Assembly: GCA_024349765.1 (NCBI GenBank)
Contig: AP026073.1
Location: 2,790,001 to 2,854,000 of the forward strand
Reading direction: 5' to 3'
Source: Streptomyces nigrescens
Lineage (GTDB): Bacteria; Actinomycetota; Actinomycetes; Streptomycetales; Streptomycetaceae
DNA length: 64,000 nucleotides
The notes below the pieces were generated by a model, which saw nothing but the letters and a program-made list of their open reading frames with translations, did not search any database and was not told where the DNA came from. Both the position numbers and the translations under genes were made by a program. Positions 1 through 64,000 of this stretch are shown in pieces. How positions within the stretch are numbered: position 1 is the first letter of the stretch; the number at the start of each line of letters is the position of its first letter.

Positions 1-390
1 GCCGCGCAGCCGTGTGGTGGTCCGCACCAGTTCGTCGGCCTCGGCATGGCGCAGCCCGGCCCGCGCGAACACCCCGTACAGCTCCACCGGGTAGGTGGCG
101 AACGGCTCGCCGCGGATCAGCTCGGCGAAGAGCTCACCGTCCCGGGTCTCGTTCCAGGCGAACGCGAACAGCCCGCGGGCCGTCCGGCGGATCTCCGCCC
201 GTGGGTGCACCGCCCCGATCAGCTGGGTGAGTTCGGCCAGCTCGCCGAGCGGTTTGAGGGTCAGATTGGGGTCGGCGTCGGTCGTCACGTCGGGCGGCAG
301 GCGGAAGAACCCGCGCGCCCCGTCCAGCCACCCGAGGCTCGCCCGGACCATGTGGTCCAGCAGCCCCGGGTCGCCGTGCCCGCCGGTCAT
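1..390 (-). CDS. Unrecognised helical protein, C-terminus cut by window edge
   Basis: The first 130 codons are present, beginning at an ATG that overlaps the stop of the upstream gene as ATGA, so translation is probably coupled. The visible part is soluble and looks helical, with no signal peptide or membrane segment. Recognisable stretches are SLGWLDGARGFFRLP near residue 18, LKPLGELAELTQLIGAVHP around residue 45 and FAFAWNETRDGELFAELIRG around residue 72. From memory this pattern resembles the actinobacterial DUF6895 family, but I could not verify that, and no catalytic motif is visible. It is the third gene of a unit that starts with the 61-residue peptide at 1099-1284, so the three products probably act together. 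The function is unknown. Confidence 0.7.
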   Translation of the reverse strand, partial: MTGGHGDPGLLDHMVRASLGWLDGARGFFRLPPDVTTDADPNLTLKPLGELAELTQLIGAVHPRAEIRRTARGLFAFAWNETRDGELFAELIRGEPFATYPVELYGVFARAGLRHAEADELVRTTTRLRG

Positions 391-1088
391 CCGCCCCGCC
401 CGTAGAACCGCCGGGCGGCCGCGACGTGCAGCGCGACCCGCGGATCGGCGCCGCCCATCTGCGCCACGAACGCCAGCCCGCTGTCCAGCCCCAGGGTCTG
501 CGGCACGTCCGGCAGCCGGGCCAGCCAACGGCCCACCCCGGCCGCCTGCGGCCAGTCCCGGCGGCGGACCGCCCGGACGAATCCGCGGGACAGGTCGTCG
601 GTACGGGCGGCGAGCCGCTCGGCGAGACCGGACGCCAGCCCCGGCAGGGCCAGCGCGGCCAGCTGGGACACCCGGTGCGACAGCTTCGGCCAGGGGGAGT
701 CGCCGACCCACGCGGTGCCGGCCTCCGGCGCCGGCGGCCACGGCCGGCCGCCCCCGGGCAGGAACGCGTGCGCGGCCTCGACCAGGCCGCGGTAACTCCA
801 CAGCGACACCTCGGAGGCGCCGTCACCCGGTGGGTAGGCCATCAGCGCCTGCCGCACCACCGCTTCGTCGTCCGCGCCGGCCGGTGCCGCCCGGTGTTCC
901 ACGGCGTACGGCGCCAGCGCATCGGCGCCGAGCACCCGTACCGCGGCCGGGGTCAGCGCATCCTCGTGCCGCAGCATGCCGGACAACGCATAAGGGTCGC
1001 CCTCACCCCGCAGGGCGAGGGCGACCCCGGTTGCGGCATCGGCGATCACAGCGCTGAGCGGGACTGCTCCTTGCGTCTGTTCAGCCAA
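387..1088 (-). CDS. Unrecognised 233-residue protein, middle gene of the edge unit
   Basis: This is a soluble protein of 233 residues that I do not recognise. The start is a TTG preceded by a purine-rich AGGGGAAAG ribosome-binding site, 10 bases after the stop of the upstream 61-residue peptide gene. Its own stop overlaps the next start by four bases. The protein has no signal peptide, membrane segment or obvious metal or nucleotide motif. It is rich in Ala, Arg and aromatic residues, and the C-terminal half (LPDVPQTLGLDSGLAF and ALHVAAARRFYGRGG) looks helical. The tight spacing puts it in one transcript with the peptide and with the partial protein downstream. A partner or modifying role for the peptide is an inference from context only. 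Confidence 0.75.
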   Translation of the reverse strand: MAEQTQGAVPLSAVIADAATGVALALRGEGDPYALSGMLRHEDALTPAAVRVLGADALAPYAVEHRAAPAGADDEAVVRQALMAYPPGDGASEVSLWSYRGLVEAAHAFLPGGGRPWPPAPEAGTAWVGDSPWPKLSHRVSQLAALALPGLASGLAERLAARTDDLSRGFVRAVRRRDWPQAAGVGRWLARLPDVPQTLGLDSGLAFVAQMGGADPRVALHVAAARRFYGRGG

Positions 1089-1098
1089 CGCTTTCCCC

Positions 1099-1284
1099 TC
1101 AGCGGACGTCAGTCTTGGGCCGGGGGGTGGGCGGCGAGATCAGGAGCAGCGCGGCCAGCAGCAGCGCACCTCCACACTCGCGGGTGTCGCGGAAGACGCC
1201 GTCGGCCTCGGCGGGTTCAAGCAGTCCCTCGACCTCGGCGGCCAGGGTGGCCGTCTCGACCGGCGCTGTGCGATCCGTAACCAT
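1099..1284 (-). CDS. 61-residue peptide with one Cys and a hydrophobic segment
   Basis: This small gene begins at an ATG with a strong ribosome-binding site (AAAGGAG, about 7 bases upstream), which favours it over an in-frame start further upstream. The product is 61 residues. An acidic N-terminal half (EVEGLLEPAEADGVF) is followed by TRECGG, a 10-residue hydrophobic run (ALLLAALLLI) and a Pro-rich basic tail. The single Cys lies just before the hydrophobic run. The gene heads a tight three-gene unit with two unrecognised proteins. It could be a peptide precursor or a small tail-anchored membrane protein. The short hydrophobic segment, the lone Cys and the lack of a processing motif leave both readings open. 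Confidence 0.6.
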   Translation of the reverse strand: MVTDRTAPVETATLAAEVEGLLEPAEADGVFRDTRECGGALLLAALLLISPPTPRPKTDVR

Positions 1285-1618
1285 GCGATCAACTCCTTTG
1301 ACGAATGGGATACCAGATTCACATCGGGGTTTTTGGGACGCAACGGGAGAAAGCCCAATAGACACCACGAACTCCGCATCCTTGACGTCGACTCAGAGCG
1401 CGTTCCGCACCCCAACGTGGTGACCGGTGCGCCGAGTTGGGTGGTCCCGCATCGAGTTCCGGCGGCGCCGCGCCCCGGGCGCGCAAGGGGTGGTCCGCTC
1501 GCACCGATGGCGGATTTCGCTGCTCCGTTCGGATGGCATCGGACCCCGGGAGGGATGGCCGGCAGACGCGGTCGGGGCGGGGGCCGGGCCGGGGGGAGAC
1601 ACCGCCTAGAGTGCGACC
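1285..1618. other. Divergent intergenic region
   Basis: No gene is visible in these 334 bases between the leftward peptide unit and the rightward HTH-TOBE gene. The part nearest the peptide is richer in A and T than its surroundings and should hold the leftward promoter, but I see no clear -35/-10 pair there. On the right, TAGAGT at 1607-1612 is a plausible -10 element whose start point would fall at the GTG of the next gene; no matching -35 is visible. Confidence 0.4.
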
Positions 1619-2026
1619 GTGCCGACGTACAGCATTGGTCAGGCAGCGGAGCTGCTGGGTGTGAGTTCGGAGACCGTCCGGCGGTGGGCCGACGGCGGTC
1701 AGCTGGGGATGCGGCGGGACGGCGGGGGGAACCGCGTCATCGACGGGGTCAGCCTGGCCGCGTTCGCCAAGGAGCGCGCCGCCGGGCTCCATCCGGTGCC
1801 CGGCGAGGTGCTCACGTCCGTGCGGAACTCCTTCGCGGGGATCGTCACCAAGGTGACGATGGACGACGTGATCGCCCAGGTCGAGATCCAGTCCGGGCCG
1901 CACCGGCTGGTGTCGGTGGTCAGCCGGGAGGCGGTCGAGGAGCTGGGGATCGAGGTCGGGGTGACCGCCACCGCCCGGGTGAAGTCGACCCATGTGCATG
2001 TCGACCGGCCGGGCGGGCGGGAGTGA
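1619..2026 (+). CDS. HTH-TOBE molybdate-responsive regulator (ModE/molbindin-like)
   Basis: The 135-residue protein joins an N-terminal excisionase/MerR-like helix-turn-helix (YSIGQAAELLGVSSETVRRW, residues 4-23) to a C-terminal Mop/TOBE domain of the kind that binds molybdate or tungstate (from about residue 66, ending in ATARVKSTHVHV). Known proteins of this build are small molybdate-sensing regulators. It starts at GTG with no Shine-Dalgarno sequence, and TAGAGT at 1607-1612 places a likely transcription start at the GTG, so the mRNA may be leaderless. A close paralogue lies at 5057-5452 beside molybdate transport genes, which supports a role in molybdenum control. Its own target is not evident; the next gene is convergent. 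Confidence 0.85.
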   Translation: MPTYSIGQAAELLGVSSETVRRWADGGQLGMRRDGGGNRVIDGVSLAAFAKERAAGLHPVPGEVLTSVRNSFAGIVTKVTMDDVIAQVEIQSGPHRLVSVVSREAVEELGIEVGVTATARVKSTHVHVDRPGGRE

Positions 2027-2032
2027 ACGGGG

Positions 2033-2052
2033 GAGGGGCGGCGCGTCCCCTC
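2033..2052. terminator. Short hairpin between convergent genes
   Basis: GAGGGG and CCCCTC form a 6-bp stem with an 8-base loop between the HTH-TOBE stop and the convergent PucR-type stop. It is modest and lacks a U-tract, so termination is only plausible. Confidence 0.3.
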
Positions 2053-2076
2053 AGCGGCGTGGCCGGGACGGCTCCC

Positions 2077-3612
2077 TCAGCGGCACAGCAGGGCCGCGTG
2101 CAGGTCGAGTTTGTGGTCCAGCCGGGACAGGTCCCGGCCGGTGAGGGTCTCGATGCGCTGGATGCGGTAGTGCACCGTGTTCACGTGGAGGTGCAGCGCC
2201 TCGGCGGTCCGCGCCCATGAGCCGTGCTGGGCGAGGAAGACCTCCAGCGTCTCCAGCAGCATCCGGTGGGACGTCGAGCCGGCCCGCGCCAGCGGCCCCA
2301 GCACCTGGCTGCTGAAGGCCGCACGGACCTCCGTGGGAACCCCGGCCAGCAGCTCGGCCAGCGTGCCGAGCCCCTCGACACCGGTCACCCGGGCCCCGTC
2401 CGGCACCGCGGCACGGGCCGACGCCAGGGCGTAACGGGCCTGCTGGAAGGCGGAGTTGAGGTCGCCGGGGGCCGTTACGGGAGCGCTGACCCCGGCGTGC
2501 AGCGGCGCCTGCGGGCGGCAGGCGGTGAGCGCCGGCCAGACCTCGGCGAGCGGGGTGGAGTCCTCGGCGTCCGAGGCGACCGCGTGGACCACGGCGACCG
2601 CCTCGCCGCCCGGCAGCCGCCCGGCCGCGAACCGTTCGCCGGGGGAGTGCCGCAGCGCCTCGGCCAGCGCGCTCACCACGTGACCGCTCTCCGCACCACC
2701 CAGCGCGGCGAGCACCACCCGGTACGGACCGGCGGCCGGGAGACCGCACGCCTGCAGCGCCGCCTCCAGCGCCGCGCCGTCCGCCGCTCCCGCATCGGCC
2801 GACGCGAGCAGGGCGACCAGCCCGTCCGCGGCCCGCCGCGCGGCCGCCTGCCGGGGCGCGGCCTGCCGGCGGTACCCGCCCACGACCTCGGCGATCTCGT
2901 GCACCGCCCGCGGCGGCGCGTCCGCCCGGCCGCCCACGTGCAGATACCAGGTGTCGTACGGGCCGGCGTCCCCGTCGATCCGCACCGTCGGGCCCGTCCC
3001 GGCCGCTTCGAGGGCCTTGACGGCCTGCCGCGCCGTCAGCGGCGGCGCGGCCGGGGTCCGGGCGATCACCCGGCCGGTCGCGGACAGCAGGTAGCAGGGC
3101 GGCCCGCCCAGGTGGGCGAAGGCGCGGTCCAGCAGCACGTCCGGGGCGGCGTCCGCGGCCAGCAGCGCGGCCAGTTCGTCGCGGACGTTCTCCGGCAGCG
3201 CGTAGTGGTCCGTGGGGCGCCGGCTCAGCTCTCCCCACTGCCGCAGGTAAACGGCCTCCGTGATGGCCCGGAAGGTGGTGTGCGCGGGGACCGCGACCAG
3301 CACGATCCCGTGGTCACGGCAGGAGTCGACGAGCACGTCGGGGACCTTGCCGTGGGTCTCCTCGCCCGCCAGCAGCGCGGTGGCCCCGGCGGCGGCCAGC
3401 GCGGAGACGAACCGGTCGACCTTCGCGCGGTCGTCACCGGGCGTCCACCACACCAGTCCGCTCAGCACCAGCTCGCCCGGCTGCAGGAACCGCGCCGGGT
3501 CCTCCAGGTCGGTGGCGGTGACCCCGCGGACTTCCCGGTCGAGCAGGGGGCCCTCGCCCCACAGCAGGGTCAGGTCGAGCGAGTCGACCCGCAGGAGATC
3601 GTGGACGTGCAT
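2077..3612 (-). CDS. PucR-family transcriptional regulator
   Basis: The 511-residue protein has the full PucR layout. The N-terminal PucR domain (about 1-125; LLRVDSLDLTLLWGEGPLLD, PGELVLSGLVWWTPGD) is followed by a long central sensory/GGDEF-like region and a C-terminal HTH_30 domain (about 450-511; LEVFLAQHGSWARTAEAL, LHLHVNTVHYRIQRIETLTG). Family members control purine catabolism or amine and amino-acid use in response to a small ligand. The ATG has a GAGGAG site 9 bases upstream. A perfect dyad lies 44 bases upstream and may be an autoregulatory operator. No purine catabolic genes adjoin it, so the regulon is unknown. It lies inside the molybdenum block, and many purine-degrading enzymes are molybdoenzymes, which may or may not be meaningful. 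Confidence 0.9.
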   Translation of the reverse strand: MHVHDLLRVDSLDLTLLWGEGPLLDREVRGVTATDLEDPARFLQPGELVLSGLVWWTPGDDRAKVDRFVSALAAAGATALLAGEETHGKVPDVLVDSCRDHGIVLVAVPAHTTFRAITEAVYLRQWGELSRRPTDHYALPENVRDELAALLAADAAPDVLLDRAFAHLGGPPCYLLSATGRVIARTPAAPPLTARQAVKALEAAGTGPTVRIDGDAGPYDTWYLHVGGRADAPPRAVHEIAEVVGGYRRQAAPRQAAARRAADGLVALLASADAGAADGAALEAALQACGLPAAGPYRVVLAALGGAESGHVVSALAEALRHSPGERFAAGRLPGGEAVAVVHAVASDAEDSTPLAEVWPALTACRPQAPLHAGVSAPVTAPGDLNSAFQQARYALASARAAVPDGARVTGVEGLGTLAELLAGVPTEVRAAFSSQVLGPLARAGSTSHRMLLETLEVFLAQHGSWARTAEALHLHVNTVHYRIQRIETLTGRDLSRLDHKLDLHAALLCR

Positions 3613-3958
3613 GTGCTGGCTCCTCGATAGGCTGCCGGCGGCGGATCCGGCATCTCACATTCACGAGGTGAATGTGGGTACTCGCATCGTAAATGCAAGC
3701 TCATCCAGCCCAAAGCCCTCTTGGTTGATCATCCAGTTCCGGCCCGCGGCGATGGTGGTTTTCCCCGTTGCCCGCGGCCGGCCCCGGTCGGGCGCGGGGA
3801 CGGCGCCCTGCCGGTCGGAGATACCGCTCTTCGGGCGCCATCTCCCTCACATCAGCGAGGGTAAGAGGGTCAGAAGGGTGGTATCCGTGATTCAACGGTG
3901 CACGGCCCGGGCATCACAGAGGGCAGTCACCGCGCGGATCGCCTCAAGGGGGACTCGA
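3613..3958. other. Divergent intergenic region
   Basis: No gene is visible in these 346 bases between the pucR-type gene and the rightward oxidoreductase gene. The left end carries the dyad at 3656-3676. The remainder shows no hairpin or promoter that I can support. Confidence 0.4.
3656..3676. promoter_or_regulatory. Operator-like perfect dyad upstream of pucR-type gene
   Basis: CACATTCAC and GTGAATGTG form perfect 9-bp arms around a 3-base centre (GAG). The dyad lies 44 bases before the ATG of the PucR-type gene, within its probable promoter. Its size and symmetry fit a homodimeric regulator binding its own promoter; this is inferred from position and symmetry. Confidence 0.6.
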
Positions 3959-4483
3959 ATGCGCCGACCCGGCCCGCCGTCCCGCACCACCACCGCCGTA
4001 CGCCCGACGCCCGCGGACACCGGCGCGCCCGCCCCCCGGCCGCTGGAGATCCGCGGCCAGCTCCGCCGCCCGCTCGCGCTGACCGTCGCCCAGCTGCGCG
4101 AGCGGTGGCCGCGGCACCGGGCCGAGGTGGTCTTCGACTGCGCCACCAACGGGCCGCAGCGGCACACCTTCGAGGGCGTCCTGCTGCGGGATGTCCTCGA
4201 CGCCGCGGGCCCGGCCTTCGACGCGTCCCGGCGCAAGGACCGCTCCCGCTACCTGCTCGCCGTCAGCGGCGGCGACGGGCACCACGCGGTGCTCTCCTGG
4301 GCGGAGATCGACGCCGACTTCGGCGACGCCCCGGTCCTGCTGGCCACGGCGATGGACGGCCGTCCCCTCGACACCGCGGGCAGCCAGCTCGTGGTCCCCT
4401 CCGACCGCTGCGGGGCCCGCTACATCAGCGCGATCACCGGCATCTGGGTGGGCACCTGCGCCCCGCCCGGGCAGCCGAAGTGA
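3959..4483 (+). CDS. Small molybdopterin-dependent oxidoreductase (sulfite-oxidase fold)
   Basis: This 174-residue protein is a reduced sulfite-oxidase/YedY-type molybdopterin domain. It carries the expected cysteine ligand region (VVFDCATNGPQRHTFEGVLL, about residues 59-78), the LLRDVLDAAGP segment and the conserved C-terminal stretch QLVVPSDRCGARYISAITGI. Family members bind molybdopterin and oxidise or reduce small substrates. There is no signal peptide, twin-arginine motif, haem domain or membrane anchor, so it is probably cytoplasmic. The ATG has an AAGGGGG site 6-7 bases upstream. Lying among molybdate sensors, a molybdate-binding protein and the transporter, it may be a local user of the cofactor. 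The substrate is not predictable. Confidence 0.85.
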   Translation: MRRPGPPSRTTTAVRPTPADTGAPAPRPLEIRGQLRRPLALTVAQLRERWPRHRAEVVFDCATNGPQRHTFEGVLLRDVLDAAGPAFDASRRKDRSRYLLAVSGGDGHHAVLSWAEIDADFGDAPVLLATAMDGRPLDTAGSQLVVPSDRCGARYISAITGIWVGTCAPPGQPK

Positions 4484-4500
4484 CGCCCGGGCCGGGGTGG

Positions 4501-4920
4501 TCAGGCCGCGGCGAGCGCGATCTCGGTGGACTTGATCAGCGCGGTCACCTCGGAACCGGCCGCCAGTCCCAGGTCCTCGGCCGCGTCCCTGGTGATCGCC
4601 GCGGTCAGCTCGCCGCCCGCGACGGCGACCTTCACCCCGGCCATCGCGCCGCCGGCCGAGACGTCGGTGACCGTGCCGGGCAGCCGGTTGCGGATGCTCA
4701 GCCCCTCGACCCCGCCGGTGGCCAGGGCGACCTCGGTGGACTTGATCAGCGCCCGCACCGCCGTGCCCGCCGCGAGGCCCAGCTGCCCGACCGCCTCGCG
4801 GGTGACCGCGGCGGTGATCTCCTGCCCGCCGTCCAGCCGGACCCTGACCAGGGCCATGACCTCGCCGGGGGCGACGGAGCGCACCGTCCCGGACAACTGA
4901 TTGCGGATGCTCAGGCTCAT
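4501..4920 (-). CDS. Molbindin with two Mop domains
   Basis: The 139-residue protein consists of two tandem Mop domains, each opening with LSIRNxLxGTV (from residues 2 and 74) and closing with ALIKSTE[VI]ALA. Di-Mop molbindins bind molybdate or tungstate in the cytoplasm and are thought to buffer or store it. There is no HTH or transport domain. I chose the ATG immediately before the first Mop repeat; the frame remains open upstream without a credible ribosome-binding site. The gene is divergent from the HTH-TOBE gene at 5057 and convergent with the oxidoreductase, so it sits in the middle of the molybdenum block. The two domains are clearly internal duplicates. Confidence 0.9.
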   Translation of the reverse strand: MSLSIRNQLSGTVRSVAPGEVMALVRVRLDGGQEITAAVTREAVGQLGLAAGTAVRALIKSTEVALATGGVEGLSIRNRLPGTVTDVSAGGAMAGVKVAVAGGELTAAITRDAAEDLGLAAGSEVTALIKSTEIALAAA

Positions 4921-5019
4921 GCCCACACCCTGCGCGGTGCCGTCCGGCCGCGCATCGCGAGGAAGTTCGTCCCTTCCTCCAAGGCGGCTGGCATTTGCTA
5001 CGGAGATCCTTCCTGTGGA

Positions 5020-5049
5020 TTGCACCTGCCAGGCTGAGCTGCTTATGTT
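5020..5049 (+). promoter_or_regulatory. Promoter giving a leaderless transcript
   Basis: TTGCAC (5020-5025) and TATGTT (5044-5049) are spaced by 18 bases. Transcription would start about 7 bases later, at or next to the ATG at 5057, and no Shine-Dalgarno sequence is present. The downstream gene is therefore probably translated from a leaderless mRNA. Confidence 0.6.
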
Positions 5050-5056
5050 GTCGCAC

Positions 5057-5452
5057 ATGCAGTCCTACACAATCGGCCAGGCGGCGCGGCTGCTGGGCGT
5101 CAGCCCGGACACCGCCCGCCGGTGGGCGGACGCCGGCAAGGTCGCGACCCATCGCGACGACAGCGGCCGCCGCCTCATCGACGGCCGTGATCTGGCCGCC
5201 TTCTCCATCGAGGTGGCGCAGACCGGCACCGGTGAGGACGACGCCTCGTACACCTCCGCCCGCAACGCCTTCCCGGGCATCGTCACCGCCGTGAAACTCG
5301 GCGATGTCGCCGCCCAGGTCGAGATCCAGGCCGGTCCGCACCGGCTGGTCTCCCTGCTGACCCGGGAAGCGGTGGAGGAACTGGGACTGGAGGTCGGCAT
5401 GCAGGCCACCGCCCGCGTGAAATCCACCAGCGTGCACATCGACCGCTCCTGA
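5057..5452 (+). CDS. HTH-TOBE molybdate-responsive regulator, second copy
   Basis: The 131-residue protein is a paralogue of the one at 1619-2026. An N-terminal helix-turn-helix (YTIGQAARLLGVSPDTARRW, residues 4-23) is followed by a C-terminal Mop/TOBE domain (from about residue 62, with VEIQAGPHRLVSLLTREAVE and ATARVKSTSVHID). The two share most of their length apart from a short variable linker. Position just upstream of modA-modBC and divergent from molbindin makes it the best candidate for the molybdate-responsive controller of this block; the direct target is inferred. The ATG at 5057 is used because the promoter at 5020-5049 would start transcription at it. Confidence 0.88.
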   Translation: MQSYTIGQAARLLGVSPDTARRWADAGKVATHRDDSGRRLIDGRDLAAFSIEVAQTGTGEDDASYTSARNAFPGIVTAVKLGDVAAQVEIQAGPHRLVSLLTREAVEELGLEVGMQATARVKSTSVHIDRS

Positions 5453-5658
5453 GGCCACCGACCGCTCCCCGAACCCCCGCGGCGGCGTCCGCCCGCACCA
5501 CCGGGCCGGCTCCCCACCGCCCACCGCGGCAGCACCACAGCCGGACCGCGCCCCGTCCCCACCGGCCGGCTCTCATCCCAGCGGCGTCGCCCGTCCACGG
5601 CGCGGCTTTCCCATCCGCTCGGACGATCCCTCGTCCCGCGTCACAAGGAGTCCCGCCC

Positions 5659-6459
5659 ATGCCCCAGTTCCGCACCGGACGACGCGCCGCCGCCGCGGTC
5701 GTGACCGCCGCCCTCCTCGTCCCGCTCGCCGCCTGCGGCAAGGACGACGGCAAGACCGACAAGGGCGCCGGGAAGTCCGGCGGCAGCACCGCGAACACGC
5801 AGCTGACCGTCCTCGCCGCCTCCTCGCTCACCGACGTCTTCAAGAAGGCCGCCGCGGTGTACGAGAAGGAACACCAGGGCACGAAGGTGAACTTCTCGTT
5901 CGCCGGCTCCCAGGAACTCGCCGCCCAGGTCAAGCAGGGCGCCCCCGCCGACGCGCTGGTCACCGCCGACACCAGGACCATGGACGGGCTGAAGGCGGAC
6001 ACCGGCACCCCGACCGTCATCGCCCACAACCGCCTGGTCATCGTCACCGGCGAGGGCAACCCGAAGAAGGTCCACACCCTCAAGGACCTCACCGACAGCA
6101 AGCTGAAGGTCGTGCTCGCCGCCCCGGAGGTGCCGGTCGGCCGCTACGGCAAGAAGGTCCTGGACGCCCAGAAGCTCAAGGTCACGCCGGTCTCGCAGGA
6201 GCCCAACGTCCGCGCCGTCCTCAGCAAGGTCGAACTGGGCGAGGCGGACGCCGGCCTGGTCTACAGGACGGACGCCGCCTCCGCGCCGAAGAAGGTCGAC
6301 GCCGTCGACATCCCCGACAAGCAGAACGCCGTCGCCGCCTACCCGGCCGCGCCCCTGAAGACCTCGAAGCACGCCGCCGCCGCGGCCGCCTTCGTGAAGT
6401 GGCTGAGCACCCCCGAGGCACAGAAGATCCTGCAGGACGCGGGTTTCCAGAAGCCGTAA
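5659..6459 (+). CDS. modA: Molybdate ABC transporter substrate-binding lipoprotein ModA
   Basis: The 266-residue protein captures molybdate (or tungstate) outside the membrane. The N-terminus has a lipoprotein signal with lipobox LAAC (Cys near residue 28), followed by a Lys/Gly-rich linker. The mature part has ModA landmarks: LTVLAASSLTDVFKKAA, VNFSFAGSQELAAQVKQGAP and DALVTADTRTMD. Late motifs such as LSKVELGEADAGLVYRTDA complete the family pattern. Start is the ATG after AAGGAG. It is followed by a hairpin (6469-6517) and the fused ModB-ModC gene, which together make a full importer. The hairpin may raise binding-protein output over the membrane component. Confidence 0.95.
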   Translation: MPQFRTGRRAAAAVVTAALLVPLAACGKDDGKTDKGAGKSGGSTANTQLTVLAASSLTDVFKKAAAVYEKEHQGTKVNFSFAGSQELAAQVKQGAPADALVTADTRTMDGLKADTGTPTVIAHNRLVIVTGEGNPKKVHTLKDLTDSKLKVVLAAPEVPVGRYGKKVLDAQKLKVTPVSQEPNVRAVLSKVELGEADAGLVYRTDAASAPKKVDAVDIPDKQNAVAAYPAAPLKTSKHAAAAAAFVKWLSTPEAQKILQDAGFQKP

Positions 6460-6468
6460 CGGGGCTCC

Positions 6469-6517
6469 GCGCGCACGGGACTGCCCGGCTCGGGGGAGCG
6501 GACAGCCCCGTGCGCGC
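6469..6517 (+). terminator. Intercistronic hairpin between modA and modBC
   Basis: GCGCGCACGGG (6469-6479) pairs perfectly with CCCGTGCGCGC (6507-6517). The 11-bp stem lies 10 bases after the modA stop and has no U-tract. It may act as a partial terminator or an mRNA 3'-end stabiliser. Confidence 0.5.
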
Positions 6518-6573
6518 CACCGGGGCCGGCCCCCCCCGGCCGGCCCGCCCCCGCCCCGACCCCAGGACCGACG

Positions 6574-8562
6574 ATGAGACGCTCCCGCACCCCCGCCCGG
6601 CCCGCGGCCGCCCGGCGCCGCACGCCCGGCGCCCGTACCCCCGCCGCGCTCGCCGTGCCCGCGCTGGTCGCCATCGCGTTCCTGCTGATGCCGCTGCTCG
6701 GCATCCTCGCCCGGACCACCTGGAGCGACCTCGGCACCCATCTGACCAGTCCCGGTGTCACCGAGGCGCTCGGCCTGTCCCTGCTGGTCTCCTTCTGGGC
6801 CCTGGGCCTGTCGCTGCTGCTCGGCGTGCCGCTGGCCTGGCTGCTGGCCCGGGTCAGCTTCCCCGGCAAGGCGGTGGTCCGCTCGCTGGTGCTGCTGCCG
6901 ATGGTGCTGCCGCCGACCGTCGGCGGTGTCGCCCTGCTGCTCGGCTTCGGCCGCCGCGGACTGCTCGGCCCCTGGCTGGAGGACACCTTCGGCATCGTGC
7001 TGCCGTTCCACACCTCGGGCGCGGTGGTCGCCGCCACCTTCGTCGCCATGCCGTTCCTCATCATCAGCCTGGAGGGCACGCTCGCCGGCCTGCGCCCCAG
7101 TTACGAGGAGACCGCGGCCTCGCTCGGCGCGTCCCCGGTCCGGGTCTTCGCCACCGTCACCCTGCCCATGGTCGCCCCCGGCCTGGCCGCCGGCGCGGCG
7201 CTCACCTGGGCCCGCGCGCTCGGCGAATTCGGTGCCACGATCACCTTCGCCGGGAATCTGCCCGGCACCACCCAGACCCTCCCGCTCCAGGTCTACCTGC
7301 TGCTCCAGGACTCCCCGGAAGCCGCCACCTCGGTCTCCCTGCTGCTGCTCGTCATCGCCATGGCCGTGCTGATCTGCCTGCGCGGCCGCTGGACCGGCGC
7401 GATGCCGGCCGGCCGGACACCGCGCCCCGCGCCGGCCGCCGACGAGACCGAGCCGGCCGGAACGGACAGCGGCGGCCCGCGCGCGGTGACGGAGCGTCAG
7501 GAGACCGCCGCGGAACCGCACCCGGAACGCTGGCCGCTGCACGCCGAGGTCACCGGCTTCACCGCACTGACCCTGGACGCCGGGCCCGGCACCACCATCG
7601 CGGTCGTCGGCCCCAACGGCGCCGGCAAGACCACCCTGCTGCGCGCCCTGCTCGGCCTCACCCCGCGCGCCCACGCCACCCTGCGCCTCGGTGACGCCGA
7701 TGTCACCGCCCTGCCCCCGCACCGCCGCGGCGTCGCCTGGGTCCCCCAGGACGGCGCGCTCTTCCCGCACCTCAACGCCCTGGGCAACACCGCCTACGGA
7801 CTGCGCGCGCAGCGCGTCCCGCGCGCCGAGGCCCGCCGCGCCGCCCAGGAGTGGCTCGACCGGCTCGGCGTCGGCCACCTCGCCCACCGCCGCCCCGCCC
7901 AGCTCTCCGGCGGCCAGGCCCAACGCGTCGCGCTGGCCAGGGCCCTGGCCGCCCGCCCCCGTCTGCTGCTGCTCGACGAACCGCTGGCCGCCCTCGACCA
8001 GACCACCCGGGCCCACGTCCGGCACGCGCTGCGCGGCCATCTCGCGGGCTTCGACGGGGTCTGCCTGATCGTCACCCACGACCCCGTCGAGGCGGTCTCG
8101 CTCGCCCACCGGGTGCTCGTCCTCGACGACGGCCGCGCCCTCCAGGACGCCCCGCCCGCCGAGGTCACCCGGCATCCCCGCTCGCCCTGGGTCGCCCGGA
8201 TGCTGGGCCGCAACGCCTGGCCCGGCACCGCCACCGGCGATGGCCTCGCGCTCGCCGGCGGCGGGCACCTCGTCGTCGCCGACCGCCTGCCCGAGGGCGC
8301 CCGGGCGCTGGCCGTGATCGCCCCCGAGGCGGTCTCCGTCCACCTCGACAAGCCGGCCGGCAGCCCGCGCAACGTCTGGCCCGGCACCGTACGGGAGATC
8401 ACCTCGGCGGGCAGCCGGCTGCGGATCCTCATCACCTCGCCGCACACCCCCGACCTCGTCGCCGAGATCACCCCGTCCGCCGCCCTCGAACTCGGCCTGG
8501 CCGACGGGGTGCCGGTATGGACCGGCATCAAGGCCACCGAGGTCTCGCTCGTGACGCTCTAG
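6574..8562 (+). CDS. modBC: Fused molybdate ABC transporter permease and ATPase (ModB-ModC)
   Basis: The 662-residue protein fuses the membrane and ATPase halves of the molybdate importer. Residues about 25-270 form the ModB permease, with several hydrophobic spans and the EAA-type loop EETAASLGASPVRVFATVTLP. A variable acidic linker (280-320) leads into the ModC ATPase: Walker A GPNGAGKT (346-353), signature LSGGQ (444-448), Walker B LLLLDEP (464-470) and the switch His in IVTHD. A C-terminal TOBE domain (about 570-660, with IKATEVSLVTL) probably senses bound molybdate. ModB and ModC are separate in most bacteria; the fusion fixes their ratio. It follows modA by 114 bases, including a hairpin. 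Confidence 0.95.
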   Translation: MRRSRTPARPAAARRRTPGARTPAALAVPALVAIAFLLMPLLGILARTTWSDLGTHLTSPGVTEALGLSLLVSFWALGLSLLLGVPLAWLLARVSFPGKAVVRSLVLLPMVLPPTVGGVALLLGFGRRGLLGPWLEDTFGIVLPFHTSGAVVAATFVAMPFLIISLEGTLAGLRPSYEETAASLGASPVRVFATVTLPMVAPGLAAGAALTWARALGEFGATITFAGNLPGTTQTLPLQVYLLLQDSPEAATSVSLLLLVIAMAVLICLRGRWTGAMPAGRTPRPAPAADETEPAGTDSGGPRAVTERQETAAEPHPERWPLHAEVTGFTALTLDAGPGTTIAVVGPNGAGKTTLLRALLGLTPRAHATLRLGDADVTALPPHRRGVAWVPQDGALFPHLNALGNTAYGLRAQRVPRAEARRAAQEWLDRLGVGHLAHRRPAQLSGGQAQRVALARALAARPRLLLLDEPLAALDQTTRAHVRHALRGHLAGFDGVCLIVTHDPVEAVSLAHRVLVLDDGRALQDAPPAEVTRHPRSPWVARMLGRNAWPGTATGDGLALAGGGHLVVADRLPEGARALAVIAPEAVSVHLDKPAGSPRNVWPGTVREITSAGSRLRILITSPHTPDLVAEITPSAALELGLADGVPVWTGIKATEVSLVTL

Positions 8563-8584
8563 CGGACGTCGGGGCCCCGCCGCC

Positions 8585-9034
8585 TCAGCCGTGCGCCGTG
8601 GCCGCCGGCTCCAGGACGAACACCGGGATCTCGCGGGTCGTCTTCTTCTGGTAGGCGTCGTAATCGGGGAACGCCTCGACCGCCCGCCCCCACCACACGG
8701 CCTTCTCCTCGCCGCTGACCTGACGGGCCGTCATATCCCGGCGGACCGGGCCGTCCTGGAGCTCCACCCGGGGGTCGGCGACCAGGTTGTGGTACCAGAG
8801 GGGGTTCTTGGACGCGCCGCCCAGGGACGCCACCACGGCGTACGTCCCCTCGTGTTCCACCCGCATCACTGGGGACTTGCGGATCCTGCCGCTCCGGGCG
8901 CCGCGGGTGGTCAGGACCACGACCGGCAGCCCACGGATCGTCGTGCCCCGCGTCCCGCCGGAGCTCTCGTACTCCTCGACCTGCTCCCGCACCCACGGCG
9001 TCGGGCTCGGTTCGTACTCACCCTGAAGAGGCAT
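8585..9034 (-). CDS. Deazaflavin-dependent nitroreductase-family protein (Ddn-like)
   Basis: The 149-residue protein belongs to the split beta-barrel deazaflavin (F420)-dependent nitroreductase family typified by mycobacterial Ddn. Typical landmarks are [49 protein letters not shown] (in two parts) and the C-terminal [20 protein letters not shown]. Members use reduced F420 to reduce quinones, enones or nitro compounds in the cytoplasm. I chose the ATG with a GAGAGGA site upstream over the longer open frame. It is convergent with modBC, and no biosynthetic context points to a substrate. Confidence 0.88.
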
Positions 9035-9184
9035 CCGCCCGTCCTCTCTCTGCACGATGGTGATGACACCGGCCGCGGTGCACCTCGGCCCGCGGCCGCC
9101 CTGACCTTCGCTCAACAACCGCGGCGGACGCAATCATCCCGGCCGCCCCGTCGTGTCCCGGCGGACCGCGCCGGACATGACGAC

Positions 9185-9227
9185 GGGGCCCGGCCCGCAC
9201 ACCGTCCGGTGCGCGAAGCCGGGCCCC
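9185..9227 (-). terminator. Terminator after the sulP-type gene
   Basis: GGGGCCCGGC (9185-9194) pairs with GCCGGGCCCC (9218-9227), and an inner CGCAC...GTGCG pairing lies inside the loop. It lies 17 bases downstream of the leftward SulP stop. Confidence 0.65.
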
Positions 9228-9243
9228 CAAGGACAGCAGGGCG

Positions 9244-10728
9244 TCAGGACACCAGCTCCACCGCACGGCGGCTCCGGCGGTGCTGCTCGGCCCAGTTGGT
9301 CAGCGCCGCCTCACAGGCGTGGTCGAGATGGCGCAGTCCGCCGAGGTCCAGTTCGACGTCCCGGTGGGCGGGGAGCGCGTCGAGCTGGTCCAGGATCTTG
9401 GGCAGCCGCAGGAACGTGGCGTTGCCGACCGCCCGCACCACCACCGGCTGCCCGGCGTCGTCCGGGGTGTGGATGTCCAGGTGGACGTGCGAGGTCTCCC
9501 AGGCCGTTTTCGCGACCGCCAGCAGCAGACCGATCAGCACCCCCTCGAACATGTTGACCGTGACGATGGCCAGCGCGGTGACCAGCAGCACCACGGCCTC
9601 CCCGCGGTGCTCCCGCCACAGCGGCCGCCACGACTTCAGCGGCAGCAACTTCCAGCCGGCGTGGATCAGTACGCCCGCCAGCGCCGCCACCGGGACGATG
9701 CCCAGCGCGGCCGGGAACGCCGCGGCGAACACCAGCAGCCAGACGCCGTGCAGCACCCGCGACGCCTTGGTCCGCGCGCCGGCCTGGACGTTGGCGGCAC
9801 TGCGTACGATCACCGCGGTCATCGGCAGCGCGCCGAGCAGTCCGCAGAGGGTGTTGCCGGCGCCCTGGGCCAACAGCTCCTTGTCGTAGTCGGTCTTCGG
9901 CCCGTCGTGCAGCCGGTCCACCGCCGCCGCGCTGAACAGCGATTCGGCGGAGGCGATCAGCGCGAAGGCGAGGACCGTGCCCAGCACCCCGACCTCGGTG
10001 AGCCGGCTCAGGTCCGACATGCCCGGTGGCTGGATCGCGTCCAGCAGCCCGCTGACCCGGACCCGGGCGACCGGCAGGTCCAGCGCCCAGACCGTGGTGG
10101 TGGCGAGCGCCACCGCGACCAGCGGCGCCGGGAGCACCCGGGCGCCGCGCCGCCAGCGCGGCCACAGGACCAGCACGCCGATGGTCCCGGCGCCGACCGC
10201 GAGCGCGGACAGCGCGGTGCCCGAGCCGACGGTGGCGGCGGCCAGCGCCGGCACACCGCCGATGTTGGCCAGTCCGCTGCCGGGTGCCTTGGCGTCCGTG
10301 AGGGCGTAGAGCTGGCCGGCGATCAGCACCAGGCCGATGCCCGCCAGCATGCCGTGCACGACGGCGACCGAGATCGCCCGGAACCAGCGCCCCAACTTCA
10401 GTGCGCCCATGGCCAGTTGGAGCACCCCGGCCGCCAGCACCAGGGCGCCCAGCGCCCCGAGGCCGTACTCCTTGACGGCCTCGAAGACCAGCACCGTCAG
10501 GCCCGCGGCCGGGCCGCTGACCTGCAGGCTGCTGCCGGGCAGGAGCCCGGTGAGCAGACCGCCGACGACACCGGTGACCAGGCCCAGTTCGGCCGGTACG
10601 CCGGACGCCACGGCCACCCCGACGCACAGCGGGACGGCCACCAGGAAGACCACCAGGGAGGCGGTGAAGTCGGCCCGGAAAGACGCCGCGCGGGAGGGTA
10701 CCGCGCGGGAGGAGAGCAGTCGCTTCAT
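9244..10728 (-). CDS. SulP-family anion (bicarbonate/sulfate) transporter
   Basis: The 494-residue membrane protein is a SulP/SLC26 transporter. It opens with ADFTASLVVFLVAVPLCVGV, has about ten or more hydrophobic spans, and carries the SulP signature region LPGSSLQVSGPAAGL. The C-terminal cytoplasmic part (VHLDIHTPDD to the end) is a short STAS-like domain. It follows a beta-carbonic anhydrase gene by 17 bases, so the pair probably couples bicarbonate movement to CO2 hydration. I chose the ATG with GGGGTGA upstream rather than the much longer open frame, which runs through the carbonic anhydrase region. Substrate preference for bicarbonate is inferred from the neighbour. Confidence 0.9.
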   Translation of the reverse strand: MKRLLSSRAVPSRAASFRADFTASLVVFLVAVPLCVGVAVASGVPAELGLVTGVVGGLLTGLLPGSSLQVSGPAAGLTVLVFEAVKEYGLGALGALVLAAGVLQLAMGALKLGRWFRAISVAVVHGMLAGIGLVLIAGQLYALTDAKAPGSGLANIGGVPALAAATVGSGTALSALAVGAGTIGVLVLWPRWRRGARVLPAPLVAVALATTTVWALDLPVARVRVSGLLDAIQPPGMSDLSRLTEVGVLGTVLAFALIASAESLFSAAAVDRLHDGPKTDYDKELLAQGAGNTLCGLLGALPMTAVIVRSAANVQAGARTKASRVLHGVWLLVFAAAFPAALGIVPVAALAGVLIHAGWKLLPLKSWRPLWREHRGEAVVLLVTALAIVTVNMFEGVLIGLLLAVAKTAWETSHVHLDIHTPDDAGQPVVVRAVGNATFLRLPKILDQLDALPAHRDVELDLGGLRHLDHACEAALTNWAEQHRRSRRAVELVS

Positions 10729-10745
10729 CGTCGTCACCCCCGCGC

Positions 10746-11348
10746 TCACAGCGGAAGGAACAGGTCGGTGGCCGGGTGGTGGGCCGCGACCAGGCCGGTG
10801 TGCACTTCGTAGAACCAGCCGTGCAGGTTCACCTCGCCGGCCGTCAGCCGCTCCCGCACGCAGGGGTACTCGCGCAGCCGGGCGAGCTGCTGGCGCACGT
10901 GCTGCTGGACCGCGGCGGAGACCGTCGGCTCGGGGTCCTCGGGCAGTTCGTCGGAGAGCGCCTGGGCCAGCCAGTCGCGCACGGCCGGCGCGCCGGTCAG
11001 GTCCTCGCCGCGGGCCTTGGCGCCGACCGCGCCGCAGTGCGAATGACCGCACACCACGATGTCGGCGACCCGCAGCACCCGCATCGCGTACTCGATGGTC
11101 GCGGCCTCCGCGCAGGCCGCCATGTCCTCGCGGTAGACGGGCACGGCGTTGCCGGCGGTGCGCAGTTCGAACAGTTCGCCCGGGCGCGCCCCGGTGATCA
11201 GGGACGGGACGACCCGGGAGTCGGAGCAGGTGATGAAGAGGGCGAGGGGGGACTGGCCGGCCGCGAGCCGGCCGTAGGTCTCCTGCTCCTCGCGCCGCTC
11301 GGCGATACGGGCCGTCAGGCCCCGGGCATGCTGGATGAAGGTCTCCAC
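10746..11348 (-). CDS. Beta-class carbonic anhydrase
   Basis: The 200-residue enzyme interconverts CO2 and bicarbonate. The zinc site is complete: Cys41-x-Asp43-x-Arg45 in FITCSDSRVVPS, and His102-x-x-Cys105 in VVCGHSHCGAVGA. The length is normal for a cytoplasmic beta-carbonic anhydrase. It precedes the SulP-type transporter by 17 bases on the same strand, an arrangement that suggests bicarbonate supply or pH balance. Confidence 0.95.
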   Translation of the reverse strand: METFIQHARGLTARIAERREEQETYGRLAAGQSPLALFITCSDSRVVPSLITGARPGELFELRTAGNAVPVYREDMAACAEAATIEYAMRVLRVADIVVCGHSHCGAVGAKARGEDLTGAPAVRDWLAQALSDELPEDPEPTVSAAVQQHVRQQLARLREYPCVRERLTAGEVNLHGWFYEVHTGLVAAHHPATDLFLPL

Positions 11349-11441
11349 GAGGAGGTCTCCTGCTGATGAGTGGTGCCACTGTGGGGGTGGTGGCGGGAAG
11401 GTGCGGGATGCGGCTGGTGGAGCGAGCCACCACGGCCGCGC

Positions 11442-11861
11442 TCAGCAGCGGAAGACGCAGTGCAGGACGGGGAACGAGGCCGGTCTCGAAGCGGCCCGGG
11501 TGGAAGTGCCCGCGGCCGGGACGCCGGACCCACCGGTGGAAGGCGGCGTCGGCCCGTCGGGGCCGGACGGCGGCAGCGGGCGGCCGGCGTGCCGCGGCAC
11601 GCCGACGGAGGTGCGCGCGGTCCCCCGGGGGGCGCCGCGCTCGGCGTCCCGTTTGGTCTTCTCCTCGTTGGAGTCGGAACCGGGCTTGACGGCGGGCGGG
11701 GCGCCCGCGGGCGTGGCGGCGGGGGCGGCGAACGTGGCGGTCGCATCGGCGCCGGCGGCCACCGCACCCAGCAGGAACGCCAGGACCACGGCGACGGCGA
11801 TCAGCGGGACGCGGAGCAGGCCGCGCACCGGTATGCCGGGTGTGCCGCGGTCCTTCCGCAT
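11442..11861 (-). CDS. Small secreted or membrane-anchored protein, unrecognised
   Basis: The 139-residue product has one N-terminal hydrophobic segment (VPLIAVAVVLAFLLGAVAAG, about residues 18-37) after a basic start. The remainder is Pro/Ala/Thr-rich and probably disordered, with two Cys near the C-terminus. I chose the ATG preceded by GGGGGACGAGG; an in-frame ATG eight codons upstream is possible. It could be secreted or held by an uncleaved anchor. I do not recognise a family. Reading-frame use is consistent with a gene, but the simple composition keeps confidence moderate. Confidence 0.5.
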   Translation of the reverse strand: MRKDRGTPGIPVRGLLRVPLIAVAVVLAFLLGAVAAGADATATFAAPAATPAGAPPAVKPGSDSNEEKTKRDAERGAPRGTARTSVGVPRHAGRPLPPSGPDGPTPPSTGGSGVPAAGTSTRAASRPASFPVLHCVFRC

Positions 11862-12006
11862 CCTCGTCCCCCGTCGCAGGTCCATGCGCCTACAGCCTTC
11901 CCTCACAGTGCAGCATCCAGGTTTCCGGCAGGAAAACGCGAAATGACGCCATGTTTCGAGATTTCTCCTGGTGCACTTGCGCACCACCCGCCGTGCGTAC
12001 GGGAGT

Positions 12007-13290
12007 TCACGACCGCTCCGCCTCCGTACCTGCGGCCGCCGGCACCCCGCGGACCGTGCGCGGCACCCGGGCCGACCAGCCCACGGCGGGCACGACCGCC
12101 AGCGCCAGAACCCCGCCGGCCAGCGCCAGGACCGGGTAACCGCCCACCGCCACGACCAGCCCCGATGACAGCCCGCCGGCCGCACCGGCGCCCGCGATGC
12201 CGACGTCCACCAGGCCCTGGACCGCGGCCCGCCGCTCGGGCGGCAGGGCGTCGGTGACCAGGGCCGTGCCGCTGACCAGCCCGGCGTTCCAGCCCAGGCC
12301 GAGCAGCACCAGCGCCGTGGCGAGTTGCGGGACCGCGTGCGGCGGCGCCGTCGCGGCGAGCACCCCGGCGGCCAGCAGCAGCGGGCCCGACGCGGCGGCG
12401 ATCCACCGCCGGCCGTACCGGTCGACGAGCAGTCCGGTGAGCGGCGAGGGCAGGAACATGGCCGCCACGTGCAGCGCGATGACCAGCCCGGCGGCCTGCG
12501 GGTCCGACCCGTGGGCCAGCATGTGGACCGGCGTCATCGTCATCACCGCGATCATCACGAGCTGGGTGAGGACCATGACCGCGGTGCCGGCCACCAGGCC
12601 GCGCCGCCGGGCGTCGCCCCACGGAGGGCCGCTCGCCGGGACGTCCGCCGGTGGGGCGTCCGCCAGTTCCGGCCCGGCGGCCAGGCGCGCGGCCAGCCGG
12701 AGCGGGTCGGGCCGCAGCAGCACGGCCAGCACCAGCGCCGCCGCGGCGAACGCCACGCAGGCCAGCAGGAACGGCCCGGCCAGCCGGGGAATGCCCCAGG
12801 AACGCGCGAGGTCACCGGTCCACGTCACCAGGTTGGGGCCGGCCACCGCGCCGAGCGTGGTGGCGAACAGCACCGTGCTCACCGCGCGCCCGCGCCGCTC
12901 GGGGGAGGCCAGATCGGCGCCCGCGTAACGCGCCATCAGATTGGTCGCGGTACCGGCCCCGTAGACCAGCAGGGACGCGCACAGCAGCACGGCGCTCCCG
13001 GCGGCGGCCGCCGCGACCACCCCGAGACTGCCCAGCGCCCCGGCGCCGTAGCCGAGGGCGAGGCCGGGGCGCCGGCCCCAGCGGCGGCACAGCCGGCCGA
13101 TCACGGCCGCGCCGCCCGCGGCCCCGGCGGTGAACAGCGCACTGGGCACGCCCGCCAGCCCGGTCGAGCCGAACATCTCCTCGGCGAGGAGCGCCCCGAC
13201 GGTGATGCCCGCGGCGAGCCCGGCCCCGCTGAGGACCTGGGCCACCACCAGGACGGCCAGGACGCGCCGTTGTTCCGGCCTTTCGCGCAT
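12007..13290 (-). CDS. MFS transporter, probable exporter of the peptide locus
   Basis: The 427-residue protein is a 12-span major facilitator. It has GRLCRRWGRRPGLALGYGAG between early helices and the repeat-related GLLVDRYGRRW in the second half, which mark the drug-proton antiporter type. The start ATG follows AGGGGAC, 13 bases after the stop of the GRDP-like gene. It is therefore the last gene of the leftward unit that begins with the Gly-Cys-Ile-Ser peptide. Export of the mature product, or self-protection, is the likely job, inferred from this position. It lacks features of dedicated peptide exporters, so the exported molecule may be small. Confidence 0.88.
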   Translation of the reverse strand: MRERPEQRRVLAVLVVAQVLSGAGLAAGITVGALLAEEMFGSTGLAGVPSALFTAGAAGGAAVIGRLCRRWGRRPGLALGYGAGALGSLGVVAAAAAGSAVLLCASLLVYGAGTATNLMARYAGADLASPERRGRAVSTVLFATTLGAVAGPNLVTWTGDLARSWGIPRLAGPFLLACVAFAAAALVLAVLLRPDPLRLAARLAAGPELADAPPADVPASGPPWGDARRRGLVAGTAVMVLTQLVMIAVMTMTPVHMLAHGSDPQAAGLVIALHVAAMFLPSPLTGLLVDRYGRRWIAAASGPLLLAAGVLAATAPPHAVPQLATALVLLGLGWNAGLVSGTALVTDALPPERRAAVQGLVDVGIAGAGAAGGLSSGLVVAVGGYPVLALAGGVLALAVVPAVGWSARVPRTVRGVPAAAGTEAERS

Positions 13291-13303
13291 GATCTGCGGT
13301 CCC

Positions 13304-13816
13304 CTATACCGGTGCCGGCGACTTCAGCGCCGCGATGTCCGCGAGCGGCATGCCCAGCTGCTCGTGGAGGAAGCGCACGATCGTCCAGTGCGGCAGCGCC
13401 CCCTCGTCGAACGGCCCGAACTCCGCGCAGTACAACGGGATCCAGCGCAGCGCCTCTTCGAGGACCTGCTCGCGGCCCGGCTCCTGCTGGTAGTCCTCGT
13501 AGGCGATGCTGCGGTGCTCGATGAAGTACCGCCCGGGCAGCCGCTGTTCGCACAGCGCGCGGTACTCCCGGGTCTGCAGGATGAGGTAGTGCCAGATCTC
13601 GTCGATGTCCTGCTCGACCGGGAGGAACAGGCCGCCGAGCCGGTCGCGGTACCGCGAGACGAGGAAGAGGTAGCGCAGGCATTCCGTGACCTGCCGCGCC
13701 ACGAACTCCCGCGGCGCCTCGCTGCGGGCGGCGAAATGGTCGAGGACCTCGGTGTGCAGCGCCTCCCCGAGCAACTCCCGGAGGGCGTCGGCGGACAGCG
13801 GCGGGCGGCTGGTCAT
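13304..13816 (-). CDS. GRDP-like small protein of the peptide locus
   Basis: The 170-residue soluble protein contains DIDEIWHYLILQTREYRALC (about residues 89-108). This matches the DxxWHxxILxTxxYxxFC pattern of the glycine-rich-domain-protein-like family (PF07173), whose biochemical role is poorly known. The paired His and Asp/Glu residues could bind a metal. The ATG has a GGAGACCC site. The gene lies 49 bases behind the adenylate-forming enzyme and 13 bases before the MFS gene, so the three are co-transcribed. An accessory enzyme or scaffold for peptide maturation is possible; nothing in the sequence proves it. Confidence 0.65.
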   Translation of the reverse strand: MTSRPPLSADALRELLGEALHTEVLDHFAARSEAPREFVARQVTECLRYLFLVSRYRDRLGGLFLPVEQDIDEIWHYLILQTREYRALCEQRLPGRYFIEHRSIAYEDYQQEPGREQVLEEALRWIPLYCAEFGPFDEGALPHWTIVRFLHEQLGMPLADIAALKSPAPV

Positions 13817-13865
13817 GGGTCTCCTGTGCGGGTGCGGACGGGCAGGTGGGAGGGGGGTGCGCGGA

Positions 13866-15104
13866 TCAGTCGGCGTCGACGAGCCAGGCGTACTTCCCGG
13901 ACTTCCCGATGGGGACGTGGGCGTGGTGCACCAGCCGGCAGCGCCGCCCGGTGAGCGCGCCGACGGCGTCCTCCAGCGCGGCGCACTCGGCGGCCCCGAC
14001 GGGGATGCCGTGGAAGGTGGTGTACGCCAGCAGGGCCTCGGCGGGACCGGTCAGCTGCAGCTGGTAGACGAACACGTCCGGCGACAGCTCACCGATGCAC
14101 CGGTCGAGGTCGCCCTGGGCGACCGGCCCGTTCCGCGTCGGCAGCAACTCCTTCCGGCGGCCGCAGAATTGGGTGATCCGGTCCGGGTCCGGCGTGCCGT
14201 CCAGGGTGCGCACGCAGTCGCCCGAGCGGTAGCGGATCAGCGGCATGAAGGGATTGCGCACGCTGGAGACGACGAGTTCGTGGATCGTGCTCTCCGGGGC
14301 GACCGGATGCAGCTCCACGCTCATCCCGTCGAGGTACGGCCGGTATCCGCCGCGCCGGTCGCTGAAGTAGAGGTAGCCGAGCTCGGTGCTGCCGAAGAGG
14401 TCGATGACCGGGCAGTCGAAGTGCTGTGCCAGGAAGCGCCGGACGTTGACCGGGGTGTACTCGTAGGCGTGGATGATGCTGGCGGGCGGCGGGAAGTCGT
14501 CCCACAGCCCCCACTCCCCGACCTTCCGCAGCAGATGCGCCAGGTGGTACCCGGAGCAGTCGAGGTGGTATTCGCCCCGCGGGTGCGACTGCCGGGCCGC
14601 CTCGATCTCCCGGAGCATCCGCAGGACCTCGTCGCGCTCCCACCGCGCGGGGTCGAGCCGCAGGTTGAGGTAGCAGGTGCGGTCGTCCAGCCACCGGTCC
14701 TCGAAGGAGGGCACCGGCGCCGGCGGGACGCCGCGCCGGGCCGCGCCGACCCGGGCCACGTGCTCGGTCGCCAGCACGGTGGTGAGCGAGACCCGCCGGC
14801 AGCCCGACTCCCAGGTCCCGGCGATGTCCGGATGCTCGCTCCACAGCCGGTAGTAGGAGTGCAGCAGGAAGTACGGGGGCCGGATCAGCTGCATCCGGGC
14901 GTGGTTGGTGCCGGTGGAGAGCACGTATTCCGCCTCACCGGCCTCAAGGGCCGCGGCCAGCCGGGGGGTCATCCAGTTCTCGGGGAAGCCGCGGGCGATG
15001 TCCGGTTTGTCGAGGACCGGGAAATAGCCCTTCGCCAGCGATGCGCGGTAGAGCGGTATGTCGCGGATCTGCTCGATGACCTCGGCGGTCGGCTGACCAT
15101 CCAT
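13866..15104 (-). CDS. PaaK-like adenylate-forming enzyme of the peptide locus
   Basis: The 412-residue protein resembles the phenylacetate-CoA ligase/coenzyme F390 synthetase branch of adenylate-forming enzymes. Supporting motifs are YVLSTGTNHARMQLIRPP in the phosphate-loop position, VIDLFGSTELGYLYFSD at the A5 position, LIRYRSGDCVRTL at the A7 position and GKSGKYAWLVD at the C-terminal end. Such enzymes activate a carboxylate as an acyl-adenylate and pass it to a thiol, amine or CoA. It follows the repeat peptide gene on the same transcript behind a hairpin. Activation of a carboxylate on the peptide, or of an acid attached to its Cys residues, is therefore an attractive inference. The ATG has GAGGGT upstream. 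Confidence 0.8.
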   Translation of the reverse strand: MDGQPTAEVIEQIRDIPLYRASLAKGYFPVLDKPDIARGFPENWMTPRLAAALEAGEAEYVLSTGTNHARMQLIRPPYFLLHSYYRLWSEHPDIAGTWESGCRRVSLTTVLATEHVARVGAARRGVPPAPVPSFEDRWLDDRTCYLNLRLDPARWERDEVLRMLREIEAARQSHPRGEYHLDCSGYHLAHLLRKVGEWGLWDDFPPPASIIHAYEYTPVNVRRFLAQHFDCPVIDLFGSTELGYLYFSDRRGGYRPYLDGMSVELHPVAPESTIHELVVSSVRNPFMPLIRYRSGDCVRTLDGTPDPDRITQFCGRRKELLPTRNGPVAQGDLDRCIGELSPDVFVYQLQLTGPAEALLAYTTFHGIPVGAAECAALEDAVGALTGRRCRLVHHAHVPIGKSGKYAWLVDAD

Positions 15105-15159
15105 GGAACCCTCGTCATGGCTCGGGGAGGAACGGGGAGTGCCCGCGGGGACGGGGCGC

Positions 15160-15222
15160 GGCGCCCGGGAGCGGGCCGGCGGGGGGGGGAAGTGCCACCG
15201 CCGTCCCTTGCTCCCGGGCGCC
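15160..15222 (-). terminator. Attenuator-like hairpin behind the repeat peptide gene
   Basis: GGCGCCCGGGAGC (15160-15172) and GCTCCCGGGCGCC (15210-15222) form a perfect 13-bp stem with a 37-base loop. It lies 19 bases after the peptide stop and before the adenylate-forming gene on the same strand. It probably acts as a partial terminator or 3'-end stabiliser, giving more peptide than enzyme. Confidence 0.6.
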
Positions 15223-15241
15223 GGGGAGTGCCGGTGGACGA

Positions 15242-15397
15242 TCAGGAGATACAGCCGGCCTTCGGCGCGGCGCTGATGCAGCCGGCCTTGGGTGCGGCGC
15301 TGATGCAGCCCTCCTTCGCCGCCTGTGCGGCGGAGTTGGCGGCCAGCCAGCTGCGCCACACGTCGTCCTGGGCCATCTTCTTGATGAGCTGCTCCAT
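15242..15397 (-). CDS. 51-residue precursor peptide with triple Gly-Cys-Ile-Ser repeat
   Basis: This short gene is supported by a GGAGG site 7 bases before the ATG and by a consensus promoter upstream (15465-15494). The product is 51 residues. The helical leader-like half begins MEQLIKKMAQDDVWRSWLA and continues with NSAAQAAKEG. The C-terminal half reads GCISAAPKA twice and ends in GCIS. The only three Cys residues are exactly nine residues apart, each in the context Gly-Cys-Ile-Ser. The leader loosely recalls Nif11 or NHLP leaders (a helix ending in xAAKEG), but no double-glycine protease is nearby. The downstream adenylate-forming, GRDP-like and MFS genes suggest a RiPP or peptide-carrier pathway in which each Cys is modified or each repeat is released. 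Confidence 0.8.
   Translation of the reverse strand: MEQLIKKMAQDDVWRSWLAANSAAQAAKEGCISAAPKAGCISAAPKAGCIS
15245..15310 (-). repeat. 27-base in-frame tandem repeat in the precursor gene
   Basis: Two complete 27-base units (15245-15271 and 15272-15298) and a partial third (to 15310) encode the Cys repeats. The units differ by a few third-position changes, such as TGT/TGC and CCG/CCC. The amino acids are identical in the core, so the repeat is kept at protein level. Confidence 0.9.
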
Positions 15398-15762
15398 GGG
15401 AACCTCCGTGAGAGTCGGAAGACGGTCCGGCATCGGTGCTGACCTGCGTAGATGCCGCACACCGAAAGTAAAAGCCTGGCCAAGCAAATGTCAATGAAAG
15501 GCAATGCCGGGGCGGTGTGAGGCGGCCCCGGCGCGCCAACTTTGGCGGGATACCGCCGAGGTGATCGGGGCCCGGAACTACCTGACGGGCAGTCAGTCAC
15601 GTCTCGCCCGGGCGGGGGTTCGGCGGACGGGTTGCGCCATACGGCCGTCGCCGATCGGGGGACCTGCCGGGCGGGCGCGCGGCGTGCGGCCGTGCCCGGG
15701 GAACGCTCACCACCGGCCACCCCGGCCCACCGCACCGGTTGCCGCACCAGGGGAGTGAAGCT
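15398..15762. other. Divergent intergenic region of the peptide locus
   Basis: No gene is visible in these 365 bases between the leftward peptide gene and the rightward HypX-like gene. It contains the leftward promoter at 15465-15494 and an AT-richer patch around 15460-15505. A small dyad GGCGG-GATA-CCGCC near 15545 lies on the HypX side. I cannot place the rightward promoter. Confidence 0.4.
15465..15494 (-). promoter_or_regulatory. Consensus promoter of the repeat peptide operon
   Basis: On the minus strand TTGACA (15494-15489) and TACTTT (15470-15465) are separated by 18 bases. This is a close match to the housekeeping promoter pattern and the best promoter in the window. Transcription would start near 15458, leaving about 60 bases of leader before the peptide ATG. 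Confidence 0.7.
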
Positions 15763-17475
15763 GTGCACATTCTGCTCATCGCCGGCGCCTTCAACAGCCT
15801 GACCCAGCGCGTCCACGCCGAACTCGGCGACCGCGGCCACCGGGTGGGCGTGGAACTGGTGACTCCGCGGACCCCGCTGCTCGACGTCGTACGCCGCCAC
15901 GCCCCCGACCTGATCGTGGCGCCCATGCTCACCACGGCCGTTCCCCGGGAGGTGTGGTCCGCCCACACCTGTCTGATCGTGCACCCCGGCCCGGTCGGCG
16001 ACCGCGGTCCGTCCTCCGTGGACTGGGCGGTGCACCTGGGCGCGGACGCCTGGGGCGTGACCGTCCTGCAGGCCAACGCCGAGATGGACGCCGGCGACAT
16101 CTGGGCCTCGGCGAGCTGCCCGGTCCCCGCGGTGGGCAAGAGCGACCTGTACCGCAACGAGATCGCCGACGCGGCCGTCGAGGCGGTGCTCACCGCCGTC
16201 GAGCGCTTCGCCTCCGGCACCCACCGCCCGCAGCCCCAGGCCACCCTGCCCGCCGGTGCCCGCCCCGGCCGGCCCCGGCCACCGTTCCGCCAGGACCTGC
16301 GCCGGATCGACTGGCGCTCGGACCCCACCGCCACCGTCGTACGCACGCTCCGCGCCGCCGACTCCCGGCCCGGCGTACGGGACGAACTCCTCGGCGAAAC
16401 CTGGATGTTGCACGGCGGACATCCCGAGGACACCCTGCGTGGGCGGCCGGGTGAACTTCTCGCCACCCGGTGCGGCGCGATCTGCCGGGCGACGGCCGAC
16501 GGCGCGGTGTGGATCCCCGAACTCCGGGCGCCGCGCCGGCCGGGGGAGCCCGGCACCGTCAAGCTCCCCGCCACCCTCGCACTGGGCGACCGCCTGCCGC
16601 CGCTCCCCGAGATCCCGGCACCGCTCGACCGGGGCGAGGCGCCCCGGACCTGGAGCGACATCCGCTACCGCGAGGAAGGCCCGGCGGGATTCCTGGAGTT
16701 CTCCTTCCCGGGCGGGGCGATGAGCACCGACCACTGCCGGCGGCTGCTCGCCGCCTACCGCCACGCCTGCACCCGGCCCACGTCCGTGCTGGTCCTCGGC
16801 GGCCGCCGGGACTTCTTCTCCAACGGCATCCACCTCAACGTGATCGAGGCGGCGGCCGACCCCGCCGAGGAGTCCTGGGCCAACCTCAACGCCATGGACG
16901 ACCTCGTGGAGGCCGTGCTGACCACCACCGACCGGCTGGTGGTCGCCGCGCTCGGCGGCAATGCCGCGGCCGGCGGGGTGATGCTGGCGCTCGCCGCCGA
17001 CGAGGCGTGGTGCCGCTCGGCCGCGGTGCTCAACCCGCACTACCGGCTGATGGGGCTCTACGGCTCGGAGTACTGGACCTACACCCTGCCCCGCCGGGCC
17101 GGGCGGGAGGCGGCCGAACGGCTCACCACCCGCGCCCTGCCGGTCACCGCCGCGACCGGGCAGCGGCTCGGACTGGTGGACCGGACCGTGGACTGCGCCG
17201 CGCGGGACTTCACGGTCCGGACCACCGAACTGGCGCGACGGCTGGCGGCCTCGCCGGCGGTCCAGTCGCGGATCGCCGCCAAGAAGGACGCCCGGGAGCG
17301 GGACGAGGCGGAGCGGCCGCTCGCCGCCTACCGGGAGCACGAACTCGCCCGTATGCACCGGATCTTCTTCGACCCGGACCAGCCGTACCACGCCCTGCGC
17401 CGGGCGTTCGTCCGCAAGGAACCCTCGGACGGCACCCCGGCACATCTCAACCCGGCCGCCTTCGCGGGGGGTTGA
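15763..17475 (+). CDS. HypX/HoxX-like formyltransferase-enoyl-CoA hydratase fusion
   Basis: The 570-residue protein has the two-part build of HypX/HoxX. The N-terminal formyltransferase-type domain (1-270) carries LIVHPGPVGDRGPSSVDWAV and the MDAGDI motif. The C-terminal crotonase-like domain (about 300-550) has LGGRRDFFSNGIHLNVIEAA, LGGNAAAGGVMLALAADE and GLYGSEYWTYTLPRRAG. Known HypX makes CO from formyl-tetrahydrofolate, through formyl-CoA, for NiFe-hydrogenase maturation. No hydrogenase gene is present here. The GTG start has GGGGAG upstream. It is divergent from the repeat peptide gene, so a formyl-CoA or CO supply for that pathway is possible; it may also be an unrelated neighbour. Confidence 0.85.
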   Translation: MHILLIAGAFNSLTQRVHAELGDRGHRVGVELVTPRTPLLDVVRRHAPDLIVAPMLTTAVPREVWSAHTCLIVHPGPVGDRGPSSVDWAVHLGADAWGVTVLQANAEMDAGDIWASASCPVPAVGKSDLYRNEIADAAVEAVLTAVERFASGTHRPQPQATLPAGARPGRPRPPFRQDLRRIDWRSDPTATVVRTLRAADSRPGVRDELLGETWMLHGGHPEDTLRGRPGELLATRCGAICRATADGAVWIPELRAPRRPGEPGTVKLPATLALGDRLPPLPEIPAPLDRGEAPRTWSDIRYREEGPAGFLEFSFPGGAMSTDHCRRLLAAYRHACTRPTSVLVLGGRRDFFSNGIHLNVIEAAADPAEESWANLNAMDDLVEAVLTTTDRLVVAALGGNAAAGGVMLALAADEAWCRSAAVLNPHYRLMGLYGSEYWTYTLPRRAGREAAERLTTRALPVTAATGQRLGLVDRTVDCAARDFTVRTTELARRLAASPAVQSRIAAKKDARERDEAERPLAAYREHELARMHRIFFDPDQPYHALRRAFVRKEPSDGTPAHLNPAAFAGG

Positions 17476-17502
17476 GGCCCGGCGCCGGGGTGCCGGCCGT
17501 CG

Positions 17503-18045
17503 TCAGGGCGCGGGGTGGTACTTGTACCCGATACCGAAGACCGTGCGGATCGAATCGCGCAGGCCCGGTCCCAGACGGCGGCGGAGCCGGGCGATGTGCA
17601 CGTCGACGGTGCGGGTGCTCGACTGGCAGCTCGGCCAGACCGCGGCCATCAGCTGCTCCCGGGTGAAGGCCCGCTGGGGATGCCGGACGAGGTGTGCGAG
17701 CAGGTCGAATTCGAGCTTGGGCAGGCCGAGTTGGCGGCCCTTGATGAAGACCGTGCGGGCCGCGTTGTCGATCTGGATCGGCTCCGGGCGGGGGGCCGGC
17801 CCGGCCGCCGGTTCCTCGGGACGGGGCGGGTTCTCACCCGGCGGGGCCAGGATGATGTGCACCTCGTCCGAGGGCAGCCGGTACACGGAGACGGGCTCCA
17901 GGGCGTGCAGGGTCAGTTGCCAGGTCCCGTCCGGGAGCCGGTCGACCGCCAGGGGTGGCCCTTCGCCGGGCCCGGCCATGACCGGGCGGCCGAAGTCGGC
18001 ATCCGGTCGCAAAGCAAGCGGGGTCGTCGAGGAGTTCATAAACAT
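17503..18045 (-). CDS. OmpR/PhoB-type winged-helix regulator lacking a receiver
   Basis: The 180-residue protein ends in a complete OmpR/PhoB DNA-binding domain (about 90-178): RTVFIKGRQLGLPKLEFDLL, HPQRAFTREQLMAAVWP and VDVHIARLRRRLG. The final VFGIGYKYHP is the usual wing. In place of a phosphorylatable receiver the first about 80 residues form a short beta-rich segment (DGTWQLTLHALEPVSVYRLP) of unknown role. It would therefore act without a classical two-component switch. I used the ATG at 18045; an in-frame ATG two codons later and a TTG at 18069 are alternatives. It is convergent with the HypX-like gene and faces a long intergenic region. Control of the adjacent peptide locus is an inference. 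Confidence 0.85.
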   Translation of the reverse strand: MFMNSSTTPLALRPDADFGRPVMAGPGEGPPLAVDRLPDGTWQLTLHALEPVSVYRLPSDEVHIILAPPGENPPRPEEPAAGPAPRPEPIQIDNAARTVFIKGRQLGLPKLEFDLLAHLVRHPQRAFTREQLMAAVWPSCQSSTRTVDVHIARLRRRLGPGLRDSIRTVFGIGYKYHPAP

Positions 18046-19024
18046 GATCTGGGCCCATTCCTCTTGCAAAGCAGGCGTGTACGGACAGACATGGCGGTGC
18101 TCGACGTTCGAAGGGTGCTGAGGTGCTGTGCAGCCATCGCGACGTTAATCCGGTGGCGGGGCGTGGTCGCGAACAGGCACGTGGGAGGCGGCTGCGCCCA
18201 ACGGGGGCAATCGCTCCGTCCGTGCACAAGAACGTTCGCGCCCATGCCCGTACTCGGCCATGACGTGGTGCGTGGCCACGGCCTCCGGTCGGACGAACGC
18301 TACATGTGATCGCGCGCTTCCGGAAAGTAGCTTCCGCTAATTTCGGTTGCTCTTGGGTCGAATCCGTGCTTGCGGTGCGCCAACTCCCTTGGGGTGACAG
18401 GTGGGTGGTGACCGGCGCGGAGTGCCGTTTCGTTCAACGAAGGTGCAAAAAATTGCCGGAACCTGCGGGGTCGTCATCAGCGTGGGAGTCGTTTGCGCCT
18501 GGAAGTGCGCCGTGAAGAGGCCCGGAGCGGCACGCGTGTCGGGCTCGCGGTGACTTCTCGGTCCGGGAACCGGTCTCCGTCCGGCATGGCCGGAAATCGC
18601 GGGTGAACTGGCCGAGAGGTACGGGCCGTCGGCGCATAAGGGGGCCGGTTCGACGGATCGGCGGCCGTCGCGGGTGCCGGACGGGGAGTCGTGCGCGAAA
18701 CGGAGGGGTAGGGCGTCGATGGCCTCCGCTTGTGGAGGGTTGGTGAACGCCTGAATATGCCAATTAAATGCACTGGGGTCGAACGGGGCTCAAGGGGAAG
18801 GGGTCCACGGGAAGTTGGCCGGAAAGTGGTTTCCTCTTCAATCTCTTTCTCGTCGGTCAGAGCAAAAGGGTGCGGAACCAGATATTCCAGACGACTGTTT
18901 TCCTGGTGAGTTGATGATGAGTAGGGTGTGGCCCGCTGCTGCTCGACCGGTGGCAGGGCCAGCTGAATTCGGCGCGGCTGGAATGCGGTGTGGCGGATGA
19001 CGCCTTCGTGACCGGGAGGGGACC
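18046..19024. other. Long intergenic region, about 980 bases
   Basis: No convincing gene lies here. The stretch is less GC-rich than its surroundings, especially near 18300-18350, 18440-18460 and 18820-18920, and open frames crossing it show no codon bias or ribosome-binding site. It must hold the promoters of the divergent regulator (17503-18045) and the rightward gene at 19025. TAGGGT at 18922-18927 is a possible -10 element without a good -35. Confidence 0.5.
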
Positions 19025-19987
19025 ATGGCGGCCGGCTCATTCGAGGGGCAGTACGTGTGGAGTCCGGCGGCCGACGACCGGGCGCTGGCCCGGGCCTGCA
19101 TGGACGTCACCGCCGGGCGGTACCTGAGCGCACACGACGTCCTCAAGGAGACCCGCGACGATTTCGAGGTCCGCGCCCACCGCTCGCTCGTCCTGGCCTC
19201 CGTCGCCGCCGACTCGGACCTCGCCGAACGCTGGCTGGCCGAGGAGCCCGGCCCGGAGGCCGCCCTGCTCTGGGCCCGGGTGGCCATGGTCCGGGCGCTG
19301 CGCATGGCCGACGCCGGCGCCGGCGACCGGCGGCAGGGCGCGCTGGCGCGGATCGCCCGGACGGCGTGCGACCGGGCCGCGAAACTGCTGCCCGAGGACC
19401 CCACCCCCTGGGTCGCCCAGCTGGCGCTGACCCGTCTCGACCGCCCCCTGGACCCCGCGCCGCAGGGGCTGCTGACCGCGCCGCCCGGCCCCTGGTACCT
19501 CTTCGCCCACATCCTCCGGCTCGACCCCTGGCACCGCGAGGCCCACCACCGCTTCCTGTCGTTCTTCTTCCCCCGCTACGGCGGTGCCTCCAGCGCGAGC
19601 TGGGACGTGGCCGCCTTCCTCAGCCAGCGGGCGCCGGTCACCTCGGCGCTGCGGCTGCTGCCGCTGGTGGCCCTGGTCGAGGACTACGTCCCCGGGATGC
19701 CGCTCGCCGACCGCACCTGGGAACAGCCCCAGTGGACCAGCGCGGCGCTGAGCATCTACCGCAACTGGCTGCCGCAGGTGTCCGGATACCGGTTCACGCC
19801 GGTACTCGACCTGGCCTATCTGGCGCACGCGTTGTACATGGCGAAACACGAATTCGAGGCGCGCGAAGTCCTCACGGCGATGGGGCCGTACGCCTCCCGC
19901 ATGCCCTGGAGCGCATTCGGCGATCCGGCGGAGCAATTGTCGAAAGCCAGACGTTCCTGCGGTCTCCCGGTACCGCACGAGACGTGA
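19025..19987 (+). CDS. Helical-repeat (TPR-like) protein of unknown function
   Basis: The 320-residue soluble protein looks like an all-helical TPR-type repeat protein: RYLSAHDVLKETRDDFEVRA, RSLVLASVAADSDLAERWLA and later CDRAAKLLPEDPTPWVAQL. There is no signal peptide or membrane segment. Tandem helices of this kind usually mediate protein contacts. The ATG has GGGAGGGGACC upstream. Its stop overlaps a potential ATG of the permease frame (TGATG), so the two genes are probably co-transcribed and may be translationally linked. I cannot assign a function. Confidence 0.8.
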   Translation: MAAGSFEGQYVWSPAADDRALARACMDVTAGRYLSAHDVLKETRDDFEVRAHRSLVLASVAADSDLAERWLAEEPGPEAALLWARVAMVRALRMADAGAGDRRQGALARIARTACDRAAKLLPEDPTPWVAQLALTRLDRPLDPAPQGLLTAPPGPWYLFAHILRLDPWHREAHHRFLSFFFPRYGGASSASWDVAAFLSQRAPVTSALRLLPLVALVEDYVPGMPLADRTWEQPQWTSAALSIYRNWLPQVSGYRFTPVLDLAYLAHALYMAKHEFEAREVLTAMGPYASRMPWSAFGDPAEQLSKARRSCGLPVPHET

Positions 19988-20019
19988 TGCAGAAAATTCC
20001 CCCCAGAAAGGTTGCGGTT

Positions 20020-21558
20020 GTGTCCGAGCGCACATCAATAACCCGCTCGAAATCCCCCCACGCGGCCGACCCGGCCACCCTCGACGATGACGCGACACTG
20101 CATGCCATGGGCTATCCGCGGAAACTCACCCGGAGATTCCGCGCGTTCGACAATTTCGCCATCTCGTTCACCATCATCAACATCATCTCCGGGATCTTTT
20201 CGTCCTTCGGATTCGGCATGACCGCGGGCGGGCCGCGGATCCTCGTCTTCGGCTGGATCGGGGTGTCGGTCATGGTGCTGTTCGTCGGCGCCGCGATGGG
20301 CGAGATCGCCTCCGCCTACCCGACCAGCGGCGCGCTCTACTTCTCGGCCGGCAAGCTGGCCAAGCGGCACCAGGGCGCCTGGTCCTGGTACACCGGCTGG
20401 CTGAACTTCGTGGGCCAGGTCGGCGGCACCGCCGCCACCAACTTCGCGGCCGCCACCTTCATCCAGGCGTTCCTCGCGATGCAGTGGCCGTCCTACACGC
20501 CGACGCCGCAGCAGACGGTGCTCATCACCGCCGCCATCCTGCTCGTCCAGGCGCTGGCGAACACGTATACCGTCCGGCTGGTGGCACTGGTGAACCGGAT
20601 TTCCGTCTGGTGGCTGCTGATCGGCATGGTGGTCATCGTCGGCGCGCTCACCTTTGTTCCGGACCATCACCAATCGCCCGCGTTCGCCGCCCACTTCGTC
20701 AACAACACCGGCTTCACCAACGCGATGTACGGCGGAATGCTGGGACTGCTCGTCACCAGCTGGACCTTCACCGGTTTCGACGGCAGTTTCCACATGTCCG
20801 AAGAAACCGTGAAGGCGACGGTCAACGCGCCCCGCGGCATCATGCGGGCCATCACCTACTCCGCGATCACCGGGCTGATCCTCATGCTCGCCCTGGTCTA
20901 TGCGATTCGCGACTACGGGCACGCGGCGGGCGCCGAGGCGCCGCCGGTGCAGATTCTCGTCGACGCGCTCGGCCAAAGCACCGCCAAGTTCCTGCTGTTG
21001 ATCGTCATCGGCGCGATGCTGTTCTGCGGGCTCGCCAACATGACCAGCAATACCCGGCAGATCTTCGCGTTCTCGCGGGACGGGGCGATGCCCGGCTCCC
21101 GCTGGTGGCACTCGGTCTCGGCGCGCACCCGTACGCCCGTCAAGGCGGTCTGGCTCGCGGCGGCCTGCCCGCTGGTGCTGGTGGTGCCCGGCTGGTGGTC
21201 GCACACCGCCTTCACCGCGGTGGTGAGCGTCAACGTCGTCGGGCTGTTCCTCGCCTACGCCGTGCCGATCTTCCTGCGGCTGCGGCTCGACGACTTCCAG
21301 GCCGGGCCGTGGAACCTGGGCCGCTACGGCAAGCCGGTCGCGGCGATCGCGGTGATCTGGATCCTGATCAGCAACGTGCTGTTCATGCTGCCGCAGGCGT
21401 CCCCGATCACCCCCGCCTCCTTCAACTACGCGCCCCTCGCCCTGGCCGTGGTGCTCGTCATCGCCACCGTCTGGTGGTTCGCCACCGCCCGCCGGCGCTT
21501 CCAGGGCCCGGTCAGTTACGGCCGCCCGGACGAGGTCGCCGCGATGGACCTCATCTAG
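20020..21558 (+). CDS. APC-superfamily amino acid/amine permease
   Basis: The 512-residue membrane protein has about 12 hydrophobic spans and the N-terminal signature of the amino acid-polyamine-choline family (LTRRFRAFDNFAISFTIINI, then SGALYFSAGKLAKRHQGAWSW). The branch resembles GABA/amino-acid-choline transporters, with TGFDGSFHMSEETVKATVNAPRG (in parts) in the middle. It imports or exchanges an amino acid or amine; the substrate is not readable. I placed the start at the GTG with AGAAAGG upstream. An in-frame ATG at 19987 overlaps the previous stop and would add 11 residues. Confidence 0.9.
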   Translation: MSERTSITRSKSPHAADPATLDDDATLHAMGYPRKLTRRFRAFDNFAISFTIINIISGIFSSFGFGMTAGGPRILVFGWIGVSVMVLFVGAAMGEIASAYPTSGALYFSAGKLAKRHQGAWSWYTGWLNFVGQVGGTAATNFAAATFIQAFLAMQWPSYTPTPQQTVLITAAILLVQALANTYTVRLVALVNRISVWWLLIGMVVIVGALTFVPDHHQSPAFAAHFVNNTGFTNAMYGGMLGLLVTSWTFTGFDGSFHMSEETVKATVNAPRGIMRAITYSAITGLILMLALVYAIRDYGHAAGAEAPPVQILVDALGQSTAKFLLLIVIGAMLFCGLANMTSNTRQIFAFSRDGAMPGSRWWHSVSARTRTPVKAVWLAAACPLVLVVPGWWSHTAFTAVVSVNVVGLFLAYAVPIFLRLRLDDFQAGPWNLGRYGKPVAAIAVIWILISNVLFMLPQASPITPASFNYAPLALAVVLVIATVWWFATARRRFQGPVSYGRPDEVAAMDLI

Positions 21559-21650
21559 GACCTGTCCGCACAGCACACCTGGGCCCCGAGGCCCGCGGCC
21601 TCCGCAGCCCCCACCCCGCTGCCCCACCTGAAGGGACCCGATCACCCGTC

Positions 21651-22505
21651 ATGCCTGCCACCGATGAACTCACCGTCACCACCGCCACGCCGGGCGACTG
21701 GCAGCAGGTGGTGCAGTGGGCCGCCGACGAGGAGTGGAACCCCGGCCGCGACGACACCGCCTGCTTCCACCCCACCGACCCGGACGGCTTCTTCCTGGGC
21801 CGCCGCGGCAGCCGGCCGGTCTCCGCGGTCTCCGTCGTCAACTACTCGGCGTCGTACGCCTTCCTCGGCTACTACCTTGTCCACCCCGACCTGCGCGGAC
21901 AGGGACTGGGCCTGGCCACCTGGCGCGCCGCCGTCCCGCACGCCGGCACCCGGACCGTCGGCCTCGATGCCGTCCCGGCCCAGCAGGCCACCTACCGGCG
22001 CGCCGGATTCACCCCCGCCCACGAGACCATCCGCTACGGCGGGCGGCCCGTCCGCAACGGCACCCCGACGCCCGAGGTCGTCCCCGTCACCGGCTCCCAC
22101 CTCGACGCGCTCGCCGCCTACGACCGGCGCTGCTTCCCCGCCGACCGGCGCGGCTTCGTCACCCGCTGGCTGACCGCCCCCGGTCACACCGCCCGGGCGT
22201 ACCTGCGCGACGGTGAGATCGCGGGCTACGGCGTGCTGCGCCCGGCCCGCACCGGTCACCGCATCGGCCCGCTCTTCGCCGACACCGACCGGGTCGCCGA
22301 GGCGCTCTTCGACGCCCTGACGGCCACCCTCGCCCCCGCAGACGAGGTCGCCCTCGACATCCCCGGCCCCCGGACCGGCGCCCATGCCCTGGCCACCGAC
22401 CGCGGCCTGACCCCCCGGTCCCACACCGTCCGCATGTACACCGGCCCGGTCCCTCCGACGGACCAGCACCGCACGTACGGCGTAACGAGCCTGGAACTGG
22501 GCTGA
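21651..22505 (+). CDS. GNAT acetyltransferase with two domains
   Basis: The 284-residue protein carries an N-terminal GNAT domain with the acetyl-CoA loop YYLVHPDLRGQGLGLATWRA. The C-terminal half (PVTGSHLDALAAYDRRCFPA, RDGEIAGYGVLRPARTGHR) is a second GNAT-like domain often seen in this family. It probably acetylates a small molecule in the cytoplasm; the substrate is unknown. An AAGGGA sequence lies 13 bases before the ATG. It is followed by a strong bidirectional terminator and a convergent DinB gene. Confidence 0.88.
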   Translation: MPATDELTVTTATPGDWQQVVQWAADEEWNPGRDDTACFHPTDPDGFFLGRRGSRPVSAVSVVNYSASYAFLGYYLVHPDLRGQGLGLATWRAAVPHAGTRTVGLDAVPAQQATYRRAGFTPAHETIRYGGRPVRNGTPTPEVVPVTGSHLDALAAYDRRCFPADRRGFVTRWLTAPGHTARAYLRDGEIAGYGVLRPARTGHRIGPLFADTDRVAEALFDALTATLAPADEVALDIPGPRTGAHALATDRGLTPRSHTVRMYTGPVPPTDQHRTYGVTSLELG

Positions 22506-22544
22506 CCGTCCACCGGGCGCCCCGCCCAGGGGGCGCCCGGACGG
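22506..22544. terminator. Bidirectional terminator between convergent genes
   Basis: CCGGGCGCCCC and GGGGCGCCCGG form a perfect 11-bp stem with a 6-base loop, extended by an outer CCGT/ACGG pairing. It fills the gap between the GNAT and DinB stops and can serve both. Confidence 0.8.
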
Positions 22545-22545
22545 T

Positions 22546-23052
22546 TCAGGCGCCCACCGTGCCGTCGATGCCCTCGCGGAGGAAGTCCGCGTGGCCGTTG
22601 TGGCGGGCGTATTCGTGGATGAGGTGGTGCATGACCAGGCGGAGCGAGACATGTTCGCCCCAGCGGGGCTGGTAGCCGGTGACGTCGAGGGACGGCGCCT
22701 GCTGCTCGATGCGGCGGGCGTGCGCCACCTCCTCCTGCCAGGCGGCGAACGCCTCGGCACCGGTGGAGCCGTCCGGGTCGTAGGCCGCCTGGTAGTCGCC
22801 CTCGGCGGACCAGACGAGCGGGATGTCCTCACCGTTGATCACCCGGCGGAACCACGTGCGCTCCACCTCGGCCATATGGCGTACCAGGCCGAGCAGCGTG
22901 AGCGTGGAGGGCGGCATCGAGCGGCGGCGCAGGTCCTCGTCGGACAGGCCCTCGGCCTTCATGGCGAGGGTCGCGCGGTGGAAGTCGAGGAAGCCGCGCA
23001 GGGTCTCGCGTTCGCCGGCACGTACGGGCGGGGAGATGCGTTCGGTGGTCAT
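22546..23052 (-). CDS. DinB/DUF664-family protein
   Basis: The 168-residue protein is a four-helix DinB-superfamily member of the DUF664 type. It has RETLRGFLDFHRATLAMKAE, LTLLGLVRHMAEVERTWFRR and LVMHHLIHEYARHNGHADFL. The His residues in RHMAEVE and in HLIHEYARHNGH are the expected metal ligands. Relatives include mycothiol-dependent enzymes in actinobacteria, so thiol-linked detoxification is possible. The ATG has GAAGGACC upstream. Confidence 0.88.
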   Translation of the reverse strand: MTTERISPPVRAGERETLRGFLDFHRATLAMKAEGLSDEDLRRRSMPPSTLTLLGLVRHMAEVERTWFRRVINGEDIPLVWSAEGDYQAAYDPDGSTGAEAFAAWQEEVAHARRIEQQAPSLDVTGYQPRWGEHVSLRLVMHHLIHEYARHNGHADFLREGIDGTVGA

Positions 23053-23186
23053 GCCGGTCCTTCGGGAGGTGTGCGGGCTGGGAGACGGCCAGGGGCCTCG
23101 GGGCGGCGGAGCGGGAAAGTAGCGGACCGTCCCGGTCTGGGGGACGATCTTCGGGAGTGCTCCGTAGCGCGCCGGGGAGGCGGCCG

Positions 23187-24017
23187 ATGGGATCTTCCCG
23201 AGTGGTGCGGGCCGCCGCAAGCCTTTTTCTGGCGGTCGCCGTCACCGCGGGCTGCGCCCATGACGGCGGATCGCGCGTCCCGCCGCCGACCCCACCGGTC
23301 CCCGGGCCCTGGCACACGGTCTTCGCCGACGACTTCCACGGCGACCGGCTCAACCCGGCCAGGTGGACGACGTGTTACGACTGGAACCAGGGCGGGTGCA
23401 CCAACCGCGGCAACGACGAGCTGGAGTGGTACCGGCCCGGGCAGGTCTCGGTCGGCGGCGGCCGGCTCACCCTGACCGCCCGGCGGCGGGCGACCCGGGG
23501 GACGGACGGTCGCGACTACCCCTGGACCTCCGGCATGGTCTCCACCGGCCGCAGCTCCTGGAACGCCCGCCCGCGCGCCGTCTTCACCTACGGCTACTTC
23601 GAGGCGTCGGTGCGCATCCCGGGGCAGGGCGGGATGCTGCCGGCCTTCTGGCTGATGCCGGCCTCGCGGTTCACGCCGCCGGAGATCGACATCGCGGAGG
23701 TGCTGGAGATGCCCCGGTGGATCGATATGACGGTGCACTGGCGGGGGCCGGACGGCGGGGAGCGGTCGACCGCGGGGAGTTTCGGGCCGGTGGACTTCCC
23801 GGCCGGTCACCACGTGTTCGCGCTGAACTGGGAACGCGACGCGCTCACCTGGTACATCGACGGTGAGCCCAGGTTCCGGGTGACCGATCCCGCGAAGATC
23901 CCGCACGTGCCGATGGAGCTGCTGTTCACCCTCGCGGTCGGTTACCCCGAGCTCCCGCCGCCGGACGTGCACACGGCCCGGATGTCGGTGGACTGGGTGC
24001 GGGTCTGGCAGCACTGA
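23187..24017 (+). CDS. Secreted GH16 endo-glycanase lipoprotein
   Basis: The 276-residue protein starts with a lipoprotein signal (lipobox VTAGC) and a short Pro-rich linker. A glycoside hydrolase family 16 domain fills the rest. The catalytic motif ExDxxE is present as PPEIDIAEVLEM. Substrate-cleft Trp motifs such as LTWYIDGEPRFRV and the final VDWVRVWQ are typical of the family. Such enzymes cleave beta-1,3- or mixed-link glucans or galactans outside the cell. I chose the ATG with GGGGAGG upstream over a GTG ten codons earlier. Confidence 0.9.
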   Translation: MGSSRVVRAAASLFLAVAVTAGCAHDGGSRVPPPTPPVPGPWHTVFADDFHGDRLNPARWTTCYDWNQGGCTNRGNDELEWYRPGQVSVGGGRLTLTARRRATRGTDGRDYPWTSGMVSTGRSSWNARPRAVFTYGYFEASVRIPGQGGMLPAFWLMPASRFTPPEIDIAEVLEMPRWIDMTVHWRGPDGGERSTAGSFGPVDFPAGHHVFALNWERDALTWYIDGEPRFRVTDPAKIPHVPMELLFTLAVGYPELPPPDVHTARMSVDWVRVWQH

Positions 24018-24029
24018 GCCGGGCGAACG

Positions 24030-24071
24030 GCACGGGCCCGGCCCGGAGGCACCCCCTGGGCGGGCCCGTGC
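24030..24071. terminator. Bidirectional terminator between GH16 and protease genes
   Basis: GCACGGGCCCG (24030-24040) pairs perfectly with CGGGCCCGTGC (24061-24071) around a 20-base loop. It lies between two convergent stops. Confidence 0.7.
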
Positions 24072-24084
24072 GCTCCGCGCGGGC

Positions 24085-24861
24085 TCAGGTGGCGAGGTGG
24101 AAGCCGGCGCCGACGCCGCCGTGGGCGTTCATCTCGTCGAGGATGCTCAGGATCGGTGAACTGTGCTGGGCGCCCCAGGCGTTGCCGACCAGCGTCTGGC
24201 CGTCGACGACGGGGGAGCCGGAGTCACCGCCGTCGGTCCAGATGAGGTGGGTGAACCAGAGGTCGTGGGTGCCCAGCTTGATGCCGCAGGTCAGGCCGGT
24301 GCGGTGGCCTTCCTTGCACATCCGGGTGCCGTTGGCGGGCGGGGCGCCGAGGGAGGTGATGGTGACGCCGCCGACCGTGCCGGTCGGCGCGACCCGGCTC
24401 TCGTCCAGCTTGATCACCGCGTAGTCCAGGCCCTTGGGGCCGGAGTTGAGCAGGTTGTTGGGCGTGCTGACGTAGGTCACCGTGCCGATGACGCCGGTGT
24501 CCAGGTCCGGGCGGCTGTCGGCGAGCGGGGCGGGGGAGAAGGCCGTCCCGGCGGGCGAGCGGTCCCGGTAGACCTTCTCGCCGACCAGTTTGTTGCCCGC
24601 CTCGTCGATGAAGCAGTGGGCGTTGGTCAGGGCCACCAGGTTGCCGGCCGCGTCCCGGCCGACCGCGGTGAGGGTGCAGACGTAGAAGCCGGTGGGCTCC
24701 TGGGGGTTCGGCTGCAGCCGGAAGATGATCCCGGTGCCGCCCCCGATGGCGGTGCGGGTGTCCGCGCTCGCGGACGGGGCGGTGACCAGGGACAGGGTGG
24801 CCAGCAGGAGGGCGAGGCCAAGGGCGCGTAACGCGCGTAAGTGACGTGACAAGAGGATCAC
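24085..24861 (-). CDS. Secreted trypsin-like serine protease
   Basis: The 258-residue protein has a signal peptide ending near TAPSASA (about residue 34) and a chymotrypsin-fold domain. The catalytic His lies in ALTNAHCFID, the Ser in WTDGGDSGSPVVDG, and the Asp is probably in KGLDYAVIKLD. The mature protein lacks a long propeptide. The start is uncertain; I used the GTG that gives a short basic N-terminus before the hydrophobic core. It is an extracellular protease of unknown specificity. It is convergent with the GH16 gene. Confidence 0.85.
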   Translation of the reverse strand: MILLSRHLRALRALGLALLLATLSLVTAPSASADTRTAIGGGTGIIFRLQPNPQEPTGFYVCTLTAVGRDAAGNLVALTNAHCFIDEAGNKLVGEKVYRDRSPAGTAFSPAPLADSRPDLDTGVIGTVTYVSTPNNLLNSGPKGLDYAVIKLDESRVAPTGTVGGVTITSLGAPPANGTRMCKEGHRTGLTCGIKLGTHDLWFTHLIWTDGGDSGSPVVDGQTLVGNAWGAQHSSPILSILDEMNAHGGVGAGFHLAT

Positions 24862-24984
24862 TTCCCGTTGCGGGGCCTGGACGGCCGGGCGGCGATGTCG
24901 GCTCCAGCCAACCGCTGACCGCGCTCCGCGGGGAGGCAATCATCCATTTTGGACTATGTGGGGTGCGTCACCTCGTCGAGTGCG

Positions 24985-25821
24985 TCACCCCGACTCCCGT
25001 GACAGGGTGCCGGATTCCGACGGCCCGCCGACCGGGCGGCCGAGCAGGGCGCGGGTGCGGCGGTACAGGCGCCAGCCCGTCGTGCGGAAGGACTCCCCGG
25101 CGGGATTCACCGGCGCGCCGCCGCCGCGGACCCACTGGGTGAACAGCTCCGGCCGGGTGTCCGCCCGCACCATCAGGCGGGGAATGCGCATCGGGTCGCG
25201 GTCGGCCGTCGCCAGGGCGTTGCGCACCGCGCAGGCCGAGGTCCAGCCCGCCTCCCGTACCGTGCGGCGGACCGCGTTGCTGGAGTAGCCGTGCGGATAG
25301 GCGAAGGCGTAAACGGCGTGGTTGAGCGCGTCCTCCAGCCGCCGTTTGCAGTCGACGACCTCGTGCCAGACGCGCTGCGCGGGCAGGGCGTCCAGCTGGG
25401 GGTGGGTGACGGTGTGGCCGCCGATCTCGATGCCGAGCGCGTCCAGGGTGGCGATCTGGCGCCAGCTCAGCATGGCGGCGGGCGGCAGCAGACTGCCCTC
25501 CGGGGCGCCGCCGGGCGGATGCACGGCACCGGTGGTGATGAACACCGTCGCGGGCAGGGCGCGTTCGGTGAGCAGCGGTGCCACCGACCAGTAGAAGTCC
25601 GCGAAGCCGTCGTCGAAGGTCAGTACCGCGCAGCGGGCGGGCAGCGCGGGCCCGCCGCGGATCGCGGCGACCAGCCGGCGCAGCGGGATGATGGTGAGCC
25701 CGGCGTCCGCGATGCGGTCGAGTTGCTCGGTGAAGGCCCGGGGGGTGACCGTGTACGGCGCGATCCAGGGAGGTGGGTCGCTGGTCACCGAGTGGTAGAG
25801 GAAGACGGGCACGGCGCTCAT
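24985..25821 (-). CDS. Polysaccharide deacetylase (NodB domain)
   Basis: The 278-residue protein carries the NodB motifs: CAVLTFDDGFADFYW for the catalytic Asp pair, EIGGHTVTHPQLDAL for the metal-binding histidines, and YAFAYPHGYSSNAV. It removes acetyl groups from an N-acetylated sugar polymer. No signal peptide is evident, so it may act inside the cell or on lipid-linked intermediates. The ATG has GAAAGGAC upstream. It is the last gene of the leftward glycan unit, 44 bases after the large glycosyltransferase gene, and so probably tailors the same polymer. Confidence 0.9.
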   Translation of the reverse strand: MSAVPVFLYHSVTSDPPPWIAPYTVTPRAFTEQLDRIADAGLTIIPLRRLVAAIRGGPALPARCAVLTFDDGFADFYWSVAPLLTERALPATVFITTGAVHPPGGAPEGSLLPPAAMLSWRQIATLDALGIEIGGHTVTHPQLDALPAQRVWHEVVDCKRRLEDALNHAVYAFAYPHGYSSNAVRRTVREAGWTSACAVRNALATADRDPMRIPRLMVRADTRPELFTQWVRGGGAPVNPAGESFRTTGWRLYRRTRALLGRPVGGPSESGTLSRESG

Positions 25822-25865
25822 GTCCGGTGTCCTTTCGGGACCCCCGTGCGGAACCGGAAGTGCTC

Positions 25866-28661
25866 TCAGGAGCCTCCTGGGGTGCGCTCCGGCAGGATGC
25901 GGTAGACGACCGCGTCGGCGGTACGGTGGATGACGGGGTAGTCGGAGCGGTGGGCCAGTGCGCTCCGCAGATGGGCCAGGGTGCCCGGCGGCAGCGCTCC
26001 GGTGGCGGTGACCTGGGCCTCCTGGGCCCGGTTGAGGATCAGGTAGACCGGGCGCGGCGGCCCCGATCCGGTCAGCACGTGCAGCTCGGCCGCGGGGTCG
26101 CGGCGCACCTGCCACTGGTCGCCGGGCGCCGCCTCGGACAGCCAGATCCGGTCGTGGTACTCGTAATCGTGGTAGGCGTACGGGAAGTTGTCCGAGGCGC
26201 CGACGATCAGCGAGCCCTCCGGGGCGTGCGTGGCGAGCCACTTGGCGGCCGAGGTCTCCGAGGCGGTGAAGTAGTTGACGTTCTCCTTGCCGAAGTACGC
26301 CAGGGAGAGCGCGCCGAACAGCGCCACGAGCACCACCGGTACCGCCGCGGCCCGCACCCGCCGCAGCGCGCGGCGCAGACCGCGGCCGCGGGACGATGTC
26401 AGCAGCGGGGGCAGCAGCAGCGCCGCGGCGCCGAACGCGGTCGCGGGCAGCGCGAACAGGTACACCCGGAAGATCATCTCGCCGCCGTAGCTGTTGGCCA
26501 CGGCCCAGGGCAGCGGTGCCACCGCGAGCCACGGCAGCGCGGTGCGCCGCAGCGAGGGCCGCGCCAGCACCGCCAGCCCGGCGAAGAGGAAGACCACCGC
26601 GGACAGGATCCGGTCGGCCCAGGCGACCATCACCTGTCCGCTGGTGGCGCCGGAGAGGCCGAGCAGCCCGGACCCGGCGTTCGACTCCGGCGTGGTGAGG
26701 CCGGCGATCAGGTTGTGGAGGTTCTCCTCCAGGTACGGCCGGGCCGCGGTCAGGTCCCAGGCCAGCGTCAGCGCCAGCGCGACCAGCAGCACCGGCAGCG
26801 CCACCCGGCGGTTGCGGCGGGGCAGGGACAGCAGGAGCAGCGAGCCGATCAGCATCACCGGGGTGAGCGGATGGGACACGACGATGGTGACGATCGCGAG
26901 CAGCACCAGCACCGCCCAGCCGAGCGGTGGCAGGCCCGGTCGTGACCGGCCCGGTCGCGGGAGGCGGTGGACGACGGCCGCGATGACGCAGACGTACAGC
27001 AGGAAGGCGAACGCCTGCGGTGAGAAGTAGTCCTGGCCCACCCACGAGCAGCTGAAGAAGAGGAAGGCGCCGCCCCAGACCAGCCGCCGGCTGCGGGTGA
27101 AGGAGCGGTACAGCGCCAGCAGCGGGATCACCAGCGCCGCGTTGATCAGCAGCGGGAACCAACTGGCGTAGGAGCCGGGCGACTTGAGGCCGATGTGGGT
27201 GACGAACAGGTCGTTGAGCCAGAAGAAGCCGGGCCAGCGGGCGTAGACGGCCAGCGGGCCGGCCGCCGTGGGCAGGGTGCCGGTGTCCAGCAGGACGTCG
27301 GTGACCGCGACGTGCTTCCAGGCCCAGGAATAGCGCAGTTCGGGGTAGAGCGCGAGCGGGGTGGCGTGCAGGAAGGTGATCAGCGCCAGCACGTAACCGG
27401 CGTGGTGCAGGCCACGGGTGCGCCGGTCGGAGAGCGCGGCGCAGAACCCGAGGCCGAGCAGCACCAGCCCGGCCCAGTAGGTGACCGGCAGGACCTGCAC
27501 CAGGCCCAGGTCGCGCATCGCGTCGAGGTCCACCCCGCGCAGCGAGAACACCCACAGCAGCAGCGCGGCGGGCAGCGCGAGCACGGCCAGGGCACGCAGG
27601 GCGGCCTGGGCGCGGGTGCGTTCGACGGGGCGGTGCAGCCGGCCGACGGCGTAGCCGAGGACCGTGGCGGCCACCCCGCTCACCAGCGCCGGCACCGTGC
27701 GCGACGGTGCCTCGCCGCCCGGCCGCAGCCCGTCGGCCACCGCGGCCGGGAGGGTGTGGCGCAGATACGTGCGTTCGCTGGCCAGCGCCGGGCCGGCACC
27801 GGCGTGCCGGGCGACGGCCGCCTTCGACAGCCCCTCCGCGTAGCAACGGGCCCGGAAGTACGTCCGGGTGGTGCGGGCGGCGGGTACGTGGTGGCGGACG
27901 GCGGCGGCCGGCTCGTACAGCAGCTTCCCGTCGGGGTTGCGGGCCGCGACCCGCAGGCACAGCTCGGTCTCCTCGCAGCCCAGCGGGCGGGTGCCGATCC
28001 GGCCCAGGTCGGTGCGGAAGCCGCCGGCGGCCAGCACCTCGGCGCGCCGGAAGGACATGTTGGCGCCGATGAAGTTCCGTACCGGCGCGCGGTGTTCGGG
28101 CAGTCCCTGGTAGGAGCAGCCGACCACCCAGTCGAACTCGCGGGGGAACCAGACGGGCCGGCCGGTCTCCCACAGGGGGCGGACCAGCCCGCCGACGCCG
28201 AGCACCCGCGGGTCGTGATAGGCGGTGAGCAGCCGGGCGGTCCAGTCCGGGTCGGCCGCCGCGTCGTCGTCGAGGAAGGCCACGATGTCGCCGTGCGCGG
28301 CCCCGACCCCGGTGTTGCGGCCACCGGAGAGTCCCTGTGCCTCGGCGTTGGGCAGCACCCGTACGCCGGGCAGCGCAGGCTCGGCCCGCCGGGCCAGCTC
28401 GGGACAGTGGTCGACGACCAGCAGGATCTCGTCGGCCGGGTAGTGCTGGAGCTGCACCGAGCGGACGGCGTCCAGCAGTTGCTCCCAGCGGTCGAGGGTG
28501 TACGCGCAGATGACGACGGTCAGGCTCGGCTCGGTGCGGGCCGCGGCGGTCGGAGCCGGCCGCGCCCCCACGGTCGTCGACGCGCCACCGCACAGCATGC
28601 CGAGCACGAAGCGGACCGCCTGCAGCAGACCGCCCAAGAGGCGGAATCCGAGCGCGTTCAT
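25866..28661 (-). CDS. GT2 glycosyltransferase fused to a large membrane domain
   Basis: The 931-residue protein begins with a family-2 glycosyltransferase (about 45-300): LTVVICAYTLDRWEQLLDAV, QGLSGGRNTGVGAAHGDI, the DxD-type FLDDDAAADP (Asp131-133) and RPLGCEETELCLRVA. From about residue 340 it continues as a multi-span membrane region with an extracellular C-terminal domain (YFGKENVNYFTASETSAAKW to the end). The arrangement recalls polymer-assembly or mannosyltransferase-like membrane proteins, but I cannot name a family for this half. Its ATG overlaps the flippase stop by four bases. It probably builds and handles a surface glycan in concert with its neighbours. Confidence 0.85.
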   Translation of the reverse strand: MNALGFRLLGGLLQAVRFVLGMLCGGASTTVGARPAPTAAARTEPSLTVVICAYTLDRWEQLLDAVRSVQLQHYPADEILLVVDHCPELARRAEPALPGVRVLPNAEAQGLSGGRNTGVGAAHGDIVAFLDDDAAADPDWTARLLTAYHDPRVLGVGGLVRPLWETGRPVWFPREFDWVVGCSYQGLPEHRAPVRNFIGANMSFRRAEVLAAGGFRTDLGRIGTRPLGCEETELCLRVAARNPDGKLLYEPAAAVRHHVPAARTTRTYFRARCYAEGLSKAAVARHAGAGPALASERTYLRHTLPAAVADGLRPGGEAPSRTVPALVSGVAATVLGYAVGRLHRPVERTRAQAALRALAVLALPAALLLWVFSLRGVDLDAMRDLGLVQVLPVTYWAGLVLLGLGFCAALSDRRTRGLHHAGYVLALITFLHATPLALYPELRYSWAWKHVAVTDVLLDTGTLPTAAGPLAVYARWPGFFWLNDLFVTHIGLKSPGSYASWFPLLINAALVIPLLALYRSFTRSRRLVWGGAFLFFSCSWVGQDYFSPQAFAFLLYVCVIAAVVHRLPRPGRSRPGLPPLGWAVLVLLAIVTIVVSHPLTPVMLIGSLLLLSLPRRNRRVALPVLLVALALTLAWDLTAARPYLEENLHNLIAGLTTPESNAGSGLLGLSGATSGQVMVAWADRILSAVVFLFAGLAVLARPSLRRTALPWLAVAPLPWAVANSYGGEMIFRVYLFALPATAFGAAALLLPPLLTSSRGRGLRRALRRVRAAAVPVVLVALFGALSLAYFGKENVNYFTASETSAAKWLATHAPEGSLIVGASDNFPYAYHDYEYHDRIWLSEAAPGDQWQVRRDPAAELHVLTGSGPPRPVYLILNRAQEAQVTATGALPPGTLAHLRSALAHRSDYPVIHRTADAVVYRILPERTPGGS

Positions 28662-29992
28662 CGAGGGCTCCTCGCGGGGGACGGCAGCCAGCGCGGCAGC
28701 GTGATCAGCAGGGGCAGGGCGAGTGTGCATTCGGCCAGCAGCCAGGCGGCGCCCACACCGGTGATGCCGAAGGGATGGATCAGCCGGACGGTCAGGCCCA
28801 GCACCAGGGCGCACAGCGCCGCCTGGAGGGCGACGGCCCAGGCCAGCCGGCGGCGGGCGCGCGCCACGTCGATGGCCACGTTGAGCAGCAGGTTGGGCAG
28901 GGCGGACAGGGCCAGCAACCGCAGTACGCCGGTGGCCTGGTCGGCGTACTCGGCACCGAAGACCGACAGCAGCCAGGGGGCGACGACGACCAGGACGACC
29001 ACCCCGGCGGTCAGCGGCGGACCGGTGTGCCGCAGCACCCGGCGGCCGAGCTCGCTGATCCGGGCGGGATCGTGCGCGGCCTCGACCAGCAGCGAACTGC
29101 CCATGTTGTAGGTCGCCAGGTAGAGGGTGTACGCGATCACCCACGACAGGGAGAAGTAGGCGTTCCGGGCGCCGCCCAGGGTGTCGAGCACGATCAGCGG
29201 CACGATGTTGTAGGCGGACAGCCGGAAGAGGGCGCCGCCGTAGTCGGTGGCGGCGTAGCCGAGCAGCCGGGGCGGCATCCGCCCGTCGGTGTGCGCCCGT
29301 TCGTGGGCCGGCACCGCGCGCCGCAGCAGGACGTAGTTGGCGACGAGGAGCGAGACGGCCAGCGCCCCGGCCCACGACAGCAGGATGCCGGAGCTGATCG
29401 CCCAGCCCGCGGCCAGCGTCAGCACCAGGACCTTGACCACCGCGAACACCGCGTTCTCGCCGAGCACCCAGTTTGCCCGGCGGACACCGGTCAGCGCCCC
29501 GTCCTGCACGATGAACAGCGCATAGCCCATCGTCCCCGCCACGAAGAACGGGCCGACCAACGGGCCGCGCAGGAAGCCCAGTCCGGGGGCGATCAGCGGC
29601 ACCAGGGCGAGGAAGGCGCCGGCCAGCAGTCCGGCGCACAGTCCGGCCGCGGCGTAACTGCGCAGCAGCAGCCGCCGGGTGTGCCGGCCGGCCGAGGGGA
29701 CGAACCGCACCAGCACGTCCGAGAGGTTGAGCTGCCCGAAGCCGGCGAGCAGGGTCACCGCGGAGATCACGGCGTACGAGCGGCCGACGGTCTCCGGGCG
29801 GTACCAGGACGTGGCGAGCACCCAGTAGAACGCGCCGACCGCGGCCGTCATCAGCGAACTGGCCACCAGGACGTGGCCGTTGCGCAGAAGCGGCTCGTAG
29901 TGGAGCGCGGAGCCGAAGCGCCGCCGCAGCACGACCAGATAGGGCGCGGCGGGCAGGTCCGCGACGCCCGGGGGAGCGGTGTGCGGGGTCAT
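28658..29992 (-). CDS. Wzx-type oligosaccharide flippase (MOP family)
   Basis: The 444-residue membrane protein has about 12-14 hydrophobic spans and the pattern of polysaccharide-exporting MOP flippases. Examples are SLMTAAVGAFYWVLATSW, FGQLNLSDVLVRFVPSAG and LGGARNAYFSLSWVIAYTLY. It would flip a lipid-linked glycan across the membrane. Both ends overlap neighbours by four bases, so it is firmly within the glycan operon between two glycosyltransferases. Confidence 0.88.
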   Translation of the reverse strand: MTPHTAPPGVADLPAAPYLVVLRRRFGSALHYEPLLRNGHVLVASSLMTAAVGAFYWVLATSWYRPETVGRSYAVISAVTLLAGFGQLNLSDVLVRFVPSAGRHTRRLLLRSYAAAGLCAGLLAGAFLALVPLIAPGLGFLRGPLVGPFFVAGTMGYALFIVQDGALTGVRRANWVLGENAVFAVVKVLVLTLAAGWAISSGILLSWAGALAVSLLVANYVLLRRAVPAHERAHTDGRMPPRLLGYAATDYGGALFRLSAYNIVPLIVLDTLGGARNAYFSLSWVIAYTLYLATYNMGSSLLVEAAHDPARISELGRRVLRHTGPPLTAGVVVLVVVAPWLLSVFGAEYADQATGVLRLLALSALPNLLLNVAIDVARARRRLAWAVALQAALCALVLGLTVRLIHPFGITGVGAAWLLAECTLALPLLITLPRWLPSPARSPR

Positions 29993-31332
29993 GACGGTCC
30001 CGTTCCGGCGGTGGCGGCGCGGTGGGCGGCTTGGTGGGTGGCGTGGACGCTGCGCAGATAGCCGACCGGGCCGTAGAGCAGGCCGCGCAGCTCCAGCAGG
30101 GACAGCCGGGCCGGCCAGACACCGGCCGGCGCCGAGCGGTCGTGGGCCCGGCCGACGGCGTGCCGGATGCCGCCCGGCAGCCGGCGCAGCAGGGCGGGCA
30201 GCGCCCCGGGACGGTGCCGCAGCGCGGCGGCCAGGAAGGCGCCGAACCCGGCGCCGTAGCCGAACGCCTGGGCCGGCAGGGCGTCCGCCGCCCGGCGGTG
30301 GCGGTGCCAGATGACGGCGTCGGGCTGATAGACGATGCGGTGCCCGGTGGCCAGGACGAGGAAGAAGGCCAGCAGGTCGTCGCCGCCGTGCGCCGGGGTG
30401 CCGGTGCCGGTCGACGGGTCGAAGCCGCCCAGCTCCCGGAGCACGTCGGTGCGGAAGGCCATGTTGGCCCCGGAGCCGAACTGCCCGGCGGTGAACGGGA
30501 AGAGCGGATCGGCGGGCGGGTCGGCCAGCGACCAGCTGCGCGGGGCGAACCCCTTGCCGAAGCCGCCGTGGAACTCCAGCGCGGACTGCGCCGCGGTCGC
30601 CAGTTCGGCGGGCACGATCAGCCCGGTGACGCAGCCGACCCGTGCCCCGCCGCCCGGTGCGCCGCCGTCGTCGAAGGCGCGTTCCAGGGCGTCCAGCCAC
30701 CCGGGGTCGGCCAGTGTGTCGTCGTCGGTGAAGGCACAGATCCGGCCGCGGGCGGCGAGCAGTCCGCGGTTGTGCGCCCGGGCCAGGCCCGCCATGGATT
30801 CCCTCACATACCTGACCCGGGACGGATAACGGTCGCGCACCAGCCGCTCGGCGGCGTCGTCGCGCGGCGCGTTGTCGACCACCACGATCTCGTACGAGGG
30901 GTGCCGGCTGCGCAGCAGCGAGTCCAGGCACTGGCGCAGCATCCCGGGACGGTTGTGGGTGGCGACGATGACGGTGACCGCGGGCGGTGCGGCCGCTCCC
31001 GGGGCCCGGGCCGGACGGCCGGGACCGGGCCGGAGTGCCTCCGGGGCGGCCGGTGCGGTCAGTTGGCGATGCGCGGCTTCGGCCAGCGCGTGGTACAGGC
31101 CGGTGGTGTCCCCGAGCACACCGTGGGCGCTGACCATTCCGAGCGGGTGTCCGTGCAGCCGCACCAACGCCAACACGCGTCCACCCGGGGCGGCGGCCGG
31201 TGCGCCGCCGGGTGAGCGCAGCTCACCGGGCGCCGCCAGGTCCAGCTCGACGACATGGGCGGGGGTGTAGAGCGAATCGCGGGCGGCGAGTCCGGGGCAG
31301 GCCGCTGCGGTGCGCGGGCCGAGGCCGTTCAT
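29989..31332 (-). CDS. GT2 glycosyltransferase with N-terminal extension
   Basis: The 447-residue protein has a family-2 glycosyltransferase domain from about residue 118 (VTVIVATHNRPGMLRQCLDS, AGLARAHNRGLLAARGRI) with the DxD-type motif AFTDDDTLADPGWLDALE and GGDDLLAFFLVLATGHRIVY. The first about 110 residues form an unidentified domain (VLALVRLHGHPLGMVSAHGV) that occurs before the catalytic part. No clear membrane span is present. The overlap of four bases at both ends ties it to the flippase and to the upstream glycosyltransferase. Confidence 0.88.
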   Translation of the reverse strand: MNGLGPRTAAACPGLAARDSLYTPAHVVELDLAAPGELRSPGGAPAAAPGGRVLALVRLHGHPLGMVSAHGVLGDTTGLYHALAEAAHRQLTAPAAPEALRPGPGRPARAPGAAAPPAVTVIVATHNRPGMLRQCLDSLLRSRHPSYEIVVVDNAPRDDAAERLVRDRYPSRVRYVRESMAGLARAHNRGLLAARGRICAFTDDDTLADPGWLDALERAFDDGGAPGGGARVGCVTGLIVPAELATAAQSALEFHGGFGKGFAPRSWSLADPPADPLFPFTAGQFGSGANMAFRTDVLRELGGFDPSTGTGTPAHGGDDLLAFFLVLATGHRIVYQPDAVIWHRHRRAADALPAQAFGYGAGFGAFLAAALRHRPGALPALLRRLPGGIRHAVGRAHDRSAPAGVWPARLSLLELRGLLYGPVGYLRSVHATHQAAHRAATAGTGPS

Positions 31333-32159
31333 CGATTCCCCACTCCCAGGGGCGCCGTGCGCCGGCCACCAGGCCGTTCGGCGAGCAGCGTCCGCAGCAC
31401 CCGGCGGCCGTCGGAGACCGCGTGGAGATGCGAGCGCCCGCTGCGGCGGGGAAGTTCCAGGCTGGGCACTTCGGCGACGCGAAGTCCCAGTCGCAGTGCG
31501 TGGGCGATCAGTTCCGCCTCGATCTCGAACCCGGGCGCCTGCGGGTGCAGGTCGTCGAGGAAGGTGCGGCGGAAGGCGCAGAAGCCGTAGCAGAGATCGG
31601 TCAGGGTGGCGTGGTAGACCCGGTTGACGACGGTGAGCAGCGCGCGGTTGCCCAGCGAGCGCACCGGCGTCAGGTCGAGCGAGCCGCCGCCGGCGATGAA
31701 GCGGGAGCCCTTGACGAAGTCGAAGCCGTTGTCGAGGAAGTGCACGTAGTGCGGGATCTCACCGGGCCACATGCTGCCGTCGGCGTCCATCATGACGATG
31801 TATTCGCAGGTCGCGGCCAGGAAGCCGGTGCGCAGTGCGTCGCCCTTGCCGTGACCGGTCTGCTGGACCACGCGCACGGACGGCAGGCAGTGCGCGGCCA
31901 TCCGCACGGTCGCGTCGTCGGACGCGCCGTCGACCAGGATCACCTCGTCGATCGAGGGCGGGATCTGGTTGAACACCCAGGGGACGTTGCGGGCCTCGTT
32001 GTGCGCCGGGATCACCAAACTGACGGTGTGTGAGGTCGGTGGGAGGTCGCTTTCCCGCCGCATCGGGAGCGGACTGGTGATGCGGTCGCTGGAGCGGCGC
32101 AGCGGCCGCCCGCCGTCGACGGTGCGCTGGATCATGCCCGAGGGCAGAGTGGTACTCAT
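31329..32159 (-). CDS. GT2 glycosyltransferase, dolichol-phosphate-mannose-synthase-like
   Basis: The 276-residue protein is a compact family-2 enzyme similar to those that load a sugar onto polyprenyl phosphate: VSLVIPAHNEARNVPWVFNQ, GKGDALRTGFLAATCEYIVM, MMDADGSMWPGE and VKGSRFIAGGGSLDLTPVRS. It lacks a C-terminal membrane domain. It is the first gene of the leftward glycan unit and would supply a lipid-linked sugar donor or start glycan assembly. The ATG has a GTGAGGC site. Confidence 0.88.
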   Translation of the reverse strand: MSTTLPSGMIQRTVDGGRPLRRSSDRITSPLPMRRESDLPPTSHTVSLVIPAHNEARNVPWVFNQIPPSIDEVILVDGASDDATVRMAAHCLPSVRVVQQTGHGKGDALRTGFLAATCEYIVMMDADGSMWPGEIPHYVHFLDNGFDFVKGSRFIAGGGSLDLTPVRSLGNRALLTVVNRVYHATLTDLCYGFCAFRRTFLDDLHPQAPGFEIEAELIAHALRLGLRVAEVPSLELPRRSGRSHLHAVSDGRRVLRTLLAERPGGRRTAPLGVGNR

Positions 32160-32560
32160 GAGCGTGCCTCACGAAGCGGCAACGGACGCCCGGGCCGGAA
32201 AGCCGCAGGGCGTACCGGAAGGTGAGGGGCGTACATCGGCGGCGCGGCCGCCGGGGCCTGTTCGAGAAGGCGCGGTACACCCGCGAACCGTAAGGAGAAC
32301 GAGCTGCGGGGACGCGAGGCAGGAGGAGTTCGCGGAGGAACTCGGTCGCTGTACCCCGGGCGAGGAGACGCCGGGTCGTTCTCGGACGCTGGAAGCGTCG
32401 ACCACCACGACTGGCAAATGTGCTGTCCGTTGGGGCTGTGGGGCGGTGCCCGCACTACCTACGGGGTGCCAGGGCCCCATCATGAACAGGTTCTCGGTAC
32501 CGAGTCAAGAGGAAATGTCCAAAATGTCGGAGAAATTATCTTCCGGGGGTTGAGGGCCGT
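32160..32560. other. Intergenic region upstream of the glycan operon
   Basis: About 400 bases without a supported gene. The right end (32475-32553) is clearly poorer in GC than its neighbours and includes a 23-codon open frame with a rare TTA codon, which I do not accept as a gene. The leftward promoter of the glycan unit should lie here, but no clear element is visible. Confidence 0.4.
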
Positions 32561-34687
32561 TCAGCCCTCCCCGTCGGCGCGGGTGCCGCCCGCGGCCTCG
32601 ACGATCCGCCGGGTGATCTCCCCGGGCCGCACCGGACGGCCGTAGTACCAGCCCTGCGCGCAGTCACAGCCGATCGCCCGCAACCGCTGTGCGTCCGCGG
32701 CGGTCTCCACCCCCTCCGCCGTCACCGACAGACCCAGCGAATGCGCCAGCGACACCATGCCGCCGATGATCCGCCAGCCCACCGGATCCTCCCCGGACGC
32801 ATGCAGTTCGGACACGAACGATCCGTCGATCTTCAGTCCGGAGACCGGCAGGTCCCGCAGGTACGCCAGGTTCGACCAGCCGGTGCCGAAGTCGTCCACC
32901 GTCAGCGACACCCCCATGCCGACCAGCTCGTGCAGCGCCTGCAGCGCCGGGTCCCGCGGGCCGAGCATCGCGCTCTCGGTGATCTCCAGCTGCAGCCGGC
33001 CCGGATCGAGATCGCTCGACCGCAGGATCCGGTCGATGTCCGCGATCAGCCCGGCGTTACGGGCCTGCCGCACCGCCAGATTGACGTTCATCCGCGGCGC
33101 CGCGTCACCGAACCGGTCCGCCCAGCGCGCCGCCTGCTCGCAGGCGTGCAGCAGCACCCAGCGGCCCAGCGGGATGATCAGCCCGCTGTCCTCGGCCGTC
33201 ATGATGAACTCGTCCGGTCCCAGCACCCCCAGCTCCGGATGGCGCCAGCGCACCAGCGCCTCCACCGCCACCATCGCCCCGTCGTCCAGCGCGCACAGCG
33301 GCTGGTAGTCGAGGAAGAACTCCCCGCGGTCCAGCGCCATCGGTATCCGCACCGACATCGCGTACTGACTCACCGCCACCGCGTTGCGCTGCGGATCGAA
33401 CAGCGTCCAGCGGCCGCGGCCCTCCTTCTTCGCCCGGTACAGCGTCAGGTCCACACTGCGCATCGCGGCGCTCGCCGTCGTCGCGGAGACCGGCTGCTCC
33501 ACCACCCCCATGCTGGCCCTGACCACCAGCTGCTGATCGCCGATCAGGAAGGGCGGCGCCAGCGTCCCCAGCACCCGCTGGGCCACCGCGATGCCCTCCT
33601 GCGGCCCCCTGCTCCGCTCCATCAGCACGGCGAACTCGTCCCCGCCCAGCCGTGCCACCAGGTGGCCCAGCGGCGCCACCCCGGAGTGCAGCCGGTCCGC
33701 GACCGCCCCCAGCAGCTGGTCACCCGCCTCGTGGCCCAGGCTGTTGTTGATGTTCTTGAAGCCGTCCAGGTCCAGCGAGCACAGCCCGAACCGCGCCCCC
33801 GGCCCCGGATCGTCGAACAGCGCTTCCAGCCGCTCGAAGAACGCCGTCCGGTTCGGCAGCCCGGTCAGCGGATCGTGCGTGGCCTGATGGCGCAGCCGTT
33901 CCTGCAGCCGGTGCTGGTCGGTGATGTCCTCCAGCATCGCCACCTGGTAACGGGGCGTGTCCTGTTCGTCGCGGATCAGCGAGACCGTCAGGTGCGTCCA
34001 GATCACCTCGCCGTCCCGCCGGTAGTACGGCTTGTCGCACTGGAAGTTCTCCCGCTCGCCCTGGACCAGCTCGTGGTACGTCTCCCAGACACCGGACGAG
34101 TCCTCGGGGTGGACCAGCGACTCGACGTTGAGCCCGCGCATGTCCTCGGCGGTGGCCGCGAACATGTCCTGCAGCGTGCTGTTCACCACCAGGAGGTTGC
34201 CCTCCAGGTCCGCGAAGCCGATGCCGATCGCGGCGCGCTCGAACATCGCCCGGAACCGGGCCTCCGACGCGTACAGCGCCCGCTCCGCCTCCCGCCGCGC
34301 CAGGTCCACCGCGCGCCGGATCGCCTCCTGCTCACGCAGCGTCCGGTCGCGCAGCGCGGCCGACCAGCCCGCGGCGAACGCCCCGGTCAGCGCGGGCCCC
34401 CGGTCGTCCGGCGCCGGCCACTGCTGGAGCAGCTCGACGGCGTGGGCGAGCACCACGGGGTCGGTGAACTGGGCGTCGACCAGCAGCGCCCCGGCCCGCT
34501 CGGCAGGCCCCGGATCGAACGGATCCTCCCCGTGGGCCCGGCTGAGCAGCTCGGCCGTGCGGTACACCAGCGGGCCCAGGACACCCGGGCTCACCGCGGC
34601 CCCGTGGCCCTGCCGCAACAGCCGGGACCAGGAGTCACGGAAACGGACCGCGGCGGCGTCCACGCGCCCCCCGGCCGGGACGCTCAC
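32561..34687 (-). CDS. PAS-GGDEF-EAL cyclic-di-GMP turnover protein
   Basis: The 708-residue protein has a helical N-terminal region, a PAS domain (about 195-310; ALYASEARFRAMFERAAIGI), a GGDEF domain with intact RLGGDEFAVL and an EAL domain with VEALVRW and later TVDDFGTGWSNLAYLRDLP. Both active-site signatures are intact, so it may make or break cyclic-di-GMP, which governs development in Streptomyces. The layout resembles RmdA-type proteins. The start is the GTG that overlaps the upstream methyltransferase stop (GTGA). No membrane span is seen. Confidence 0.9.
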   Translation of the reverse strand: MSVPAGGRVDAAAVRFRDSWSRLLRQGHGAAVSPGVLGPLVYRTAELLSRAHGEDPFDPGPAERAGALLVDAQFTDPVVLAHAVELLQQWPAPDDRGPALTGAFAAGWSAALRDRTLREQEAIRRAVDLARREAERALYASEARFRAMFERAAIGIGFADLEGNLLVVNSTLQDMFAATAEDMRGLNVESLVHPEDSSGVWETYHELVQGERENFQCDKPYYRRDGEVIWTHLTVSLIRDEQDTPRYQVAMLEDITDQHRLQERLRHQATHDPLTGLPNRTAFFERLEALFDDPGPGARFGLCSLDLDGFKNINNSLGHEAGDQLLGAVADRLHSGVAPLGHLVARLGGDEFAVLMERSRGPQEGIAVAQRVLGTLAPPFLIGDQQLVVRASMGVVEQPVSATTASAAMRSVDLTLYRAKKEGRGRWTLFDPQRNAVAVSQYAMSVRIPMALDRGEFFLDYQPLCALDDGAMVAVEALVRWRHPELGVLGPDEFIMTAEDSGLIIPLGRWVLLHACEQAARWADRFGDAAPRMNVNLAVRQARNAGLIADIDRILRSSDLDPGRLQLEITESAMLGPRDPALQALHELVGMGVSLTVDDFGTGWSNLAYLRDLPVSGLKIDGSFVSELHASGEDPVGWRIIGGMVSLAHSLGLSVTAEGVETAADAQRLRAIGCDCAQGWYYGRPVRPGEITRRIVEAAGGTRADGEG

Positions 34688-35490
34688 GGCTTCAGCCCCA
34701 CTCCCGCCAGGCCGCTGAACAGCTCCGGATGCGGTCCCACCGCCGCGGGATCCTGCGGACGCCACTCGGGGAGGTAGACCACCCCCGGCTCCAGCAGCCG
34801 GAACCCCTCGAACAGCGCCACGATCTCCTCCCGGGTACGCATGGTCAACGGCGCCGACGCCCGTGCGTACAGGTCCTCGTGCTTCTCCACCACATCGGGC
34901 CGGCCCTCCCGCGACCCGTGCGACAGCGCCAGCGCACTGCCCGCCGGCAGCGCGGCGGACAGCTCCCGGACGATCCGCGCCGGGTCCTCCTCGTCCGTCA
35001 CGAAGTGGAGTACGGCCAGCAGCAGCGCCGCCACCGGCTCGCGCGGACGCAGCAGTTCCGCCACCGCGGGCCGCGCCAGCAGCCCCGCCGGATCCCGCAT
35101 GTCGGCCTCGACCACCGCACACAGCGGGTCATCGGCCACCAGCAGTCTGCTGTGCTGCACGGCCACCGGGTCGATGTCCACGTACACCACCCGCGCCTCG
35201 GGCTGCACCACCCGCGCCACCTCGTGGACCGGGCCGAACGTGGGGAGACCGGAGCCGATGTCCAGGAAGCGGGTGATCCCCTCCCCGGCGAGGAACTGCA
35301 CGGCCCGCCGCAGGAAGGCCCGGTTCGCGCGCATGATCAGCGGCAGGTCCGGCCACATCTCGACGGCCTCCCGGGCCAGCTCCCGGTCCGCCGCGAAGTT
35401 GTGCGAACCGCCCAGGTAGCAGTCGTAGACCCGGGCGACGTTCGGAACGTCCTGGTCGGTGCCCTCGGGCACCCACCGCCGCCGCGTCAT
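34684..35490 (-). CDS. SAM-dependent methyltransferase (PF04672 type)
   Basis: The 268-residue protein is of the actinobacterial S-adenosylmethionine methyltransferase family PF04672, which is abundant in Streptomyces. It opens with NVARVYDCYLGGSHNFAADR, has the SAM loop FLDIGSGLPTFGPVHEVAR, and continues with VVYVDIDPVAVQHSR. Substrates of the family are unknown. It is translationally coupled to the GGDEF-EAL gene downstream. Confidence 0.9.
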   Translation of the reverse strand: MTRRRWVPEGTDQDVPNVARVYDCYLGGSHNFAADRELAREAVEMWPDLPLIMRANRAFLRRAVQFLAGEGITRFLDIGSGLPTFGPVHEVARVVQPEARVVYVDIDPVAVQHSRLLVADDPLCAVVEADMRDPAGLLARPAVAELLRPREPVAALLLAVLHFVTDEEDPARIVRELSAALPAGSALALSHGSREGRPDVVEKHEDLYARASAPLTMRTREEIVALFEGFRLLEPGVVYLPEWRPQDPAAVGPHPELFSGLAGVGLKP

Positions 35491-35658
35491 CGAGCGTCCC
35501 TCCTCCCCAGACGAGGGATCCCACGCTGCAAAAAAAGCCTCCTACGATCCCATATCCGCCGCAAGCGGGCCAGTCGGGCGCCGTGCGCCGTGCGCCGAAC
35601 GGGCGGCCCGCGCGCCCCGCCGCCGTCGCGCGCAGAATGGACATCACGAAGGGACGCC

Positions 35659-37440
35659 ATGCCCGGACGCATCGAGGACTACGCCCTGCTGGGCGACCTG
35701 CAGACCGCCGCCCTGGTCGGGCGGGACGGCTCGATCGACTGGCTGTGCCTGCCCCGCTTCGACTCGCCCAGCTGTTTCGCGGCCCTCCTCGGTGACGAAC
35801 GGCAGGGCCACTGGCGGCTCGCCCCGGTCTCCGGCGGGCCGTGCGACCGCCGGGCCTACCGCGGCGACACCCTGATCCTGGAGAGCACCTGGGAGACCCC
35901 CGACGGCGCGGTCCGGGTCGTCGACTTCATGCCGCAGCGCGACCAGTCACCGCGCCTGGTCCGCCTCGTCGAGGGCCTGCGCGGCAGTGTCGAGATGCGC
36001 GGCGACCTGCGGCTCCGCTTCAACTACGGCCGGATCGCGCCCTGGGTGCGGCGCACCGAGCACCACCGCATCGCGGTCGCCGGACCGGACTCCGCCTGGC
36101 TGCGGCTCGCCCCCGGTGTGCACACCTACGGCCACGACACCAGCACCCGCTCGGAGTTCACCGTACGGGCCGGCGAGACGGTGCCGTTCGTCCTGACCTG
36201 GCAGCCCTCCCACCTGCCCAACGCCCACCGGATCGATCCGGACCGCGCCCTGCGGGAGACCACCGACGCCTGGCGGCGCTGGACGGCCGGCTGCCGCTAC
36301 GACGGCGAATGGCGCGAGGCCGTCCGGCGCTCCCTGATCACCCTCAAGGCGCTCGCCTACCGGCCGACCGGCGGGATCGTCGCCGCCCCCACCGCCTCGC
36401 TGCCCGAACACCTCGGCGGCGTACGCAACTGGGACTACCGCTTCTGCTGGCTGCGCGACTCCAGCATGACGCTGTCCGCCCTGCTGCGCGGCGGCTTCCG
36501 CGAGGAGGCGGCCGCCTGGCGGCAGTGGCTGGTACGGGCCATCGCCGGCGACCCGCGGGACCTGCAGAGCGTCTACGGCGTCGCCGGTGAACGGCGGCTG
36601 CCCGAGACCGCCGCCGACTGGCTGCCCGGCTACGAGCACTCCGCCCCGGTCCGCTTCGGCAACGCCGCAGTCGACCAGCTCCAGCTCGACATCTACGGCG
36701 AGGTCGTCGACACCCTCTACCTCGCGCTGCGGGCCGGCATCCCGATGGAACGCCATGTCTGGGGCCTGCTGCGGACCTTGATGTCCTTCATCGAGGCGCA
36801 CTGGCGGGACCCGGACGAGGGCCTGTGGGAGGGCCGCGGCGGCCGCCGGCACTGGGTGCACTCCAAGGTCATGTCCTGGGTCGCCGCGGACCGGGCGGTC
36901 CGGATGGCGCACCTGACCGGCCTCGCGGCCCCGGTCGACCGCTGGCGGGCGATGCGCGACGCGGTGCACGCCGACGTCTGCGCGCACGGTTACGACCGGG
37001 AACGCGGGGTGTTCGTCCAGCACTACGGCAGCCGGGAACTGGACGCGGCCACCCTGTTCATCGTCAAGACCGGCTTCCTGCCGCCCGAGGACCCCCGGGT
37101 CGTGCGCACCGTCGACGCGGTGCGCGACGGACTCGACCACGCCGGCTTCCACCGCCGCTACGCCGGACGGGCCGCGGTCGACGGACTGCCCGGCACCGAA
37201 GGCGCCTTCCTCGCCTGCTCGTTGTGGCTCGCCGACGCGCTGGCCGCGACCGGCCGGCACGACGCCGCCCGGGAACTCTTCGCCCGGGTGCTGTCGGCGG
37301 CCAACGACGTCGGGCTGCTCTCCGAGGAATGGGACCCCGAGACACGCCGCCAACTGGGCAACACGCCGCAGGCGTTCACCCATGTCGCGCTGGTGAACAC
37401 GGCGTTCCTGCTGTCCGAGGACGCCGCCGTCGCCGCATGA
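35659..37440 (+). CDS. GH15 trehalase/glucoamylase-type glycoside hydrolase
   Basis: The 593-residue cytoplasmic protein opens with IEDYALLGDLQTAALVGRDG, has GSIDWLCLPRFDSPSCFAAL, and carries the GH15 catalytic-domain motifs NWDYRFCWLRDSSMTLSALL and GLLSEEWDPETRRQLGNTPQ, the latter containing a catalytic Glu. In actinobacteria proteins of this form are often alpha,alpha-trehalases; others are annotated glucoamylases. No signal peptide is present. The ATG has GAAGGGACGCC upstream. It is divergent from the methyltransferase gene. Confidence 0.92.
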   Translation: MPGRIEDYALLGDLQTAALVGRDGSIDWLCLPRFDSPSCFAALLGDERQGHWRLAPVSGGPCDRRAYRGDTLILESTWETPDGAVRVVDFMPQRDQSPRLVRLVEGLRGSVEMRGDLRLRFNYGRIAPWVRRTEHHRIAVAGPDSAWLRLAPGVHTYGHDTSTRSEFTVRAGETVPFVLTWQPSHLPNAHRIDPDRALRETTDAWRRWTAGCRYDGEWREAVRRSLITLKALAYRPTGGIVAAPTASLPEHLGGVRNWDYRFCWLRDSSMTLSALLRGGFREEAAAWRQWLVRAIAGDPRDLQSVYGVAGERRLPETAADWLPGYEHSAPVRFGNAAVDQLQLDIYGEVVDTLYLALRAGIPMERHVWGLLRTLMSFIEAHWRDPDEGLWEGRGGRRHWVHSKVMSWVAADRAVRMAHLTGLAAPVDRWRAMRDAVHADVCAHGYDRERGVFVQHYGSRELDAATLFIVKTGFLPPEDPRVVRTVDAVRDGLDHAGFHRRYAGRAAVDGLPGTEGAFLACSLWLADALAATGRHDAARELFARVLSAANDVGLLSEEWDPETRRQLGNTPQAFTHVALVNTAFLLSEDAAVAA

Positions 37441-37482
37441 CGCGGCCCGCACCCGGCCAACTCCCTTCACCCGCCTGCCCGT

Positions 37483-38583
37483 TCAGCCGCGCAGCGCTCC
37501 GTAGCGCCGCAGCGCGCCCCGCACCCGGGACCGCAGCCACGGCCGGGCGGTGATGAAGTCCCGCGCCGTGCGCTCGGCCGCGTCGTGCAGCAGGGCACCG
37601 CCCGCCACCAGCGTCGGCCGCCACAACAGGCCCTGCGGCAGGGTGCGTTGCTCGGTGGTGAACGCCTGCTTGTACTCCGAGTCGCCGGTGCCCAGGTCGA
37701 CGGTGGTCACCCCCAGCTCCGCCGCGGTCGCGATCACCCGGCCGAGCAGCACCGTACCGGGCGAATGCGCCGCGTACCGGTGGTCGAAGGCGGTGACGCA
37801 ACAGGTCAGCACGGTCGCCGAACGCAGCGTGAGCTGCATCGCCGCCGGCTCGTCACCGAGGTACAGCACGGACAGCGCGCCGGTGCACGTCGGCGTGCGC
37901 AGCCCCGCCAAGGCGTGCGCCAGCTCCGTACCGCGCTCCGCGGCCAGCGGATCGGACCAGCCGCTCGCCCGGTACTGCGCCGACTTCCAGCGCAGCATCG
38001 TCCCCAGCAGCTGCGGATCGCGCGCGTCGAAGACGTACCGCACCGGCACCGCGCCGCGGGCCAGCCGGTTCTCGTGCTTGCGCAGGGTCTTCGCCGAGGC
38101 GGGCGAGCGCCGCCGGACGGCCGTGCGATGGGCCTCGTAGCCCTCGCTCAGATCCGCCAGCGGACTCGGCACCCGGCCCAGCAGCCGGACCCCGGGCGGC
38201 ACCGCGGTACCCGCCCCGCCGAGCGGCGGACCGGCCGGCTCGGCCTGCACGAAGCGCCACACCGCCAGCCCGCAGGCGGCCAGCACGGCACGGTAGTCGG
38301 GCCGCGGCAGCCCCGGCTCGCAGAGCAGCCCGCCCACGTCCGTGAAGCCCTTGCCGATGACCTCGCCGACGCCGTGCCCGCGCTCCTCGAAGCCCAGCCA
38401 GCCGCACCGCCCGTCGCTCTCCAGCACCGCGACCCGGGCGGCCGGACGGACCCCGCCGACCGCCCGCGCGAAATCCGGGGACAGCACCGGATGGGCCGCA
38501 CCGCCGGGCGCGGACAGCGCCCGCGCCCAGCGCTCGGCCCGGACACCGCCGAGCGCACCGGCCGCCAGGACCTCGATGTCCAT
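37483..38583 (-). CDS. GNAT/FemAB-like acetyltransferase (CelD/BcsL type)
   Basis: The 366-residue soluble protein has the fold pattern of the GNAT-related family PF13480 found in polysaccharide and cell-wall loci: TLRKHENRLARGAVPVRYVF, LRWKSAQYRASGWSDPLAAE, and SPGTVLLGRVIATAAELGVT. The late GTGDSEYKQAFTTEQRTL is typical of the group. It probably transfers an acyl or aminoacyl group to a glycan or lipid precursor; the substrate is unknown. It is convergent with the GH15 gene. Confidence 0.8.
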   Translation of the reverse strand: MDIEVLAAGALGGVRAERWARALSAPGGAAHPVLSPDFARAVGGVRPAARVAVLESDGRCGWLGFEERGHGVGEVIGKGFTDVGGLLCEPGLPRPDYRAVLAACGLAVWRFVQAEPAGPPLGGAGTAVPPGVRLLGRVPSPLADLSEGYEAHRTAVRRRSPASAKTLRKHENRLARGAVPVRYVFDARDPQLLGTMLRWKSAQYRASGWSDPLAAERGTELAHALAGLRTPTCTGALSVLYLGDEPAAMQLTLRSATVLTCCVTAFDHRYAAHSPGTVLLGRVIATAAELGVTTVDLGTGDSEYKQAFTTEQRTLPQGLLWRPTLVAGGALLHDAAERTARDFITARPWLRSRVRGALRRYGALRG

Positions 38584-38682
38584 CCCTAGCGCCTCCGCAT
38601 CCCGCGCCGCGGCCGCCGGCGCGGGGTCGTCGGGGAGATCCGGAAGCAGGCCCTCAGGAGCGTCCCCCGGAGCGTGCGGCCG

Positions 38683-38874
38683 TCACGGCAGATACCGCTC
38701 GATGGCGCCCGGCCCCTCCTCCTCGATGAGCCGCCTGGCCCATGCCAGGCTCGACGGGGTGGGCTCACGCCCGGACGCCCGCACCAGATCCTCCGGGTCG
38801 TAGGGCCGCTCGCTGCCGGTGTACAGCTCGGCCGGCCGGTGCTCGGCCGGCTGCTCCTTGCCGTTGGTCGTCAC
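38683..38874 (-). CDS. Small conserved-looking protein, 63 residues
   Basis: The product is 63 residues, hydrophilic and acidic, without Cys or membrane segment (YTGSERPYDPEDLVRASGRE, SSLAWARRLIEEEGPGAIER). The GTG start has an excellent AAGGAGG site, which supports a real gene. The C-terminal helix may bind a partner. I do not recognise a family. Confidence 0.65.
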   Translation of the reverse strand: MTTNGKEQPAEHRPAELYTGSERPYDPEDLVRASGREPTPSSLAWARRLIEEEGPGAIERYLP

Positions 38875-38986
38875 AGGTCCTCCTTCGTCCGCGCCCGCCG
38901 GGTCGCCGGGACCTCGCTTGGTTCCATGATGGGGCGGTCACCGAACACCCGCACGACGTACGCCGGGCCGCGGCCCCCGCACCCGG

Positions 38987-41413
38987 TCAGTCCATCGGCC
39001 GCGGCGCCCCCGGATACCGCGGCGGGAAGGCCTGCTCGGTCCAGATGGTCTTGCCGTACGGCGTGTACCGGGTGCCCCAGCGCTGCACCAGCTGCGCGAC
39101 GATGAACAGCCCCCGCCCGCCCTCGTCCTCATTGGCCGCGTGGCGCAGGTGCGGCGAGGTGTGCCCGGTGTCGGACACCTCGGTCAGCAGCGTCAGATCG
39201 CGCAGCAGCCGCAGGTGCAGCGGCCCCGAGGCGTGCCGCACCGCGTTGGTGACCAGCTCGCTGACCGCCAGCTCGGTCGCGTACGACAGCTCCTCCAGGC
39301 CCCACTCCCGCAGCTGCGCGGTCGCCAGCTCCCGGGCCGCGCCCACCGCGGCCGGATCCGCCGGCAGCTCCCAGGCCGCCACCTGCCTCGCGTCCAGCTC
39401 CCGGGTGCGCACCAGCAGCAGCGCCGAGTCGTCGGCGGCCGGTCCGTCCGGCAGCAGTTCGGCCATCGCCCGGTCGCACAGCTCCTCCAGCGGCCGGTGG
39501 TGCTCGCCCAGCACCCGGGCCAGGACCGCGAGCCCCTCGTCGACGTCCCGGTGCGGCGACTCCACCAGCCCGTCCGTGAACAGCGCGACCAGACTGCCCG
39601 GCGGCAGTTCGAGATCCAGCGACTCGAACGGCAGCCCGCCCAGGCCCAGCGGCGGACCGGCCGGCAGATCGGGGAAGAACATCGTGCCCGACGGGTCGAC
39701 CACGGCCGGCGGCAGATGCCCGGCCCGGGCCATGGTGCAGCGCCGCGACACCGGGTCGTAGACCGCGTAGAGGCAGGTCACGCCGGTGGCCACGTCGTCC
39801 GGGCCGGTGTGCGTGCCGACCTGGCCGGCCCCCTCCTCCGCGGGCTGCCCCACCAGGTCGTCCAGCCGGCTCAGCAGCTCGTCGGGCGACAGGTCCAGCT
39901 GGGCCAGCGCACGCACCGTCGTCCGCAGCCGCCCCATCGTCGCCGCCGCCTCCAGGCCGTGCCCCACCACGTCCCCCACCACCAGCCCGACCCGGGTCCC
40001 GGACAGCCCGATCACATCGAACCAGTCGCCGCCCACCCCGGCCCGGTCGTCGCTGGGCAGATAGCGGTACGCCACGTCGACCGCGGACTGCTCCGGCACG
40101 TGCTGCGGCAGCAGGTTGCGCTGCAGGGCCAGCGCGGCGGTGTGCTCCCGGGTGAAGCGGCGGGCGTTGTCCAGGCACACCGCCGTCCGGGTGACCAGCT
40201 CGTCGGCGAGCTCGACCTCGCCCTTGTCGAACACCGACGGGTGGGTGCCCCGTGTGAAGGTGACCAGCCCCATCGGGGCGCCGCCCGCCCGCAGCGGCAC
40301 GACCATCGAGTTCTCCGCGCGCACCATCCCCCCGGAGGACAGACTGCGGTACGGCAGCGACCCCGGCGGATACTCGATGCGGTACGGGCCGTGCGGCACG
40401 GCGTCCGGCGGGTCGTCGACGCTGCGGGTGGCGACCCGGACCAGCGGCGGCACCGTCCCGTCCCCCGGCGCCGGCTCCTCGCCCTCCAGCACCGGGTGCA
40501 CCAGGTCCACGGTGACCGTCCGCGCGAAGTCCGGCACCGCGACCTCGGTGATCTCCCGGGCGGTGGCCGTCATGTCGAGCGTCGTCCCGATCCGGGTGCC
40601 GGCCGCCACCAGCAGGTTGAGCCGGCGCTGCGCCTGGTAGCGGTCGGTGATGTCGAAGGCGTCCTCGCACACCCCGAGGACCTGCCCCTGGGCGTCGTGC
40701 AGCCGGTAGTAGGAGCACGACCAGACGTGGTCCGGGCCCGGCTCGGACGGCTGCTGGCCGAGGAAGTGCAGGTCGAGGACCGGCTCACCGGTCTCCAGGA
40801 CCTGCTCCATCACCGCGTCGAGCGTGCGCGGGTACCCCTCCGTCACGAACTCCCCGTCCGGGTACAGCGCCTCGGCCCGGGTGCCGAGGAACTCCCGCAG
40901 CGGCAGCCCGATCTCCTTCACGAACGCGGCGTTCCCCCAGGTCACCCGCAGATCGGTGTCATAGATGCCCAGCCCCACCGGGGACTGGGTGGCCAGTCCG
41001 TGCAGCATCGCCTGCCGGGACTCCCACTCCTGCTGCGCGGCCAGCCCGGCCACCACCAGGATGCGGGCCGGCGCGTCCGGCGCGGAACCGCCGGGCGCGG
41101 GCTCCAGCGGGCAGGTGGTGACCGCCACCGGCAGCAGCCGGCCGTCCCGGTGCCGTGCCGTCCCCAGCCGGCCGCTGCTCAGCGGGGTCTTCGCCGACTG
41201 CCCGGACCACGCGTCACCGGCCGCCTCGGCGGCCGGGAAGAACGCCTCGCAGGGGCGCCCGATGACCTCCTCGGGCCGGTAGCCGAGCAGCCGCTGGGCC
41301 GCCGGACTCCACCCGATGACCAGGTCCCGGGCGTCGAGCACCGCTGTGGCCGCCCTGGTGACGTCGAGGGGACCACGGAAGTCGGCGCTCTCCGCCGCGT
41401 TCCATGCGTTCAT
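38987..41413 (-). CDS. PAS/GAF/SpoIIE phosphatase with C-terminal anti-sigma kinase domain
   Basis: The 808-residue protein has tandem PAS domains (about 15-340; AAQRLLGYRPEEVIGRP, SPVGLGIYDTDLRVTWGNAA), a GAF domain, a SpoIIE/PP2C phosphatase (DRAGVGGDWFDVIGLSGTRV, VVGDVVGHGLEAAATMGRLR) and a HATPase_c domain at the end (ELAVSELVTNAVRHASGPLH, EDEGGRGLFIVAQLVQRWGT). Such proteins dephosphorylate anti-anti-sigma factors and may bind them through the kinase-like domain, linking signals to sigma-factor release. The start is the ATG at 41413; its ribosome-binding site is weak. Confidence 0.92.
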   Translation of the reverse strand: MNAWNAAESADFRGPLDVTRAATAVLDARDLVIGWSPAAQRLLGYRPEEVIGRPCEAFFPAAEAAGDAWSGQSAKTPLSSGRLGTARHRDGRLLPVAVTTCPLEPAPGGSAPDAPARILVVAGLAAQQEWESRQAMLHGLATQSPVGLGIYDTDLRVTWGNAAFVKEIGLPLREFLGTRAEALYPDGEFVTEGYPRTLDAVMEQVLETGEPVLDLHFLGQQPSEPGPDHVWSCSYYRLHDAQGQVLGVCEDAFDITDRYQAQRRLNLLVAAGTRIGTTLDMTATAREITEVAVPDFARTVTVDLVHPVLEGEEPAPGDGTVPPLVRVATRSVDDPPDAVPHGPYRIEYPPGSLPYRSLSSGGMVRAENSMVVPLRAGGAPMGLVTFTRGTHPSVFDKGEVELADELVTRTAVCLDNARRFTREHTAALALQRNLLPQHVPEQSAVDVAYRYLPSDDRAGVGGDWFDVIGLSGTRVGLVVGDVVGHGLEAAATMGRLRTTVRALAQLDLSPDELLSRLDDLVGQPAEEGAGQVGTHTGPDDVATGVTCLYAVYDPVSRRCTMARAGHLPPAVVDPSGTMFFPDLPAGPPLGLGGLPFESLDLELPPGSLVALFTDGLVESPHRDVDEGLAVLARVLGEHHRPLEELCDRAMAELLPDGPAADDSALLLVRTRELDARQVAAWELPADPAAVGAARELATAQLREWGLEELSYATELAVSELVTNAVRHASGPLHLRLLRDLTLLTEVSDTGHTSPHLRHAANEDEGGRGLFIVAQLVQRWGTRYTPYGKTIWTEQAFPPRYPGAPRPMD

Positions 41414-41573
41414 GGCATCAACCCAGCCCGGTTCAGTACCTACAGCATCGAGCCTGATCAAGACCGGCACAACTGCGCTGCCCCGCGCCCGGCGCCCCGG
41501 TGCGGGCCCGCTGCGTCGCTGGCACAGTGGGAGGGGGTGCGGCGGGGGTGCGAAGCGACAGGAGGCAGATGTC

Positions 41574-42362
41574 ATGTCGGCCCATGGCCCCACGACCCCC
41601 GTGCGCGGGGCTCCGTGCTGGGTGAGCCTGATGGCCCGCGATCTCGAATCGGCGCAGGAGTTCTACGCCGCCGTGCTGGGCTGGCGGTTCCGCCCGGCCA
41701 GCCTCGGCCAGGAGTTCTCGGTCGCGATGGCCGACGGGCAGCCGGTCGCCGGCCTGGGCGCACTCGCCCAGAGCTTCCAGGTCGCGGTGGCCTGGACGTC
41801 GTACTTCGCGGTGGAGGACGCCGACGTGACCGCCGACCGGATCCGCGAGCGCGGCGCGACCGTCGCGGTCGGCCCGCTCAAGCTCGGCCCCGGACGCGCC
41901 GCGCTGGCCGCCGACCGCGACGGCGCCACCTTCGGCTTCTGGGAGGGCCAGACGCTCGCCTGGTCGGTCGGGCACGGCCGCGCCCCCGCCTGCCTGGAAC
42001 TGCGCACCCGCGACGCCTTCGAGGCCGCCATCTTCTACGCCGAGGTCTTCGAATGGGCCTCCGGCCGGCCCGGCGGCTGCGAGGTCACCTACGAACACGA
42101 CCAGGTCATCGTGCACGACGGCACCCACATCGTCGCCACCCTGCGCGGCGGCGGGGTGGAGGCCGCCCCGGACCCGCGGGTGCGGCCGCGCTGGCACGTG
42201 CACTTCCCGGTCGACGACATCGAGAAGGTGACCGCCGCCGCGGTCGCCGCCGGCGGGACCGTCACCCCGGTGACCGCGACCGCCGACGGCAACGGCAGCC
42301 AGGCCGTCGTCCGCGACCCCGACGGCGGCCTGTTCACCGTCACCTCGCCCGAACCCCCCTGA
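41574..42362 (+). CDS. VOC (glyoxalase/dioxygenase fold) protein with two modules
   Basis: The 262-residue protein contains two VOC modules: CWVSLMARDLESAQEFYAAV and LGWRFRPAS in the first, and AFEAAIFYAEVFEWASGRPG with VHFPVDDIEKVTAAAVAAGG in the second. Paired VOC modules usually bind a metal and a small ligand. The His/Glu pattern is incomplete by eye, so enzyme activity is not certain; antibiotic-binding and hydroxylase-like relatives exist. The ATG has GGAGG upstream. It is divergent from the PAS-SpoIIE gene. Confidence 0.85.
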   Translation: MSAHGPTTPVRGAPCWVSLMARDLESAQEFYAAVLGWRFRPASLGQEFSVAMADGQPVAGLGALAQSFQVAVAWTSYFAVEDADVTADRIRERGATVAVGPLKLGPGRAALAADRDGATFGFWEGQTLAWSVGHGRAPACLELRTRDAFEAAIFYAEVFEWASGRPGGCEVTYEHDQVIVHDGTHIVATLRGGGVEAAPDPRVRPRWHVHFPVDDIEKVTAAAVAAGGTVTPVTATADGNGSQAVVRDPDGGLFTVTSPEPP

Positions 42363-42398
42363 CCCCCGCCGGACCGCGCCCCCCGGCCGGCCGGTGCG

Positions 42399-45185
42399 TC
42401 AGCCCTCCTCCGGTTCCAGCGCGGGACACCACGCCGCCTGCTTCCGCCCGCCGACCCGCCCGCAGAACCCGGCCTGGGCCGGCCGCCCCGTCCTGTCGAT
42501 GCGCTGCACCGACAGCAGCTTGTCCAGCGGGACCTGGCGGTCCACCTCACCGCCGAAGCTGATGATCCCGCTCGCCCCGTCGAGCGCCCCGTCCCCGTGC
42601 ACCCCGCTGATCGCGTGCCACACCGCGGGCGGCGTCAGCGGCATCTGCGCGGCCTCCTCCCGCAGCTGCTTGACCGCGTTGACGTACAGCTTCACGGCGT
42701 CGAACCCGAGCGCCGCATGCCCGTCGAGCGAGGAGTTGGGAACCTTCGCGCACTCCTCGGGGAACAGCCGGCTCAGCTCCGCGTACAGCTCGCTGGTGCC
42801 GTCGCAGTGCGCCGAACCGAGCGTGAAGTCCAGGAAGTCGTACGGGATCCCCGGATAGTGCCCCCGGCGGTCCGCGTCCGCCGCCAGCCGGGCCACGTCG
42901 TCACCGCCGATCAGCACCGGCGGCGCGGAGTTGCAGGACTCGTTGATCCCGCCGAGCAGCGACTCGAAGTCCTCCGAGCGCCCCGCGAAGAACACCACCC
43001 CCGGGTACGAACAGCTCCGCTGCCCCACCGTGCCGGGGCCCGGGGCATCCGAGGCGGGCTCCTGGCCCGGCGGCGGGGGCGGCGTGAACGACGTCCGCTC
43101 CACCGCGAACTCCCGCGCCCGGAAGCGCCGTTCGACGTCGTCGCTGAGCGTGCGGCTGTAGGTGTCGCTGGGATCGGCGGATGCGATGATCCGCACCCGC
43201 CGGGCCGGCTTGCCCGCACCGGTCCGTACGACGTGGTCGGCGTAGGCCGCGGCGACCTCCGCCTCCCGGCTGTTCTGCGGTGACACCTGGAAGTACATCG
43301 GCGACTGGCGCACCAGCGAGTCCGCGGACAGCGTCGTCGCCACCATCGGCAGCCCCACCGCGGTCAGCTGCCGTATCGTCCGGTTGGTCGCCTCCCGGCT
43401 CTGGTCCAGCCCGGTCACCCCCACCAGGGACGGGTCCTGCTCCTTGAGCCGGTCCAGGATCTCCACCACCCGCGGGCCGAACCGCATCCCCGACCCGGCG
43501 TTCGCGGGGAAGATCCGCAGGATCGGCTCGGTGGCCCCGCTGCTGCGCAGCTGCCGGGACTGCGCGCTCGCCGCCCCCTGCAACGCCTCGCGCCCGTAAG
43601 CGAGTTGACCGGAGAGCTTGCCCGAGACGCTGAGCAGCGCGGACAGGTGCACCAGCGTGACGAACGGCCGCTCCGGCGCCGCCCGGTGCTCCTGCTCGGC
43701 GACCGCGTTCTGGGCGTAGATCTTCTGCAGGGTCCGGTCCAGCGACGGATCGGGGGAGTGGAAGGTGAAACCATGGCGGGCCACCCCGATGCACTCACCG
43801 GTCTCCGCGGTGCGCAGGGTGTCCGCGTCGGCGTTGAACCGGCTGAGCCCGCAGTGCGCCTGCCGGTACCGGCTCTCCGCGCCCAGCACCAGGCCGCCCG
43901 CGCCCAGCAGGCCGACGACGACCGCGCAGACCGCCACGACGGACACCACCCGGCGCGCCCACAGGGGCGGTTCGGGGATCCGCAGCCGGGCGTCCTGCGC
44001 CACCTCCAGCCGCCGGGTCAGCTCGTAGCTCTCCTCGGACGGCGGCATCAGCCGCGGCACGCTGACCGGCAGGTACCAGGGGGCGCGGTTGCGGGCCCGG
44101 CCCTGGTGCAGAAAGGTGTCCCGCCAGCCGCCGTAGAGCCGGTCGGTCAGTTCCCACAGCTCGCTGCGGCCCCAGTCCGCCCGGGCCCGGCTGCCCTCGG
44201 CCGGCGGCTGGGCACCGCAGGCGATGATCAGCAGCGGGTCGAAGGCGCCGGTCTCGTTGCGGACGTCGATGACGGCCTGGAGCAGCGGATGACCGCAGTT
44301 GTCCGGGCCGACCCCGTCGAGCAGCGCCACGCAGTACGCGGTGCGCCGGGCCGTGCGGGGCCGCCACGGACGGCGGCGGAAGGCGACCCGCAGATCCTCC
44401 AGGAACGCGTTGACCATCAGCTTCCGCAACTGCTCCGGGTCCTCGACCTGGTTGTGCGGTGCGGTCAGCCGCTCGGCGAAGCCGATGAAGGTGCCCGGGT
44501 CGCGCGGGGCGAGGTAGGGCTGGTTGAGCAGCCAGCGGTACTCCCGGCCCAGGCCGCGGCGGACCCGGAACCAGGCGAGCGGGAAGACGTGGACCGCGAA
44601 CAGCCACACCCACCACGGCACTGTGCCGTCCACCGCCAGCTCGGTCTCCGGGGAGCGCAGCAGCCCGAACATCCGCCGCCGCCGGAACTCCCGCTCCCGC
44701 AGCCCCTGTAACAGGGTGTGGTCGGTGCCTTCCATGTCACCCAGGTCGTCCGGGCGGTTGCCGGTGCCCACCTGGGTCAGCCAGTTGACCAGACCGAACC
44801 GGCGGAAACGGACCCTGCCGTCACTGCCGTTGACGCTCCGCGCGAAGCCCTGGGCGAGGCGTTCCAGGGTCCGCCGCACCGCCTCGACGGACTCCGGCTC
44901 GGACCGCGGCGCGTCGGCCGCGAGGTCGTACAGCACGTGCGGCACCCGGCGCGGATCGGCGTGGCTGAGGAAGTAGCCGATGCCCTTGGCGAGCGGGGTG
45001 TGGTCCGGGCCGGCCACCAGACAGAGCACCGGCAGGCCCTCCCGGCCCTGCGCCACGCCGCGGTGCCGCACCGGTTCCGGACACTCCCGCCGGCGTGGCC
45101 GGCGGGTCAGGTCGGCGATCAGACGGAGCAGATGGCCTGCTCCGCGGAAGACGGGGATCTGGGAATCGAGTTCGTTCGACGCCAT
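42399..45185 (-). CDS. Membrane protein: cytosolic NTPase-like part plus type-1 periplasmic-binding ectodomain
   Basis: The 928-residue protein has a cytosolic N-terminal half (1-410), one clear membrane span (about 412-435; VVSVVAVCAVVVGLLGAGGL) and an ectodomain (about 500-900) resembling type-1 periplasmic-binding proteins: FVTLVHLSALLSVSGKLSGQ, PILRIFPANAGSGMRFGPRV, LVGVTGLDQSREATNRTIRQ and GHAALGFDAVKLYVNAVKQL. The cytosolic part looks like a degenerate P-loop NTPase: LPVLCLVAGPDHTPLAKGIG in the Walker A position lacks GKS/T. An acidic AYCVALLDGVGPDN follows in the Walker B position. No ABC permease or ATPase is nearby. It may be a one-piece ligand receptor rather than a transporter component. 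Confidence 0.8.
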   Translation of the reverse strand: MASNELDSQIPVFRGAGHLLRLIADLTRRPRRRECPEPVRHRGVAQGREGLPVLCLVAGPDHTPLAKGIGYFLSHADPRRVPHVLYDLAADAPRSEPESVEAVRRTLERLAQGFARSVNGSDGRVRFRRFGLVNWLTQVGTGNRPDDLGDMEGTDHTLLQGLREREFRRRRMFGLLRSPETELAVDGTVPWWVWLFAVHVFPLAWFRVRRGLGREYRWLLNQPYLAPRDPGTFIGFAERLTAPHNQVEDPEQLRKLMVNAFLEDLRVAFRRRPWRPRTARRTAYCVALLDGVGPDNCGHPLLQAVIDVRNETGAFDPLLIIACGAQPPAEGSRARADWGRSELWELTDRLYGGWRDTFLHQGRARNRAPWYLPVSVPRLMPPSEESYELTRRLEVAQDARLRIPEPPLWARRVVSVVAVCAVVVGLLGAGGLVLGAESRYRQAHCGLSRFNADADTLRTAETGECIGVARHGFTFHSPDPSLDRTLQKIYAQNAVAEQEHRAAPERPFVTLVHLSALLSVSGKLSGQLAYGREALQGAASAQSRQLRSSGATEPILRIFPANAGSGMRFGPRVVEILDRLKEQDPSLVGVTGLDQSREATNRTIRQLTAVGLPMVATTLSADSLVRQSPMYFQVSPQNSREAEVAAAYADHVVRTGAGKPARRVRIIASADPSDTYSRTLSDDVERRFRAREFAVERTSFTPPPPPGQEPASDAPGPGTVGQRSCSYPGVVFFAGRSEDFESLLGGINESCNSAPPVLIGGDDVARLAADADRRGHYPGIPYDFLDFTLGSAHCDGTSELYAELSRLFPEECAKVPNSSLDGHAALGFDAVKLYVNAVKQLREEAAQMPLTPPAVWHAISGVHGDGALDGASGIISFGGEVDRQVPLDKLLSVQRIDRTGRPAQAGFCGRVGGRKQAAWCPALEPEEG

Positions 45186-45289
45186 GGTGCCCCTGAGGAC
45201 GGGTCGGAGTAGGGCCGGTATTCTGACACCGCGTCCCAGGCGGTCGCTATGGTTCCGCCGGTACTCCAGGACCCCGTGGCCACCAACGT

Positions 45290-45324
45290 CCCCGCCCGCC
45301 CAGGGGATTGGGGGGCGGGCGGGG
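45290..45324 (-). terminator. Terminator after the protease gene
   Basis: CCCCGCCCGCCC (45290-45301) and GGGCGGGCGGGG (45313-45324) form a perfect 12-bp stem with an 11-base loop. It lies about 65 bases downstream of the leftward protease stop. Confidence 0.7.
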
Positions 45325-45389
45325 CGTCATCTGCGCCGTCGTTATCAGATGTCCTGGTCAGACGTCGTCGTCGGACGTCGTGATCGTCA

Positions 45390-46961
45390 TCAGTTCAGCG
45401 AATCACCTCCGGCACTCGGGTCACTGCCGGCACCCTGGTCGGCACCCGCGCTCTGGTCGCCACCGGCGCTCTGGTCACCACTGGCGCTCTGGTCGCCCCC
45501 GGCACCCTGATCGCCGCCGGCGCTCTGGTCACCACCGGCGCCCTGGTCGCTCCCGCCGCTTTGGTCGCTCCCGCCGCTTTGGTCGCCGCCGGCGCTCTGG
45601 TCGCCGCCCGCGGCGGCGCCACCGCTGCCGGCGCCCCCGCCGGCGCCGATCTCCGCGCCGGTGGCCTTGAGCGCGTCGGTGACCGGCTGGAAGAACGTCT
45701 CGCCGCCCTGGGTGCAGTCGCCGCTGCCGCCCGAGGTCAGTCCGACGGCGGAGTCACCGGCGAACATCGAGCCGCCGCTGTCGCCCGGCTCGGCGCAGAC
45801 GTCCGTCTGTATGAGGCCGTTGACGATGTCGCCGTTGCCGTAGTTGACTGTGGCGTCCAGCCCGGTGACGGTGCCGTCGTGCACCCCGGTGGTGGATCCC
45901 GAGCGCTGCACCTTCATGCCGACGGCGGCCTCCGCGGCCTTGGTGATCTGCTGGGTGGAGCCGTTGCCCAGGTCCACCGCGCTCTGCGGCTGCGCGCTCT
46001 TGTCGTCGTAGGTGACGATCGCGAAGTCGGTCTTGGGGAACTGCGAGTCCTGCACGCTGCCGAGCGGCTGGCTGCCGCCCTGGTCGGCGGACCAGGTGGG
46101 GGAGTCGTTGCCGCAGTGGCCCGCCGTCAGGAACGCGGGGGCGCCCTTCACCGTGACGTTGAACCCCAGGGAACAGCGGGCGTTGCCGCCGAAGATGGCA
46201 CTGCCCCCGATCGGCCCCGCGGCCGAACCGCCGCCGCCCTGCCCGCCGTTGGCCTGACCGCCGCCCTGCCCGCCGTTGGCCCCCTGCCCGCCGTTGGCTC
46301 CCTGGCCCCCGTTGGCCCCTTGGCCCCTGTTGGCCCCTTGGCCCCCGTTGGCCCCTTGGCCCCCGTTGGCTCCCTGGCCCCCGTTCTGGCCGTCGCCGCC
46401 GGCCGGCGGGGTCCCCGGGTCCTCGCTCATCCCTCCGCCGTCGAACCGCCGGAACTCGCCCTGCGACCGCTTGACGGTGACCATGCCCGCGCCCATGCCG
46501 CGGGTGGCCTTGGTGAGCGTGGCCATCTTCGCGCCGGTGACCGTCTTGTCGGCGACCACCACGATCTTGTTGGTCCGCGGGTCGATCGACCACGCGGTGC
46601 CCGGGACCGCGGCGGTCTCGCGCAGCGTCTTCGTCCCCGCCTTCAGCGCGGTCATGCTGTTGTGCACGACCCTGGCGACCGCGCCCTTGGACTGCACCCG
46701 CTCGGCGGCGTCCTTCGACAGCACGTTCATCACCAGGTGGCCGTTGGCGCCGTCCAGGTACCAGCCGGCGTTGTCGCCGCCGAGGTCCGACTTCAGGGCC
46801 GTCGCCAGCTGTGTCGCCGCGGAGGCGCTGAAGGTGCGCGGGGCCGGCGGGCGGTCCGTGCTCGCGTTGGCGTTGGGGAGCAGGATCGCCGCGCCCATGA
46901 CGGCGGCCGCGGCGGCGCCGATGACGACGCCGGTCCGCTTGTTCACATGTCGGTGGCTCAC
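45390..46961 (-). CDS. Streptogrisin-like serine protease with repeat linkers
   Basis: The 523-residue protein has a signal peptide (about 1-34), a propeptide (35-180), a Gly/Gln/Asn repeat linker (186-245), an alpha-lytic/streptogrisin-type protease domain (250-440) and a Gly-Asp-Gln-Ser repeat tail (447-520). The catalytic triad is His282 in LTAGHCGND, Asp312 in PKTDFAIV and Ser395 in EPGDSGGSM. Cys pairs typical of the family are present. The GTG start follows GGAGGT by 8 bases. The protein is extracellular. The linker between propeptide and catalytic domain and the long repeated tail are not part of classical streptogrisins and may bind polymers or tether the enzyme. Confidence 0.9.
45402..45608 (-). 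repeat. Hexapeptide-coding repeat in the protease tail
   Basis: Degenerate 18-base units encode GGDQSA-like hexapeptides over residues 452-520. Variation is mainly Ser/Gly/Ala at the last positions. The run is in-frame throughout. Confidence 0.85.
46275..46382 (-). repeat. Hexapeptide-coding repeat in the protease linker
   Basis: Six 18-base units encode GGQGAN (one reads RGQGAN) at residues 194-229. They are nearly identical at DNA level, which suggests recent expansion and a likely site of length variation. Confidence 0.9.
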
Positions 46962-47263
46962 TTCACTGACCTCCAGGGCCGCACAGGAACGGAGCACACG
47001 GAGCGCCGTGGTGCGGCGCGGCGCGCCCCGTGTGTGGTTGCATCCAGTCCTACGGAGTCCGCCGCGCCCCGGGCTCAGGCCCGCTCAACCTGTGATGAAT
47101 TCCGCCGGCCGCCGCCCCGACGCCCTACACTCCCGCGCCCGGCTCGCGCGCGGTCGGCCCGGCGTGACCGAATCCGTGCCCTGGCCGCCCCGGCTCTGCT
47201 TGGCTGGTGCCCTCGGCGATCACCACGACCGGGTGACCGCCACGACCACGGGAGGTCCACGGC
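46962..47263. other. Divergent intergenic region
   Basis: No gene is visible in these 302 bases between the protease and the DUF6506 gene. I see no strong hairpin or promoter pair beyond the two ribosome-binding sites at its ends. Confidence 0.35.
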
Positions 47264-47563
47264 ATGGCACTCACCCACTGGGGGTTCATCTACACGGCGG
47301 CCGGCAGCGCCGCCGGCGGCGAGGTCAACGTCGTGGACACCGGCGCGTGCCGCAGCGTGTTCATCGGGGTGACCAAGCCCGAGGAGGGCATCGAGGCGGC
47401 CCGCAAACTGGTGGCCGACGGGGTCCAACTGATCGAGCTGTGCGGCGGTTTCGGGCCGGTCTGGGGCGGCCGGATCATCGACGCGATCGACGGCGCGGTC
47501 CCGGTCGGCACGGTCGGGTACGGGCCCGAGGCGGTCGACCAGGTGCACGCGATCTTCTCCTGA
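47264..47563 (+). CDS. DUF6506-type small protein
   Basis: The 99-residue cytoplasmic protein has a compact alpha/beta pattern: ALTHWGFIYTAAGSAAGG, CRSVFIGVTKPEEGIEAARK and LIELCGGFGPVWGGRIIDAI. The family is uncharacterised and usually annotated DUF6506. Two conserved-looking Cys residues are present. The ATG follows GGGAGG. A strong terminator lies 18 bases after the stop, so it is a single-gene unit. Confidence 0.8.
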   Translation: MALTHWGFIYTAAGSAAGGEVNVVDTGACRSVFIGVTKPEEGIEAARKLVADGVQLIELCGGFGPVWGGRIIDAIDGAVPVGTVGYGPEAVDQVHAIFS

Positions 47564-47581
47564 CCCGGGCCGCGGCCCGCC

Positions 47582-47610
47582 CGCCCCGCCGCGGCCGCCG
47601 CGGCGGGGCG
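47582..47610 (+). terminator. Strong GC-rich terminator
   Basis: CGCCCCGCCGCGG and CCGCGGCGGGGCG form a perfect 13-bp stem with a 3-base loop. It lies 18 bases after the DUF6506-type stop. Confidence 0.8.
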
Positions 47611-47752
47611 TGAAGATCAGCTGTCACCGCGCTTAAGAAAACCTCGATGGACCGGGCGCCCGTCGTACGGAAGATTTTCCGGCGGAGATCGGGTGGCCGG
47701 AACATGACTGCCCCCGACACGTCATGCACTCTTACGTACGGGAGCCGTCGCG

Positions 47753-48781
47753 GTGAAGGCACTGGTCAAGCAGAAGGCGGAGCCGGGGCTCTGGCTCACG
47801 GAGGTGCCGGAACCGGCCATCGGCCCGGGCGACGTACTGATCAAGGTGCTCCGCACCGGCATCTGCGGCACCGACCTGCACATCCGTGCCTGGGACGGCT
47901 GGGCGCAGCAGGCGCTCGCCACCCCGCTGACGATCGGCCACGAATTCGTCGGCGAGGTGGTCGCCACCGGCCGCGACGTGGCCGATGTCGCGACCGGTGA
48001 CCTGGTCAGCGGCGAGGGCCACCTGGTCTGCGGCAAGTGCCGCAACTGCCTCGCCGGGCGCCGCCACCTGTGCCGCGCCACGGTCGGGCTCGGCGTCGGC
48101 CGGGACGGCGCCTTCGCCGAGTACGTGGCACTGCCCGCGACGAACGTGTGGGTGCACCGCGTCCCCGTGGACCTCGACATCGCCGCGGTCTTCGACCCGT
48201 TCGGCAACGCCGTGCACACCGCGCTGTCGTTCCCGCTGGTCGGCGAGGACGTCCTGATCACCGGCGCCGGGCCGATCGGCCTGATGGCGGCGGCGGTGGC
48301 CCGGCACGCGGGCGCCCGCAACGTCATGATCACCGACGTCAGCGAGGAACGCCTGGCCCTCGCCCGCAAGATCGGCGTCAGCCTGGCGCTCAACGTCGCC
48401 GAGGCGGACATCGCCGACGGGCAGCGCGCGCTCGGGCTGCGCGAGGGCTTCGACATCGGGCTGGAGATGTCCGGGCGGCCCGAGGCGGTGCGCGACATGA
48501 TCGCCAACATGACGCACGGCGGCCGGATCGCCATGCTCGGCCTGCCCGCCCAGGACTTCCCCGTCGACTGGTCCCGGATCGTCACCTCCATGATCACGAT
48601 CAAGGGCATCTACGGCCGGGAGATGTTCGAGACCTGGTACGCGATGTCGGTCCTGCTCGAAGGCGGACTGGACCTCGCTCCCGTGATCACCGGCCGGTAC
48701 GCGTACACCGACTTCGAGGCCGCCTTCGACGACGCCGCGAGCGGCCGCAGCGGCAAGATCATCCTGGACTGGAGTGCCTGA
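47753..48781 (+). CDS. tdh: L-threonine 3-dehydrogenase
   Basis: The 342-residue zinc alcohol-dehydrogenase-family enzyme oxidises L-threonine to 2-amino-3-oxobutanoate with NAD. The catalytic-zinc Cys lies in [13 protein letters not shown] (Cys38) and the paired His-Glu in [10 protein letters not shown]. The structural-zinc Cys cluster is in [17 protein letters not shown], and the dinucleotide-binding stretch is [23 protein letters not shown] start with GGGAG upstream. It is followed after 60 bases by kbl, whose product uses the unstable ketone, so the pair forms the standard threonine-to-glycine route. Confidence 0.95.
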
Positions 48782-48841
48782 TCACGGCCTGACCGCGTCC
48801 GTCCCGCCCGTCACCACCCCCACTCTCCTGGAGAACCCCTG

Positions 48842-50041
48842 ATGTTCCACTCCGTACGCGACGAACTGCGCGGCACCCTCGACGAGATCGTCGCCGCCGG
48901 CCTGCACAAGCCCGAGCGGGTCATCGGCACGCCCCAGTCGGCGACCGTCGACGTCACCGCCGGGGGCAACCCCGGTGAGGTGCTCAACTTCTGCGCCAAC
49001 AACTACCTCGGTCTCGCCGACCACCCCGAGGTCGTCGCGGCCGCCCACCAGGCGCTGGACCGCTGGGGCTACGGCATGGCGTCCGTGCGCTTCATCTGCG
49101 GCACGCAGGAGGTGCACAAGGAGCTGGAGGCGCGGCTGTCGGCCTTCCTCGGCCAGGAGGACACCATCCTGTACTCCTCCTGCTTCGACGCCAACGGCGG
49201 CGTCTTCGAGACCCTGCTCGGCCCGGAGGACGCGGTCATCTCCGACGCCCTCAACCACGCCTCCATCATCGACGGCATCCGGCTGTGCAAGGCCCGCCGC
49301 TTCCGCTACGCCAACCGCGATCTGGCCGATCTGGAACGGCAGTTGAAGGAGGCCACCGAGGGCGGCGCGGGCCGCAAGCTGATCGTCACCGACGGCGTCT
49401 TCTCCATGGACGGCTACGTGGCGCCGCTGCGCGAGATCTGCGACCTGGCCGACGCCTACGACGCGATGGTGATGGTCGACGACTCGCACGCGGTCGGCTT
49501 CGTCGGCGCCGGCGGCCGCGGCACCCCCGAGCTCCACGGGGTCATGGACCGCGTCGACATCATCACCGGCACCCTCGGCAAGGCGCTCGGCGGCGCCTCC
49601 GGCGGCTACGTCGCGGCCCGCGCCGAGATCGTCGCCCTGCTGCGCCAGCGCTCGCGGCCGTACCTCTTCTCCAACTCGCTCGCCCCGGTGATCGCCGCGG
49701 CCTCGCTCAAGGTCCTCGACCTGCTGGAGTCCGCCGGTGACCTGCGCGAGCGGCTGCACGCCAACACCGCGCTGTTCCGCTCCCGGATGACCGAGGAGGG
49801 CTTCGACGTCCTCCCCGGCGACCACGCCATCGCCCCCGTCATGATCGGCGACGCGTCCCGGGCGGCCCGGCTGGCGGAGCTGCTGCTGGAGCGCGGGGTG
49901 TACGTGATCGGCTTCTCGTACCCGGTCGTGCCGCAGGGCCAGGCCCGCATCCGCGTCCAGCTGTCCGCCGCGCACTCCACCGAGGACGTGCACCGTGCGG
50001 TGGACGCATTCGTAGCGGCGCGAGCCGCGATGAATGCCTAG
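48842..50041 (+). CDS. kbl: 2-amino-3-ketobutyrate CoA ligase (glycine C-acetyltransferase)
   Basis: The 399-residue PLP enzyme cleaves 2-amino-3-oxobutanoate with CoA into glycine and acetyl-CoA. Landmarks are [54 protein letters not shown] and the PLP-lysine region [17 protein letters not shown]. It follows tdh and is followed by a LysR regulator. The ATG has GGAGA upstream. Confidence 0.95.
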
Positions 50042-50126
50042 GCGCGAGCCGCGATGAACGCCGAGGCGGGGGCCGCCACGGGGGAGTGACCCGCCCGGTC
50101 CGTCCGCGTCCTGGGACACTGGGGAC

Positions 50127-51035
50127 ATGATCGAAGCACGCCGGCTGCACATCCTCCGTGCGGTGGCCGACCACCGCACGGTCACCGCCGCGGCCGCCGC
50201 GCTCTACCTCACGCCCTCGGCGGTGTCCCAGCAACTGGCCGCCCTGGAACAGGAGACCGGCCACCGCCTGGTGGAGCGCAGCGCCCGCGGTGTCCGGCTG
50301 ACGCCCGCGGGCGACATCCTGCTCGGCCACGCCAACGCCGTCCTCGCCCAGCTGGAACGCGCCGAGTCCGAGCTCGCCGCGTACGGCTCGGGCGAGGCCG
50401 GCACGGTCACCGTCGCGTCCTTCGCCACCGGCATCGGCCTGGTCGTCGCGCCCGCGCTGACCGCGCTGGCCGGCTGCGCGCCCGGCATACGGGTCCGCGT
50501 CCAGGACGCCGAGGGCGACGCCAGCCTGCGGATGGTCCTCGACCGGCAGGTCGACGTCGCGGTGGCCGTCGAATACCGGGGCGCGCCCCGCGCGGACGAT
50601 CCCCGGCTGACCCGGGTCCCGCTCTACGCCGAACCCTTCGACGCGGTCCTCCCGCCCGGCCACCGCCTCGCCGAGGCCGACCGGGTCGCCGTCGCCGACC
50701 TCGCCGGCGACCCCTGGATCGGCCCCTACCCCGGCAACCCCTGCCACGACGTGGTGGTCCTGGCCTGCGAGTACGCCGGCTTCGAGCCCCGGCTGGAACA
50801 CTCCTCCGACGACTTCCGGGCGGTGGTCGCGCTCGCCTCGGCCGCGGCCGGGGTGGCGCTGGTGCCCCGCTCGGCGCTGCGCGACATGGACCTGACCGGA
50901 GTCGTCGTCCGCCCCCTCGACGACGTCGCGCCCACCCGCCGGGTCTTCGCCGCGGTACGCCGCGGGGCCGAGGACCACCCGCTGTTCCGCCCGGTCCTGA
51001 CCGCGCTCCGGGAGGCGGCGGCCGCGCAGGGCTGA
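50127..51035 (+). CDS. LysR-family transcriptional regulator
   Basis: The 302-residue protein has the N-terminal LysR helix-turn-helix (RRLHILRAVADHRTVTAAAA, LTPSAVSQQLAALEQETGHR) and a LysR substrate-binding domain (GTVTVASFATGIGLVVAPAL, VDVAVAVEYRGAPRADDPRL). It follows kbl by 85 bases on the same strand and might respond to threonine or glycine. LysR regulators are usually divergent from their targets, so the link is uncertain. Confidence 0.9.
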   Translation: MIEARRLHILRAVADHRTVTAAAAALYLTPSAVSQQLAALEQETGHRLVERSARGVRLTPAGDILLGHANAVLAQLERAESELAAYGSGEAGTVTVASFATGIGLVVAPALTALAGCAPGIRVRVQDAEGDASLRMVLDRQVDVAVAVEYRGAPRADDPRLTRVPLYAEPFDAVLPPGHRLAEADRVAVADLAGDPWIGPYPGNPCHDVVVLACEYAGFEPRLEHSSDDFRAVVALASAAAGVALVPRSALRDMDLTGVVVRPLDDVAPTRRVFAAVRRGAEDHPLFRPVLTALREAAAAQG

Positions 51036-51135
51036 CCGGCGTTCGGGTGCTTCGGGCTGATACGGACGGCGTCCTTCCGGGCCGCCCGCCCCGCCCGTGG
51101 CAGGCTCGTCCCGGTTGCGGCGAGGAGGCGAGGCG

Positions 51136-52533
51136 ATGTCGGTCGGCCCCACCGGCCAGAGCGGTCCCACCGGCCCTGGCGGCCCCACCGGCCCGGACGG
51201 CACACCGCCCGCCGCCGCGCCCCCCGACCCCTACGCGCCGGTGCGCACCCGCGACTACCCGAAGCTGCTGCTCACCGCGGCGGTGATCGGGTTCCCGGTC
51301 TGTGCGATCGCGTTCGGCTTCCTCACCGTCGTGCACGCCCTGGAACCGCTGCTCTACGACGACCTGCCGCGGGCGCTGGGCTTCGCCGGCACGCCGCTGT
51401 GGTGGCCGCTGCCGGTGCTCGCCCTCGGCGGGCTGCTGACCGGGCTCGCCATCCGCCACCTGCCCGGGAACGGCGGCCACGAACCGGCCGACGGGCTGGC
51501 GCTCGGCGGCCCGCCCGGGCTGTCCGCACTGCCCGGCGTCGCGCTCGCGTCCCTGGCCTCGCTCGCCTTCGGCGCGGTGCTCGGTCCGGAGGCGCCGCTG
51601 ATCGCCCTGGGCGGCGGGCTGGCCGCGGGCGCGGCCCGGCTGACCGGGTGGGGCAAGGACGCCCGGGCGGTCGCCATGGTGGGATCGGCCGGCAGCTTCG
51701 CCGCGATCAGCGCACTGCTCGGGTCCCCGCTGCTGGGCGCGTTCCTGCTGATGGAGGTCTCCGGCCTGGCCGGCCCGATGCTCGGAGTGGTGCTGGTGCC
51801 GGGCCTGCTCGCGTCGGGCATCGGGGCGCTGGTCTTCACCGGGCTGGGCGACTGGACCGGGCTCGGCACGTACTCCCTCGCGCTGCACGACGTCCCCCGG
51901 GCCGCCGGGCCCACCGTCCCGGAGTTCGGCTGGGCCCTGGTCATCGGGGTGGCCGCCGCGTGCGCCGGCACCGGGGTCCGGCGGCTGGCGCGGTGGCTCA
52001 AGGCGCGGGTGATCCGCCACCGGGTGCCGGCCACGGTGCTGATGGGTCTGGTGGTGGGCGCGCTGGCGGTGGGCTTCTCCGCGGCCACCGGCAAGCCCGC
52101 CCAAGAGCTGCTCTTCTCGGGGCAGTCGGCGCTGGGGACGCTGTTCCACGACAGCGCCGGATATTCCATGGCGGCGCTGCTGCTGCTCCTCCTGGGCAAG
52201 GGCCTGGCGTACTGCGTGTCGCTGAGCGCCTTCCGGGGCGGGCCGATCTTCCCGGCGCTGTTCCTCGGCGCGGCCGGCGGGGTGGTGCTGTCGCATCTGC
52301 CCGGGCTGTCGCTCACCCCGGCGTTCGCGATGGGCGTCGGAGCGCTGGCGGTGGCCATGCTCCGGCTCCCGATGACGTCGGTGCTGATGGCGACGCTGCT
52401 GATGGGCCGCAGCGGACTCACGGTGATGCCGCTGGTGATCGTCGCCGTCGTGGTCGGCTACGTGGTGACGCTGCGGCTCACCCCGGCACCCGCCGCGCCC
52501 GGCCGCACCGCCCCGGCGCCGTCGGCGGCCTGA
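51136..52533 (+). CDS. ClC-family chloride channel/antiporter
   Basis: The 465-residue membrane protein is a ClC protein with the selectivity-filter region FGAVLGPEAPLIALGGGLAA (the GxExP motif) and the later CVSLSAFRGGPIFPALFLGA. About ten or more hydrophobic spans are present. The N-terminus is a Gly/Pro/Thr-rich cytosolic stretch with a short TGPxGPTGP repeat. The ATG follows GAGGAGG. Whether it is a channel or a proton antiporter cannot be decided by eye. Confidence 0.92.
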   Translation: MSVGPTGQSGPTGPGGPTGPDGTPPAAAPPDPYAPVRTRDYPKLLLTAAVIGFPVCAIAFGFLTVVHALEPLLYDDLPRALGFAGTPLWWPLPVLALGGLLTGLAIRHLPGNGGHEPADGLALGGPPGLSALPGVALASLASLAFGAVLGPEAPLIALGGGLAAGAARLTGWGKDARAVAMVGSAGSFAAISALLGSPLLGAFLLMEVSGLAGPMLGVVLVPGLLASGIGALVFTGLGDWTGLGTYSLALHDVPRAAGPTVPEFGWALVIGVAAACAGTGVRRLARWLKARVIRHRVPATVLMGLVVGALAVGFSAATGKPAQELLFSGQSALGTLFHDSAGYSMAALLLLLLGKGLAYCVSLSAFRGGPIFPALFLGAAGGVVLSHLPGLSLTPAFAMGVGALAVAMLRLPMTSVLMATLLMGRSGLTVMPLVIVAVVVGYVVTLRLTPAPAAPGRTAPAPSAA

Positions 52534-52545
52534 CCGGGCGTCCGT

Positions 52546-53574
52546 TCAGCGCGGGGTGCGGCCGGTGGCCGTCCAGGTGGCCAACTGGCGCTCCGTCCAG
52601 GTGTTGATGACCCGCTCCGCAGGTACGCCGCACTCCTCGGCGCGGGCGCAGCCGTAGATCTGCCAGTCCAGCTGGCCCGGGGCGTGCGCGTCGGTGTCGA
52701 TGGAGAACAGCGTCCCGGCCGCCAGCGCCCGGCGCAGCAGCCGGCGCGGGGGATCGAGGCGCTCGGGGCGGCAGTTGATCTCCACCGCGGTGCGGTGCTC
52801 CGCGCAGGCCGCGAACACCTCGTCGGCGTCGAACTCCGACTCCGGGCGGCCCCGGCCGGTCACCAGCCGCCCGGTGCAGTGCCCGAGGACGTCCACCAGG
52901 GGATTGCGCACCGCGGCCACCATCCGCCGGGTCATCGGCGCCCTGTCCATCCGGAGCTTGGAGTGCACCGAGGCCACCACCACGTCGAGCCGCTCCAGCA
53001 GCTCCGGTTCCTGGTCGAGGGAGCCGTCGTCGAGGATGTCGCACTCGATCCCGGTCAGCAGGCGGAACGGCGCCAGCCGCTCGTTCACCTCCGCCACCAG
53101 CTCCAGCTGTTCCCGCAGCCGTTCCGCGGACAGCCCGCGGGCGACGGTGAGCCGGGGGGAGTGGTCGGTCAGCACGCACCACTCGTGCCCCAGGTCGCGG
53201 GCGGCCCGGGCCATCACGTCGACCGGGCTGCCGCCGTCCGACCAGTCGGAGTGCAGATGGCAGTCGCCGCGCAGGGCCCGCCGCAGCCGCTGCCCCTGCT
53301 CCCCCTCGACCAGTGGGGCGCCGGCCTCGTCCTCCAGCCGTGCCAGATAGGTGGGCCGCACGCCCGCCAGCGCCTCTTCGACCACCCGGGTGGTCTTGGG
53401 ACCCAGCCCCTTGAGGCGGACCAGCGTGCCCTGCCGCGCCCGCTCGCGCAGCGCGTCGTCCGACAGCGCGCCGAGCGCGGCCGCGGCCCCGCGGAACGCC
53501 TGTACGCGGTAGGTCGCCGCGCCCTGCCGCTCCAGCAGGAACGCGATCCGCTCCAGCGCGTCGACAGGCTCCAC
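52546..53574 (-). CDS. PHP-domain phosphoesterase with helix-hairpin-helix (PolX-like)
   Basis: The 342-residue protein starts with a helix-hairpin-helix region (TLVRLKGLGPKTTRVVEEAL, about residues 55-75) and continues with a PHP domain: RGDCHLHSDWSDGGSPVDVM, EWCVLTDHSPRLTVARGL, TGIECDILDDGSLDQEP and SIDTDAHAPGQLDWQIYGCA. These resemble the C-terminal part of PolX-type DNA polymerases without the polymerase domain. It is probably a metal-dependent phosphoesterase, perhaps acting on DNA ends or on histidinol-phosphate-like substrates. The GTG start with GGAAGGAG upstream is better than the longer frame. Confidence 0.9.
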   Translation of the reverse strand: MEPVDALERIAFLLERQGAATYRVQAFRGAAAALGALSDDALRERARQGTLVRLKGLGPKTTRVVEEALAGVRPTYLARLEDEAGAPLVEGEQGQRLRRALRGDCHLHSDWSDGGSPVDVMARAARDLGHEWCVLTDHSPRLTVARGLSAERLREQLELVAEVNERLAPFRLLTGIECDILDDGSLDQEPELLERLDVVVASVHSKLRMDRAPMTRRMVAAVRNPLVDVLGHCTGRLVTGRGRPESEFDADEVFAACAEHRTAVEINCRPERLDPPRRLLRRALAAGTLFSIDTDAHAPGQLDWQIYGCARAEECGVPAERVINTWTERQLATWTATGRTPR

Positions 53575-54352
53575 GTACGGCTCCTTCCGGGTGCGCCGGT
53601 CCCCGCGGGTCCCTCTCACCGTGCCGCAACCGGACACCGGCTGCCACCGGGCCCGTCGGCCGGGCCGACGCCCGCGGGCGGTACCGGCGGGAAATCGCCC
53701 ATTCCCGCCGAGTCGGACGGTGTGCCGTTATGGGGTTATGTCCGTTCTCGGGGCGGTCGATCCGATTCCATGGGAATGCCGTACGGATAGTGCCGAAGAA
53801 TCCGTGCAAGGCGTTCCATGGGCTCGATACCACCCCCCGTAACTCCGGGTAAATCGGGCGCCGTTAAAGCTTGCGCAACATTCGGCGGAGGGTTCCCCGG
53901 GGGCTCGGCGGAGTTCTGCGGGCGCCCGTCGATCGGTGCTGTAAAAACCGCGTGTCTTCAAGGAATCTGCACACCGATTGCGCAGCCGGCACACCCCCTC
54001 CCGCTGTCCGTCACGGCGCTGACCTGCACGTAAGCGGTTTGATGCGGGAATGTCCCGTTCGCCTGACGGGTCTTCGACAACACGAGCGAACGCAAACCGC
54101 AGAGGTTGTGAAGAAGCTGCCACCAATTCATGGACGTGCGTCCACGTCAGGTAATTGAGAGGTTCGAAGCGGTCCGGATCGGCCGTAGTCCGATTAGCAG
54201 CACAACCCACCTGCATGCTTTGATCCTTCGCACTGCGGAAGTCGTGCAGAGGTTCTCGATTTCGAGGGCCCGGGCGACCGCTGCCGCGGCCGGACCGCCC
54301 TGCGGACGGCTCGGTCGCAGCTATTTGAGATATGCATCCGAAAGGAATCATC
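53575..54352. other. Long regulatory region before the NHLM peptide gene
   Basis: No supported gene lies in these 780 bases. The stretch from about 53720 to 54350 is less GC-rich than the rest. TGGACG-TG-CGTCCA at 54131-54144 is a perfect dyad that may be an operator. I cannot identify a consensus promoter. Open frames crossing it lack ribosome-binding sites and family features. Confidence 0.5.
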
Positions 54353-54565
54353 ATGCGCGAGATTCAGACCCAGGAAATCGCCGACAGCGAGCTGGACAAC
54401 GTGGCCGGTGGCCTCGTCGGCAACCTGGCCGGCACCGCCACCTCCACCCTCGACGGCGCCACGGGTCTCAACGTCGGCGGCACCCTCGGCACCGTCACCG
54501 GCACCGTCGAGGGCCTGACCGGCGTCAACACCGGCCAGGTCACGGGCCTCGTCGCCGGTCTCTAA
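54353..54565 (+). CDS. 70-residue double-glycine leader peptide, NHLM export substrate
   Basis: The product is 70 residues. The leader ends in DNVAGG after MREIQTQEIADSELD, a classic double-glycine cleavage site at residues 19-20. The 50-residue core is Gly/Thr/Val-rich, has no Cys, and contains a degenerate 18-residue duplication: DGATGLNVGGTLGTVTG and EGLTGVNTGQVTGLVAG. The ATG has GAAAGGA 7 bases upstream. The adjacent HlyD-like adaptor and C39-peptidase exporter are the expected processing and secretion machinery. No lanthionine, cyclodehydratase or radical-SAM enzyme is nearby, so the core is probably released unmodified. Whether it is a bacteriocin, a signal or a structural peptide is unknown. 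Confidence 0.88.
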   Translation: MREIQTQEIADSELDNVAGGLVGNLAGTATSTLDGATGLNVGGTLGTVTGTVEGLTGVNTGQVTGLVAGL

Positions 54566-54613
54566 AGACCAACGGCAGGTCGGCGTCCCCTCCTTGCCGA
54601 CATGCCGGCCGGA

Positions 54614-54652
54614 TGCCCCGGAACCGCCAGGCCTTCGCCGGGTTCCGGGGCA
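54614..54652 (+). terminator. Hairpin between the peptide and adaptor genes
   Basis: TGCCCCGGAACC (54614-54625) pairs perfectly with GGTTCCGGGGCA (54641-54652) around a 15-base loop, 48 bases after the peptide stop. It probably allows partial read-through, giving much more peptide than exporter, or it protects the short peptide mRNA. Confidence 0.65.
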
Positions 54653-54765
54653 CCCGGCTGCCGAGCCCCGGACCCGACACCGTACGCTCGGCCCCACCGC
54701 GGCGGCCGGAACGGGCGCCGGGTCCTGGAGTCCTGACAGTCCTTTGCAGTTGAGGGAAGAGTGTC

Positions 54766-55572
54766 GTGCAGTTCCGCCAACAGGCCCTTTCCAAGCTGCA
54801 ATCGCCCGAGGAAATCGATCTGCCGGTGCGCTTCGCCCGGCCGCAGGGACTGCTCGTCCTGATCGTCACGGTCCTCTGCCTGCTCGCCGCCGCCGTATGG
54901 GCGGTGACCGGGACCGTCTCCTCCACCCTCACCGCACCCGGGATCCTCACCCACGGCCAGGGCAGCTACGTCCTGCAGAGCCCCGTCGCGGGACAGGTCA
55001 CCGCCGTCCTCGCCCAAGAAGGCCAGCGGGTGTCCGCGGGCGCCCCGGTCCTCAAGGTCCGCACCCCCCGGGGCACCGCCGTCGTCCGCACGATCGCCGC
55101 CGGCCGGCTGACCACGATGGTCGCCACCATCGGCTCGGTCGTCACCACCGGCGCGGACGTGGCCTCCGTCGAACGCGTGGCACACACCGGCGACCCCCTG
55201 ACGGCGACGCTGTACGTACCGGCCGAGAACGGCGCCTCGGTCCCCGTCGGCGCCTCCGTCGACCTCACCGTCCAGTCCGTGCCGAACCAGCAGTACGGCG
55301 TGCTGCGCGGCCGGGTCAAGGCCGTCGGCCGGACCGCCCAGACCCGCCAGCGGATCGGCGCCTACCTGGGCAGCAGCCAGCTCGGCGAGCAGTTCTCCAA
55401 AGCCGGCCCGCCGGTCGCCGTCCTGGTACAGCTCGACCGCGCCCCCCGGAACAGGTCCGGCTACGCCTGGTCCACCTCCGACGGCCCGCCCTACACCGTC
55501 GACTCCATGACGCTGGCCAGCGGCGCCGTCCACCTCGCCGCGCAGCACCCGATCGATTGGCTGCTGCCGTGA
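54766..55572 (+). CDS. HlyD-like adaptor of NHLM-type export
   Basis: The 268-residue protein has one N-terminal membrane span (about 29-50; LLVLIVTVLCLLAAAVWAV) and a biotinyl-lipoyl-like hairpin region (VLQSPVAGQVTAVLAQEGQR, VSAGAPVLKVRTPRGTAVVR). This is the layout of the 'NHLM bacteriocin system secretion protein' family. It would bridge the exporter to the outside. GTG start with GAGGGAAG upstream. Its stop overlaps the exporter start (GTGA), so their synthesis is coupled. Confidence 0.9.
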   Translation: MQFRQQALSKLQSPEEIDLPVRFARPQGLLVLIVTVLCLLAAAVWAVTGTVSSTLTAPGILTHGQGSYVLQSPVAGQVTAVLAQEGQRVSAGAPVLKVRTPRGTAVVRTIAAGRLTTMVATIGSVVTTGADVASVERVAHTGDPLTATLYVPAENGASVPVGASVDLTVQSVPNQQYGVLRGRVKAVGRTAQTRQRIGAYLGSSQLGEQFSKAGPPVAVLVQLDRAPRNRSGYAWSTSDGPPYTVDSMTLASGAVHLAAQHPIDWLLP

Positions 55573-57851
55573 CCGCATCGCAGGACTCCGCACCCCCGCA
55601 GGACCGGCTGCCGCCGGCCGGCCGCGGCCGGCACCGCCCCGAAGCGGCGTCCGGTGCCCGGCGCCGGCGCGCCACCCCGCCCCCGGCACCCAAGAAGGTC
55701 AAGGCGGTCCGCACCCCCACCGTCCTCCAGATGGAGGCGGTGGAATGCGGCGCCGCCTCCCTGGCGATGGTGCTCGCCCACTACGGACGGCACGTCCCCC
55801 TGGAGGAGCTGCGGATCGCCTGCGGCGTCTCCCGCGACGGCTCCCGCGCCAGCAACCTGCTCAAGGCCGCCCGCAGTTACGGCCTGCAGGCCAAGGGCAT
55901 GCAGATGGAGACCGCCGCGCTCGCCGAGGTCCAGGCCCCGGCCATCCTCTTCTGGGAGTTCAACCACTACGTCGTCTACGACGGCATGGGCCGCCGGATG
56001 GGCCGCCGCGGCGTGCACATCAACGACCCCGACAAGGGCCGCCGCTTCGTGCCCACGGAGGACTTCGACACCAGCTTCACCGGCGTCGCCCTGGTCTTCG
56101 AACCGTCCGAGTCCTTCCGCAAGGGCGGCCGCAAGCCCGGCGTCCTCGGCGCGGTGCCCGCCCGGATGCGCGGCACCACCGGCACCCTGCTCGCCGCGCT
56201 CCTCGCCAGCCTGCTGCTGGTCGCGGTCGGCGCCGCGGTGCCCGCGCTCAGCCGGACGTACATCGACATGTTCCTGATCGGCAAGCAGACCTCGCTGCTG
56301 GGGCCGCTCTTCGCGTCGATGGCCGCGATGGTCGCGCTCACCGCCGTCCTCACCGGGCTGCAACAGGCCAACCTGCTGCGCGGCCGGATCATCTCCTCCA
56401 CCCTCACCAGCGCCCGCTTCCTGCGCCATCTGCTCCGGCTCCCGGTCACCTTCTTCTCCCAGCGCAGCCCGGCCGACCTGGTCCAGCGCCTGCAGTCCAA
56501 CGACGCGGTCGCCGAAACCCTCGCCCGGGACCTCGCCGCCGCCGGCGTGGACGGCATCGTCGTCGTCCTCTACGCCGTGCTGCTGTGGACCTACGACCCC
56601 CAGCTCACCGTCATCGGCGTCGGCATCGCCCTGCTCAACGTCGTCGCCATGCGGATCGTGATCCGGCTGCGCGCCACCCACACCGCCAAACTCCGCGCCG
56701 ACACCGCACGGCTCACCAACACCGCCTACACCGGCCTGCAGCTCATCGAGACCATGAAGGCCACCGGCGGGGAGAACGGCTACTTCCGCCGCTGGGCCGG
56801 CCAGCACGCCGCCACCCTGGAGGAACAGCAGCGGCTCGGCGTCCCCAGCGCCTGGCTGGCCGTCGTCGCGCCCACCCTCGCCACCCTCAACAGCGCCCTG
56901 ATCCTCTGGATCGGCGGACTGCGGGCCGTCGAGGGCCACATCTCCATCGGTCTGCTGGTCGCCTTCCAGGCGCTGGTCACCCGCTTCACCGCGCCCATCA
57001 CCCGGCTCAACGGCGTCGCCGGCCGCATCCAGGACTTCGCCGCCGACGTGGCCCGCCTCAAGGACGTCGAGTCCTTCCCCGCCGACAGCCTCTACACCCG
57101 GCCGGGCTCGGACGGCGACACCCGCCGGCTCAAGGGCCACGTGACGCTGGAGAACATCACCTTCGGCTACAGCCCGCTGGACAAACCGCTGCTCACCGGC
57201 TTCTCACTGGCCGTCGGCCCGGGCCGCCAGGTCGCCCTGGTCGGCGGCTCCGGCAGCGGCAAGTCCACCGTCTCCCGGCTGATATCCGGCCTCTACAGCC
57301 CCTGGGAAGGCACCATCCGCATCGACGGACAGCGCCTGGAGGACCTCTCCCGCAGCGCGCTCGCCGCCTCCGTCTCCTTCGTCGACCAGGACGTCTTCCT
57401 CTTCGAGGGAACGGTCCGGGACAACGTGGCCCTGTGGGACCCCTCCATCCCCGACGAGGCGGTCATCACCGCCCTCAAGGACGCCGCCCTCTACGACGAC
57501 GTCATCGCCCGCCGCCCCGACGGCATCCACAGCCGGGTCGACCAGGACGGCCGCAACTTCTCCGGCGGCCAGCGGCAGCGCCTGGAGATCGCCCGCGCCC
57601 TGGTCCGGCGCCCCAGCATCCTCGTCCTCGACGAGGTCACCAGCGCCCTCGACGCGCAGACCGAACAGATCATCATGGACAACCTGCGGCGGCGCGGCTG
57701 CGCCTGCGTCGTCATCGCCCACCGGCTCAGCACCGTCCGCGACAGCGACGAGATCGTCGTCCTCGACCACGGCGTGGTCGTCGAACGCGGCCGGCACGAG
57801 GACCTGGTCGCCGCCGGAGGCGCGTACGCCGAGCTGGTCAAGGAGCACTGA
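55569..57851 (+). CDS. C39-peptidase ABC exporter (NHLM type)
   Basis: The 760-residue protein cleaves double-glycine leaders and exports the core. After a basic N-terminal stretch the C39 peptidase has Cys60 (QMEAVECGAASLAMVLAHYG), His133 (FWEFNHYVVYDG) and Asp153 (INDPDKG). Membrane helices span about 205-470. The ATPase has Walker A in VGGSGSGKST (559-567), signature NFSGGQRQRLEIA and Walker B SILVLDEVTSALD. All catalytic residues are intact. Overlap with the adaptor gene and proximity to the double-glycine peptide fix its substrate with good confidence. Confidence 0.95.
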   Translation: MTASQDSAPPQDRLPPAGRGRHRPEAASGARRRRATPPPAPKKVKAVRTPTVLQMEAVECGAASLAMVLAHYGRHVPLEELRIACGVSRDGSRASNLLKAARSYGLQAKGMQMETAALAEVQAPAILFWEFNHYVVYDGMGRRMGRRGVHINDPDKGRRFVPTEDFDTSFTGVALVFEPSESFRKGGRKPGVLGAVPARMRGTTGTLLAALLASLLLVAVGAAVPALSRTYIDMFLIGKQTSLLGPLFASMAAMVALTAVLTGLQQANLLRGRIISSTLTSARFLRHLLRLPVTFFSQRSPADLVQRLQSNDAVAETLARDLAAAGVDGIVVVLYAVLLWTYDPQLTVIGVGIALLNVVAMRIVIRLRATHTAKLRADTARLTNTAYTGLQLIETMKATGGENGYFRRWAGQHAATLEEQQRLGVPSAWLAVVAPTLATLNSALILWIGGLRAVEGHISIGLLVAFQALVTRFTAPITRLNGVAGRIQDFAADVARLKDVESFPADSLYTRPGSDGDTRRLKGHVTLENITFGYSPLDKPLLTGFSLAVGPGRQVALVGGSGSGKSTVSRLISGLYSPWEGTIRIDGQRLEDLSRSALAASVSFVDQDVFLFEGTVRDNVALWDPSIPDEAVITALKDAALYDDVIARRPDGIHSRVDQDGRNFSGGQRQRLEIARALVRRPSILVLDEVTSALDAQTEQIIMDNLRRRGCACVVIAHRLSTVRDSDEIVVLDHGVVVERGRHEDLVAAGGAYAELVKEH

Positions 57852-57852
57852 G

Positions 57853-60732
57853 GTGTCAGCCCTGCCCCCCATCCCGCACGCGGGATCCGGCGAGACCGAC
57901 GCGGTGACGCAGGCCCTGGGCGGCCTCGGCGCGCCGGTCGACTGCGCCGGACTGCGCAGCGTCCCCCTCGAAGGGCCGCACGTGCTGTGGCTGGTCACCG
58001 CCGGCGCGCTCGACCTGTTCGCGGTCGACGCCGCGGCGGAGGGCCACTGGCACTTCCTGGGCCGGCTCGAACCCGGCGCCCTGCTCCTCGGCCCGGTCGA
58101 CGGCCCCCAGCACACCCTGCTCGGCCGCCCCTCGCAGGACTGCGCGGTGCGCCGGATCCCGCTGCGCGAGCTGCCCCGTTGGGACTACGGCGGGTACGGC
58201 GAGCAGACCGACACCGGTCCGCAGCCCCTGTACGCCGCGCCCGGCGGCTACGGCCACCCCGCGGCGTACGGCCCGCTGGAGCACGCCTTCGCGCTGGGCA
58301 CCGCCCGCAGCCTCGGCGTGCTCTTCGAGGCCCCGCTGGACGGCCGGCCCGGCGACGAGGCGGTGGCCGACGACGACGTCCTCTGGATGCCGGTCCCGCC
58401 CGGCAGCGTCCAGTACGGCGCCTCCTACAGCGCGGAGGCGGCCGCCGACCTGCTCGTCGACCCCGAACTGTGGCAGCGGATGGTCAACCAGCAGTACCGG
58501 CTGCTGTCCGCCGTCGACCGCTGGATCGAGCAGCTGGAGCGCGCCCACGAGGACCGTACGGCGGCCGGCATCAAGGCCGGTGAGGCCGTCCGCGAGCGCG
58601 CCGACCAGGCGCTGCTGGCCTCCATCGGCCGGCAGGACCGCGCCGGGCGGGGCGGCGCCGGGACGGACCGGGGCGACGACACCACCTTCGCGGTCTGCCG
58701 CACGGTCGCCGAGGCCGCCGGGATCACCCTCACCGAGCCCCCCAGGGGCGGCGCCGTCAACGACCGCATCACCCCCGTCGAACGGATCGCGGTCAGCTCC
58801 CGGATCCGCACCCGCGCGGTCCGGCTCACCGGCACCTGGTGGCGGACCGACACCGGCCCCCTGGTCGGCCACCGCGCCAAGTCCGGCGCCCCCGTCGCAC
58901 TGCTGTGGCGCCGCGGCCGCTACGAGGCGGTCAACCCCGCCTCCGGCCTGCGGATGCGGATCGGCAAGGACAACGCCGACGAGTTCGAGGCCCGCGCCGT
59001 CATGTTCTACCGCCCGCTGCCCGAGCGGCCGATGAACATGTGGCGGCTGATGCGCTTCAGCCTGCGCGGCACCCGCACCGACGTCCGCAACCTCGCCCTG
59101 AGCGGACTGGTGACGGTCGCCCTCGGCGCGCTCGTCCCGATCGCGACCGGCAAGGTCCTCGGGGTGTACGTCCCGGCCGCCGACAAGAGCCTGATCGTGC
59201 AGGTCGCACTGGCCGTCATCGTCAGCAGCGTGGTCGCCGCCGCCTTCATGCTGCTGCAGAGCCTCACCGTGCTCCGCATGGAGGGCCGAATAGAGAGCGC
59301 CCTGCAACCGGCCGTCTGGGACCGGCTGCTGCGGCTGCCGACCAAGTTCTTCACCGAACGCTCCACCGGCGAACTGGCCAGCGCCGCGATGGGCATCAGC
59401 GCCATCCGGCGGGTGCTGTCCGGCATCGGCCCGGTGGCCGTGCAGTCCACGACCGTCGGCGCGATGAACCTCGTCCTGCTCCTTGTCTACAGCGTGCCGC
59501 TGGCGCTCGCCGCGCTCGGCATGCTGGTCGTCATCGGGGCGGTCTTCCTCATCATGGGCCTGTGGGAGCTGCGCTGGCAGCGGCGGCTGATCAAGCTGTC
59601 CAACAAGCTCAACAACCAGGCGTTCCAGACCCTGCGCGGACTGCCCAAGCTGCGGGTCGCCGCGGCCGAGAGCTTCGCCTACGCGGCCTGGGCCCGGGAG
59701 TTCGCCCGGTCCCGGGAGCTCCAGCAGAAGGCCGGCCGGATCAAGAACCTCACCACCGTCCTCAACGCCGTCTACCTGCCGCTGTGCTCGCTGACCCTCT
59801 TCATGCTGCTGGCCGGCCCGGCCCGCGGCACCATGTCGGCCGGCTCGTTCCTCACCTTCAACACCTCGGTCACCATGCTGCTGACCTCGGTCACCCAGAT
59901 CACCGGCGCCTTCGTCTCGGCCGCCGCCGCCCTGCCGATGTTCGAACAGATCAGGCCGGTGCTGGACGAGGCACCGGAGGTACGCGGCGCCAGCGCCCAG
60001 CCCGGCACCCTCACCGGCGCCATCGAGGCCAAGAAGCTCTCCTTCCGCTACACCGACGACGGCCCGCTGGTCCTCGACGACATCTCCCTCCAGGTCCGCC
60101 CCGGCGAATTCGTCGCCGTCGTCGGCCCCAGCGGCTGCGGCAAGTCCACCCTGCTGCGACTGCTGATCGGCTTCGACAAGCCCACCTCCGGCAGCGTCCT
60201 CTACGACGGCCAGGACCTCGGCGCCCTGGACCAGGCCGCGGTCCGCCGCCAGTGCGGGGTCGTCCTGCAGAACGCCCAGCCGCTCACCGGCTCCATCCTG
60301 GACTGCATCTGCGGTGCCGAGTCCTTCACCCAGGAGGAGGCCTGGGCGGCCGCCGAGATGGCGGGCCTGGCCGAGGACATCAAGCGGATGCCGATGGGCC
60401 TGCACACCATGATCTCCGGCGGCGGCGCGATCTCCGGCGGGCAGCGGCAGCGCCTGATGATCGCCCAGGCCCTGGTCCGGCGGCCGCGGATCCTCTTCTT
60501 CGACGAGGCCACCAGCGCCCTGGACAACGAGACCCAGCGCATCGTCATCGACAGCACCCGCAAGCTCAGCGCCAGCCGGCTGGTGATCGCCCACCGGCTC
60601 TCCACCGTCATGGACGCCGACCGGGTGATCGTCATGGAGGACGGCCGGATCGTCGAGCAGGGCGCCCCGGCCACGCTCCTCGCCGACACCGGCGGCCGGC
60701 TGCACGACCTGGTGCGCCGTCAGCTGACCTGA
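57853..60732 (+). CDS. Second NHLM-type ABC protein with long N-terminal extension
   Basis: The 959-residue protein is the second ABC component of NHLM systems. The first about 390 residues lack a C39 peptidase and include a cyclic-nucleotide-binding-like beta region at the start (LWLVTAGALDLFAVDAAAEG, LGRLEPGALLLGPVDGPQHT). The membrane part spans about 410-680. The ATPase has Walker A VGPSGCGKST, signature ISGGQRQRLMIA and Walker B RILFFDEATSALD. It starts one base after the exporter stop (GTG). It probably partners the C39 exporter or exports independently; its exact task in NHLM systems is not established. A terminator follows. Confidence 0.9.
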   Translation: MSALPPIPHAGSGETDAVTQALGGLGAPVDCAGLRSVPLEGPHVLWLVTAGALDLFAVDAAAEGHWHFLGRLEPGALLLGPVDGPQHTLLGRPSQDCAVRRIPLRELPRWDYGGYGEQTDTGPQPLYAAPGGYGHPAAYGPLEHAFALGTARSLGVLFEAPLDGRPGDEAVADDDVLWMPVPPGSVQYGASYSAEAAADLLVDPELWQRMVNQQYRLLSAVDRWIEQLERAHEDRTAAGIKAGEAVRERADQALLASIGRQDRAGRGGAGTDRGDDTTFAVCRTVAEAAGITLTEPPRGGAVNDRITPVERIAVSSRIRTRAVRLTGTWWRTDTGPLVGHRAKSGAPVALLWRRGRYEAVNPASGLRMRIGKDNADEFEARAVMFYRPLPERPMNMWRLMRFSLRGTRTDVRNLALSGLVTVALGALVPIATGKVLGVYVPAADKSLIVQVALAVIVSSVVAAAFMLLQSLTVLRMEGRIESALQPAVWDRLLRLPTKFFTERSTGELASAAMGISAIRRVLSGIGPVAVQSTTVGAMNLVLLLVYSVPLALAALGMLVVIGAVFLIMGLWELRWQRRLIKLSNKLNNQAFQTLRGLPKLRVAAAESFAYAAWAREFARSRELQQKAGRIKNLTTVLNAVYLPLCSLTLFMLLAGPARGTMSAGSFLTFNTSVTMLLTSVTQITGAFVSAAAALPMFEQIRPVLDEAPEVRGASAQPGTLTGAIEAKKLSFRYTDDGPLVLDDISLQVRPGEFVAVVGPSGCGKSTLLRLLIGFDKPTSGSVLYDGQDLGALDQAAVRRQCGVVLQNAQPLTGSILDCICGAESFTQEEAWAAAEMAGLAEDIKRMPMGLHTMISGGGAISGGQRQRLMIAQALVRRPRILFFDEATSALDNETQRIVIDSTRKLSASRLVIAHRLSTVMDADRVIVMEDGRIVEQGAPATLLADTGGRLHDLVRRQLT

Positions 60733-60745
60733 GCGCACGACCCGC

Positions 60746-60782
60746 CCGGGAACGGCCGCACCGCCGGACGAGCCGTTCCCGG
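60746..60782 (+). terminator. Terminator closing the NHLM operon
   Basis: CCGGGAACGGC (60746-60756) and GCCGTTCCCGG (60772-60782) form a perfect 11-bp stem with a 15-base loop, 14 bases after the stop. Confidence 0.75.
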
Positions 60783-60832
60783 CATCCCCGCCGTCCACCG
60801 CATATCGTGCCAAGCGGCGGACGGAGGATGAG

Positions 60833-61291
60833 ATGGCCACGGCGCGCAACCTGATCGACGCGATGCCCCCCGAGCAGCGGCGACTGCTGACCGAGCTCGC
60901 CCGCGAGGTGACGCTGCCCCGCGCCACCCGGCTCTTCGAGGAGGGCCGGCGGGCGGACCGGTTCTGGATCATCCGCAGCGGCCAGGTCGCCCTCGACCAG
61001 CACGTCCCCGGCCGCCGGTCCGCCGTCGTGGAAACCCTCGGCCGGGACGAACTGCTCGGCTGGTCCTGGCTGTTCCCGCCCTACCTGTGGCACCTGGGCG
61101 CGCAGACCGTCGGCCCGGTCGAGGCGGTCGAGTTCGACGCCCCGGCGGTCCGCGAGCTGTGCGAACGCGACCCGGTCCTCGGCCGCGCGGTGTACCGCTA
61201 CGTCGCCGAGACCGTCTCCCACCGGCTGCACGGCACCCGCACCCGGCTGCTCGACCTCTACGGCCCCCAGGGCAGCGGCTTCGACGACTGA
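60833..61291 (+). CDS. Stand-alone cyclic-nucleotide-binding domain (Crp-like, no HTH)
   Basis: The 152-residue protein is a Crp/Fnr-type effector domain: LPRATRLFEEGRRADRFWII, SGQVALDQHVPGRRSAVVET and LGRDELLGWSWLFPPYLWHL. The dimerisation helix follows, but the DNA-binding helix-turn-helix is absent, so it is not a classical transcription factor. The ligand pocket Arg pattern (RSAVVE) is suggestive, but which nucleotide it binds, if any, is uncertain. It lies just behind the NHLM terminator. The second NHLM ABC protein also starts with a related fold, so a functional link is possible but unproven. Confidence 0.85.
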   Translation: MATARNLIDAMPPEQRRLLTELAREVTLPRATRLFEEGRRADRFWIIRSGQVALDQHVPGRRSAVVETLGRDELLGWSWLFPPYLWHLGAQTVGPVEAVEFDAPAVRELCERDPVLGRAVYRYVAETVSHRLHGTRTRLLDLYGPQGSGFDD

Positions 61292-61424
61292 ACGGCCGGG
61301 CCGCGCGAAAAGCACCCCACCGCCCCGGAACCGCACCCGGGAACCGGCCGACTACCTGTGCCGGGCCGTGTCCACGGCCCCCCGGCCGGGCGGACCGGCC
61401 GCGGAAGCGTAGGGGAGAAGCACC

Positions 61425-62492
61425 ATGCGTCCTGGGAAGTTGTGCGGTCTGGCCGTGGTCGTGGCACTGACCGCCACCGCGTGCGCCGGCGGGGGAGCGG
61501 ACACCGGCCGGGACGACGCCGGCCGCGGCGGCGCCGGATTCCCGGTGCGGATCGCCGACTGCAAGGGCACGAAGACCACCTTCACCGCCCCGCCGCGCAG
61601 AATCGTCACCAGCAACGCCTCCGCCCTGGAGATGCTGCTCCGGCTGGGCGCCGGCGACCGCGTCATCGGCACCGGCTTCCCCCCGGGCAAGGGCGCCCTG
61701 CCCGCCGCCCTCGACGCCCGCGCCCGCAAGGTGCCCGTCCTCGGCAAGCACCTCATCGCCAAGGAGAAACTGCTCGGCTCGGGAGCCGACCTCTACATCG
61801 ACACCTTCGCCTCGATGGGCCACATGGGCGGTGCCGGGGACGCACCCACCGACGACGAGTTCGCGGCGGCCGGCATCAAGCACCTCTACCTCGCCTCCAC
61901 CGCCTGCGCGCCCATGGCGAAGCAGCCGCAGCGGGACCTGTCCGGGGTGGAGGACGACATCCGCCGGCTCGGCGCGGTCACCGGTACGGCCGACCGGGCG
62001 AAGCAGCTCATCGCGGGCATGCGGGCCAAGGTCGCCGCCGTGCAGCGGGCCGTCGGCACCGTCCCCGAGCGGCAGCGGCCGACGTACTTCTTCTTCGACT
62101 ACGACGCCGGCACCAAGCAGCCCCTCGCGGTCTGCCGCAAGCAGGTCGCGAACGCCGTCCTCACCCAGGCCGGCGCCCGCAACGTCTTCGCCGGCTGCGA
62201 CGGCGACTTCCGGCCCGTCTCCTGGGAGGACGTGGTCGCCAAGGACCCGGACTGGATCCAGCTCGGGGTGCGCAACCGGGGTGACGCCGCGGCCAACGCC
62301 CGCGCCTTCGACGAGGCGGCCGCCTTCCTGAAGAGCTTCCCCGCCACCAAGGGACTGACCGCGGTCAAGAAGGGGCACTTCCTGCGGATCGGTTCGGAGC
62401 GCACGACGATCCCCGGGGTCGGCACCGCCGACACGGTCGAGGAGATCGCGCACACGCTCTACCCGGCACGGTTCAAGGAGGCCCGGCGGTGA
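61425..62492 (+). CDS. BtuF/FepB-type substrate-binding lipoprotein
   Basis: The 355-residue protein has a lipoprotein signal (lipobox TATAC, Cys near residue 20) and a class III periplasmic-binding domain: RIVTSNASALEMLLRLGAGD, DLYIDTFASMGHMGG, and a final TTIPGVGTADTVEEIAHTLY. The motifs agree with importers of siderophores, haem or corrinoids. The GV.TADTVEE ending also recalls the actinobacterial 'putative F420-0 ABC transporter' binding protein, an assignment from memory that needs a profile check. It overlaps the permease gene. Confidence 0.88.
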   Translation: MRPGKLCGLAVVVALTATACAGGGADTGRDDAGRGGAGFPVRIADCKGTKTTFTAPPRRIVTSNASALEMLLRLGAGDRVIGTGFPPGKGALPAALDARARKVPVLGKHLIAKEKLLGSGADLYIDTFASMGHMGGAGDAPTDDEFAAAGIKHLYLASTACAPMAKQPQRDLSGVEDDIRRLGAVTGTADRAKQLIAGMRAKVAAVQRAVGTVPERQRPTYFFFDYDAGTKQPLAVCRKQVANAVLTQAGARNVFAGCDGDFRPVSWEDVVAKDPDWIQLGVRNRGDAAANARAFDEAAAFLKSFPATKGLTAVKKGHFLRIGSERTTIPGVGTADTVEEIAHTLYPARFKEARR

Positions 62493-63574
62493 CACCCGTC
62501 CTCGCCGAGGCCCCCGGCCGGGCGGAAGCGGACGACCGGACCGGGCGGCGGACCCCGCGCGCCGGACTGCTCGCGCTCGTCCTGGGCGCCGCCCTGCTGG
62601 CGGCCCTGACCGCCGCGGTCTCCGTCGGCGCCACCGCCATCCCGCCCGCGGAGGTCTGGTCGGTGGTGCTGCGACGGCTGGGCGGCGCGCCGCCCCGGCC
62701 GGGCACCGACGACCTCATCGTCTGGCAACTCCGGGTGCCCCGCGCCCTGTTGGCCGCACTGGTGGGCGCCGGCCTCGGGCTCGTCGGAACCGCGACCCAG
62801 GCACTGGTCCGCAACCCGCTGGCCGACCCGTACCTGCTGGGCATCTCCAACGGCGCCTCGCTCGGCGCGGTCGCCGCGATCGTGCTGGGCGCGAGCACCG
62901 GCGGACTGCTCGGGCTCGGGCTGTCCGCGGCCGCCTTCGCCGGCGCGCTGGCCGCGTTCGCTCTGGTGTGGAGCCTGGCCCGGCGCGGTGGCGGATTCTC
63001 GCCGCTGCGGCTGGTGCTGGCCGGCGTCGGCGTCGGCCAGTTCCTCTCCGGGTTCACCAGCTACCTGGTCCTGCAGGCCGGCGACGAACAGCAGACCCGC
63101 AGCGTGCTGTTCTGGCTGATGGGCAGCCTGAGCGGGGCCACCTGGAGCCTGCTGGGGCTGCCGCTGCTCGCCGTCACGGCCGGGCTGCTGGCCCTCCAGG
63201 CCCGGGCCCGCGCCATGAACGCCCTGCTCATGGGCGACGAGACCGCCGCCGGCGTGGGCGTCCCGGTGACCCGGCTGCGCCGCGAACTGTTCGTGGTCAC
63301 CAGCCTGTTGACCGGCGTCCTGGTCGCGGTCTCCGGCGCCGTCGCCTTCGTCGGCCTGATGGTGCCGCACCTGTGCCGGCTGGTCATCGGCGGCGACCAC
63401 CGCCGGCTGCTGCCGCTGTCCGCGCTGACCGGGGCGCTGCTGCTGGTCGTGGTGGACCTGGTGTGCCGGACGGCCATGGACGCCCAGGAACTGCCGGTCG
63501 GGGTGGTCACCGCGCTGATCGGCGCGCCCGCCCTGCTGTTCGTGCTGGACCGGCGGACGGCGGCCGACCGGTGA
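62489..63574 (+). CDS. FecCD/BtuC-type ABC permease
   Basis: The 361-residue membrane protein is a FecCD permease with about ten spans. Landmarks are VWQLRVPRALLAALVGAGLG, ATQALVRNPLADPYLLGIS and VAFVGLMVPHLCRLVIGGDH. It would move the ligand delivered by the upstream lipoprotein. GTG start overlaps the previous stop, and its own stop overlaps the ATPase start. Confidence 0.92.
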   Translation: MTPVLAEAPGRAEADDRTGRRTPRAGLLALVLGAALLAALTAAVSVGATAIPPAEVWSVVLRRLGGAPPRPGTDDLIVWQLRVPRALLAALVGAGLGLVGTATQALVRNPLADPYLLGISNGASLGAVAAIVLGASTGGLLGLGLSAAAFAGALAAFALVWSLARRGGGFSPLRLVLAGVGVGQFLSGFTSYLVLQAGDEQQTRSVLFWLMGSLSGATWSLLGLPLLAVTAGLLALQARARAMNALLMGDETAAGVGVPVTRLRRELFVVTSLLTGVLVAVSGAVAFVGLMVPHLCRLVIGGDHRRLLPLSALTGALLLVVVDLVCRTAMDAQELPVGVVTALIGAPALLFVLDRRTAADR

Positions 63575-64000
63575 ACGTCGCGATCGAGGATCTGCACGTC
63601 GGCTACGCGGGCCGGGACGTCGTCGCCGGGGTGCACCTGATGGCCGCCTCCGGCGAGATCGCCGGACTCGTCGGCCCCAACGGCAGCGGCAAGTCCACCG
63701 TCCTGCGGACCGTCTACCGCCATCTGCGGCCCACCGCCGGACGCGTCCTGCTGGCCGGCACCGATCTGCGCACGCTCACGCCCGGGCGGACGGCACGGCA
63801 GGTCGCCGCGCTGCCCCAGGAACGCGGCAGCGACTTCGAACTGACCGTGCGCGAGGTCGTGATGATGGGGCGGACGCCCTACAAACGGGCCTTCGCCGGG
63901 GACGACCGCGAGGACCGCGAACGGGTGGCGCAGGCGCTGGCCGCCGTCGGACTCGCCGGACACCAGGCCCGTCGGTTCTCCGCCCTCTCCGGCGGCGAAC
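63571..64000 (+). CDS. BtuD/FecE-type ABC ATPase, cut by window edge
   Basis: The first 143 codons are present. Walker A is LVGPNGSGKSTVLR, followed by the Q-loop ALPQERGSDFELTVREVVMM and the beginning of the signature (SALSGGE) at the very end of the window. It powers the importer encoded just upstream. The GTG start overlaps the permease stop (GTGA). Confidence 0.92.
   Translation, partial: MNVAIEDLHVGYAGRDVVAGVHLMAASGEIAGLVGPNGSGKSTVLRTVYRHLRPTAGRVLLAGTDLRTLTPGRTARQVAALPQERGSDFELTVREVVMMGRTPYKRAFAGDDREDRERVAQALAAVGLAGHQARRFSALSGGE

Follow-up and report, generated by a model that had tools for sequence, protein, structure and literature searches.

The window, that is, the whole 64,000-nucleotide stretch of DNA analyzed here, belongs to a 9.3 Mb genome of Streptomyces nigrescens. 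It contains a short gene for a peptide with repeated Cys residues, which is followed on the same strand by genes for a PaaK-like ligase, a GRDP-like protein and an MFS transporter. The features of the locus are as follows.

15464..15506, minus strand: conserved promoter motif (TTGACA, CTTGG in the spacer, CTTTTAC.TTC), with a single occurrence in the genome
15242..15397, minus strand: putative precursor or carrier peptide of 51 residues, with a conserved N-terminal part, MEQLIKKMAQDDVWRSWLAANS, followed by three K-x-G-C-I-S units
13866..15104, minus strand: PaaK-like adenylate-forming enzyme, 412 residues, with presumed adenylation motifs invariant in 33 aligned sequences
13304..13816, minus strand: remote GRDP-like protein, 170 residues, carrying the signature DExWHxxILxTxxYxxxC...H; in loci L092 and L096 it forms one protein with the ligase
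12007..13290, minus strand: MFS transporter, an optional member
10746..11348, minus strand: beta-carbonic anhydrase (PF00484), recurrently associated
9244..10728, minus strand: SulP anion permease (PF00916) with a STAS domain, recurrently associated
15763..17475, plus strand: HoxX-like formyltransferase/crotonase, divergently oriented, present in 14 of the 80 named loci defined below

The gaps between the four consecutive genes are 137 bp (peptide to ligase), 49 bp (ligase to GRDP-like gene) and 13 bp (GRDP-like gene to MFS gene), all on the minus strand. The promoter consists of TTGACA and TACTTT separated by 18 bp, and GGAGG precedes the ATG of the peptide gene. Gene order, gaps, promoter and ribosome-binding site all agree with the initial annotation, which had proposed a new RiPP or peptide-carrier locus. 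The HoxX-like gene within the same range went unmentioned there, and the ligase-GRDP fusion and the carbonic anhydrase/SulP link described below are also new.

The association between the peptide and the enzymes was analyzed in two sets of loci. The first was a survey of 392 genomes of the genus, including that of the window (E < 1e-180 for the ligase and E < 1e-12 for the peptide). The ligase occurred in 48 of these genomes and the peptide in 49, and in all 48 ligase-bearing genomes the peptide was located directly upstream of the ligase; in the 49th peptide-bearing genome (G081, locus L094), the contig stops 30 bp past the peptide. The GRDP-like gene follows in 47 of the 49 loci, and the other two (L091 and L094) are interrupted by contig ends. 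The second set, the named loci, was obtained by a profile scan of genome contigs with the GRDP-like alignment, and the best 80 of 125 relatives were kept. Among these best 80, the peptide was found 1.4–2.0 kb upstream of the GRDP-like start in 78 loci; in the remaining two (L188 and L196) the contig ends short of the peptide position, and hence all 78 testable loci were positive. The two sets overlap, as 25 of 48 fetched genus loci (the window not counted) are identical in sequence to a named locus, and therefore their counts must not be summed. Loci that keep the enzymes and lack the peptide, a case that would have spoken against the initial annotation, were looked for; with 48 of 48 and 78 of 78 testable loci carrying the peptide, no such case was seen in any intact locus. 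Genome G303 (L109) retains ligase residues 311–410, a GRDP-like match split over two frames and part of the MFS gene, and the search for the peptide there gave nothing below E 0.01. This is a decayed copy of the unit, in which the peptide and most of the ligase have been lost.

The carriers among named species include S. griseus, S. noursei and S. rimosus, and the named loci also include one Kutzneria and one Kitasatospora beyond the genus. The nearest named relative of the window locus is that of Streptomyces endophytica HNM0140 (L119), with 99% identity in the GRDP-like protein and 96% in the ligase. A survey of 396 genomes of the phylum detected the complete GRDP-like protein in the window's genome only and gave remote relatives in six others. 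The ligase matched none of the PLSDB plasmids at E 1e-30.

The window peptide, MEQLIKK...GCISAAPKAGCISAAPKAGCIS, has Cys residues at positions 31, 40 and 49, in three GCIS units spaced by nine residues as initially annotated. We compared it with the peptides of the 78 named loci (79 sequences in total, 75 distinct, with 224 Cys). The context K-x-G-C-[IV]-S was observed for 221 of the 224 Cys, the exceptions being one R-x-G-C-V-S (L140) and two Cys in GCIC of L163; a peptide with unconserved Cys repeats, which would also have counted against the earlier proposal, was not found. Two units were present in 7 distinct peptides, three in 64 and four in 4. Cys residues were 9 positions apart in 117 cases, 8 in 23, 7 in 3, 10 in 1 and 12 in 3, with odd spacings of 2 in L163 and of 17 in L154, one unit of which reads GYIS. 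Thus, the conserved element is the K-x-G-C-I-S unit, whereas the nine-residue repeat, true of the window, is the commonest of several spacings and not a fixed rule. The distinct peptides end at GCIS in 71 cases, at GCISR in two, at GCVS in one and at GRAS in one, and a peptide of the genus set (L103) ends at GRIS.

Several observations argue that this pattern is maintained at the protein level. In 38 peptides of equal length, pN/pS was 0.23 for residues 29–51 and 0.48 for residues 1–28, and codon usage was mixed (TGC 170 and TGT 64; AGC 143 and TCC 76), which together speak for selection on the protein. Among 3006 control ORFs of 35–100 residues from 800 kb of DNA of the genus, none contained two GC[IVL]S motifs and none had a Cys-holding four-residue word (xCxx) three times; with nothing comparable in the controls, the Cys repeat is not due to chance. 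The Lys, Gly and Ser of the unit are conserved equally to the Cys, so conservation does not fix which atom is modified. Library matches of the peptide were all below threshold and of other kinds (linalool dehydratase, 0.0048; SicP, 0.0092; an NHLP-related RiPP peptide, 0.11). At the sequence level the peptide has the organization of a RiPP precursor, being ribosomal, with a conserved putative leader and a separate repeated core.

The ligase is a divergent protein. The window sequence reached neither the Pfam nor the NCBIfam cut-offs for PaaK/ANL adenylate-forming enzymes: the DVU_1553 family profile gave 2.4e-9 with 36.7 of 300 bits, far under the cut-off, and TIGR02155 gave 18.6 of 646.3 bits. 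The Pfam AMP-binding family matched one of 33 ligase sequences (E 0.026), and the best PDB profile match, 9s3l, was weak and partial, covering residues 208–355 only (E 3.8e-7). In an alignment covering 33 of the 48 sequences on hand, S63-T-G-T66, S239-T-E241, R291-Y292, G295-D296, G315-R316 and K404 were invariant, and we take these residues to be the adenylation motifs. The motifs and the weak, partial profile matches point to a PaaK-like protein. In adenylation motifs and in length it resembles the PaaK-like ligases represented by PDB 9s3l, 6wuq (AjiA1) and 6siw, and it differs from them in its weak, partial profile match, in escaping recognition by Pfam and in having the peptide always adjacent where testable.

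Assignment of the third protein to PF07173 in the initial annotation did not hold: the window GRDP-like protein matched no Pfam family and missed the gathering score of PF07173. This family matched one of 28 aligned homologs (E 0.12) and recognized none of five remote relatives; a PF07173 search of 198 genomes gave no matches, not even in the 14 control genomes among them, and this absence therefore carries no weight. When compared by hhalign with five remote relatives, the window protein yielded a probability of 97.2% and E 2.9e-11, and the DExWHxxILxTxxYxxxC...H signature is common to it, GRDP-like proteins and their bacterial relatives, from which it differs by pairing with a separate Cys-repeat peptide. 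Among seven remote relatives (L112–L118), long Cys/Gly-rich tails were present in L113 and L118; L112 ends in a Cys-rich tail and L116 in the short sequence CDSDCG. No such tail was present in L114 or L117, and L115 was covered in part. One of these, L118, is encoded in the window's own genome. It is possible that the GRDP-like domain is at home with Cys-rich peptides, which may be provided in cis in the relatives and in trans here. Two loci, L092 (9293–11038) and L096 (9273–10979), encode the ligase and the GRDP-like protein as one fusion in a single frame, L096 being the same locus as named L193. In nine named loci the two genes overlap by about 4 bp (with extrapolated starts).

Most peptide genes, inspected by eye, are preceded by TTGACA, a spacer with CTTGG and CTTTAC, often with CATTGCC further upstream. 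Of the 78 upstream sequences, 41 matched a strict form of this promoter, and the remaining 37 mostly resemble looser versions. In all 10 loci with SulP upstream on the same strand, the SulP gene ends 63–408 bp before the peptide, and in three of them (L184, L187 and L193) the usual promoter was not seen. The extended motif occurs once in the window's genome, with up to 3 mismatches allowed, and thus no regulon is apparent there.

An MFS relative was found within the fetched stretch of 58 of 80 named loci, against 1 of 40 control stretches, and in 56 loci it immediately followed the unit in the same orientation. It was not directly downstream in the other 24. The MFS gene, which had been counted as part of the unit, indeed directly follows it in the window; it is, however, an optional and not a core member.

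Within ~10 kb of the named loci, carbonic anhydrase was found in 53 of 80, SulP in 51 and either of them in 56. For comparison, 40 stretches of 20 kb were taken arbitrarily from 20 genomes of the genus, and the pair occurred in 2 of them; Fisher's test for 56/80 versus 2/40 gave 2.6e-12, a value that is indicative only because related loci are not independent. A chance-pair estimate from SulP counts was below 1%, and the control puts the background higher. These genes were located downstream on the same strand, downstream on the opposite strand, upstream on the same strand, or upstream on the opposite strand at two distances. When placements were labeled with identity classes, 17 changes were needed on a quick ligase tree, as compared with a mean of 43 after shuffling; many forks of this tree are open, and its well-supported branches alone force fewer than 17 changes. 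The carbonic anhydrases, including that of the window, retain C.DSR in 53 of 54 sequences and GH..CG in 52 of 54. Clusters of SulP and carbonic anhydrase genes are frequent in Streptomyces, where their proposed role is bicarbonate transport (PMC5489568). In loci without these genes, 20 neighboring proteins from 12 loci were scanned and no recurrent family was found; as their neighbors are unrelated, the three-gene unit seems autonomous.

Taken together, co-occurrence, synteny, motif conservation and natural ligase-GRDP fusions strongly support a unit of peptide plus enzymes. That part of the earlier proposal stands firmly, and a RiPP or carrier-peptide nature is our best inference from the sequences. 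As in RiPP pathways, candidate modifying enzymes are conserved with the putative precursor, on which they would act. None of the class-defining enzymes (lanthipeptide, YcaO, radical SAM, lasso) was present among 15 window proteins scanned, in agreement with the initial annotation, and the conserved core lacks proteases, enzymes known from RiPP pathways and enzymes for making an acid. LuxE acyl-protein synthetase would be a precedent for an adenylating enzyme that attaches acyl groups to Cys residues of a protein. We favor, with a probability of roughly 0.55, a minimal three-gene ribosomal-peptide system in which the ligase and its GRDP-like partner acylate each Cys unit. The conserved N-terminal part would serve as a recognition leader, and each of the 2–4 K-x-G-C-[IV]-S units in the C-terminal part as an independent acceptor. 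The PaaK-like enzyme would activate a carboxylic acid by adenylation and, together with the GRDP-like protein, attach its acyl group to every unit, the Cys thiol being the most likely site. The units might then be released as near-identical short products, presumably ending at Ser since the last copy usually stops exactly there, or be kept on one multi-acylated scaffold. Where present, the MFS transporter would export the product, and carbonic anhydrase and SulP might supply bicarbonate or provide self-protection.

If this reading is correct, the RiPP-type or peptide-carrier pathways would gain one that relies on an adenylate-forming enzyme together with a functionally uncharacterized protein family. 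The unit is present in 48 of the 392 genus genomes surveyed and in the named species. The unit is small enough for reconstitution, with three genes, or two where the ligase and the GRDP-like protein are fused, and the recurrence of carbonic anhydrase and SulP offers a testable idea about target or substrate.

Another possibility, which we consider clearly less probable, is that the peptide is not a product at all but a recyclable carrier, its Cys units acting as phosphopantetheine-free thiols onto which the acid is loaded and from which it is passed on. A short acceptor motif repeated in varying copy number beside an adenylating enzyme would suit such a carrier, as would the lack of a protease and the many loci without MFS; however, the GRDP-like protein is the sole conserved neighbor that could act in tailoring or transfer. 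A similarly tentative variant is a phosphopantetheine-free multi-site carrier, loaded by the ligase with its GRDP-like partner, that is tied to bicarbonate via carbonic anhydrase and SulP; for example, its product might block carbonic anhydrase, the gene pair then conferring self-protection.

We regard as quite improbable a cyclization in which the ligase activates the C-terminal Ser carboxylate by adenylation, either in the whole peptide or in each released unit, for ring closure with Lys or Cys to give small macrocycles. The GCIS ends of 71 of 75 distinct peptides and the Lys preceding nearly every unit are compatible with this reaction; the four divergent ends speak against it, as does the resemblance of the ligase to small-acid CoA ligases rather than to known activators of peptide C-termini. 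It is just as doubtful that the peptide is a metal binder, with zinc or another metal bound by the Cys units in bare or acyl-capped form and with carbonic anhydrase and SulP reflecting zinc or bicarbonate physiology. Three units per peptide in 64 of 75 cases and a zinc enzyme in the vicinity of 53 of the 80 loci would fit, but peptides with two or four units exist, a bare metal-binding peptide would need no adenylating enzyme, and by eye the promoter has no known metal-regulator box. Finally, a functionless attenuator that senses Cys supply by ribosome stalling, as might be suggested by a small reading frame with several Cys codons ahead of an operon, is highly improbable and was rejected on the codon evidence, namely protein-level conservation with free synonymous change.

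The favored acylation of an encoded scaffold has partial counterparts. The TglA/PEARL system (3-thiaglutamate; PMC9016710) likewise uses a ribosomal peptide of ~50 residues as a scaffold for Cys chemistry, but there Cys is appended from cysteinyl-tRNA at the C-terminus, whereas here it is encoded 2–4 times, with a PaaK-like ligase as the enzyme. In the nosiheptide NosI/NosJ/NosK system, too, an adenylating enzyme activates an acid bound for a RiPP; that thiopeptide pathway employs the carrier protein NosJ and the hydrolase-like NosK (PMC5585349), and no such genes were found in the conserved unit here. The literature searched, which covered few subscription papers, held no description of this peptide-ligase-GRDP unit and no class with this enzyme set, as had been noted initially; we class it as a candidate RiPP/peptide-scaffold system.

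Other genes of the window were also considered. The HoxX-like gene was rejected as a core member because of its presence in only 14 of 80 named loci. A regulator at 17503–18069 (minus strand) has a C-terminal OmpR-type DNA-binding domain and no further Pfam domain was found in it; this regulator, present in 20 of 80 loci and in only 14 at 60% identity or more, was likewise rejected as a core member. Between the MFS and carbonic anhydrase genes (11442–11885, minus strand) lies a gene for a 147-residue protein without a Pfam match, which has a hydrophobic N-terminal stretch and ends in FPVLHCVFRC, and a family of comparable small genes occupies that position in 13 loci. Two genes past SulP, at 5659–8562 (plus strand), a binding protein and a fused permease/ATPase with a TOBE domain form, by resemblance, a molybdate-type ABC transporter.
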